Source: an uncultured Pelagibacteraceae bacterium
Lineage (GTDB): Bacteria > Pseudomonadota > Alphaproteobacteria > Pelagibacterales > Pelagibacteraceae
DNA: 42,769 nt
Assembly (NCBI GenBank): GCA_902604065.1
Contig: CACKXF010000008.1
Location: forward strand, 1-42,769
Direction: 5' to 3'
Shown: one piece after another, positions 1-42,769 of the stretch
Numbering within the stretch: the first letter of the stretch is position 1
Layout: each line of letters opens with the position of its first letter
Translations under genes and position numbers: made by a program
Notes under the pieces: generated by a model
Database searches by the model: none
What the model saw: only the letters and a program-made list of their open reading frames with translations
Told to the model about the DNA's origin: nothing

Positions 1-758
1 AACCAAAAGTTACGAAGGTAAATAGAATTGATGTAGGATTTAGAGGTGAAAGTGATAGTGGAAGATCATCTGGAGTCGGTGAAGTGCCAGAAGAAAGTTT
101 AATGCTAACCGGAGATGAAAACATAGTAGATATAAATTATTCTGTATTTTGGGTTATTAAAGATGCTGGTAAATTTTTATTTAATATACAAAGTCCTATT
201 GAAACAGTTAAAGCAACTTCAGAAACAGCTATGAGAGAAGTAATAGCTAAAAGTGAAATTCAATCTATCTTAACAGAAGGAAGGTCGAACATAGAGGTCG
301 AGGTACAAGAAATTACTCAAGCAATTTTAGATGAATATGGATCTGGTATTCAAATCACTCAAGTTCAAACACAAAAAGCAGATCCTCCAAGTCAAGTTAT
401 TGATGCATTTAGAGATGTGCAAGCTGCTAGAGCAGATAAAGAAAGATCTAAAAATGAAGCCGAAGCATATGCTAATGATGTTATTCCTAGAGCTCGAGGT
501 GACGCGGAAAAAATTTTACAGGAGGCTGAAGCTTATAAAAAAGAAGTTGTAGCGACCGCAGAAGGTGAGGCTTCAAGATTTTTAGCGATTTATAACGAAT
601 ACAAAAATGCAAAACAAGTTACTCAGGAAAGAATGTATTTAGAAACTATGGAAAAAGTTTTAGCTGATATTGATAAAGTTATTATAGATAAAGAGTCTGG
701 TTCAGGAGTAGTACCATATTTGCCGCTACCAGAATTAAAAAAGAAAGGTGATAGCTAA
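1..758 (+). CDS. hflK: HflK, FtsH protease modulator subunit (5' end outside window)
   Basis: The reading frame is open from base 3, so the GTG at 84 is an internal codon and the true start lies upstream of the window. About 251 residues are visible: a band-7/SPFH (prohibitin-type) domain, then a charged Ala/Glu-rich helical stretch (around RADKERSKNEAEAYAND) and a C-terminal tail. In the family, HflK and HflC form a large membrane ring that encloses and modulates the FtsH AAA protease. The stop codon shares one base with the hflC start, as expected for a co-translated pair. The N-terminal membrane anchor cannot be seen here. Confidence 0.93.
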   Translation, partial: PKVTKVNRIDVGFRGESDSGRSSGVGEVPEESLMLTGDENIVDINYSVFWVIKDAGKFLFNIQSPIETVKATSETAMREVIAKSEIQSILTEGRSNIEVEVQEITQAILDEYGSGIQITQVQTQKADPPSQVIDAFRDVQAARADKERSKNEAEAYANDVIPRARGDAEKILQEAEAYKKEVVATAEGEASRFLAIYNEYKNAKQVTQERMYLETMEKVLADIDKVIIDKESGSGVVPYLPLPELKKKGDS

Positions 759-1630
759 TGAAAGTTCCTAAGCTTTTCGTCCCAATTATAATAGTTTTAG
801 GTATTGCAGCCTTTCAATCAATTTTTATTGTTCAAGAAATTAACCAAGCTATTGTATTGCAATTTGGAGATCCAAAGAAAATTGTAACAAAGTCTGGTTT
901 AAATTTTAAACTGCCTTTTATTCAAAATGTTGCTTATTTAGATAAAAGGGTATTAAATTTAGATAATCCTCCAGAAGAAGTAATAGCCGCAGACCAAAAA
1001 AGATTGATAGTTGATGCGATCGCAAGATTTAAAATAATTGATCCATTAAAATTTTATATATCAGTTGGTAACGAAAGAGTTGCGAGACAAAGACTTGCAA
1101 CAATTATTAACTCAAGAATAAGAGGTGTTTTGGGTAAGCAAGATCTAGCTACTTTATTGTCTAAAGATAGAGCAAAACAAATGTCTATAATTCAAAACGA
1201 TGTAAATACTGAAGCAAAAAATTTCGGAATAGAAATTGTTGACGTAAGAATTAAAAGAGCAGACTTACCACAAGCTAACAGTGAAGCAATTTATGCTAGG
1301 ATGCAAACTGAAAGACAAAGAGAAGCAAAAGAATTTAGAGCTCAAGGAGCTGAGAGCGCAACTCGTATAACATCTACAGCAGATAAAGAAGTGACAGTAA
1401 TTTTAGCTAACGCAAAGAAAAAATCTGAGATAATGAAAGGTGAAGGCGATGGTCAAAGAAATAAAATATTTGCTGATGCTTTTGGCAAAGACCCACAATT
1501 CTTTAGCTTCTACAGAGCAATGCAATCATACGAAAAAGCTCTAATTGGCGGTGATACATCATTAATTCTCTCACCAGATAGTGATTTTTTTAAATTCTTC
1601 GGAAAATCTGGTTTAACTAAAAAAAATTAA
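758..1630 (+). CDS. hflC: HflC, FtsH protease modulator subunit
   Basis: This 290-residue protein has one N-terminal membrane anchor (about residues 5-26), an SPFH/band-7 domain that includes the family signature QEINQAIVLQFGDP, and a long helical region rich in Glu, Lys and Arg. Length and layout match HflC. It overlaps hflK by one base. The HflKC complex sits in the inner membrane with its bulk on the periplasmic side and regulates FtsH-dependent proteolysis. The downstream DUF2065 gene and DegP-type protease form a commonly seen proteobacterial cluster for envelope protein quality control. Confidence 0.95.
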   Translation: MKVPKLFVPIIIVLGIAAFQSIFIVQEINQAIVLQFGDPKKIVTKSGLNFKLPFIQNVAYLDKRVLNLDNPPEEVIAADQKRLIVDAIARFKIIDPLKFYISVGNERVARQRLATIINSRIRGVLGKQDLATLLSKDRAKQMSIIQNDVNTEAKNFGIEIVDVRIKRADLPQANSEAIYARMQTERQREAKEFRAQGAESATRITSTADKEVTVILANAKKKSEIMKGEGDGQRNKIFADAFGKDPQFFSFYRAMQSYEKALIGGDTSLILSPDSDFFKFFGKSGLTKKN

Positions 1631-1638
1631 TTAAAAAT

Positions 1639-1824
1639 ATGAGTGATCTTATTACGGCTTTAGGATTACTTTTTTTTATCGAGGGGCTTTTACTTGCCTT
1701 GTTTCCGTCAAGAATAAAAAATATGTTAAAAATTATTGAAACTATGTCGACAAATAAGTTAAGAAATCTAGGTATTTTTTTTTTAATAATAGGTTTTGTT
1801 ATAATTTGGTATATGAGGCATTAA
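1639..1824 (+). CDS. DUF2065 (YjeT-like) small membrane protein
   Basis: A 61-residue protein made of two hydrophobic segments (about residues 3-22 and 43-58) joined by a short basic loop containing FPSRIKNML. Size, topology and position directly after hflKC match the DUF2065/YjeT family, whose biochemical role is not established. It begins 8 bases after hflC, and its stop codon is followed at once by the protease start codon, so it is part of the same transcript. It contains an uninterrupted run of ten T at 1775-1784. Confidence 0.8.
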   Translation: MSDLITALGLLFFIEGLLLALFPSRIKNMLKIIETMSTNKLRNLGIFFLIIGFVIIWYMRH

Positions 1825-3237
1825 ATGAAAATATTTAAACAGATTATCATAATTTTATTTTTGATCTCATTTTCAACTAATATTAACGCAAATTCAAGGC
1901 CAGGCTCTTTTGCAGATTTAGCTGAAAAATTAATGCCCTCAGTAGTAAACATCTCTACAACTCAAACAGTTCGTACAACAAAAAATCAGTTCCCTTTTCA
2001 ATTTCCTCCAGGATCACCATTTGAAGATATGTTTAAAGAATTTCAACAGCCAACAGAGAGAAAAGCTTCATCTCTTGGATCTGGTTTTATAATAAGAAAA
2101 GAAGGGATTGTAGTAACGAATAATCACGTAATTGCAAATGCAGAAGATATCATAGTAAAAATTGGTGATAAGGAATATAAAGCAGACGTTTTAGGTTCCG
2201 ATCCTTACGCAGATGTAGCTGTTCTTAAAATCAAGGATTCAAAAACTATTTTTGAAACTGTAAAGTTCGGAGATTCGGACAAGGCAAGAGTTGGAGATTG
2301 GGTTGTGGCGATCGGTAACCCTTTCGGTTTAGGAGGGACCGTAACTTCTGGAATAATCTCAGCAAGAAATAGGGATATTAACTTAACCCGGTATGATGAT
2401 TTTATTCAAACTGATGCTTCTATAAATCAAGGAAATTCAGGAGGCCCTCTGTTTAACTTAAATGGAGAGGTTATTGGAATTAACACAGCTATAATTGCAC
2501 CAGGTCAAGCCGGATCAATCGGTATTGGTTTTGCTATTCCGGCAAATGCTGCTTCAAACATAATTGATCAATTAATTAAGTATGGCGAAACAAGAAGAGG
2601 TTGGTTAGGAGTAAGGATACAAGAAGTCACAAAGGAAATAGCAGAGGTAGAGAATTTAAAAAAACCATCAGGGGCATTAGTTGCAAGTGTTGGTGAAAAA
2701 AGTCCAGCAGACAAAGCTGGTATTAAAGCAGGAGATATTATTTTAGAGTTTGATGGAAAAAAAATTGAAACTATGAGAAATCTTCCAAGAGTTGTAGCGT
2801 CAACAGAAGTAGGAAAAAGTGTTGCTCTTAAAATTTGGAGAAACAAAAAACTTGTTACAAAAAGACTTACTCTTGGAAGATTGGAATCTTCTGATGAATT
2901 CAAGGAGAAAAAAACTGAATTACCAAAAAAAACAAAAGAATTAGATATAGATACATTAAAAGTGACCGTAAGAAATTTAAACTCTGATGATATTAAATCA
3001 AGAAATTTAGACAAAGGTTTAAAGGGAGCTGTTATAGTTGAGATATCAAAGAGAAGTCCTATAGTAGGACTATTAAGTGTAAACGATATAATAATTGAAA
3101 TTCAAAAAAAACCTATTCAAAAAATTGATAATCTAGATAACTTAATTAAAAAAGTTAAAAATCAAGGGCAACCCCTATATCTAACAATTATTAACAACAA
3201 CAATCAACGAAGATATCTTGGCGTAAAACTCAAATAG
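1825..3237 (+). CDS. degP: DegP/DegQ-type periplasmic serine endoprotease (Do family)
   Basis: A 470-residue HtrA-family protease. Residues 1-22 look like a signal peptide. The trypsin-like domain carries the full catalytic triad: His101 (in TNNHV), Asp130 (in YADVAVLKI) and Ser205 (in GNSGGPL). Two PDZ domains follow, at about residues 258-350 and 375-465, which is the DegP/DegQ arrangement rather than the single-PDZ DegS type. It should degrade or chaperone misfolded envelope proteins. Its ATG follows the previous stop directly, and it sits in the hflKC operon as in many alphaproteobacteria. Whether it behaves like DegP or DegQ cannot be decided from sequence alone. Confidence 0.93.
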   Translation: MKIFKQIIIILFLISFSTNINANSRPGSFADLAEKLMPSVVNISTTQTVRTTKNQFPFQFPPGSPFEDMFKEFQQPTERKASSLGSGFIIRKEGIVVTNNHVIANAEDIIVKIGDKEYKADVLGSDPYADVAVLKIKDSKTIFETVKFGDSDKARVGDWVVAIGNPFGLGGTVTSGIISARNRDINLTRYDDFIQTDASINQGNSGGPLFNLNGEVIGINTAIIAPGQAGSIGIGFAIPANAASNIIDQLIKYGETRRGWLGVRIQEVTKEIAEVENLKKPSGALVASVGEKSPADKAGIKAGDIILEFDGKKIETMRNLPRVVASTEVGKSVALKIWRNKKLVTKRLTLGRLESSDEFKEKKTELPKKTKELDIDTLKVTVRNLNSDDIKSRNLDKGLKGAVIVEISKRSPIVGLLSVNDIIIEIQKKPIQKIDNLDNLIKKVKNQGQPLYLTIINNNNQRRYLGVKLK

Positions 3238-3239
3238 TC

Positions 3240-4157
3240 TTGAAAAGAAAAATTATTTTATTAGCTGGTCCAACTGCATCAGGTAAAACTCAATTAGCAA
3301 TTTATCTAGCTAAAAAAATTAATGGGGAAATTATAAATGCAGATAGTATGCAAGTATACAAGGATTTCAAAGTTTTATCTTCTCGGCCTAGTGAAAGTGA
3401 ACTAAGATTAGCAAAACATCATTTGTACGGTTTTCAATCTTCTGGAGTTATTTTCTCTACAGGTAAATGGTTAAAACTTGTTAAAAGTACAATTCATAAA
3501 ATAATAACTAAAGGCAAAGTCCCTATTCTCGTCGGTGGAACTGGGCTTTATTTCAAGGCAATAACCGATGGTATAAGCAAAATTCCAAATATTAAATTAT
3601 CAGATAGAAATAAAATAAGAAATTTACATAATAAAATAGGTCAAAAAAAATTTTACAGAAAATTAATCAAATTAGACCCTCTCTCAAAAAATAAAATTTC
3701 ATCAACTGATACCCAAAGATCGCTTAGAGCTTATGAAGTGAAAAAATATACAAAAAAATCAATTTATGATTGGGCAAAAAAAACAAAACCTTTATTTACA
3801 AAGTATAATATTAAAAAATTATTTATTAATACTCCTAAAAATCAATTATTAAAAAATATAGAGTTAAGAACTAATTCTATGATTAAAAATAAATGTATAG
3901 AAGAAGTTAAAAAATTTAAAAAAAAACGACTTAAAAAATCTCTTTCACCAAACAAAATTATTGGAGTTCATGAAATTCAAAGATTTTTGAATGGAGATTT
4001 TGACCAAGAAAGTCTTGTAGAATTAATCAATATTAAAACTAGACAATATGCTAAAAGACAAAAAACTTGGTCTAGAGCTCATATGAGTGATTGGCACATG
4101 ATATATTCAAGCAATTCTTCTATTCTTTTAAAAAAAATTTTAAATCTTGTTAGCTAA
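3240..4157 (+). CDS. miaA: tRNA dimethylallyltransferase MiaA
   Basis: A 305-residue protein that transfers a dimethylallyl group to N6 of A37 in tRNAs reading UNN codons. Visible signatures are the P-loop GPTASGKT (residues 10-17), NADSMQVYKD, and LVGGTGLYFKAI. The start codon is TTG, two bases after the protease stop, and translation from it reaches the P-loop at the normal distance, so no ATG start is needed. The sequence is unusually lysine-rich, in line with the A+T bias of the genome. Translational coupling to the upstream protease gene is likely. Confidence 0.94.
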   Translation: MKRKIILLAGPTASGKTQLAIYLAKKINGEIINADSMQVYKDFKVLSSRPSESELRLAKHHLYGFQSSGVIFSTGKWLKLVKSTIHKIITKGKVPILVGGTGLYFKAITDGISKIPNIKLSDRNKIRNLHNKIGQKKFYRKLIKLDPLSKNKISSTDTQRSLRAYEVKKYTKKSIYDWAKKTKPLFTKYNIKKLFINTPKNQLLKNIELRTNSMIKNKCIEEVKKFKKKRLKKSLSPNKIIGVHEIQRFLNGDFDQESLVELINIKTRQYAKRQKTWSRAHMSDWHMIYSSNSSILLKKILNLVS

Positions 4158-4194
4158 AACTTGACCAAAGTTGATTCTCCGATAGATTGTATAA

Positions 4195-5960
4195 ATGCCT
4201 AAATTATTTACTGGTGCAGAAATAGTTTTTAAAGCTTTAGAGGATCAAAAAGTTGAATATATTTTTGGTTATCCTGGAGGAGCTGTTCTTCCAATTTATG
4301 ATGAATTAAAAAATCATAAATCTATTAAACATATCTTAGCAAGACATGAGCAAGGAGCTGGACATGCTGCCGAGGGGTATGCTAGATCAAGTGGAAAACC
4401 CGGCATCTTACTTGTTACGTCTGGTCCAGGCGCAACAAATGCTGTTACAGCTTTAACAGATGCATATATGGACTCGGTTCCTTTAGTTTGTATTTCAGGA
4501 CAAGTACCAACACATTTAATTGGAACGGATGCATTTCAAGAATGTGATACAACAGGTATTACTCGACCTTGTACAAAACACAATTGGCTTGTTAAAGATG
4601 TTAATGATCTTGCAAGGGTTTTACACTTAGCTTTTGAAGTGGCGACAACAGGGCGACCAGGCCCGGTACTAGTTGATATTCCAAAAGATATTCAATTTAA
4701 AAAAGGTAAATATAAATTTTTTAAAAACACGCTTAAGAAAAAAATTAATGGTAAAGCTACTCACAAAATTTCTAATATTGAATTAGATAAATTTATTGAT
4801 TTAATAAAAAAATCTTCAAAGCCAATTTTTTATACTGGAGGAGGAGTTATTAACTCAGGTCCACAAGCTAGCAAACACTTAAGAGAATTAGTTTCTCTAA
4901 CTGGCTTTCCTATAACCTCTACCTTGCAGGGACTAGGAGCTTACCCTGGCGATGATCTTCAATTTTTAGGAATGTTAGGAATGCATGGAACATTTGAAGC
5001 AAATAATGCAATGCATGATTGTGATTTGATGATTAACATTGGTGCAAGATTTGACGATAGAATAACAGGAAAAGTTGACGAGTTTTCTCCTGGATCAAAA
5101 AAAATACATGTTGATATTGATCCTTCTTCTATAGGCAAAAATATTAAGGTTGATTTAGCGATTGTTAGTGATGTTTCAGAATTATTAAAGTCTTTAATAA
5201 AAAGATTTAAAGAAAAAAATAAAAATTTTTTAAATTCTAATAAACAGAAAACATCAAAATGGTGGGAACAAATAGAAAAATGGAGAGAAAAAAAATCTTT
5301 AAATTTTATCAATAGTGATAAATTAATCAAACCTCAACACGCGGTTCAAAGACTTTACGAATTGACTAAAAATAAAGATACCTTTATTACAACTGAGGTA
5401 GGCCAACATCAAATGTGGGCCGCTCAACATTACAAATTTAATAAACCTAATAGGTGGATGACTTCAGGAGGTCTCGGCACCATGGGGTATGGTTTGCCAG
5501 CAGCAATTGGTGTTCAAATAGCTAACCCAGGAAAATTAGTTGTCGATATTGCTGGAGAGGCTTCAGTTTTAATGACAATGCAGGAAATGTCTACGGCTGT
5601 TCAATATAAATTACCTATAAAAATATTTATTTTAAATAATGAGTACATGGGAATGGTAAGACAATGGCAAGAGCTTCTACATGAAAAGAATTATTCTGAG
5701 AGCTATACTGCTGCATTACCAGATTTTGTAAAGTTAGCTGAATCATATGGATGCGTTGGTATGAGAGCCAAAACTCCTGATGAATTAGATGAAAAGATTA
5801 AAGAAATGGTTAACATTGATAGACCAGTAATTTTTGACTGTTTAGTAGATAAAGCTGAAAATTGCTTTCCTATGATACCTTCCGGCAAACCTCACAATCA
5901 AATGATTTTAGGACCAGAAGAAGAAAAAGAAATTTCTGATGAAGGAAAGATATTGGTATA

Positions 5961-5961
<1 letters not shown>
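4195..5961 (+). CDS. ilvI: Acetolactate synthase large (catalytic) subunit
   Basis: A 588-residue thiamine-diphosphate enzyme that condenses two pyruvates, or pyruvate and 2-oxobutyrate, in the first common step of valine, leucine and isoleucine synthesis. The catalytic Glu is residue 52 (in ARHEQGAGHAAEGYAR), followed by the central domain and the C-terminal ThDP domain. The metal-binding motif, GDG in many relatives, reads GEA here (454-456), followed 27 residues later by the paired Asn (481-482). The large subunit overlaps the small subunit gene by one base. There is a 37-base gap to miaA but no obvious terminator, riboswitch or leader peptide. Confidence 0.96.
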
Positions 5962-7534
<1,573 letters not shown>

Positions 7535-7574
7535 CCCAATCTGGGCTAAAAACTTAACGATTTAATTATAAATA

Positions 7575-7608
7575 TTTGCATATTCTCGTTTTACTTGTAA
7601 TATGCAAA
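7575..7608 (+). repeat. 10-bp perfect inverted repeat in the ilvC-leuA gap
   Basis: TTTGCATATT at 7575-7584 is repeated as its exact reverse complement AATATGCAAA at 7599-7608, separated by 14 bases. The right arm covers the ATG at 7602, an alternative start for leuA. The same segment can be read as a promoter: TTGCAT at 7576-7581, a 16-base spacer, and TAATAT at 7598-7603. It could be an operator, an RNA hairpin in the leader, or chance; the sequence does not decide. Confidence 0.5.
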
Positions 7609-7616
7609 ATCAGTAT

Positions 7617-10233
<2,617 letters not shown>

Positions 10234-10248
10234 TGGACAAAGAAAAAA

Positions 10249-11100
10249 ATGTCCTCAAGCAGAGATGATTTTGGTATAGCGATACGATCAGCCCTTTTGA
10301 AAAAAGGAGCAAGGCAAAAATTTTCTTTAGTTTTTCTTTTGATAGTAGCCTTAACAATTTTTTTTTTAGATACCTATCAATTTAAGTTTATTAAAGTTAC
10401 TAGGACTTTAATAAATGATGGTATTTACCGGTTAACAAATATTTCTACAGCTCCATTCAAACTACTGCCTAAGATTAATCTTTCGATAAAAGAAACTTTT
10501 TTAGCCACCAAGGAAAATAAAGAGTTAAAAATAGAATTAGAAAAGTTAAAAAGCAAAGAATTTCAAGTAGAATTTTTGAAAAATCAAAATGATAATTTAA
10601 AAAAAATTTTAGAGTCTGATGTAAAAATAAAAGGTAAAAGTACACTAGCTAAAGTTCTTTTAGACAAAGATAGTCCATACCTTAAATCAATTGTTATCAA
10701 CAGAGGTTCTAAGTCTGACATTAATAAAGGAATGCCAGTAGTCGATGGCAATTATTTAGTAGGAAAAATAGTTGAAGTAAATTATTTATCTTCAAGAGTT
10801 CTCTTATTAAATGATCTTAATAGTAGAATACCAATTACTTTTGGAGAAAACTCCGCCCAAGCAATACTATCAGGAAAAGGTAAAAGAAAACCCGAATTAG
10901 AGTATTTGCCAGAACTTTATGTGCCAAGAGATGGATTAACAGTTTTTACTTCTGGTAAAGATGGAATATTCATACCAGGTATTCCGATAGGAAAAACCGA
11001 AATAGATGGTGAAAAACTAAAAGTAAAATTATTTTCTGATCCTAATCAATTGTCTTTTGTCACAGTTCAATTAATTAAAATGAAAAAGGAAAATTTTTAA
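10249..11100 (+). CDS. mreC: Rod shape-determining protein MreC
   Basis: A 283-residue bitopic membrane protein: basic cytoplasmic N-terminus, one membrane helix (about residues 25-42), a coiled coil around residues 80-120 (ATKENKELKIELEKL), and a periplasmic beta-rich domain. MreC scaffolds the elongation complex and activates PBP2-RodA. It lies 15 bases after mreB and overlaps mreD by one base. A run of ten T at 10358-10367 lies inside the membrane-helix coding region without breaking the frame. Confidence 0.93.
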   Translation: MSSSRDDFGIAIRSALLKKGARQKFSLVFLLIVALTIFFLDTYQFKFIKVTRTLINDGIYRLTNISTAPFKLLPKINLSIKETFLATKENKELKIELEKLKSKEFQVEFLKNQNDNLKKILESDVKIKGKSTLAKVLLDKDSPYLKSIVINRGSKSDINKGMPVVDGNYLVGKIVEVNYLSSRVLLLNDLNSRIPITFGENSAQAILSGKGKRKPELEYLPELYVPRDGLTVFTSGKDGIFIPGIPIGKTEIDGEKLKVKLFSDPNQLSFVTVQLIKMKKENF

Positions 11101-11618
11101 TGGCAATAATTTATAAAAATCTCAGAGAACATATTGTTAATGTGATTCCTTTAATAATTTTATATTATTTATCTATTAGTGAAATTGATACGCACTTTAG
11201 CAATTTTTTTGAAATTCTGTCCTTTAATCTTCAAATTATAATTATTTATTATTGGATGTTAAAAAACTCTAGTATTTTGGGAAACGGCCATATATTTTTT
11301 GCCGGAATAATAAATGACGTTGTAATGGGTTTGCCTTTAGGAATCAGTGCAATTTCCTATTTAACGGTCTCATTTGTTGCTTCATATGTTCGTCAAGTTA
11401 CAGTTAATATTTCATTATTTACAGACTGGTTTACATTTTTAATAGCTCTGTTTTTTTCAAATCTTGTTTATATAATTTTAGCCTCTAATTTTTCAAATAT
11501 TCAAGTTTCATTTGTAGAAATTTCTTATAACGCATTTTTCACCTTCTTATTTTATCCATTTATATGGATGATTTTTAATTTTTATAAAAAAATAATGATT
11601 TTACGAATAGATGATTAA
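11100..11618 (+). CDS. mreD: Rod shape-determining protein MreD
   Basis: A 172-residue, strongly hydrophobic protein with about five membrane segments. Sequence conservation in MreD is always weak; the call rests on hydrophobicity, length, the GIINDVVMGLPLGISAISYL stretch, and exact position between mreC and mrdA. It starts one base inside mreC and overlaps mrdA by 8 bases, consistent with one translationally coupled unit. Confidence 0.9.
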   Translation: MAIIYKNLREHIVNVIPLIILYYLSISEIDTHFSNFFEILSFNLQIIIIYYWMLKNSSILGNGHIFFAGIINDVVMGLPLGISAISYLTVSFVASYVRQVTVNISLFTDWFTFLIALFFSNLVYIILASNFSNIQVSFVEISYNAFFTFLFYPFIWMIFNFYKKIMILRIDD

Positions 11619-13542
11619 TTTTGGATCAGGCCATACAGTTATTAAATCGAAACTGATTAGTAGAAGAATGTTCATATTGAATGTTGCTAAAGCAACCGTC
11701 TTCTTTGGAATATTTGGTAGATTAATTTCTTTGCAAATTAATGAAGCAAATAAATACAAAACTTTATCTGATAAAAACAGATTTAGAGAGTGGAAATTAG
11801 CACCTCAAAGAGGAATAATTAGAGATTATTTTAATAAAGAAATAGCTTCTAACGAAAAAGTTTATCAATTACATATTACACCAGAAAATTCTCCAAATTT
11901 AGAAACTCTTTTTTTTAGGCTTAAAAATATTTTAAATCTTTCAAATAAAAGAATATTTTATTTAAAAAGAAAAATTGCAAAACAAAAACCATGGGAGCCA
12001 ATTATTGTTTCTGATAATTTATCATGGTCAGAGTTTTCTAGAATAAATTTATTTTTACATGAATTGCCTGGAGTAGAACCAATAGTTTCAGTTGCACGCT
12101 TATACCCAGATCAATCTTCAGCACATTTAGTTGGATACGTGTCACAGGTTAGTCAAAAAGATTTACAAAAAAAACAATATTTGAAAGATATGTCCGTAGG
12201 TATTGCAGTTGGAAAGACTGGTCTAGAAAATAGGTTGGATAGAGATATAATAGGAGAGGTTGGATTTCAGCGTTATGAAGTTAACGCTTTTGGTAAAAGA
12301 ATTAAACAAATTCAAGTCGACCCTGGCAAAGCAGGTAGCAACTATAGAACTACTATTGATATTGAGGTTCAAAAATTTACTTCAGAGATTTTGAAAGATA
12401 AAGCCGCTTCAGTTTGTGTAATGGATATTTACAATGGTGATATAATTTCAATGGTCTCTTCTCCAAGTTACAATCCAAACTCTTTTGTTCATGGTATCGA
12501 TAAAAAATACTGGAATGAATTAATATCTAATGAAAAAAAACCTTTAACTAACAAAGCTATAGCTGGTCTTTATCCTCCAGGATCAACAATCAAAACCATT
12601 GTAGCATTAAGCGCTTTGGAAAATGATGTTTGGAATCCAAAAAAATATATAAATTGTAATGGTTTAACTGAGCTATATGGAGAAAAATTTCACTGTTGGA
12701 AAAAAAAAGGTCACGGCCCCATGAATATGAGATCTGCAATACAAAGATCTTGTGATGTTTATTTTTATGAAGTTGCCAGGTTACTCGGGGTAGACAGGTT
12801 GTCCGAAACTGCTAAAAAATTTGGTTTAGGGAAAAAAGTTTTAGATGGATTTATAGAAGAAAGAAGCGGAGTTGTTCCCAATACTGCATGGAAAAGAAAA
12901 TTTATTGGTAAAAATTGGTATCTAGGAGAAACATTGCACTCAGGAATCGGGCAAGGATATTTTCAAAGTACCCCACTTCAATTGTGTTTGATGACTGCAC
13001 AATTGGCTAATGGAGGTTTTGAAATTAAACCAAGAGTATTAGTTAACAATAAAAAAAATAGATTAAAAGATTATATAGATTTTAAAAATAAAAATCCTAA
13101 TGATCCACTGCCAATTGATATGTTGGTAGCAAACTTTGATTTAAAACCATTATTCAGAAACCAGGAAAATATTAATTTTGTTAAAGACGCGATGTTTGCA
13201 GCTACTAATGAACCTGGTGGAACATCCTATAGATCTAGACTTAATGATAAAAATTTTATGTTTGCAGGTAAAACAGGTTCTTCACAGGTAAAAAGATTTA
13301 CCGAATTACAAAGGGAACTTGAAGTTAAACAAGATGATATAATTTACAAAGACCGTGATCACGCTTTATTTATAGCTTTCGCCCCATTTTCAGATCCTAA
13401 ATATGCTATAAGCGTGGTTGTTGAGCATGGGGGTTCTGGAAGTAGTTCAGCAGCTCCTATAGCTAAAAAAGTTATAAAAAAAGTTTTAGAGAGAGACAAA
13501 ATTAGAGAAGAGTTTAATAATTTAACTAGTGAGGAAATTTAA
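11611..13542 (+). CDS. mrdA: Penicillin-binding protein 2 (elongation transpeptidase)
   Basis: A 643-residue class B PBP. It has an N-terminal anchor (about residues 22-42), a pedestal/dimerisation domain, and a transpeptidase domain with the SxxK motif at 325-328 (PPGSTIKT, nucleophile Ser325), SCD at 380-382 (the SxD form usual in PBP2) and KTGS near residue 555. It crosslinks peptidoglycan during cell elongation together with RodA, whose gene starts on the last base of this one. The ATG used here overlaps mreD; no internal start is better supported. Confidence 0.94.
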   Translation: MINFGSGHTVIKSKLISRRMFILNVAKATVFFGIFGRLISLQINEANKYKTLSDKNRFREWKLAPQRGIIRDYFNKEIASNEKVYQLHITPENSPNLETLFFRLKNILNLSNKRIFYLKRKIAKQKPWEPIIVSDNLSWSEFSRINLFLHELPGVEPIVSVARLYPDQSSAHLVGYVSQVSQKDLQKKQYLKDMSVGIAVGKTGLENRLDRDIIGEVGFQRYEVNAFGKRIKQIQVDPGKAGSNYRTTIDIEVQKFTSEILKDKAASVCVMDIYNGDIISMVSSPSYNPNSFVHGIDKKYWNELISNEKKPLTNKAIAGLYPPGSTIKTIVALSALENDVWNPKKYINCNGLTELYGEKFHCWKKKGHGPMNMRSAIQRSCDVYFYEVARLLGVDRLSETAKKFGLGKKVLDGFIEERSGVVPNTAWKRKFIGKNWYLGETLHSGIGQGYFQSTPLQLCLMTAQLANGGFEIKPRVLVNNKKNRLKDYIDFKNKNPNDPLPIDMLVANFDLKPLFRNQENINFVKDAMFAATNEPGGTSYRSRLNDKNFMFAGKTGSSQVKRFTELQRELEVKQDDIIYKDRDHALFIAFAPFSDPKYAISVVVEHGGSGSSSAAPIAKKVIKKVLERDKIREEFNNLTSEEI

Positions 13543-14666
13543 TGTTTCAACCTAGATCTATACAATCTTCTTTTTCTTTTAAAGATAAAATTATGATGAT
13601 GGATTTCACACTAATATTATCTATCTTGATACTGGGAATACTAAGTATGTTTGCAATGTATTCTACTGATGGCGGAAAATTTGACTATCATACTAAAAGT
13701 CACATTGTTAGATTTTGTGTTTTTTTCTTGATGTTTTTTGTAGTATCTTTTTTTCAAATTAGATTTTGGTACCAAACCAGTACCATACTATATATCTCAT
13801 TTTTTTTATTATTACTTGGCGTAAAATACTTTGGACTTACTTCTTCAGGATCACAAAGATGGTTAAATTTTTATTTTATGAATTTACAACCATCAGAATT
13901 AATGAAAATAGGTCTTATTCTATTTTTGGCAAAATATTATCACCGAATATCAACTCAAGATGTAAATAGAATTAAATTTTTATTTTTACCAATAGCTGCT
14001 TTAGTAGCTCCAGTGTTATTAGTTATAGCTCAGCCAGATTTAGGCACCTCAATTCTTATAGCAATCGGAGGAATAACAGTTTCGTGGCTTGCAGGAGTTC
14101 GAGTGAAGTTTTTTGCTTATGCTGGAATTTTATTTTTATCACTGACGCCTATTGCAATCTCTTTTTTGAAGCCATATCAAAAATCTAGAATTTTGACATT
14201 TTTAAATCCAGATAGAGATCCTTTAGGCGCTGGTTATCAAATAATACAGTCTAAAATTGCAATTGGATCTGGCGGACTATTTGGAAAAGGTTTTTTAAAT
14301 GGATCTCAAAGTTATTTAGATTATTTACCTGAAAAACATACAGATTTTATTTTTACCTTATTTTCTGAGGAGTTTGGATTTATAGGATCAATATTTATTC
14401 TATTGCTTTATAGTCTTATTATTCACAGATTAGTAGCAATCGGGAATGTAACAAGAAGTAGTTTTGGAAAGCTCTATTGTTTTAGCTTTGCCACAGCCTT
14501 TTTTGTCTATGTTTCTGTAAATATGGGAATGGTTTTAGGCCTTTTGCCAATAGTAGGAGCCCCTCTGCCAATTATGTCTTATGGAGGTTCCTCAATGATG
14601 GCAATTATGCTGGGTCTAGGTATAGCCATGTCATGTAAAATATATAAAGACACCCCGGTAAATTAA
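13542..14666 (+). CDS. rodA: RodA, elongation-specific peptidoglycan glycosyltransferase
   Basis: A 374-residue SEDS-family membrane protein with about ten predicted helices. Family hallmarks include SSGSQRWLNFYFMNLQPSELMK, PDLGTSILIAIGG, the loop LPEKHTDFIFTLFSEEFGF, and the C-terminal PIMSYGGSSMMAIMLGLG. Acts with PBP2 to polymerise glycan strands. It ends the mre/mrd operon; 95 bases separate it from the bactofilin gene, and a palindromic element lies in that gap. Confidence 0.94.
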   Translation: MFQPRSIQSSFSFKDKIMMMDFTLILSILILGILSMFAMYSTDGGKFDYHTKSHIVRFCVFFLMFFVVSFFQIRFWYQTSTILYISFFLLLLGVKYFGLTSSGSQRWLNFYFMNLQPSELMKIGLILFLAKYYHRISTQDVNRIKFLFLPIAALVAPVLLVIAQPDLGTSILIAIGGITVSWLAGVRVKFFAYAGILFLSLTPIAISFLKPYQKSRILTFLNPDRDPLGAGYQIIQSKIAIGSGGLFGKGFLNGSQSYLDYLPEKHTDFIFTLFSEEFGFIGSIFILLLYSLIIHRLVAIGNVTRSSFGKLYCFSFATAFFVYVSVNMGMVLGLLPIVGAPLPIMSYGGSSMMAIMLGLGIAMSCKIYKDTPVN

Positions 14667-14676
14667 TTTGAAAAAC

Positions 14677-14704
14677 CCTAATTAGGACCAAAATGAACCT
14701 AATT
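14677..14704 (+). repeat. Palindrome CCTAATTAGG plus a third half-site upstream of bactofilin
   Basis: A perfect 10-bp palindrome CCTAATTAGG lies at 14677-14686, and the half-site CCTAATT recurs at 14698-14704, 21 bases after the first copy and so on the same face of the helix. AATTAGG/CCTAATT could also pair as a 7-bp hairpin with an 11-base loop, but no T-run follows on this strand, so a terminator is less likely than a protein binding site. Confidence 0.4.
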
Positions 14705-14719
14705 TAAAAAAATTAATAC

Positions 14720-14748
14720 TTGCTTTAGTAACTCTAAGATGATCTAAT
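14720..14748 (+). promoter_or_regulatory. Candidate promoter for the bactofilin gene
   Basis: TTGCTT at 14720-14725 and TCTAAT at 14743-14748 are spaced by 17 bases. A start site near 14755 would leave only a few bases before the ATG at 14762, a nearly leaderless mRNA. This is a consensus match read by eye and is moderate at best. Confidence 0.33.
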
Positions 14749-14761
14749 TTTAAAATATATT

Positions 14762-15217
14762 ATGTTTGGTGATAAAAAATCTATAAAAGACTCAGAGAGA
14801 TCTTTAATAAGTGAAACAGTTAGCATTGATGGAACAGTAAATAGTTCTGGGGCCATAGATGTTGCCGGTTTAGTTAAAGGGCCAGTTTATTCAAAAGAGA
14901 TTGTAATTAAAGAAACAGGCTCAATATCAGGTGGCGTAGAAGCAGAAACAGTTGAAATTCACGGGCATCTTGATGGGAAAGTTTCAGCAGACAATGTTGT
15001 TATTGGTTCTTCAGGAGTTGTTAAAGGGGATATCGAATTTTCTAACAATTTAAGAACTGAAAATGGGGCTGATATCGAGGGATATATTAAAAAAACAGCT
15101 TCAAAAAGTAAAATCACAGGAGATTTCTTATTTTCGAAATCAAAAGAGGAAAAGAAAGCAAAAAAGAACGGGAAACCAGAAGCTAATGTAAATAAAGACA
15201 ACGAAGCTCTGATCTAA
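14762..15217 (+). CDS. Bactofilin-family cytoskeletal protein
   Basis: A 151-residue protein whose middle (about residues 17-110) has the repeating hydrophobic/glycine pattern of a right-handed beta-helix typical of bactofilins (ISETVSIDGTVNSSGAIDVAG, GSISGGVEAETVEIHGHLDG, GDIEFSN). The N-terminus is short and polar, and the C-terminus is a Lys/Glu-rich disordered tail. Bactofilins self-assemble into filaments without nucleotide and often localise wall enzymes or curvature factors. Its place straight after the mre/mrd operon supports a role in cell shape; the exact job in this organism is inference. Confidence 0.88.
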   Translation: MFGDKKSIKDSERSLISETVSIDGTVNSSGAIDVAGLVKGPVYSKEIVIKETGSISGGVEAETVEIHGHLDGKVSADNVVIGSSGVVKGDIEFSNNLRTENGADIEGYIKKTASKSKITGDFLFSKSKEEKKAKKNGKPEANVNKDNEALI

Positions 15218-15262
15218 TCTATCGCACTATAAAACATTCAAATTTTAACTTATATTTAATAC

Positions 15263-16510
15263 ATGAGTAATTATAAATGTAACTCTGTAGGCATTATAGG
15301 AGCAGGTATACAAGGTGTATGTATAGGTCTTCAACTTATAAAAAAAGGAATTCCAGTTACAATTTTTGACAAGAACGATCCTGGCACCATGAGCTCCTAT
15401 GGTAACGCTGGTCATTTTTCTCCTTATGCAGTAGTGCAATTAAATAGGCCAGATGTAATTTACGATATACCAAAAATGTTGTTAAGCTCTTATGGACCAT
15501 TAGCTTTAAAATGGAATTATATCCCGAAAATGATTCCATGGATTTTAAGATATTTAAAATCATCAACAAAAAAATCAATGATGCATACAACAAAATATAT
15601 GCACCAAATTTTAGATTTATCTTTAGATGCGTATGATGAAATTTTAAGTGAGATAGACACTACAAATTTAGTCGAGAGAAAAGGCATTATATACATTTGG
15701 ACAAATAAAAATTTAAAGAGCAGGAAAATGGAAATTAAAATAAGAAATGACCTTGGAATTAAACAAAGACTTTTAAATAAAGAGGAAGTTTTAGAATTAG
15801 AACCTAATCTAAGTCCGGTATTTGATGCTGGAGTTATTTATGATTATGCATATCATGCTAGAGATCCTAAAGGGATAACAAAAAAACTTTTTGAACTTTT
15901 TTTACAATCTGGAGGAAAATTTAAAAAGGAAGAGGTAATTAGCGTAGAACAAACAAGATATAATCAAACACAAATTAAAACAAATTCAGAAAAGTTCAAT
16001 TTTGAAAAAATTGTTTTAGCTTGTGGCGCATTCTCAAAAAAACTAACAGATCAATTAGGTGAAAAAATTCCTTTAGACACTGAAAGAGGATATCATGTAC
16101 ATTACAAAGATATGCAACATCTTCTTAAAAGACCAGTAATTTTTCTGGATAGAGGTTTTGGAATGACTCCAATGAATCAGGGTTTAAGAGCAGTAGGTAC
16201 TGTTGAGTTAGGAGGACTTGATAACCCTATATCAAAAAAAAGAATTGATTACATAGATAAATGCGCAAAAGAGTTGCTTCCTCAACTTGGAAACTTCAAC
16301 GACGAATGGTTAGGTTTTAGACCAACTCTTCCAGATTTTTTACCAGTTATTGGACCTTCATTAAAAAATAGAAATATTATCTATGCTTTTGGACATCATC
16401 ATTTAGGCTGGACTTTGGGAGCAATTACTGGAAAGATTGTGTCTGGAATAGTTAATGAGGAGAAAACTAATTTAGATTTAACTCCTTATAGTTCTGCAAG
16501 ATTTAATTAA
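15263..16510 (+). CDS. FAD-dependent D-amino-acid dehydrogenase-like oxidoreductase
   Basis: A 415-residue DAO-family flavoprotein. The FAD dinucleotide-binding motif GAGIQG lies at residues 13-18, the DadA-like segment SSYGNAGHFSPYAVVQL follows, and a C-terminal FAD contact region reads GFRPTLPDFLPVIGPS and GHHHLGWTLGAITG. The closest named family I recognise is DadA, which oxidatively deaminates D-amino acids and passes electrons to the respiratory chain. It starts a three-gene run with a DMT transporter and a D-2-hydroxyacid dehydrogenase. The actual substrate is not evident; another amine or imino acid is possible, so no symbol is given. Confidence 0.8.
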   Translation: MSNYKCNSVGIIGAGIQGVCIGLQLIKKGIPVTIFDKNDPGTMSSYGNAGHFSPYAVVQLNRPDVIYDIPKMLLSSYGPLALKWNYIPKMIPWILRYLKSSTKKSMMHTTKYMHQILDLSLDAYDEILSEIDTTNLVERKGIIYIWTNKNLKSRKMEIKIRNDLGIKQRLLNKEEVLELEPNLSPVFDAGVIYDYAYHARDPKGITKKLFELFLQSGGKFKKEEVISVEQTRYNQTQIKTNSEKFNFEKIVLACGAFSKKLTDQLGEKIPLDTERGYHVHYKDMQHLLKRPVIFLDRGFGMTPMNQGLRAVGTVELGGLDNPISKKRIDYIDKCAKELLPQLGNFNDEWLGFRPTLPDFLPVIGPSLKNRNIIYAFGHHHLGWTLGAITGKIVSGIVNEEKTNLDLTPYSSARFN

Positions 16511-16518
16511 GGATTAAT

Positions 16519-17412
16519 TTGTCAAAAAATTACTTAGCTTATGCTCTACTTGTGTTTGCGACACTCTGTTGGTCAGGAAATTTTATTGTAGGTAAATTTG
16601 CTTATCTATTCGAAATACCTCCATTAACTCTAAACTTTTTAAGGTGGGTCTCAGTTTGGCTAATTTTAATCCCATTTACTTACAAAGAAATTTACAACAA
16701 TTCTAATTACGTAAAAAAAAATTGGATGGTGATAAGTTTCATGGGAGTTATAACAATAAGCACCTTTAATTCTGTTGTATATTTTGCACTGAACTATACA
16801 CAAGTAATAAATGCAGTCCTAGTTCTTGCTGCAATTCCAGCAGTTACAATAATTATTTCGTCCTTGATGAAAGTAGATAAAACAAATATTTTTCAAGTAA
16901 TAGGACTATTTTTATCAATTATAGGGATTAGCGCAATCATTTCTAACGCTGACATAAATAAAATTTTATCTTTAAGCTTTAATAAAGGGGACTTATGGAT
17001 GTTGGTTTGTGTTCTCTCTTGGTCAATTTATTCGACATTATTAAAGAAACATAGTTTTAAATTTTCTCAATTTACCTTAATACAATTAATGGTCTCAGTT
17101 GGAATAATATTTTTAATTCCACAATTTTTTTATGAAAGATCAATCGGTCTTGAAGTAAATTTTAATAAAGCATTTTTTGTTATTCTTTTTTATGTTGTAA
17201 TCTTTCCTGCATTAATAGCTTATTACTGTTGGCAGAAAGGAGTAGAAATAGTTGGTCCAAATCGAGCAACAATGTTTGTTCAATTAATGCCGTTACTGAG
17301 CGCTATATTAGCAATTATAATATTTAGAGAAAAACTTGAATTATACCACTTTATAGGTGCCTCTTTTATTTTGTCAGGTATATATTTATCAAACAGGAAA
17401 TTAAATGCTTAA
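16519..17412 (+). CDS. EamA-family (DMT superfamily) membrane transporter
   Basis: A 297-residue protein with about ten hydrophobic helices arranged as two EamA repeats (first repeat LLVFATLCWSGNFIVGKFA; second begins near GDLWMLVCVLSWSIYSTLLKK). Start codon is TTG eight bases after the preceding stop, with a weak AAGGA upstream. DMT members export or import small metabolites such as amino acids; the substrate cannot be told from sequence. Overlap with the next gene (8 bases) suggests the three genes act on one compound. Confidence 0.87.
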   Translation: MSKNYLAYALLVFATLCWSGNFIVGKFAYLFEIPPLTLNFLRWVSVWLILIPFTYKEIYNNSNYVKKNWMVISFMGVITISTFNSVVYFALNYTQVINAVLVLAAIPAVTIIISSLMKVDKTNIFQVIGLFLSIIGISAIISNADINKILSLSFNKGDLWMLVCVLSWSIYSTLLKKHSFKFSQFTLIQLMVSVGIIFLIPQFFYERSIGLEVNFNKAFFVILFYVVIFPALIAYYCWQKGVEIVGPNRATMFVQLMPLLSAILAIIIFREKLELYHFIGASFILSGIYLSNRKLNA

Positions 17413-18355
17413 GGTCGCTGTTTTAGACGATTATCAAAATGTTTTTAGTCAGATCATAAATATTAATGACTATAAATCAAAATATGATTTCACAATTTTT
17501 AACGATCCATTTCAAAATGAATTAGAAGCAACAGAAGCTTTAAAAAAATTTGAAGCTCTTTTTATAATGAGAGAAAGGACCAAAATTACAAAATCATTAA
17601 TTTCAAATTTGCCCAAGTTGAAGTTTATAATGACCTCTGGAACTAGAAATAAAGCTATAGATTTGAATGCTGCAAAAGAAAAAAAAATATTAGTTTGCGG
17701 AACTGAAATTAATTCAAACCCTGCTGCTGAAATTACTTGGGCTTTAATACTTGGATTACTCAGAAATATTAAACAAGAAGTAGATAATATGTTCCAAGGA
17801 TATTGGCAAACAACTATTGGCTACGAACTTAAGGGCAAAAGATTGGGAATAATAGGCCTTGGAAAAATCGGAAGCCAGGTTGCTAAAATTGGTCAAGCTT
17901 TTGGCATGGAAGTATCTGCATGGAGTGAAAATTTAAATTTATCTGAAGCCAATAAGTCAAATGTTTTACCGATGACAAAAGAAGATTTGCTTAAAACATC
18001 AGATATTTTATCTATACATGTTGTTTTGGGAGATAAATACAAAAATTTAATTACCAAAAAAGAATTAAAACAAATGAAAAAAACTTCATTTTTAATAAAC
18101 ACATCAAGAGGAGAGATAGTAAATGAAAAAGATTTGATAGAGGCTTTGGAGAATGATGAAATAGCGGGCGCTGGTTTAGATGTATTCAATCAAGAGCCTT
18201 TACCTCAAGACCACAAGTTAAGATTTTTATCTAACGCTTTTTTATTGCCGCACCTAGGATATGTTACTGTGGAAAATTACTCTAAATTCTATTTTCAGAT
18301 GATTGAAAACTTGAATTCATGTATGAATAATAAGCCGATTCGAGAAATTAAGTAA
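17405..18355 (+). CDS. D-2-hydroxyacid dehydrogenase family protein
   Basis: A 316-residue NAD(P)-dependent dehydrogenase of the SerA/GyaR type. The Rossmann motif GIIGLGKIG lies near residue 150, and catalytic positions are visible as Arg in NTSRGEIV, Glu in NQEPLP, and His in LPHLGY. It reduces 2-oxoacids or oxidises D-2-hydroxyacids. It overlaps the transporter gene by 8 bases. Together with the upstream DadA-like enzyme, one could imagine D-amino acid to 2-oxoacid to hydroxyacid chemistry, but this is inference. Confidence 0.88.
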   Translation: MLKVAVLDDYQNVFSQIININDYKSKYDFTIFNDPFQNELEATEALKKFEALFIMRERTKITKSLISNLPKLKFIMTSGTRNKAIDLNAAKEKKILVCGTEINSNPAAEITWALILGLLRNIKQEVDNMFQGYWQTTIGYELKGKRLGIIGLGKIGSQVAKIGQAFGMEVSAWSENLNLSEANKSNVLPMTKEDLLKTSDILSIHVVLGDKYKNLITKKELKQMKKTSFLINTSRGEIVNEKDLIEALENDEIAGAGLDVFNQEPLPQDHKLRFLSNAFLLPHLGYVTVENYSKFYFQMIENLNSCMNNKPIREIK

Positions 18356-18381
18356 AAAAAGATTACAATTATAAGTTGTTT

Positions 18382-18410
18382 TTGATAAGCTCAATGTGAG
18401 TATATATATG
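18382..18410 (+). promoter_or_regulatory. Candidate promoter for the small lipoprotein gene
   Basis: TTGATA at 18382-18387, a 17-base spacer and TATATG at 18405-18410 fit a housekeeping promoter. The leader, starting near 18417, includes a short dyad ATGTA-N6-TACAT at 18430-18445 and a purine-rich ribosome binding site AGAGGGA just before the ATG at 18464. The gene therefore appears to be transcribed on its own. Confidence 0.4.
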
Positions 18411-18463
18411 TTTTTATATTATTAAGAAAATGTATAAAGCTACATAAATTAAGAGGGAAGATA

Positions 18464-18805
18464 ATGAAAAAAATTATAACTGGACTAATGCTTGCATTAT
18501 TTCTTACTGGTTGTGCAGAGACTATCGCTTTTTTGGGCCCTGCTTCCACTGCAGTAGGTAACGGCAATATAGCAAGATCATCATTAACTTCTGCTCTCGA
18601 TTTAGGAATAAAAAAAAGCACAGGTAAATCAAGCATAGAGCACGCAATCAGTTACGCTGAAAAGAACAATCCCGATAGAAAAAAGGTTAAATGTGTTAAC
18701 TTTCTGGAGATTTCAGAAAGTGAAGTCTGCACTATTCTAAAGAATAGAGTTTCAGAGTTAAGAAGAAAAGTTGACGAAAATTCCAAAATTAAGATCTTAG
18801 ATTAA
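18464..18805 (+). CDS. Small predicted lipoprotein, function unknown
   Basis: A 113-residue protein with a lipoprotein signal peptide: basic start, hydrophobic core and lipobox LTGC with Cys17 as the lipid-modified residue. The mature part has a Gly/Ser/Ala-rich stretch (GPASTAVGNGNIARSSLTSAL), a segment KKSTGKSSIEHAISYAEKNN, and two further cysteines in KCVNFLEISESEVC that could form a disulfide, then a charged helical end. I recognise no enzymatic domain. It has its own promoter-like sequence and a weak terminator, separating it from both the dehydrogenase and sarcosine oxidase genes. Confidence 0.8.
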   Translation: MKKIITGLMLALFLTGCAETIAFLGPASTAVGNGNIARSSLTSALDLGIKKSTGKSSIEHAISYAEKNNPDRKKVKCVNFLEISESEVCTILKNRVSELRRKVDENSKIKILD

Positions 18806-18808
18806 AAT

Positions 18809-18832
18809 AACTAGCTGATATTTAGTTTTTTT
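18809..18832 (+). terminator. Weak intrinsic terminator after the lipoprotein gene
   Basis: AACTA (18809-18813) can pair with TAGTT (18823-18827) across a 9-base loop, and the stem runs into T's up to 18832. The stem is short and A+T-rich, so termination would be partial. It lies between the lipoprotein stop and the soxB start. Confidence 0.3.
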
Positions 18833-18845
18833 GGTAACCTAAGGT

Positions 18846-20096
18846 GTGAAAAAGAAATATTCAATAACAAGTATAATTAAAAACTCACTTTCAAATAATG
18901 AAAATTGGGGGAAAATGTGGAGAAATCCAAACCCAAAAAAACATTATGATATTATTATAGTAGGAGGTGGTGGGCATGGATTAGGGACTGCTTACTATCT
19001 TGCCAAACATCATGGAATAAAAAATATTGCAGTAATTGAGAAGGGGTGGTTAGGTAGTGGAAATACTGGAAGAAATACTACTATAATCAGATCAAATTAT
19101 TTATGGGACGAAAGTGCATATCTTTATGATCACGCTGTTAAGTTATGGGAAAATCTTTCCGAAGATTTAAATTATAATATGATGTTTAGTCAAAGAGGTG
19201 TTTTAAATTTAGCACATAACGAACATGATATTAAAGAAATAAAAAGAAGAGTTTCGGCTAATAGATTAAATGGATTAGATACCATGTGGTTAGATAAAAA
19301 TGAAGTTAAAGATTTAGTTCCAATAATGAATATTGAAAATCTAAGATATCCAGTCCTGGGAGCAGCCTATCAACCGCGAGGAGGTGTAGCTAGACACGAT
19401 GCTGTTGCATGGGGATACGCAATGCGAGCTGATGAACTAGGCGTTGACATAATTCAAAATTGTGAAGTTAAAGGTATTAAAACAGACAACTACAAAGTTG
19501 AGGGTGTTGAAACAACAAAAGGTTTTATTAAATCAAGTAAGATTGGAGTTGTAGCATCAGGTCATACCAGCGTGCTCGCAGCAACAGCTGGAGTAAGATT
19601 GCCTCTACAAAGTAGACCTTTGCAAGCTTTAGTATCTGAACCAATTAAGCCAGTTATCAATACAGTTGTTATGTCGAATGCAGTACACGCTTACGTAAGT
19701 CAATCAGATAAAGGAGAGTTAGTAATTGGAGCAGGCACAGATGGATATAATTCTTTTACTCAAAGAGGTGGGTACGATGTTATAGAGGAAACCGTAAGAG
19801 CGATTGTGGAGCTATATCCGATTTTTGGAAAAATGAAAATGCTAAGACAATGGGGTGGGATAGTCGATATCTGTCCTGACGCTAGTCCAATCATAAGCAA
19901 ATGTGATGTTGAAGGTTTATATTTTAATTGTGGTTGGGGAACTGGGGGATTCAAGGCTACTCCTGGTAGCGCAAATGTATTTGCACATACTATTGCTAAA
20001 GACGAACCACATAAAATAAACGCTCCTTTTGCTCTAAGTAGATTTTCTGACGGAAGATTAATAGATGAACACGGCGCTGCAGCAGTTGCACATTAA
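18846..20096 (+). CDS. soxB: Sarcosine oxidase beta subunit
   Basis: A 416-residue DAO-fold flavoprotein subunit of heterotetrameric sarcosine oxidase. The FAD motif VGGGGHG lies near residue 40, and [16 protein letters not shown] and the segment [13 protein letters not shown] follow. His184 in that segment aligns with the residue that covalently binds FMN in characterised enzymes. The start codon is GTG with AAGG directly upstream. The complex converts sarcosine, tetrahydrofolate and O2 to glycine, methylene-tetrahydrofolate and H2O2. It is first in the B-D-A-G order typical of the family, with 2 bases to soxD. Confidence 0.95.
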
Positions 20097-20098
20097 TA

Positions 20099-20449
20099 AT
20101 GATTTTAATTAAATGTCCTTATTGCGGAGAAAGAGATCAGTCAGAGTTTGCAAACGGGGGTGAGGCCCATGTAGTTCGTCCCAAAAATCCTGAAAATTTA
20201 TCTGATAAAGATTGGGGTGAGTATGTTTTTTTTAGAAATAATCCTAAAGGAATATTTTATGAAAGATGGGTTCATTCTCATGGATGTAAAAAATGGTTTA
20301 ATGTAGTTAGAAATACTTCCACAGACCAAATATTGAAAGTCTATAAAGTCAATGAAAAAAGACCTGATTTAACGGATTTTGAAAATACTTTAAAATCTCC
20401 CTCTGGTGAGCCTATAGTTGGATCAGGAAATTTTGCGGTAAAAAAATAG
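20099..20449 (+). CDS. soxD: Sarcosine oxidase delta subunit
   Basis: A 116-residue subunit. The zinc site is visible as CPYC (Cys6, Cys9) with His59 and Cys63 of HSHGC as further ligands; GGEAHVVRP and WFNVVRNT are family signatures. The delta subunit is structural in the heterotetramer. It is flanked by soxB (2 bases) and soxA (1 base). Confidence 0.95.
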   Translation: MILIKCPYCGERDQSEFANGGEAHVVRPKNPENLSDKDWGEYVFFRNNPKGIFYERWVHSHGCKKWFNVVRNTSTDQILKVYKVNEKRPDLTDFENTLKSPSGEPIVGSGNFAVKK

Positions 20450-20450
20450 T

Positions 20451-23432
20451 ATGTCAGCAATTAATAACGAATGTTCCTATATTTCAAAGAACAAAATATC
20501 TTTTTCTTTCGACGGAAAAACTTTTTATGCTTATGAAGGAGACACCATTGCCTCTGCTTTATTAAGAAATAACATAAGATTGGTCGGTAGAAGTTTTAAA
20601 TATCACAGACCTAGAGGAATATATACTTGTGGAATTGAAGAGCCTAATGCATTGGTACAGATAATAAGTGAGCATAATGAGCCTAACACTCGAGCAACGA
20701 TTAAACGAGTTTATGATGGAATGGAGATTACAAGCCAAAATCGATGGCCGTCCTTAAGATATGATTTTGGTGCAATTAATAACATTCTTTCACCGATATT
20801 CTCAGCTGGTTTTTATTATAAAACTTTCATGGGACCGAAAGGTTTTTGGAAAAATCTTTATGAACCTTTAATTAGACGTTCAGCTGGATTAGGTAAACCA
20901 CCAAAAAATTTCAGGTCTAAAAGTACCCACCAATATCACAATACTGACGTAGTTATTATAGGAGCAGGGTTGAGTGGGTTAGCTGCAGCTAAAAAATTTA
21001 TAAATACGAAATATAAAGTTTTGCTTATCGAACAAGATAGCTATTTCGGAGGCATACTAAAAAACTCAAATAAAGTTAAAACTATAAACGGTTTGACACC
21101 CCAAGAGTGGATAAGTGAAACTGAGGAATTAATTTTAAATTCAAAAAATATTACTACTTTGAAAAATACTTTAGTAACAACATATAACTTTACAAATCAT
21201 CTTATAGCTTTAGAAGATAAGTTTGCTGGAAAAAAAATTGATTTAAATAAATCAGAGCTTACACTTCACAAAATCAGAACTTCAAACACTATTATAACTA
21301 ATGGTCATATAGAAAGATTTATTTCTTTCAGAAATAATGATTTGCCAGGAGTAATGTTAGCCTCTTCATTTGAAAAATATATTCATAGATACGGTGTTGT
21401 TCCTGAAAAAGAACCAGTTATATTTACAAACAATTCATCTTCATTAAGCCTACTTAAAAAGTTAGTTAGTTTAGGTTGTAAACCAAAAGCTTACGTTGAC
21501 TCAAGAAAAAAAGACAATATTGAGACTGAAATAAAAAAAATTTTAAAAGATAATGATATTTCATTTTTTAGCGACGCGGAAATAGAAGGGTGTGATGGTA
21601 ATAAAAAAATAGAGACCATTACTATAAGACAAGGTAAATCATTTACTAAACTAAAGTCTTCAATGTTATGTGTTTCAGGTGGATACAATCCTGATATACA
21701 TTTATTTACACAATCAAAAGGTTTAGTTAAATGGGATAAAAATATTCTTTCATTTAAACCTGATACACCTTTTCAAAAAACTATTACTTTGGGATCAACA
21801 AGTGGAAATTACAACTTTAAAAAGCTATGTGATGAAATTAATGAAAAACTTTCAATTTTAAAAACAAAAAAAGTGTCATTAGATATTAACTTAAACGTGC
21901 CGAATAAATTTTCTATTAAGGAATTATGGGAAACGAAAAAGAAGAGCAATTCTAATTGGTCAAAATCTTTTATTGACCTTCATAACGATGTCACAATCAA
22001 AGATTTGAAACAGGCTATAACAGAGGGATTTGATCGTATTGAACATTTAAAAAGATACACAACAAATAGTATGGGAACTGACCAAGGTAAAATTAGTAGC
22101 ATTAATTCACTTGCGATAGTCTCAAAGATGTTAAAAAAAGAAATATCAGAGGTTGGCACTACTACTTATAGACCGCCTTATGCACCATTAAGCTTCGCAG
22201 CTATTGCAGGAAGAAGCACTTACGAATTTTATGATCCTGAAAGAAAAACCTCAATTCATTCTTGGCATTTAAAAAATAACGCTGTTTTTGAAGATGTAGG
22301 ACAGTGGAAACGACCTTGGTATTTTAAAGCAAGTGAAAACGAAACCATGCATCAAGCAGTGCAACGAGAGTCAAAAATGTTAAGAGAGAGTGCTGGAATT
22401 TTAGATGGTAGCACCCTTGGAAAAATTGAAATTAAAGGAAGAGATGCTTTGGAATTTATGAATTTAATGTATACCAATGCATTTTCAAAAATGAGACCAA
22501 TGACATCTAGATACGCTATGATGTTAGGTGAGGATGGCATGATAAAAGATGATGGAATAATCTGTAAAATAAGTGATCAGCATTTTATAGCTACGACTAC
22601 ATCAAGCGGGGCACCAAAAGTACTTGCCGACATGGAAGAATATTTGCAAACAGAGTGGCCTCATTTACAAGTATATTTAAACTCTATTACTGAACAGTTT
22701 TCTACATTTAACATTAGTGGACCTAAAACGAGGGAAATTATGATGAAAGTATTTCCTAATATTGATTTTAGTAACGATGCTTTCCCATTTATGACTTTTA
22801 AAAACTTTGATTATAAAGAAACTAAAATCAGAATTATGAGAGCTAGCTTTACAGGTGAATTAGGTTATGAAATTTATATTCCTCCAAAATTTGGCTTAGA
22901 GCTCTGGGAAGAAATATTTTCTTGCGGAAAAGAGTATAATTTAATTCCATATGGAACAGAAACAATGCATTTACTTAGAGCGGAAAAGGGCTACATAGTT
23001 ATTGGTCAAGAAACTGATGGCACAGTCACCCCTATAGACCTCAATTATAATTGGATGATAGGTAAAAATAAAAAAGACTTTATTGGTAAAAGATCTCTAT
23101 CCCGTCCAGATACTTCTAGAGAAGATAGAAAACAACTTGTTGGTCTTTTACCGATCAATAAAAAAGATATTATAGAAGAAGGACAACATATAGTCGAATT
23201 AAACGAGTTACCAAAAAAAATTACAAATCCGATAAAATATCTTGGACATGTTTCCTCAGGTTATCACAGTCCAAATTTAAATCACTCAATTGGTCTTGCT
23301 ATGATACGAGGCGGTAAAAATTTATTTGGTCAAAAATTTTTTGTCACTGTCACAGGAAAAACTAAAAATATTCCTGTAGAAATAGTAAATCCAGTATTTA
23401 TAGATCCAGAAAATAAAAGGTTAACTTCATGA
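20451..23432 (+). CDS. soxA: Sarcosine oxidase alpha subunit
   Basis: A 993-residue subunit with three parts. First is a ferredoxin-like N-terminal fold lacking a cluster (about residues 10-100; SALLRNNIRLVGRSFKYHRP). Second is a dinucleotide-binding domain from about residue 170 (VIIGAGLSGLAAAKKF) that holds NAD+. Third is a C-terminal GcvT-like aminomethyltransferase half from about residue 600 (ESAGILDGSTLGKIEIKG, SFTGELGYEIYIP) that binds folate and turns the released methyl group into methylene-tetrahydrofolate. Length matches the family. It overlaps soxG by 4 bases (ATGA). Confidence 0.95.
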   Translation: MSAINNECSYISKNKISFSFDGKTFYAYEGDTIASALLRNNIRLVGRSFKYHRPRGIYTCGIEEPNALVQIISEHNEPNTRATIKRVYDGMEITSQNRWPSLRYDFGAINNILSPIFSAGFYYKTFMGPKGFWKNLYEPLIRRSAGLGKPPKNFRSKSTHQYHNTDVVIIGAGLSGLAAAKKFINTKYKVLLIEQDSYFGGILKNSNKVKTINGLTPQEWISETEELILNSKNITTLKNTLVTTYNFTNHLIALEDKFAGKKIDLNKSELTLHKIRTSNTIITNGHIERFISFRNNDLPGVMLASSFEKYIHRYGVVPEKEPVIFTNNSSSLSLLKKLVSLGCKPKAYVDSRKKDNIETEIKKILKDNDISFFSDAEIEGCDGNKKIETITIRQGKSFTKLKSSMLCVSGGYNPDIHLFTQSKGLVKWDKNILSFKPDTPFQKTITLGSTSGNYNFKKLCDEINEKLSILKTKKVSLDINLNVPNKFSIKELWETKKKSNSNWSKSFIDLHNDVTIKDLKQAITEGFDRIEHLKRYTTNSMGTDQGKISSINSLAIVSKMLKKEISEVGTTTYRPPYAPLSFAAIAGRSTYEFYDPERKTSIHSWHLKNNAVFEDVGQWKRPWYFKASENETMHQAVQRESKMLRESAGILDGSTLGKIEIKGRDALEFMNLMYTNAFSKMRPMTSRYAMMLGEDGMIKDDGIICKISDQHFIATTTSSGAPKVLADMEEYLQTEWPHLQVYLNSITEQFSTFNISGPKTREIMMKVFPNIDFSNDAFPFMTFKNFDYKETKIRIMRASFTGELGYEIYIPPKFGLELWEEIFSCGKEYNLIPYGTETMHLLRAEKGYIVIGQETDGTVTPIDLNYNWMIGKNKKDFIGKRSLSRPDTSREDRKQLVGLLPINKKDIIEEGQHIVELNELPKKITNPIKYLGHVSSGYHSPNLNHSIGLAMIRGGKNLFGQKFFVTVTGKTKNIPVEIVNPVFIDPENKRLTS

Positions 23433-23953
23433 CAAACATACTATCAATTCCTGGTGTCAAAGTTTCACAAAAAGATTATCATCAAATAATAATTAGAGGG
23501 AACGGACTTGAAAAATTTAATAATACAATAGAAGAGAAAACCTCAATTAAACCTCCATCAAAAAACCTGGAGATTAAGTACGATTTAAATTATCTATTTG
23601 CAAAAAATTCTTTTGATCAGTGGAGTTTAATTTTAACAGAAAAAAAAGAACATAATCAAATTTTTAACTTGGTATCATCTATTAATACAAATGAAAATAT
23701 GCTTGCCTCTGACTATTCATATGGGCAAGTATACTTTGAAATTGAAGGAGAAAATAAAGACTTCTTTTTAAACCAATTAACTCATTTCGATTTAAGAGAA
23801 GATAAATTTCCAAAATCTACTATGGCTCAAACAGTAATAGCAAGAATTGAGTGTTCAATATATAATTTAGGAAATAAATATATTATTACATGCAATAAAT
23901 CTTTTGAAGATTATTTCCAGCAAAGACTCAAAGATACTGCTAGCTTAAATTAA
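23429..23953 (+). CDS. soxG: Sarcosine oxidase gamma subunit
   Basis: A 174-residue protein, the least conserved subunit of the complex. The call rests on position at the end of soxBDA, length, and the distant GcvT-like fold pattern (FDLREDKFPKSTMAQTVIARIECSIY). It starts by ATGA overlap with soxA. Its TAA stop overlaps the stop of the convergent MFS gene (shared bases 23950-23953), leaving no room for a separate terminator. Confidence 0.88.
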   Translation: MTNILSIPGVKVSQKDYHQIIIRGNGLEKFNNTIEEKTSIKPPSKNLEIKYDLNYLFAKNSFDQWSLILTEKKEHNQIFNLVSSINTNENMLASDYSYGQVYFEIEGENKDFFLNQLTHFDLREDKFPKSTMAQTVIARIECSIYNLGNKYIITCNKSFEDYFQQRLKDTASLN

Positions 23954-25272
23954 CTTTTTTTATTTTCAGTATTAGACAAATCAACTCCTGTTTCTGGATC
24001 TAACTCAATTCCAAGTGGAGTAATATTAGTTGGTAAAGGCGTAAAAGTTGAGTCAGGATTATCTTCATATTTTCTTTGATTCATTCTGTATAATCCAAAA
24101 ATAATTATTAAAATAAAGAAAATTAAAAAGTGGACAAATAATCCGTTTGGTCCAAGTAAATTCATCAACACTGAGCACATAATTGGGCCCGCTATCGCAC
24201 CAATTCCAAAAATAATATTAAGACCTCCTCCTGCAGCAACGAATTTTTCTTTAGGTATTTGGTCATTTACTAAAGCCAAGTTTAATGAAAATAAAGGAAG
24301 TGTAGTTCCAGATAAAAGAATAATAAACAAAAAGAGTTTTGTTTTATCCATTGTTGTTGAGAAATAATTAAAACTTACTGTAGTCTCAACAAATAAATTT
24401 GGTATAGAAGCACCAGCGCCTGAAACAATTACTGCAAAAATAGCAAATACCGAAGCTGCTATAGAAGAACCTATAATGATAACTCTTCTATCATATTTAT
24501 CCGATAAAGAACCAATAGGCCATTGAAATAAAGCACCCGCTAACATTGTCCCTACCAACAATAAAGAAGTTTCAAAAATAGATAGTTTCATCGTTATCCC
24601 GTAAACAGATAATAAAGTAAATATAGGTGCGAAAATAAAACCAGTACAAATCATAGAAAAACTTCCAAAGGGAGAAATTTTAAACAATTCTTTAATTTTG
24701 ATTGATGTAGTTTTTTTAAATTTTGGGGGTTTTCTTTTAGTTAGAAGTATTGGAACTAGAGCTATAGAAAATAATAATGAAATTAGAATAAAAGGTTCGT
24801 AGTTTTTTGGATCGCTAACGTTAAGCAAAAGGTTACCCAAAGCTAAACCCGCAAATGTTATAAACATATACAAAGATAATACTTTTCCTCTAGTTTTATT
24901 ATTTGCCCTATCATTTAACCAACTCTCAACAATTACAAATATTCCAATCATACTAAATCCAGTTAAAAATCTAGCAAACACCCAAACTATAGGATCAACA
25001 AAAACTACATGCACTAAAGAACTTAATGATGCCATAGAAGCAAATGCTGCAAATACTCTTATGTGTCCAACTTTAGATACTAAATTAGGTATGATGTAAG
25101 CTCCCACAAAAAAACCTGCAAAATAACCAGACATCATTGTTCCAGTTGCTATATAATTAAAATTTTCTAAAACTGATCTAATTCCTAAAAGGTTTCCCTG
25201 AAATCCGTGAGAAATAATGATAATTGTAAAACCGGTGAAAAGAGCCCATGAATTTTTTATGATCTTGTACAT
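23950..25272 (-). CDS. MFS transporter
   Basis: A major facilitator permease of 440 residues with about twelve hydrophobic helices; the characteristic loop between helices 8 and 9 region reads WPIGSLSDKYDRR. I chose the ATG at 25272 (MYKIIKNSWALFTG), where related transporters begin; a TTG at 25296 would add eight residues with no better ribosome binding site. The polar C-terminal tail is unremarkable. It is the last gene of the flavoenzyme-ETF operon, 45 bases after etfD, which suggests uptake or export of a substrate or product of N-methylglycine breakdown. This is inference; the family assignment alone gives no substrate. Confidence 0.88.
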   Translation of the reverse strand: MYKIIKNSWALFTGFTIIIISHGFQGNLLGIRSVLENFNYIATGTMMSGYFAGFFVGAYIIPNLVSKVGHIRVFAAFASMASLSSLVHVVFVDPIVWVFARFLTGFSMIGIFVIVESWLNDRANNKTRGKVLSLYMFITFAGLALGNLLLNVSDPKNYEPFILISLLFSIALVPILLTKRKPPKFKKTTSIKIKELFKISPFGSFSMICTGFIFAPIFTLLSVYGITMKLSIFETSLLLVGTMLAGALFQWPIGSLSDKYDRRVIIIGSSIAASVFAIFAVIVSGAGASIPNLFVETTVSFNYFSTTMDKTKLFLFIILLSGTTLPLFSLNLALVNDQIPKEKFVAAGGGLNIIFGIGAIAGPIMCSVLMNLLGPNGLFVHFLIFFILIIIFGLYRMNQRKYEDNPDSTFTPLPTNITPLGIELDPETGVDLSNTENKKS

Positions 25273-25317
25273 TACCAGCCGTATAGACCAATCCAATACA
25301 AAAGCAACAAGAATTAT

Positions 25318-26925
25318 TTACATATTGCCATATTTGGGTCCACCGCCACCTTCCGGGGCAACCCAAGTGATGTTTTGAGAAGGCTCTTTAATATCACATG
25401 TTTTACAGTGGATACAGTTTTGAGAATTAATAACAAACTTCTCTTTTTGGACTTCATACACTCCAACTGGGCAATATCTTTGAGCGGGCTCATCATATTT
25501 TTGAAGTGTATACTTAATTGGTAATTCGGGGTCCTTCAATTTTAAATGGACAGGTTGATTTTCAGTGTGATTTGTTCCTGTTAAGTAAACTGAGCTTGTT
25601 TTATCGAAAGTTAGTTTACCATCAGGTTTTGGGTACTCAATCTTAGGCATTTCTTTAGCTGGTTTTAAAGCTTCATGGTCTGCATGTTTATGCTTTAAAG
25701 TGAATGGCAATTTTCCCCTAAATAAAATCTGATCGATACCTGTAAAAATTATACCTAATATCAATCCCCAACTAAAACTTGGTTTAACGTTTCTAGCTGA
25801 ATATAATTCTTTATATGCCCAGCTATCTTTAAATTTCTTTTCGTAAATTGATAGATCAGCTTTATTTTTGATATTTTCTACGATTGCTTCTGCAGCAACT
25901 ATTCCACTTTTCATGGCAGTGTGAGAGCCTTTTATTTTTGGCATATTTAAAGTTCCAGCATCACAACCTATCAGCAATGCACCAGGCATATACATTTTAG
26001 GCAAACTTTGAATTCCACCTTCAATCAAAGCTCTTGCACCAAAAGAAATTCTTTTGCCACCCTCAAACATTTTTCTTATCGCTGGGTGTGTTTTAAATCT
26101 TTGAAACTCATCAAAAGGAGAAAGATAAGGATTTTGGTAATCTAAACCTATTACATAGCCTAAATATATTTGCCTATTTTCTGCGTGATAAATAAAACTT
26201 CCACCATAAGTTTTGCTATCTAACGGCCAGCCTGCTGTATGCATGACTAAGCCTTCCTGATGTTGTTTTTCACTAACTTCCCAAATTTCTTTAAGTCCGA
26301 TACCGTATTGCTGAGGATTTTTTCCTTCATCTAAATTAAATTTTTTTATTAGTTGCTTTCCTAAATGTCCCCTACAACCTTCAGAGAAAACAGTAACTTT
26401 AGCATGCAATTCCATGCCTTCTTGATAGGTATCTTTTTTATTACCTTCTTTGTCTAGACCCATATCTAATGTAGCAACACCTTTTACTGATCCATCGTCA
26501 TTATAAAGAACTTCACTTGCTGGAAACCCTGGAAAAATTTCTACACCCAGTTTTTCAGCTTGTTCTGCCAACCAACGACACAAGTTAGCAAGACTTATTA
26601 TGTAATTTTTGTGATTTTTTTGCACTGCTGGCAAAAGCCAAGTAGGCCAACTTAAAGATGATTTTTTACCTAAAAATAGGAACTTCTCCTTTGAAACTTT
26701 TGTTTTTATTGGAGCATTTTCACTCCTCCAATTTGGTAATAATTCATCAAGAGCTTTAGTTTCAAATACATTTCCACTTAAAATATGTGCTCCAACTTCA
26801 GAGCCCTTTTCAAGTATGCAAACACTTAAATTCGGGTCGAGTTGTTTCAGTTTAATTGCAGTGGTTAATCCTGCTGGTCCTGCACCAACGATAACCACAT
26901 CATATTCCATTGCTTCTCTTGCCAT
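25318..26925 (-). CDS. etfD: Electron transfer flavoprotein-ubiquinone oxidoreductase
   Basis: A 535-residue membrane-associated oxidoreductase that passes electrons from ETF to ubiquinone. The N-terminal FAD motif GAGPAGL (residues 12-18) is followed by a quinone-binding region and a C-terminal [4Fe-4S] domain with Cys485, Cys504, Cys507 and Cys510 (CIHCKTCDIK). Full family length. It lies 21 bases after etfA in the same operon and closes the route from the upstream flavoenzyme to the respiratory chain. Confidence 0.96.
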   Translation of the reverse strand: MAREAMEYDVVIVGAGPAGLTTAIKLKQLDPNLSVCILEKGSEVGAHILSGNVFETKALDELLPNWRSENAPIKTKVSKEKFLFLGKKSSLSWPTWLLPAVQKNHKNYIISLANLCRWLAEQAEKLGVEIFPGFPASEVLYNDDGSVKGVATLDMGLDKEGNKKDTYQEGMELHAKVTVFSEGCRGHLGKQLIKKFNLDEGKNPQQYGIGLKEIWEVSEKQHQEGLVMHTAGWPLDSKTYGGSFIYHAENRQIYLGYVIGLDYQNPYLSPFDEFQRFKTHPAIRKMFEGGKRISFGARALIEGGIQSLPKMYMPGALLIGCDAGTLNMPKIKGSHTAMKSGIVAAEAIVENIKNKADLSIYEKKFKDSWAYKELYSARNVKPSFSWGLILGIIFTGIDQILFRGKLPFTLKHKHADHEALKPAKEMPKIEYPKPDGKLTFDKTSSVYLTGTNHTENQPVHLKLKDPELPIKYTLQKYDEPAQRYCPVGVYEVQKEKFVINSQNCIHCKTCDIKEPSQNITWVAPEGGGGPKYGNM

Positions 26926-26946
26926 GAAATGACTATATCAAAATAA

Positions 26947-27900
26947 TTATTTTTGGATAGTATTCAGTTTGTTCAACTCAGCTAAAAACTCAGGAAGAGC
27001 TTTAAATAAATCTGCTTCTAAACCATAGTCTGCAACACTAAAAATTGGAGCTTCACCATCTTTGTTAATTGCGACAATTATTTTGCTCTCTTTCATACCA
27101 GCTAAGTGTTGAATTGCGCCAGAGATCCCTACAGCTATATATAAGTCAGGCACTACAACTTTACCTGTTTGTCCAACTTGATGATCGTTACTTATGTAAC
27201 CTGCATCAACAGCAGCTCGTGATGCACCAACAGCAGCGTTAAGCTTATCAGCAATATCTGTAATTAATTTAAAATTTTCTCCACTTTCTAAACCTCTACC
27301 ACCTGACACAACTATTCTTGCTGTTCCAAGTTCAGGCCTTTCAGATTTTGTTTCCTCTCTTTTAATAAATTTTGATGTATTCGGCACATCAACAGCCTCA
27401 ATCTTTTCAACTTGTGCAGAACCACCATTTTTTTCAGCAGGGTCAAAAGAAGTTGGTCTTATTGTTACGCATTTCTTTTTGTCATTACTTTTAACTGTGG
27501 CAAAAGCATTCCCTGCATAAATTGGTCTGATAAAAGTATCAGGACTAGATACTTTAATAATATCACTTACTTGAGAGATATCTAATGCAGCCGCTACTCT
27601 TGGCATAAAATTTTTTCCAAACGTATTTGCAGATGCTACAATGTGATCATATTTTTCAGCAGTCTTTGTTACTAAAGGTGCTAAATTTTCAGGTAAATAA
27701 TTTTGATAATTTGGCGAGTCACACCATAAAACTTTTTTAACAAGCGATACACTTGCTACTTCTTTCGTAACATTTTCACAATTTGCCCCAGCTACTAAAA
27801 CATGAACATCACCATCAATTTTCGAAGCTGCTGTAATAGCATTTAAAGTAAATGGTTTTAATTTTGAGTTATCATGTTCTGCAATTAATAATACTGACAT
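26947..27900 (-). CDS. etfA: Electron transfer flavoprotein alpha subunit
   Basis: A 317-residue subunit with an N-terminal Rossmann-like domain and the conserved C-terminal FAD-binding domain ([44 protein letters not shown]). It forms a heterodimer with EtfB and shuttles single electrons from dehydrogenases to ETF-QO. It overlaps etfB by one base. Confidence 0.96.
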
Positions 27901-28649
27901 TATAATACCTTAGCCTCATTTTTAAGTTTACTTACTAACTCAGCGACGTTTGCAACTTTAATTCCTGCTTTTCTTTTAGGAGGTTCTTCAACTTTTATTT
28001 GTTGAATTCTATTCGTAAGATCTAATCCTAAATCTTTAGCATTTATTTGTTCCATTGGTTTCTTTTTTGCCTTCATGATATTCGGTAAAGATGCAAACCT
28101 TGGTTCGTTTAATCGTAAATCACAAGAAACTACAGCTGGTAAATTTACTTCAATTGTTTCTAGCCCTTCATCAATTTCTCTGATTATCTCAACAGACTTA
28201 TCTTTCAAATTTACTTTAGAAGTAAAAGTAGCTTGAGGCCAATTAAGCATTGCAGCTAACATTTGACCAGTTTGATTGCAGTCATCATCAATTGCTTGCT
28301 TACCCAAAAAAACCATGTCAGGTTTTTCTTTTTCTACAATTTTTTTTAATATTTTTGCTATTCCTAAAGGCTCAACATAACTATCAGTTTTAACATGAAT
28401 TCCTTTATCAGCGCCAACTGCAAGAGCTTTTCTTATTGTTTCTTGTGCTTTATCTTCACCAATTGAAATAGCGACAACCTCTTTTACTTTGCCAGATTCT
28501 TTAAGTTTTACTGACTCTTCTACGGCGTTATCATCTGGAGGATTTGTTGACATTTTAACGTTATCGGTATGAACACCTGACCCGTCCTCTTTAACTCTTA
28601 TTTGAACGTTGTAATCAATAACTCTTTTAACTGCTACTAAGATTTTCAT
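27900..28649 (-). CDS. etfB: Electron transfer flavoprotein beta subunit
   Basis: A 249-residue subunit that binds AMP and carries the partner-recognition loop in characterised ETFs. Signatures visible are [17 protein letters not shown] at the start and [27 protein letters not shown] in the middle. Start and stop codons overlap its neighbours by one base on each side, so the dehydrogenase, EtfB and EtfA are probably made together. Confidence 0.96.
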
Positions 28650-31081
28650 TAGGCTCTGAGTAATTTATTGTCAGCATCGTATGGAGAGTCTTCTACTACA
28701 GAAGCCTCATGCATTTTACCGAGAATATCTATTTTTAATTTTTTTCCAACTTTAGCTAATTCAGGCTTAATCATCCCTAAAGCTATTGATTTGTTTAGTC
28801 TGAATCCAAAATCTCCACCTGTAGCTCTTCCAACTACTGATCCATTATCGTAAATTGGATTATTTCCTAAAACATCAGCATCTGTAACACCATGAATCTC
28901 CATAGTTACTAATTTATTTGAAAAGCCTTTCGCTCTCCATTTGTCTAATGCCGCACGGCCGATAAAGTCCCCTTTATTTGGATGTATAAATCTATCTAAA
29001 CCAGATTCGTAAGGAGAGTACTCAATTGATAATTCTGTACCCACTAGTTTGTAAGATTTCTCTACTCTTAAACTATTCATAGCTCTAATACCGTATGGTT
29101 TAATACCAAATTCTTTTCCAGCCTCCATGAGTTGATCGAAAATATGATTTTGATATTCGATTGGATGATGTAACTCCCACCCTAATTCACCTACAAAGTT
29201 TACTCTCATAGCATTACAAGGTGCCAATCCAATATTAATATTTTGAGCACTTAACCATTTAAATCTTTCATTTGAAAAATCTGATCTTGAAACCTTTTGC
29301 ATTAGTTGTCTTGCTTTAGGGCCGGTCACAACTAAAACTCCCATACTATTCGTTAAATTTTCATATTGAACAGTGCCGTCTTCTGGCATCCATTTTTGTA
29401 TCCAATCGTGATCAAGCCTTTGATAGGCACCAGCAGAAACTAAATAAAAACTATCTTCAGCTTCTCTCATTATTGTAAATTCTGAGTGAACTCCACCTTT
29501 TGTATTCAATGCGTGACAAAGGTTAATTCTTCCTATCTTTTTTGGTAATTTATTAGCAACTAATTTATCTAAAAATTCTTCTGCGCCAGGACCTTTAATT
29601 CTACATTTCCCAAATGCAGTCATGTCTAGTAATCCAACATTCTCTTTGACATTTTTACATTCACGCTCGACATTTTTAAACCACTTAGATCTTCTAAAAG
29701 ACCAATCGTCTTCTTGTTTCTCTCCTTCGTCTGCAAAAAAGTTAGCTCGCTCCCAACCGAACTTAGATCCAAAAACTCCTCCTAGCTTTTTCAATCTATC
29801 ATAACAAGGAGCTTGCCTTAGAGGTCGACCAGCTTCACGCTCTTCATCAGGATAATGTACAGTAAATACGTTAGCGTAAGCTTCCTCATTTTTAGCTTTT
29901 AAATAAGATTTTGTAACGTATGCACCATATCTTCTTGGCTCTACGCCTAACATATCTATTGTTGGTTCTCCGTCTATTATCCATTCAGCTAATTGCCATC
30001 CAGCTCCACCTGCTGCTGTAATACCAAAACTATGTCCTTCATTAATCCAAAAGTTTTTTAAACCCCAAGCAGGCCCAACAATTGGATTCCCATCAGGTGT
30101 GTAAGCTATTGCTCCATTATAAACTTTTTTCACACCAACTTCTCCAAATGCCGGTACTCTTTTAATTGCTCCTTCAATATGTGGAGCTAATCTATCTAAA
30201 TCTTCTTGAAATAATTCATACTCGCTATCTTTTGAAGGTCCATCGACATAACAACATGGTGCTCCTTTTTCATAAGGACCAAGTAATAGTCCTCCAGCTT
30301 CTTCTCTCATGTACCAAGAGTTATCACTATCTCTTAATACTCCCATTTCAGGTTTACCTTCTTTTTTTCTTTTTTGAATTTCAGGGTGCGGTTCAGTAAC
30401 AATATATTGATGTTCTACGGGCATAACTGGAACTTCTAATCCAACCATACGTCCTGTTTGTCTTGCAAAGTTTCCACTACAAGAAACTACATGCTCACAA
30501 GAAATATCTCCTTTGTCTGTTTGAACTACCCATCCATCTTTAGTCTGCTTTATTCCAGAGACTGTTGTGTTTCTATAAATTTCTGCTCCATGGCTTCTTG
30601 CTCCAGTAGCCATCGCTTGAGTTAAGTCTGCAGGCTGTATATATCCATCTTCAGGATGTTGAATTGCACCGACCAAACCCTCTATATTACATAAAGGCCA
30701 AATTTCTTTTACTTGTTCTGGTTTTAAAAATTTTACATCAACACCAATTGTTTTTGCTACTCCTGCATACTGATGATACTCGTCCATCCTGTCTTGGGTT
30801 TGTGCTAAACGTATATTAGAGACAACACTAAAACCTACGTTTTTACCAGTTTCTTTTTCTAATGATTTATAAAGCTGCACTGCATATCTGTGGAGCTGAC
30901 CAACAGAGTAACTCATATTGAATAGAGGTAATAAACCAGCTGCGTGCCAAGTGGATCCAGATGTGAGCTCTTTTCTCTCAATTAGAACTACGTCTGACCA
31001 ACCTTTTTTTGCTAAGTGATAAAGCGTACTAACGCCAACAACACCTCCACCAACTACAACTACTTTAGCTTTTGATTTCAT
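28649..31081 (-). CDS. Dimethylglycine/sarcosine dehydrogenase-like flavoenzyme with GcvT domain
   Basis: An 810-residue protein with an N-terminal DAO-type FAD domain (GGGVVG at residues 11-16) and a C-terminal aminomethyltransferase (GcvT-like) half from about residue 430 ([40 protein letters not shown]). His46 in GSTWHAAG sits where dimethylglycine and sarcosine dehydrogenases attach FAD covalently. Known family members demethylate dimethylglycine or sarcosine, give the carbon to tetrahydrofolate and use ETF as electron acceptor. The directly following etfBA and etfD support ETF dependence here. Which methylated glycine is the true substrate is not settled by sequence. A good promoter lies just upstream. 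Confidence 0.88.
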
Positions 31082-31095
31082 AGAAAATATATGAA

Positions 31096-31124
31096 ATCTT
31101 ATTTTGAAGATGTTGTCTCGTCAA
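31096..31124 (-). promoter_or_regulatory. Candidate promoter of the dehydrogenase-etf operon
   Basis: On the - strand, TTGACG (31124-31119) and TAAGAT (31101-31096) are spaced by exactly 17 bases. The predicted start near 31089 leaves a leader of less than 10 bases before the ATG at 31081, so the mRNA may be essentially leaderless. Confidence 0.5.
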
Positions 31125-31147
31125 GTAAATCTAGCTTACCTTCAAAG

Positions 31148-32443
31148 TTATGCAGCTAAAGCTTGTTCAATATCTGCAATAATATCGTCAGGATGCTCAA
31201 TACCTATGGACAATCTGACATACCCCGGAGTAACCCCTGCCTCTGCAAGCTGTTTATCATTAAGTTGACTGTGAGTTGTTGATGCTGGATGTATCGCTAA
31301 ACTTCTAGCATCACCAATATTTGCTACATGATAAAGTAATTTCAAATTATCAATAAATTTAGCACCAGCTTCTTTAGATCCTAAATCCATTCCAACTAAA
31401 GAACCATAACCACCATTCATATATCTTTTAGCTCTTTCTCTGATCTCCCCTTGGTGATTTGTTGGATAGATAACGTTTTTAACTTTTTTCTGAGATTCTA
31501 AAAACTTAACAACTTTTTCTGCATTAGCACAATGTTGTTTCATTCTTAAAGCAACTGTTTCCAAACCTTGTATAATTTGAAAAGCATTAAACGGTGAAAG
31601 CGGAGCACCTAAGTCTCTTAATAAAACTACTCTTGCTCTAACAGCAAAAGGAATATTAGCTCCAGTTAGTTTAGGAACATCTCTTCCCCATACTGCTCCA
31701 TTATAACTTGGATCTGGTTCATTAAACAAAGGTTGTCTCTTAGCGTCTTTAACCCAATCAAAAGTTCCACCATCAACTATTATTCCACCAATTGATGTAC
31801 CGTGTCCTGCAATATATTTTGTTAAAGAGTGCATAACTACTGCAGCACCATGTTCTAATGGTTTACAAATTACTGGAGCAGCAGTGTTATCAATTATAAG
31901 TGGGATACCATGTTTTTTACCGATATCTGCAACTTCCTTAATTGGAAAAACTCTAAGGTATGGATTAGGACAAGACTCACCGTAATAAGCTCTTGTTTTT
32001 TCATCAGTTAATTTCTCAAAGTTTTTTGGATCACTTGGATCAGCAAATCTAACTTCAATTCCTTGCATTCTTAAAGTATTTTTAAATAAATTTACAGTTC
32101 CCCCGTACAAGTCAGTTGATGAAACAATATTATCACCAGCTTGAGCGACATTCTGAACACAAAATGCTGATGCAGCTTGACCTGAACCAACCGCAACTGC
32201 AGCCATTCCACCTTCTAATGCCGCAACTCTTTTTTCTAGAACATCACAAGTTGGATTCATTATTCTTGTGTAAATATTTCCAAATTCTTTTAATCCAAAT
32301 AAATTAGCCGCTGTTTCAGCATTTTTAAATTGGTAAGAAGTAGTTTGATAGATTGGCACCGCCACAGATGTTGTTGTTGGGTCAGCTCTATAATCGCCTC
32401 CATGCAAACCAATTGTTTCTGGATGTTTAATTTTTTTAGTCAT
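31148..32443 (-). CDS. metY: O-acetylhomoserine aminocarboxypropyltransferase (sulfhydrylase)
   Basis: A 431-residue PLP enzyme of the Cys/Met metabolism family. Lys209 in HSLTKYIAGHG is the Schiff-base lysine and Asp185 in IIDNT contacts the pyridine nitrogen. The length of 431 and the GLHGGDYRADPTTTSVAVPI start favour MetY over the shorter cystathionine enzymes. It joins O-acetylhomoserine with sulfide or methanethiol to make homocysteine or methionine. It has a strong ribosome binding site GGAG seven bases before the ATG, embedded in the 3' end of a SAM-V-like element, and a SAM-II aptamer plus terminator farther upstream. SAM should therefore repress it twice. Confidence 0.95.
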   Translation of the reverse strand: MTKKIKHPETIGLHGGDYRADPTTTSVAVPIYQTTSYQFKNAETAANLFGLKEFGNIYTRIMNPTCDVLEKRVAALEGGMAAVAVGSGQAASAFCVQNVAQAGDNIVSSTDLYGGTVNLFKNTLRMQGIEVRFADPSDPKNFEKLTDEKTRAYYGESCPNPYLRVFPIKEVADIGKKHGIPLIIDNTAAPVICKPLEHGAAVVMHSLTKYIAGHGTSIGGIIVDGGTFDWVKDAKRQPLFNEPDPSYNGAVWGRDVPKLTGANIPFAVRARVVLLRDLGAPLSPFNAFQIIQGLETVALRMKQHCANAEKVVKFLESQKKVKNVIYPTNHQGEIRERAKRYMNGGYGSLVGMDLGSKEAGAKFIDNLKLLYHVANIGDARSLAIHPASTTHSQLNDKQLAEAGVTPGYVRLSIGIEHPDDIIADIEQALAA

Positions 32444-32450
32444 TTTTTTT

Positions 32451-32508
32451 CTCCTTTTTTAGTACTTCGACGAAATGTCAGGTGTACAATATAGTTCAAA
32501 TACCCGGT
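32451..32508 (-). ncRNA. SAM-V-like riboswitch controlling metY translation
   Basis: On the - strand, after the terminator, the leader can form CGGGU/ACCUG, encloses the conserved-looking UUUGAACUAUAUUGUAC, then a small GAC-AUUUC-GUC hairpin, and ends with GUACUAAAAAAGGAG. That end contains the ribosome binding site, seven bases before the metY ATG. This layout is what I recall of the SAM-V class, in which SAM binding buries the ribosome binding site in a pseudoknot. Pairing was done by eye, and a covariance-model scan would settle it. Confidence 0.75.
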
Positions 32509-32519
32509 TTTAATTTTGT

Positions 32520-32548
32520 AAAAAAAAACCACCGACTAAAGCGGTGGT
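32520..32548 (-). terminator. Intrinsic terminator inside the metY leader
   Basis: On the - strand, ACCACCG (32548-32542) pairs perfectly with CGGTGGT (32534-32528) across a 7-base loop and is followed by eight T's (32527-32520). It lies between the SAM-II and SAM-V elements. The 5' arm and loop contain GCTTTAGT, complementary over 8 bases (one G-U) to GCTAAAGC in the SAM-II 3' arm, giving a mutually exclusive antiterminator. Confidence 0.88.
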
Positions 32549-32558
32549 CTAAGACTTA

Positions 32559-32609
32559 ACGCTTTAGCAGGATTTATTAAGCGCCCGCAAGTTGTTTTAA
32601 CTCGGCGCT
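32559..32609 (-). ncRNA. SAM-II riboswitch aptamer upstream of metY
   Basis: On the - strand, stem P1 is GCGCC (32608-32604) with GGCGC (32585-32581). The loop is GAGTTAAAACAACTTGCG, and the 3' arm reads AATAAATCCTGCTAAAGCG. This matches the recalled SAM-II pattern of a GC-rich P1, an A/U-rich loop, then AUAAA...GCUAAA that folds back as a pseudoknot. The promoter starts transcription right at P1. The 3' arm is also complementary to the terminator loop, so SAM binding should favour termination. Confidence 0.85.
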
Positions 32610-32617
32610 ATAATGAA

Positions 32618-32647
32618 ATTATATCAATTTATTGGCTTACTAGTCAA
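32618..32647 (-). promoter_or_regulatory. Promoter of metY
   Basis: On the - strand, TTGACT (32647-32642) and a perfect TATAAT (32623-32618) are spaced by 18 bases. The start is expected near 32611-32609, immediately before the SAM-II P1 stem. The -35 hexamer begins only four bases beyond the stop codon of the upstream VOC gene, so metY is transcribed independently. Confidence 0.65.
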
Positions 32648-32650
32648 TGA

Positions 32651-33049
32651 CTAATTCTTCATCGTTTTAAGCTCTAAAACGTTGCCATGAGGATCTTCTA
32701 TAAAGAATGTTTCTTGCTCTTCTTTTTGACCTTTAAATCTAGTGTAGGGATTATCAAGGTAATTAATCTTTGAATGTTTCTCTATATTATCTTTGATCTT
32801 TTTAAACACATCAGAGTTCAAATGTACTCCAAAATGAGGAACTGGGACTTTACCCATATCTACATCGTGTCTTTCTCTAGGAAGTTTTGTTTCAGTTTTA
32901 TGAAGAGTAAGCTCATTACCCCAGAAATCTACATCAATCCATTTGTCTTTCTCACCATTACCTAATTTACATCCAAGGACATTTTTGTAAAAATCTATAG
33001 CAGTGTCCAAATTACCTGCTGGTATAGCTAAATGAAAAGGTTTGCTCAT
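32651..33049 (-). CDS. VOC-superfamily (glyoxalase/bleomycin resistance-like) protein
   Basis: A 132-residue protein with the two beta-alpha-beta-beta-beta modules of the VOC fold. The start FHLAIPAGNLDTAIDFYKNVLGCKLG and the end ETFFIEDPHGNVLELKTM are typical. Potential metal ligands are His7, a His in PHFGVHL and Glu in the last strand. VOC members include glyoxalases, dioxygenases and resistance proteins; the reaction cannot be chosen from sequence. It is divergent from cysE with 58 bases between them, and is followed at once by the metY promoter. Confidence 0.85.
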   Translation of the reverse strand: MSKPFHLAIPAGNLDTAIDFYKNVLGCKLGNGEKDKWIDVDFWGNELTLHKTETKLPRERHDVDMGKVPVPHFGVHLNSDVFKKIKDNIEKHSKINYLDNPYTRFKGQKEEQETFFIEDPHGNVLELKTMKN

Positions 33050-33107
33050 GATCTAAGCGTTATAAATAATTCTTTAAATTTTTCAAGTAGTCATTATATA
33101 CATAATT

Positions 33108-33686
33108 ATGATTAATTTTTTAGAATCTATAAAATCAAGAGATCCTGCGGCAAAATCATTAGTGAGTATCATTCTCACTTACCCAGGAGTTAAAGCTGTA
33201 TTTTTTCACAGAATCGCAAACTTTTTTTTTGTCGCTGGCTTTGATTTAATTGCCAGAATAATTTCTCAAACTGCACGATTTTTTACTGGAATAGAAATTC
33301 ATCCAGGAGCAAAAATAGGAAAAAATTTATTTATTGATCATGGGATGGGTGTTGTAATAGGAGAAACTTCTGAAATAGGAGATAATGTAACAATTTATCA
33401 CGCTGTTACTTTAGGAGGCATTTCCCCAAGTATTGACAGCGAAAGACAAAGACATGAAAAAAGACATCCCTCAATTGGAAACGATGTTGTAATAGGTTCA
33501 GGTGCTCAAATTTTAGGACCGGTAAAAATTGGAAATAATTCTAGAATAGCTGCTAACGCAGTAGTAGTTAATGATGTTAAAGAAAACGCTACAATGATTG
33601 GTATACCTGCTAAAGAAATAAAGGTTGGAAATAAAGGTACATTCAAACCTTACGGTGTAGATGACAAAGTAAAAGATGAAAAATAA
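33108..33686 (+). CDS. cysE: Serine O-acetyltransferase
   Basis: A 192-residue left-handed beta-helix (hexapeptide repeat) acetyltransferase. The conserved [14 protein letters not shown] and [12 protein letters not shown] carry the catalytic His residues, and the Cys-synthase-binding C-terminus is shortened. The length fits the short CysE form with a reduced N-terminal helical domain. It makes O-acetylserine, the acceptor for sulfide in cysteine synthesis. It overlaps msrB by 11 bases. With metY nearby, it suggests a reduced-sulfur cluster. Confidence 0.93.
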
Positions 33687-34053
33687 AGATTGGGACACCG
33701 ATTTAACTCCGGAACAAAACTATATTTTAAAACAAGAAGGTACAGAACCTCCAGGATCAAGTTCGTTAAATAACGAAAAAAGAGAAGGCGCATATCATTG
33801 CGCTGGCTGTGATATTAAATTATTTGAGTCAGGCATGAAATTTGATAGTGGAACTGGATGGCCGTCATTTTTTAAATCTCTTCCAGATGTATTTGAAACA
33901 AAAACTGACAATATTATTGGTTATCCAAGAACAGAATATCACTGTAGAAATTGTAAAGGACATCACGGACATTTATTCGATGATGGACCAAAACCTACTG
34001 GTAAAAGATATTGTAATAACGGAGTATGTTTAGTTTTCAAACCTAAAGAATGA
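33676..34053 (+). CDS. msrB: Peptide-methionine (R)-S-oxide reductase
   Basis: A 125-residue MsrB. The structural zinc site is Cys42/Cys45 (CAGC) and Cys90/Cys93 (CRNC), and the catalytic Cys113 is in [15 protein letters not shown] and [11 protein letters not shown] are family signatures. It repairs methionine-R-sulfoxide in proteins. It starts inside the end of cysE and overlaps the next gene by 4 bases. The resolving cysteine may be Cys63-equivalent elsewhere or thioredoxin-derived; I cannot assign it. Confidence 0.95.
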
Positions 34054-34601
34054 AAAAGATTTTCTTCCTATTAATATTTTCTCAACTATTAAATTTCCAA
34101 AGTCTAGTCGCTAAAGATTTATGGACTGAAGCAAAAGAGGGGGATAAAATAATATTAATAAGACACGCACTAGCTCCGGGAGGTGGAGATCCCCCTGGAT
34201 TTAAAATAAATGATTGCAAGACACAAAGAAATTTAAATAAGGCTGGGATTGAACAATCGAAAGCTATAGGCAAACTATTTGAAAAAAACAAAATTCCTGT
34301 AGATAAAGTTTTAAGTAGTCAATGGTGTAGATGTAAAGATACCGCAAAATACGCGTTTAAAAATTATTTCGAATTTTCTGCTCTGAATTCAACTTTCCAG
34401 TCATCATTTGCAAAAAATGAACCTAAACAACTGAAACAACTTCGAACATTTATTAATAATTGGGATGGTGATGGAGGCAACTTAGTTTTGATAACTCATT
34501 ATAGTATAATAACTGCAATTACTAATGCAGTTCCTAGTTCAGGTGAAATAGTAATTACTGACAAAAAGTTTAATGTGCTTAGTACTATTGCTACAGACTA
34601 A
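34050..34601 (+). CDS. Exported histidine phosphatase superfamily protein
   Basis: A 183-residue protein with an N-terminal signal peptide (residues 1-21) and the phosphoglycerate-mutase-like fold. The catalytic motif is LIRHALAP (Arg38, His39), the loop SSQWCRCKDTA follows, and the second His is in LITHYS. Periplasmic location is predicted. Substrate is unknown; exported relatives act on small phosphoesters or lipid-linked phosphates. It starts by ATGA overlap with msrB and its stop overlaps that of the convergent small membrane gene. Confidence 0.85.
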   Translation: MKKIFFLLIFSQLLNFQSLVAKDLWTEAKEGDKIILIRHALAPGGGDPPGFKINDCKTQRNLNKAGIEQSKAIGKLFEKNKIPVDKVLSSQWCRCKDTAKYAFKNYFEFSALNSTFQSSFAKNEPKQLKQLRTFINNWDGDGGNLVLITHYSIITAITNAVPSSGEIVITDKKFNVLSTIATD

Positions 34602-34939
34602 AAAAAAACAAAATACAAAATAAAAGCGATTAATGTATATTCAAATACCGTCTTAATTTTAAAAAGGTTTTCTTGTCCAATTTTTTTGCTTAAATAATTA
34701 GATAAAAAGAGGAAACCTAGGTGAACAATTATTACAGCTATAACAATTCCAATTAATGTTGCTTTAAATGAAAAGTTTTTGTAACCAAAGTAACAAGCCG
34801 CAATAAAAGTAAACCAAGATACTTTTGAAATAAATATTTTGAATAATAACGCAGTTTTATTACTAAAAATTGATTGAGTTCTTATGAATGAGTAGGACCA
34901 TATTAACCCTAGTAAAAAACTTATATATTTAATAATCAT
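34598..34939 (-). CDS. Small membrane protein, function unknown
   Basis: A 113-residue protein with about four hydrophobic segments (around residues 4-20, 38-54, 57-79 and 96-113) and no motif I can name. Codon use resembles its neighbours and it occupies an otherwise empty slot between two well-supported genes, which argues that it is real. It ends by a 4-base stop-stop overlap with the histidine phosphatase gene and is divergent from ccdA, 23 bases away; that gap holds a short dyad TGATA-N4-TATCA (34942-34955). Confidence 0.7.
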   Translation of the reverse strand: MIIKYISFLLGLIWSYSFIRTQSIFSNKTALLFKIFISKVSWFTFIAACYFGYKNFSFKATLIGIVIAVIIVHLGFLFLSNYLSKKIGQENLFKIKTVFEYTLIAFILYFVFF

Positions 34940-34962
34940 TGTGATAATTGTATCATTAAATT

Positions 34963-35676
34963 ATGTTAATTAAATCTTTCTTAGCGTTCGGTGCAGGTTT
35001 TATAAGTTTCCTTACTCCTTGTGTTTTGCCTATTATACCAGGTTATATATCTTACATTACAGGAAAAAAACTTGATGAAATAAACAAAGATAAAAAGATT
35101 GTTTTAATAAAAACAATTATTTTTACTTTAGGATTTTCTTTTGTTTTTATTAGCTTAGGAATGGCGGCTTCATTTCTAGGAAATGTATTAATTTTTTTTG
35201 GTAAAGAACTAAGAATAGCAGCAGGGATTGTAATTATTTTATTTTCTTTAAATTTTATTGGAATATTAAATTTTAATTTTTTAAATAAAGACAAGAAAAT
35301 AGATACGGGGAATTACAAAGATAATTTTGTATTTCCTTTTGTCGTTGGTGCTGCATTTGCTTTCGGATGGACACCTTGTATAGGCCCTGTATTAGGTTCA
35401 ATTTTAGCATTATCGGCTACCGAAACAACTATAGTAAGTGGAGTAATATTACTTTCTCTTTACTCTCTTGGTTTAGCCATACCTTTTATACTTTCTGGTT
35501 ATTATATGACAATTTTTTTAAACTCTAAAAAAGGTTTTGGTAAGCACTACTCAAAAGTTAAAAAAGGTGGTGGAGTAATTTTACTGATCACTGGTATTTT
35601 AATACTTACAAATTCAATACAAGTAATAAGCTATTATATTTTGACAACTTTTCCTTTTCTCACTAAGCTTGGTTAA
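34963..35676 (+). CDS. ccdA: CcdA/DsbD-type thiol-disulfide transmembrane transporter
   Basis: A 237-residue protein with six predicted helices. The redox cysteines sit in the two inverted repeats: Cys20 in TPCVLPIIPGY and Cys139 in GWTPCIGPVLG. CcdA moves reducing power from cytoplasmic thioredoxin across the inner membrane for cytochrome c maturation and related thiol repair. It shares one base with the following rbsK-like gene. A role in supplying electrons to exported thiol proteins is expected; no partner thioredoxin is seen in the window. Confidence 0.92.
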   Translation: MLIKSFLAFGAGFISFLTPCVLPIIPGYISYITGKKLDEINKDKKIVLIKTIIFTLGFSFVFISLGMAASFLGNVLIFFGKELRIAAGIVIILFSLNFIGILNFNFLNKDKKIDTGNYKDNFVFPFVVGAAFAFGWTPCIGPVLGSILALSATETTIVSGVILLSLYSLGLAIPFILSGYYMTIFLNSKKGFGKHYSKVKKGGGVILLITGILILTNSIQVISYYILTTFPFLTKLG

Positions 35677-36575
35677 TGAGTGAAGTTACTGTTTTAGGTA
35701 TATTTGTTGCAGACTTAAGTTTTTCAGCAAACAAAATTCCAACAATCGGCGAAACTATTCTTGGCGATAAATATAATATTGGCCCAGGTGGAAAGGGTTG
35801 CAATCAAGCAATAGCTTTAGCAAGATTAGGATGCAATGTGAGCTTTATTTCTAAAATTGGAAATGATGATTACGGCAAACTTGCTTTAGACTCTCTCAAA
35901 CAAAATAATATAGACACATCCAATATTATAATTTCAAAAGAGCACCAAACAGGAGTTGCGGGCATTCACGTTGATAGTAATTCTGGTCAAAATGCCATTA
36001 CAGTTATCAGAGGAGCTCCAGCAAGTTTTACTATAGAAGAAATAGATACCAACATAATAAAAAAATCAAAAATATTCTTAACTCAGTTAGAAATACCAAT
36101 AGAGGTAACATTACATTGTTTAAAAGTGGCTAAGGAAAGTGGCTCAATAAACATATTAAATCCTGCTCCAGCATGCAAATTAGATAAAGAATTTTTTAGT
36201 TTAGCTGATTACTTTACTCCAAATGAAGCCGAGGCAGAATTTTATACCGGAGTAAAAATAAAAGATGAAAATGACGCTAAAGAAAGTGCAAAAAAACTTT
36301 TAGAATTAGGACTTAAAAAAGTAATAATTACTTTAGGGGAAAAAGGTCTTTTTTATTCTGATGGTAAAGAAGAAATCTACATTAAGGCTCTTCCATTTAA
36401 AAAGGTTGAAGATACAACAGGTGCAGGTGATGCTTTTAATGGTGGTCTGGCATATGCTTTATCAAAGAATAAAAGTATTAAAGAGTGTTTAAATATTGCT
36501 AATCAAGTTGCAGGTTTATCAACTTTAAAACTTGGGGCAGGTAACTCGATGCCTTTATTAACAGATTTAAAATAA
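35676..36575 (+). CDS. rbsK: PfkB-family carbohydrate kinase, ribokinase-like
   Basis: A 299-residue kinase. The N-terminal glycine-rich signature GPGGKGCNQAIALARLG, NEAEAEF and the C-terminal catalytic motif DTTGAGDAFNGGLAYAL match ribokinases, including the Asp catalytic base. It would phosphorylate ribose or a related sugar or nucleoside. The nearest family is RbsK, but other pentose kinases share these motifs. It overlaps ccdA by one base, and convergent grxC ends two bases away. Confidence 0.87.
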   Translation: MSEVTVLGIFVADLSFSANKIPTIGETILGDKYNIGPGGKGCNQAIALARLGCNVSFISKIGNDDYGKLALDSLKQNNIDTSNIIISKEHQTGVAGIHVDSNSGQNAITVIRGAPASFTIEEIDTNIIKKSKIFLTQLEIPIEVTLHCLKVAKESGSINILNPAPACKLDKEFFSLADYFTPNEAEAEFYTGVKIKDENDAKESAKKLLELGLKKVIITLGEKGLFYSDGKEEIYIKALPFKKVEDTTGAGDAFNGGLAYALSKNKSIKECLNIANQVAGLSTLKLGAGNSMPLLTDLK

Positions 36576-36577
36576 GA

Positions 36578-36832
36578 TTAAGATAATAATTTATCTAATT
36601 CACCACTTCTATTTGCTGACTGAAGCTTATCATTACCACCTATATAATGGTCTCCAATAAAAATTTGTGGAATTGTTCTTGCCCCATTTGTTCTCTGCAA
36701 CATTTCTTTTGCTTTTTCAGAATCTTTCCAAATATCAATTTCTTCAATTTCAACATTTTTTGTTTTTAAAAGTGCTTTCGCAGCTTCACAAAATGAGCAC
36801 GGGCTTCCAGTATACATGGTAACTTTTTTCAT
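36578..36832 (-). CDS. grxC: Glutaredoxin (GrxC type)
   Basis: An 84-residue thioredoxin-fold protein. The active site is CSFC (Cys12, Cys15), slightly different from the common CPYC; the glutathione-binding segment TIPQIFIG and GGNDKL are intact. It reduces disulfides with glutathione. It follows the DUF2805-like gene by two bases on the same strand, so the two are co-transcribed. Confidence 0.93.
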   Translation of the reverse strand: MKKVTMYTGSPCSFCEAAKALLKTKNVEIEEIDIWKDSEKAKEMLQRTNGARTIPQIFIGDHYIGGNDKLQSANRSGELDKLLS

Positions 36833-36834
36833 GA

Positions 36835-37131
36835 TTAACTTATATCACTTATCCTTATTTTTTCTCTGATTTTTTTTCTTTCAAACTTAAATTTTTTTCT
36901 ATGTTTAATACTAGTGTTGTGAACCCTTTTTCTCCAAAGTCTAAATGCAGAGGGTTTTAAGTTTTTCCTCATTATTTTAATTACATCTGACTCACTATTT
37001 CCAGTTTTCTCTTTGATTTCTTCAAAAGTAATTCTGTCTGCCCAAGCAGCCCAAATAACCCAATCAGTGCCTTTTTTTTTAGGTTCAGGATTTTTAACTT
37101 TTGTCTGGGGAATATAACTTTTCTTCCTCAT
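36835..37131 (-). CDS. DUF2805/TIGR03643-like protein, function unknown
   Basis: About 98 residues from the preferred ATG at 37131. The conserved core KGTDWVIWAAWADRITFEE, then IKEKTGNSESDVIKIMRKNL and PSAFRLWRKRV, is what I recall for the DUF2805/TIGR03643 family, which has no assigned function. The middle looks like a helix-turn-helix. The C-terminus is very basic, which would suit nucleic acid binding (inference). An ATG at 37149 is also possible; the longer frame reaching 37209 would overlap the start of the divergent LysE gene and is unlikely. Co-transcribed with grxC. Confidence 0.75.
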   Translation of the reverse strand: MRKKSYIPQTKVKNPEPKKKGTDWVIWAAWADRITFEEIKEKTGNSESDVIKIMRKNLKPSAFRLWRKRVHNTSIKHRKKFKFERKKIREKIRISDIS

Positions 37132-37156
37132 ATATTCATATATAATCATAAAAATA

Positions 37157-37771
37157 ATGTTTCCCACAGATTTCTTAATTTTTTTACAAATAATTTTATT
37201 TTTGTTCATTACTCCAGGACCACCACGTGTTGTAATAGTTTCCCATACGTTAAATTACGGAATAAAAAAGTCTGTATGGACGGCTTTTGGAGATATATCG
37301 GCTAATCTATGCCAAGGGATTCTTGTTGTATTTTTTATTGGAACTTTTTTAAGTGATAATCCCGATATTCTTCAAATGTTAAAATGGGCAGGGATTTTAT
37401 ATATTATATATTTAGCTTATGACACTTATACAACTAGAATTAAATTAATCAGTTCTGGAAATAAAAATTTAAAATCAATATTTTCTTTTTATAGAGACGG
37501 TTTTCTCGTTGCTGGGTTAAGCCCAAAATCAATAATATTTTTTGGAACAATTTTTACCTCTTTTATTGATTTTACATCTAATTATTTAGCGCAATTTTTA
37601 ATTTTAATAATCACATACATATCTTTAGATTTTTTAACATTAATGATTTATGCGTTCGCAGCAAACAAAGTATCAATTTGGTTAAAAGATAATCCAAAAG
37701 TTCTAAATACAATCTCCGCGTGTGTATTAATTATTATCGCAGTATATGTCGCGGTATCTCAAAACTATTAA
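37157..37771 (+). CDS. LysE-family amino acid exporter
   Basis: A 204-residue membrane protein with about six helices. The N-terminal TPGPP after the first helix and GIKKSVWTAFGDISANL are LysE/RhtB family marks, as is GFLVAGLSPKSIIFFGTIF. These exporters extrude amino acids or their analogues. The start lies only 25 bases from the preferred start of the divergent DUF2805-like gene, so promoters must overlap the coding ends. Substrate is unknown. Confidence 0.87.
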   Translation: MFPTDFLIFLQIILFLFITPGPPRVVIVSHTLNYGIKKSVWTAFGDISANLCQGILVVFFIGTFLSDNPDILQMLKWAGILYIIYLAYDTYTTRIKLISSGNKNLKSIFSFYRDGFLVAGLSPKSIIFFGTIFTSFIDFTSNYLAQFLILIITYISLDFLTLMIYAFAANKVSIWLKDNPKVLNTISACVLIIIAVYVAVSQNY

Positions 37772-37784
37772 TCAATACTTACTG

Positions 37785-37813
37785 TTGCCATTTTTATTAA
37801 TTCTTGTTTTAAT
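37785..37813 (+). promoter_or_regulatory. Candidate promoter of the liv operon
   Basis: TTGCCA at 37785-37790 and TTTAAT at 37808-37813 with a 17-base spacer. The start would fall near 37820, in a run of four TAAT units (37817-37835), and the leader ends in a strong ribosome binding site AAGGAG before the ATG at 37849. Confidence 0.4.
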
Positions 37814-37848
37814 TTGTAATTAATTAATTAATTAACGAAGGAGAAATA

Positions 37849-39090
37849 ATGAATAAACTAGTAAAACTATTTATTACATCTATTTCAGCTATAACTTTAG
37901 CACTTGTATCTTTCACATCTTCTTTTGCAAAAGTAGACGGTGAATACATTGTGTTAGGTTCTGCAATATCTCTTACAGGAAAATATTCTTCTAACGGAGT
38001 ACACACTCAAAACGGTTACAACATGGCCGTTGACAGAATTAACAAAATGGGTGGAGTAAAAGTTGGTGGAAAAAGTTACAAGTTTGAAATCATTTATTAC
38101 GATGATGAGTCAAACCCTAAAAGAGCTGCTCAGTTAGCTGAAAGATTAATCAAACAAGACGGCGTTCATTACATGCTTGGACCATACAGTTCAGGTTTAA
38201 CGAAAGCCATTGCACCAGTAACCGAGAAATATAAAATTCCTATGGTTGAAGCGAATGGTGCATCAAGATCTTTATTTACAAAAGGATACAAATATTTGTT
38301 TGCAGTGTTATCACCTGCTAACCAATACCTTGAAGTAGCAATCGATCTTGCTGTTGAAAAAAATGGTGGTAAGCCAGTAAGAATAGCACAAGCATTTGAA
38401 CAAGATGCATTCTCACAAGACGTGAGACTTGGTATCTTGGATGCAGCGAAAAGAACTGGATCTGAAATCATCATTGATGACAAATTACCAAAAGAGTTAA
38501 ATGATATGGCTGCTACATTGGCTAAAGTTAAAGCAACTAAGCCAGATGTACTTGTTGTATCAGGCCACACAAAAGGCGCGTTAACTGCAATCAGACAAAT
38601 TTCTGAGATGAAAGTAGACGTTCCTATGTTGGCGATGACACACTGTGATGCTGCGAAACTTTCTAAACAACATGGAAAGAATTCGGAATATGCACTTTGT
38701 GCTTCTCAGTGGCATAAAAACTTAAGCTACAAAGATAAGTTTTTTGGTGGTGGTAAAAAGTATGACAAAGACTTTAAAAAAGAATTTGGTTATGCACCGC
38801 CTTACCAATCAGCTGAATCATCTGCTGCTTTACTAGTATTTAAAGATGCGTTCGAAAGAGCGAATTCTTTTGATAGAGATAAAGTAAGAGATGCTTTGAA
38901 AGATACTGACATGCAAACTTTCTATGGAAACATTAAATTTGGTCCTGGTGGTCAAAACGTTGCTAAACCAATGATCTTGTTCCAAGTAAGATGCAAAGGT
39001 GATACGTGTGAGAATAAAGTTGTTGCTCCTACTAAATGGGCTTCAGACAAGTTCTACCACCCGATACCTAAATGGTCAGAGCGAGGCTAA
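37849..39090 (+). CDS. livK: Branched-chain amino acid ABC transporter, substrate-binding protein
   Basis: A 413-residue periplasmic binding protein with a signal peptide (cleavage predicted after SFA, about residue 27) and the type I fold of LivJ/LivK and amide-binding proteins (LGSAISLTGKYSSNGVHTQNGYNMAVDRIN, YDDESNPKRAAQLAERLI). The exact ligand may be a branched-chain amino acid, another amino acid or an amide. It has the strongest ribosome binding site in its operon and is followed by an intrinsic terminator, consistent with far higher expression than the permease genes. Four transporter genes follow in order. Confidence 0.93.
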   Translation: MNKLVKLFITSISAITLALVSFTSSFAKVDGEYIVLGSAISLTGKYSSNGVHTQNGYNMAVDRINKMGGVKVGGKSYKFEIIYYDDESNPKRAAQLAERLIKQDGVHYMLGPYSSGLTKAIAPVTEKYKIPMVEANGASRSLFTKGYKYLFAVLSPANQYLEVAIDLAVEKNGGKPVRIAQAFEQDAFSQDVRLGILDAAKRTGSEIIIDDKLPKELNDMAATLAKVKATKPDVLVVSGHTKGALTAIRQISEMKVDVPMLAMTHCDAAKLSKQHGKNSEYALCASQWHKNLSYKDKFFGGGKKYDKDFKKEFGYAPPYQSAESSAALLVFKDAFERANSFDRDKVRDALKDTDMQTFYGNIKFGPGGQNVAKPMILFQVRCKGDTCENKVVAPTKWASDKFYHPIPKWSERG

Positions 39091-39110
39091 TATCTAATTA
39101 ATACATTGAT

Positions 39111-39141
39111 AAGCCCCTGGTTTTCCGGGGGCTTTTCTTTT
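39111..39141 (+). terminator. Intrinsic terminator between livK and livH
   Basis: AAGCCCCTGG (39111-39120) pairs with CCGGGGGCTT (39125-39134) over ten base pairs, one of them T-G, across a TTTT loop, and a T-rich tail (TTCTTTT) follows. It is the most G+C-rich hairpin on the + strand of the window. Partial readthrough would set the binding-protein to permease ratio. Confidence 0.85.
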
Positions 39142-39159
39142 AAAAGGTTATAGTCTTTT

Positions 39160-40053
39160 ATGGATTTATTAATATTTCAAGCACCGATCTTAATGGTCCA
39201 AGCTTCTTTGGATGGAATTCTTCTTGGAATTTTATTTGCTTTGATAGCTTACGGCATGGCTCTTCAGTGGGGAGTGATGAACATAATTAATATTGCACAA
39301 GGTGATTTAGTAATTCTTGGTGGCTATATTGCATATACAATGTATCTTGTTGGAATTCATCCAGCCTGGGGGGTGATTGTTTCTCCAATTATAATGTATT
39401 TTGTTGGCTGGGCGCTTTATAAGTTAGTAATTAATAAAGTTGTAGATCGGGATTTATTTATTTCAATTTTAGCAACTTTTGGTATCGCAATTGTATTTCA
39501 ACAGTTAATGAATTTTGTATTCGGAGCAGACGTTGTTGTAGCTCAGTCAGAGTATGGAACAACGATGTTATTTGATAATTCAGTAACCCTACCAAATTCA
39601 AAAATATTCGCTGCTTTTATTAGCGTTATATATGCAATCGGTTTAGTCATTTACATGAAAAAATCTAGACTTGGACGAGCTATAAGAGCCACAGCACAAA
39701 ATGCAAGAGCTGCAAAAATTCTAGGCGTAGACACTGAAAAAGTTTATGCTGCAACTTTTGGTATTAACGCTGCATTATGTGGTGTTGCGGGAGCTCTAAT
39801 TTCAATTACTCTTACTTTACATCCTTATGTAGGCCTTCCTTATACAGTTAGATCTTTCATGATAGTTATTGTAGCAGGTCTTGGAAATTTACCAGCGGTG
39901 GCAATTTCGGGGATGGGATTAGGATTATTTGAAGAGTTTGCAGATTATATTTTAGGAACAGAATTTAGAATTGGAGCAGTGTTTATGCTGCTTGTTTTCA
40001 TATTAGTTTATAGAAGATTTAAACTTTCTAAGAAAAGGGAGTATTTAAAGTAA
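39160..40053 (+). CDS. livH: Branched-chain amino acid ABC transporter permease LivH
   Basis: A 297-residue permease with about eight helices. It carries the LivH signature NIAQGDLVILGGYIAY near the N-terminus and RAIRATAQNARAAKILGVDTEKVYAATFGI, the cytoplasmic loop that contacts the ATPases. It forms the membrane channel with LivM. It is abutted directly by livM (no gap) and lies 69 bases after livK, with a terminator between them. Confidence 0.94.
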   Translation: MDLLIFQAPILMVQASLDGILLGILFALIAYGMALQWGVMNIINIAQGDLVILGGYIAYTMYLVGIHPAWGVIVSPIIMYFVGWALYKLVINKVVDRDLFISILATFGIAIVFQQLMNFVFGADVVVAQSEYGTTMLFDNSVTLPNSKIFAAFISVIYAIGLVIYMKKSRLGRAIRATAQNARAAKILGVDTEKVYAATFGINAALCGVAGALISITLTLHPYVGLPYTVRSFMIVIVAGLGNLPAVAISGMGLGLFEEFADYILGTEFRIGAVFMLLVFILVYRRFKLSKKREYLK

Positions 40054-41118
40054 ATGGGCAAAGTAAAACAAAAAGATTTAATACTATATTCTGGACTAAT
40101 TATCTTAGGTTTAGCCGCTCCTTATTTATTCTCTGCTTTTAAAGTTCAGCTTACATACCTTTGTGTCCTGATCGTTCTAGCGATGACTTGGAATTTGCAA
40201 GGCGGTGAGATGGGTTATAATTCTTTTGGAAATATTCTTTTTTATGGCCTTGGAATGTACCTAACGGCTTCGGTTCAAGTAGGCATGTTTTTTCCATTAG
40301 CAGAATGGACAGAAAGTGGTGGTGAAAAAACGTTTGTGCATACAACAGCACAATATTTTCAAGGAATAGGCGTCGGGTTATTAGTTGCAGCTATTGTTCC
40401 TACCATCGTTGCTGGCGCAATCGGTTATGCTATTTTAGGTTTAAGAGGACATTACTTTGCGATTTGTACTTTAGGTTTAGGAATTGCTGCAGGAGAAATC
40501 GCCGGAGGGATAGAAATTATTGGGGCAGGCCAAGGCTTTACTACACCACCTTTTCCAGCAGAAATAGTTGATCCTGAAGCAAGAGGACAATTTTTTTACT
40601 TCTTAAGTTTCCTGGTATTAGTTCTAGCATTTGTTTTTGTTAAATATATTTACGGCTCTAGGTTTAGATTAATTTTAAATGCTATAAGAGATAATGAAGA
40701 TAAAGCAGAAGCAATGGGCATTCAAACAATGAAATATAAAATTGTTGGTTGGATGTGTTCTGCATTTTTCTGCGGTCTAGCTGGCGGAATTATGGGTGGA
40801 CTGATTGGATACATAGACTCAACCGATGTTGCTTTTGATGGAAGAGAGATGGGAGTATTTATGGTTCTTATGGCAATACTTGGGGGTAAAGGAACTTTGT
40901 GGGGACCAATCATTGGTGCAACTTTATTCCATTTTTTCAAAGAAGGTCTTTGGACTTTTATATTGGGTTGGCAATATGTTGCGCTTGGAGTTTTAATCGT
41001 TGTGATCGTGGTTTATTTCCCAGAAGGATTAATGGGTTGGTTAAGAGAAAAATACCCTGATAAATTTGGTGAAGTAATTGATGAAAAAGATCGTAAAGCA
41101 CAGGTGGAATTAAAATGA
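40054..41118 (+). CDS. livM: Branched-chain amino acid ABC transporter permease LivM
   Basis: A 354-residue permease with about ten helices, longer at the N-terminus than LivH. The ATPase-contact loop reads RLILNAIRDNEDKAEAMGIQTMKYKIVGW. The C-terminal tail is charged. It overlaps livG by 4 bases (ATGA). Pairs with LivH as the second half of the channel. Confidence 0.93.
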   Translation: MGKVKQKDLILYSGLIILGLAAPYLFSAFKVQLTYLCVLIVLAMTWNLQGGEMGYNSFGNILFYGLGMYLTASVQVGMFFPLAEWTESGGEKTFVHTTAQYFQGIGVGLLVAAIVPTIVAGAIGYAILGLRGHYFAICTLGLGIAAGEIAGGIEIIGAGQGFTTPPFPAEIVDPEARGQFFYFLSFLVLVLAFVFVKYIYGSRFRLILNAIRDNEDKAEAMGIQTMKYKIVGWMCSAFFCGLAGGIMGGLIGYIDSTDVAFDGREMGVFMVLMAILGGKGTLWGPIIGATLFHFFKEGLWTFILGWQYVALGVLIVVIVVYFPEGLMGWLREKYPDKFGEVIDEKDRKAQVELK

Positions 41119-41849
41119 GTATTTTAGAAGTTAAAAGTGTAAGTAAATCTTTTGGCGGTGTGCAAGCCAATGTTGATATTTCTGTTGCGGTAGAGCAAGG
41201 ATCAATCGTTGGTTTGATTGGACCCAATGGTTCAGGTAAGACCACTTTATTTAATTCTATTGTAGGAACTCATCCAATAGATAAAGGATCTATTGTTTTC
41301 AATAACACAGAAGTATCAGAAATGCCTGTACCAGCAGTGGCTAAACTTGGTTTGTTAAGAACTTTTCAACAAACAAGAATTTATTCGAAACTAAATTGCG
41401 TAGAGAATATGCTTATAAGCCATAAGGCAAGTGACTCTGGATTTATTTTCGCAAAAATACCCGCAGAACTTACTGAGAAAGCAGAAAATCTTTTAAACTT
41501 TGTAGGCCTTTACCAAAAAAGAAATTTGAGAGCCGGAGATCTATCATTTGGACAACAAAAATTGCTAGAATTAGCAATGGCTTTAATGAATGAACCTAAA
41601 ATGCTTTTATTAGATGAGCCCACAGCTGGAATTAACCCAACTTTAATTAACGGAATTATAGATAGATTGATCAAAATAAACAAAGATTATGGAATTACTT
41701 TATTAGTTATAGAACACAATATGAAAGTGATTATGAGTTTAGCGCAGAAAATTTTCTGTTTAGCACATGGAAAAATGTTAGCAGAGGGTTCACCCGATCA
41801 AATTAAAAATGATAAGCGAGTTGTTGATGCTTATTTAGGAGCTCAATAA
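41115..41849 (+). CDS. livG: Branched-chain amino acid ABC transporter ATP-binding protein LivG
   Basis: A 244-residue ABC ATPase. Walker A is GPNGSGKTT, the signature loop is LSFGQQKLLELAMAL, Walker B is MLLLDEPTAGINP with catalytic Glu, and the switch His is in VIEHNMK. The DEPTAG(I/L)NP form and length are typical of LivG. It overlaps livM by 4 bases and livF by one base. Confidence 0.94.
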   Translation: MSILEVKSVSKSFGGVQANVDISVAVEQGSIVGLIGPNGSGKTTLFNSIVGTHPIDKGSIVFNNTEVSEMPVPAVAKLGLLRTFQQTRIYSKLNCVENMLISHKASDSGFIFAKIPAELTEKAENLLNFVGLYQKRNLRAGDLSFGQQKLLELAMALMNEPKMLLLDEPTAGINPTLINGIIDRLIKINKDYGITLLVIEHNMKVIMSLAQKIFCLAHGKMLAEGSPDQIKNDKRVVDAYLGAQ

Positions 41850-42634
41850 TGGCAAATCAATATGATGTTTTAGGCAAAGCACCTGGTTTAGAAGACCTTA
41901 ATAAATTATCTCCTAATGATGTTCATCTAACTATCAGAGGTTTAAAAGCTGGATATGGAAAAATGGAAATCCTTCACAACTTTGATTTGACCGTCAGTAA
42001 AGCTCAATCATTATGCTTAATTGGACCTAACGGAGCAGGAAAATCAACAATACTCCATTCTATTTATGGCTTTACAAATATTTTTGATGGAAAAATTGAA
42101 TTAGAAGGTGATGAAATTACAAAATTAACTCCTGCACAAAAACTAAGTAAAGTTGGAATAGCTTACATCTTGCAAGACAATTCAGTGTTTCCTGATATGA
42201 CAGTTGAGGAAAATCTTTTAATGGGCGGTTATATAAAAGATAAACAAGACGAAGCTTACGAAGAAGCTGAAAGAATTTTTCAAAAATATGAAAGGTTAAG
42301 AAATAGAAGAAATCAACCTGCAAAAGTTTTATCGGGAGGTGAGAGAAGATTATTAGAGATCTCCAGAGCTTTAGTGATGAAACCTTCAGTATTATTAGTA
42401 GACGAACCGTCAATCGGTTTAGAACCTAAATACATAAATATGGTTTTTGAAATTTTAGAAGACCTTCAAAAGGCTGAAAAGAAAACTATTATACTTGTTG
42501 AGCAAAATGCTAAAAAAGGTTTAGAGTTTGCTGATATTGGATATGTTTTAGTTTCCGGTGAAACTGCAATTGCAGGAAAAGGTGACGATCTTTTAAAAAA
42601 TCCAGACGTTGGAAGATTATTCCTTGGTGGATGA
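41849..42634 (+). CDS. livF: Branched-chain amino acid ABC transporter ATP-binding protein LivF
   Basis: A 261-residue ABC ATPase. Walker A GPNGAGKST, signature LSGGERRLLEISRAL, Walker B VLLVDEPSIGLEP and the EQNAKKGLEFAD switch region are all intact. It has an N-terminal extension of about 25 residues before the usual LivF start, rich in Asp and Leu; an internal start is possible but the ATG at 41849 overlaps the livG stop, which favours it. Works as a heterodimer with LivG. Confidence 0.93.
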   Translation: MANQYDVLGKAPGLEDLNKLSPNDVHLTIRGLKAGYGKMEILHNFDLTVSKAQSLCLIGPNGAGKSTILHSIYGFTNIFDGKIELEGDEITKLTPAQKLSKVGIAYILQDNSVFPDMTVEENLLMGGYIKDKQDEAYEEAERIFQKYERLRNRRNQPAKVLSGGERRLLEISRALVMKPSVLLVDEPSIGLEPKYINMVFEILEDLQKAEKKTIILVEQNAKKGLEFADIGYVLVSGETAIAGKGDDLLKNPDVGRLFLGG

Positions 42635-42769
42635 TAAATTCTAAAATTTTTCTAAAAGGGCTTAAGTCACTAATAGGTGTTAGAAGTCCAGCAATACCAT
42701 TAGCAACATGTTTCATCGCACTTGGTGCATTACTTAAAGATGCTGGATTAAATATTCAACAAAGCGCCG
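42631..42769 (+). CDS. AzlC-like branched-chain amino acid exporter (3' end outside window)
   Basis: The frame opens with an ATG overlapping the livF stop by 4 bases (ATGA) and runs out of the window after 46 residues. The visible part, with FLKGLKSLIGVRSPAIPLA and TCFIALGALLKDAGLNIQ, resembles the N-terminal helices of AzlC-family permeases. AzlC with a small AzlD partner exports branched-chain amino acids. Identity is moderate because only a fraction is seen. Confidence 0.65.
   Translation, partial: MINSKIFLKGLKSLIGVRSPAIPLATCFIALGALLKDAGLNIQQSA

Follow-up and report, generated by a model that had tools for sequence, protein, structure and literature searches.

The leader of metY in an uncultured member of the Pelagibacteraceae raises the question of how two S-adenosylmethionine (SAM) aptamers of different classes, placed one behind the other with a terminator between them, might control a single gene. 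Few cells in the ocean are as abundant as those of SAR11, and methionine-making enzymes of these bacteria are described in a passage of PMC5069961 as being run by RNA switches of this sort. The window, by which the whole stretch of 42,769 nucleotides analysed here is meant, belongs to a genome of 872 kb that is 75% complete, and it carries the leader on the - strand at 32647-32444. Judging from sequence comparison and computed folding, this tandem SAM-II/SAM-V leader very probably shuts metY off at two levels when SAM is plentiful. An initial annotation, made from the letters of the window, had correctly identified the two aptamer classes and the order in which they occur, the intervening terminator, the controlled gene and the coordinates; the candidate antiterminator pairing and the terminator-less SAM-II/SAM-V arrangement of other SAR11 metY leaders, both treated below, were not part of it.

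The gene itself, metY, encodes an O-acetylhomoserine aminocarboxypropyltransferase (31148-32443, - strand; TIGR01326, 568.2 bits at a cut-off of 495.1; also PF01053) and starts with an ATG at 32443-32441. Its promoter is of the sigma-70 type (32618-32647, - strand) and is composed of TTGACT (32647-32642), a spacer of 18 nt and TATAAT (32623-32618), as initially annotated; 11 of 12 consensus bases are matched, and two promoter-like sites occur in the leader region versus a shuffle mean of 1.0, so that the promoter alone is weak evidence. Transcription would start at about 32611, and the SAM-II aptamer begins approximately two bases past this inferred start. The upstream neighbour of the promoter is a glyoxalase-family gene (PF00903), and the promoter is located past the stop codon of this gene, which places the terminator hairpin inside the metY transcript. 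On the other side, 66 nt past metY, there follows on the - strand (31081-28649) a gene whose protein combines FAD oxidoreductase and GCV_T domains; its product resembles dimethylglycine or sarcosine dehydrogenases, and it may share the metY transcript.

The SAM-V aptamer (32448-32514, - strand) is recognized by the Rfam model RF01826 with 69.8 bits (cut-off 41; E 1.6e-9 over the window) in a match that runs end to end through model positions 1-66 of 66, and it is the sole SAM-V match (32514-32448) in the genome of the window. Its helices, with coordinates read off the sequence and the Rfam alignment, are P1 (32505-32502 with 32483-32480), P2 (32487-32484 with 32465-32462) and P3 (32479-32477 with 32471-32469), and all three covary in those relatives that have no terminator, designated type B below. 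The proposal that the 3' end of this element is the ribosome binding site of metY agrees with the position of the AAGGAG Shine-Dalgarno sequence (32456-32451), which lies inside that end. Pseudoknot-free folds of the SAM-V and SAM-II stretches were not more stable than those of shuffled sequences.

The SAM-II aptamer (32556-32614, - strand) consists of P1, formed by AGCGCC (32609-32604) and GGCGCT (32585-32580), the third strand GAGTTAA (32603-32597), and P2 (32596-32587 with 32568-32558). The Rfam covariance models, which had been named as the means of checking both aptamers, supported SAM-V but not SAM-II, for which RF00521 gave 15.8 bits at a cut-off of 36; yet the element is significant with a model built here, R3 (39.6 bits, E 2.5e-8 over 53 kb), and shows covariation. 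The E of 0.19 that RF00521 (SAM_alpha) reached in a scan of the window's own genome says little, because genome-wide searches at E up to 10 gave matches in all 14 control genomes as well. Other Rfam matches, to RefA1, rimP, sroD and others, seen at a relaxed threshold with about 13-22 bits, are attributed to chance, being far under their own cut-offs. R3 was built because RF00521 also scores the SAM-II aptamer of the HTCC1062 gene bhmT low (15.5 bits) and rises above its cut-off in only one of 20 related genomes; for this bhmT aptamer, a KD of 1.2 uM is quoted in PMC5069961. The training set comprised 12 other SAM-II elements, with the window element not among them and L253 left out, and their SAM-II identity rests on their RF00521 scores (25.3 to 31 bits for ten, 36.8 bits for one and 25.1 bits for one from the window's own genome). 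The last of these (L258; G000:C13, 11915-11975, + strand) is a second SAM-II element of this genome, and the frame behind it resembles metX. The training element from HTCC1062 is probably the metX SAM-II named in PMC2704228.

Over its own genome, the window element was found by R3 at E 4.2e-7, the sole better site being the training element and the next one having E 0.45, and all nine other type A leaders (those with a terminator, like the window) given to R3 were recovered at E 1.7e-4 or better. Two companion models behaved differently: R1, built from type A leaders, recovered 12 of 13 other SAM-II loci with E no higher than 5e-8, its score on the window being no evidence since the window was included in its training, and R2, built from type B leaders, gave the other SAM-II loci weak matches, 12 of the 13 lying between E 0.013 and 1, and none at the SAM-II place in six type A loci or in the window leader. 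These comparisons indicate that the Rfam SAM-II model overlooks most SAR11 SAM-II elements.

How general the arrangement is was surveyed in two collections. From genome contigs, 80 metY loci were kept, nearly all of them labelled as Pelagibacteraceae. The fetched stretch contained a SAM-V core in 75 loci, all with a terminator and thus type A, and no such core in the other five (L049, L056, L058, L086, L088), where another gene lies directly before metY. Within the order, 190 of 397 genomes had a SAM-V match; among the matches listed, 155 loci at 150 places were taken, and R3 detected a SAM-II element just upstream of SAM-V in 153 of these 155 with E no higher than 0.1; the remaining two represent a single place, which reached E 0.12 in another R3 search. 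The metY loci and the loci taken among the matches listed yielded 214 distinct SAR11 leaders in which a SAM-V core could be recognized, every one of which has an upstream SAM-II-like element, recognized by pattern or by eye. They divide into 97 leaders of type A and 117 of type B, L060, L146 and L155 having been typed by eye as A and L164 and L221 as B. L225, which has a variant SAM-V core, stands outside the 214; it was assigned to type B by eye and has an R3 match. L211 is cut by a contig end, so that pattern counts for type B refer to 116 of the 117. By reading frame, type A leaders precede metY (68), bhmT (10) or other genes (19, several of them bhmT-like or short frames), and type B leaders metY (107), mmuM (7) or other, MetY-like frames (3). 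The leaders are related by descent, and these counts are not independent events. A simple scan found no promoter-like site in 35 of the 97 type A leaders.

The paired bases of the SAM-II element, the absence of which from homologous metY leaders would have spoken against the initial annotation, are kept and covary. In 21 leaders less than 88% identical to each other, changes from UA to CG and from UA to AU and GC occur in P1 and P2a, with a covariation score of 0.206 versus 0.100 for shuffled alignments (reached in 0 of 500) and 0.07 or less for slid controls. P1 and P2b were paired in 100% and P2a in 82.5% of the cells, with two-sided changes in P1 and P2a, percentages that are biased toward the SAM-II structure, which was written from these same sequences. 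Among the pocket motifs GAUUU, UUGC and GCUAAA, the window retains the latter two and has GAGUU in place of the first, a G variant present in 47 of the 97 leaders. Its core departs at 32601 (G for U) and at 32591 (C for A), both positions being in the ligand-site list of PMC11508383. Across the 97 leaders, U is combined with A in 48, G with C in 40, G with A in seven and U with C in one, and in L155 the preceding A is altered.

Between the two aptamers lies an intrinsic terminator (32520-32548, - strand), formed by ACCACCG (32548-32542), the loop CTTTAGT and CGGTGGT (32534-32528). Its T tract comprises nine T at 32528-32520, of which eight lie past the 7-bp stem, in accordance with the seven base pairs and eight T reported for it initially. 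The hairpin has a computed stability of -12.4 kcal/mol, equalled by none of 200 shuffles, and two terminator-like sites (one hairpin counted twice) were found versus a shuffle mean of 0.2. The loop reads CTTTAG in 90 of 96 type A leaders, with C or T as the next base in 88 of these 90, and in the same 96 leaders no base exceeds 80% at any of the first six spacer positions. A loop with no task other than closing the terminator could vary freely. The loop is complementary to GCUAAAGCG, the SAM-II strand needed for the pocket, and we infer that the helix between the two serves as an antiterminator (32535-32568, - strand), in which GCTAAAGCG (32568-32560) would pair with CGCTTTAGT (32543-32535).

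Measured as the longest helix that the SAM-II 3' half can form with the terminator, the pairing spans at least 9 bp in 88, at least 8 bp in 91 and at least 6 bp in all of the 97 leaders, and when the eight loop-side bases were shuffled, the observed helix length was reached in 1% of the trials. Leaders with other loops have a shifted helix, namely CCTGCTAA:TTAGTAGG in L220 and L239, CCAGCT:AGCTGG in L131 and L141, and CCGGCT:AGCTGG in L134. The support for the antiterminator thus consists of conservation and two register shifts, classical compensatory changes being absent because the SAM-II strand hardly varies. In the minimum free-energy fold of the 97-nt window leader, SAM-II P1 and the antiterminator helix are formed and the terminator is absent. 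When either structure was forced, with energies that include neither pseudoknot nor ligand, the antiterminator fold of the window had -29.5 versus -26.1 kcal/mol for the terminator fold; over 96 leaders the mean difference was -1.8 (sd 2.8, range -7.4 to 8.9), the antiterminator winning in 69 and the terminator fold being computed as more stable in 27. The loop and forced-fold counts refer to 96 of the 97 type A leaders, since L239 was skipped by the terminator pattern.

The two-level reading would work as follows. With SAM bound, GCUAAAGCG would be held in the SAM-II pseudoknot, the terminator could form and transcription would stop. With SAM absent, the SAM-II strand would pair with CGCUUUAGU, the 5' side of the terminator would be broken and the polymerase would continue. 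On the full-length messenger, SAM-V with bound SAM would hide the Shine-Dalgarno sequence, and the antiterminator would keep SAM-II shut in this RNA, so that SAM-V would be the sensor still active in it. A steep or two-threshold response, as proposed in the initial annotation, may follow from such an arrangement.

An unlikely alternative makes SAM-V the sole regulator of metY. The upstream element would then be what is left of a decayed SAM-II, and the hairpin would either attenuate constitutively or mark where the transcript of the upstream gene ends. The RF00521 score under the cut-off and the core changes at 32601 and 32591 would fit such decay, as would the report in PMC11508383 that SAM-II in the full-length HTCC1062 bhmT RNA did not respond to SAM in vitro; but the bases of the pocket as well as P1 and P2a are conserved and covary, the promoter past the upstream stop codon puts the hairpin within the metY transcript, and the terminator loop is conserved as a complement of the SAM-II strand. 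Still more improbable is a change of ligand: with G in place of U10 and C in place of A20, as PMC11508383 numbers these positions, the SAM-II variant would respond to a compound other than SAM, for instance SAH or a SAM analogue, and the leader would weigh two ligands against each other. The two pocket changes do occur together across the 97 leaders, but the variants track relatedness with few independent events behind the counts, the gene and the second sensor are unchanged, and the HTCC1062 bhmT SAM-V, with a U-to-G change (CAGTTGAAC) at what the shared motif suggests is the corresponding position, binds SAM at 0.5 uM (PMC6061858).

Apart from the two-level control considered most probable for the window, the type A leaders offer some observations downstream of SAM-V. 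Of 95 type A leaders that could be tested, 30 have a downstream stretch complementary over at least 8 nt to the Shine-Dalgarno stretch of SAM-V, as against none of 115 type B leaders; in 23 of the 30, the stretch downstream of SAM-V can also pair over at least 6 nt further down, often at a second Shine-Dalgarno sequence. L120, L134, L222 and L237-L242 are among these leaders, and the window is not. One possibility is that these stretches form a swap hairpin through which SAM-V exerts its effect from a distance. Short frames starting with ATGAACAGAATT and ATGAACGAAAC lie between SAM-V and metY in L067, L075, L087, L148, L237 and others and possibly encode leader peptides.

In type B leaders, represented in HTCC1062 by metY (L121) and mmuM (L122), the SAM-II-like element lies directly 5' of SAM-V. 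R3, trained without type B, finds 10 of 11 such elements at E 0.02 or better, including those of HTCC1062 metY (E 2.2e-4) and mmuM (E 0.02); P2a covaries (UA 31, AU 4), and in P1 a GC is replaced by AU once. Pairing is possible between the pocket strand GCCGAUU and AAUCGGU, a segment adjoining the first SAM-V pair. TCGG, the partner of CCGA in the SAM-II-like element, precedes the SAM-V core by 9 nt in 105 of 116 type B leaders and by 10-11 nt in four more; the other seven lack it. Among eight mmuM leaders it is present in L244, replaced by TTGG in L122 and absent in L142, L143, L153, L154, L229 and L270; in the first five of these six, inspection by eye showed that ATCAAAT can pair with ATTTGAT instead. 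The mean pairing probability of the long-range helix ranges from 0.40 to 0.75 by pair in 39 leaders, 89% of the cells are paired, and no pair is changed on both sides, i.e. covariation is absent. Its formation excludes P1 and the third strand of the SAM-II-like element. That the helix couples the two aptamers is a conjecture, against which the absent covariation and the seven leaders lacking TCGG speak. A more far-reaching proposal, to which we give somewhat less than even chances, is that in SAR11 SAM-V exists only as one member of an obligate pair and that in type B binding of SAM to the first aptamer would free the SAM-V stem, giving a cooperative riboswitch of two aptamer classes.

Outside SAR11 the pairing is not the rule, and SAM-V-like matches beyond the order are few, low-scoring and for the most part unpartnered. 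In a sample of the class, nine further genomes of 385 had SAM-V matches (33-43 bits, two genomes above the cut-off), and a sample of the phylum had none in 398 genomes besides the window's own. The 11 SAM-V loci of these nine genomes include one, L267, with an R3 SAM-II match just upstream; at L266, also outside the order, the R3 SAM-II match is about 650 nt away from SAM-V. L267 (G499:C19, 1526-1348, - strand), from another alphaproteobacterial family, has a SAM-II (R3 E 7.1e-6) separated by about 50 nt from a weak downstream SAM-V match of 34.9 bits and is a possible tandem outside SAR11.

That SAM-II/SAM-V tandems are known from marine bacteria, as the initial annotation stated, is documented in Table 1 of PMC2704228 and in PMC9481103. 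The former lists SAM-II/SAM-V before HTCC1062 bhmT and SAM-V only for HTCC1062 metY and mmuM; passages of the latter count 149 tandems and state that in the original 120, SAM-II is always ahead of a terminator. Type B, with no terminator after the SAM-II-like element, departs from these 120. Since the Rfam SAM-II model overlooks most SAR11 elements, tandem counts resting on Rfam are probably low, and the leaders compared here suggest that SAM-II/SAM-V pairs are commoner than recorded. Neither type B nor the antiterminator is described in the parts surveyed of the literature, including PMC2704228, PMC5069961, PMC6061858 and PMC9481103, or in passages of PMC6429828, PMC4239095 and PMC12452182; the founding SAM-V paper could hold such a description. 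When HTCC1062 is short of sulfur, the transcripts of metY, bhmT and mmuM and the proteins MetY and BhmT rise, according to PMC5069961.

Among individual systems, the SAM-II of Sinorhizobium meliloti metZ (PMC9373788) resembles the window in a predicted end of transcription before a methionine gene and differs in that the abstract does not mention SAM-V. The HTCC1062 metY SAM-V (PMC6061858, 6FZ0) belongs to the same gene and likewise lies at the Shine-Dalgarno sequence, but the SAM-II-like element upstream of it (L121) has no terminator. Well-studied SAM-V leaders may have been examined with half the device cut off. The bhmT tandem of HTCC1062 (L120) resembles the window in aptamer order, in having a terminator between SAM-II and SAM-V, in the 3'-terminal place of SAM-V, and in the same GCTAAAGCG and CGCTTTAG complementarity. 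It differs in its gene, bhmT instead of metY, in the usual U10/A20 core, and in a hairpin and a second Shine-Dalgarno sequence between SAM-V and the gene, whereas in the window SAM-V lies directly before metY. Passages of PMC11508383 report that the SAM-II of this bhmT tandem is silent in full-length RNA and blame the linker; in a word search of the text, terminator and antiterminator were absent. In the numbering of that paper, CGCUUUAG corresponds to 66-73 and the T tract to 82-90. In computed folds of its 73-, 90- and 110-nt transcripts GCUAAAGCG pairs with CGCUUUAG; the antiterminator therefore predicts SAM-II silence and could explain the silence in the full-length RNA. The fit is indirect, since SAM-II was revived by oligos covering the T tract and sequence past it. 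PMC9481103 describes a bi-mechanism kind of tandem with a terminator at SAM-II and SAM-V at the ribosome binding site, and the order in the window, SAM-II, intrinsic terminator and SAM-V at the ribosome binding site, is that of this kind. The window is thus another SAM-II/terminator/SAM-V tandem of the published kind, to which it adds metY as the controlled gene and, for the published puzzle of the silent SAM-II, a concrete candidate antiterminator.
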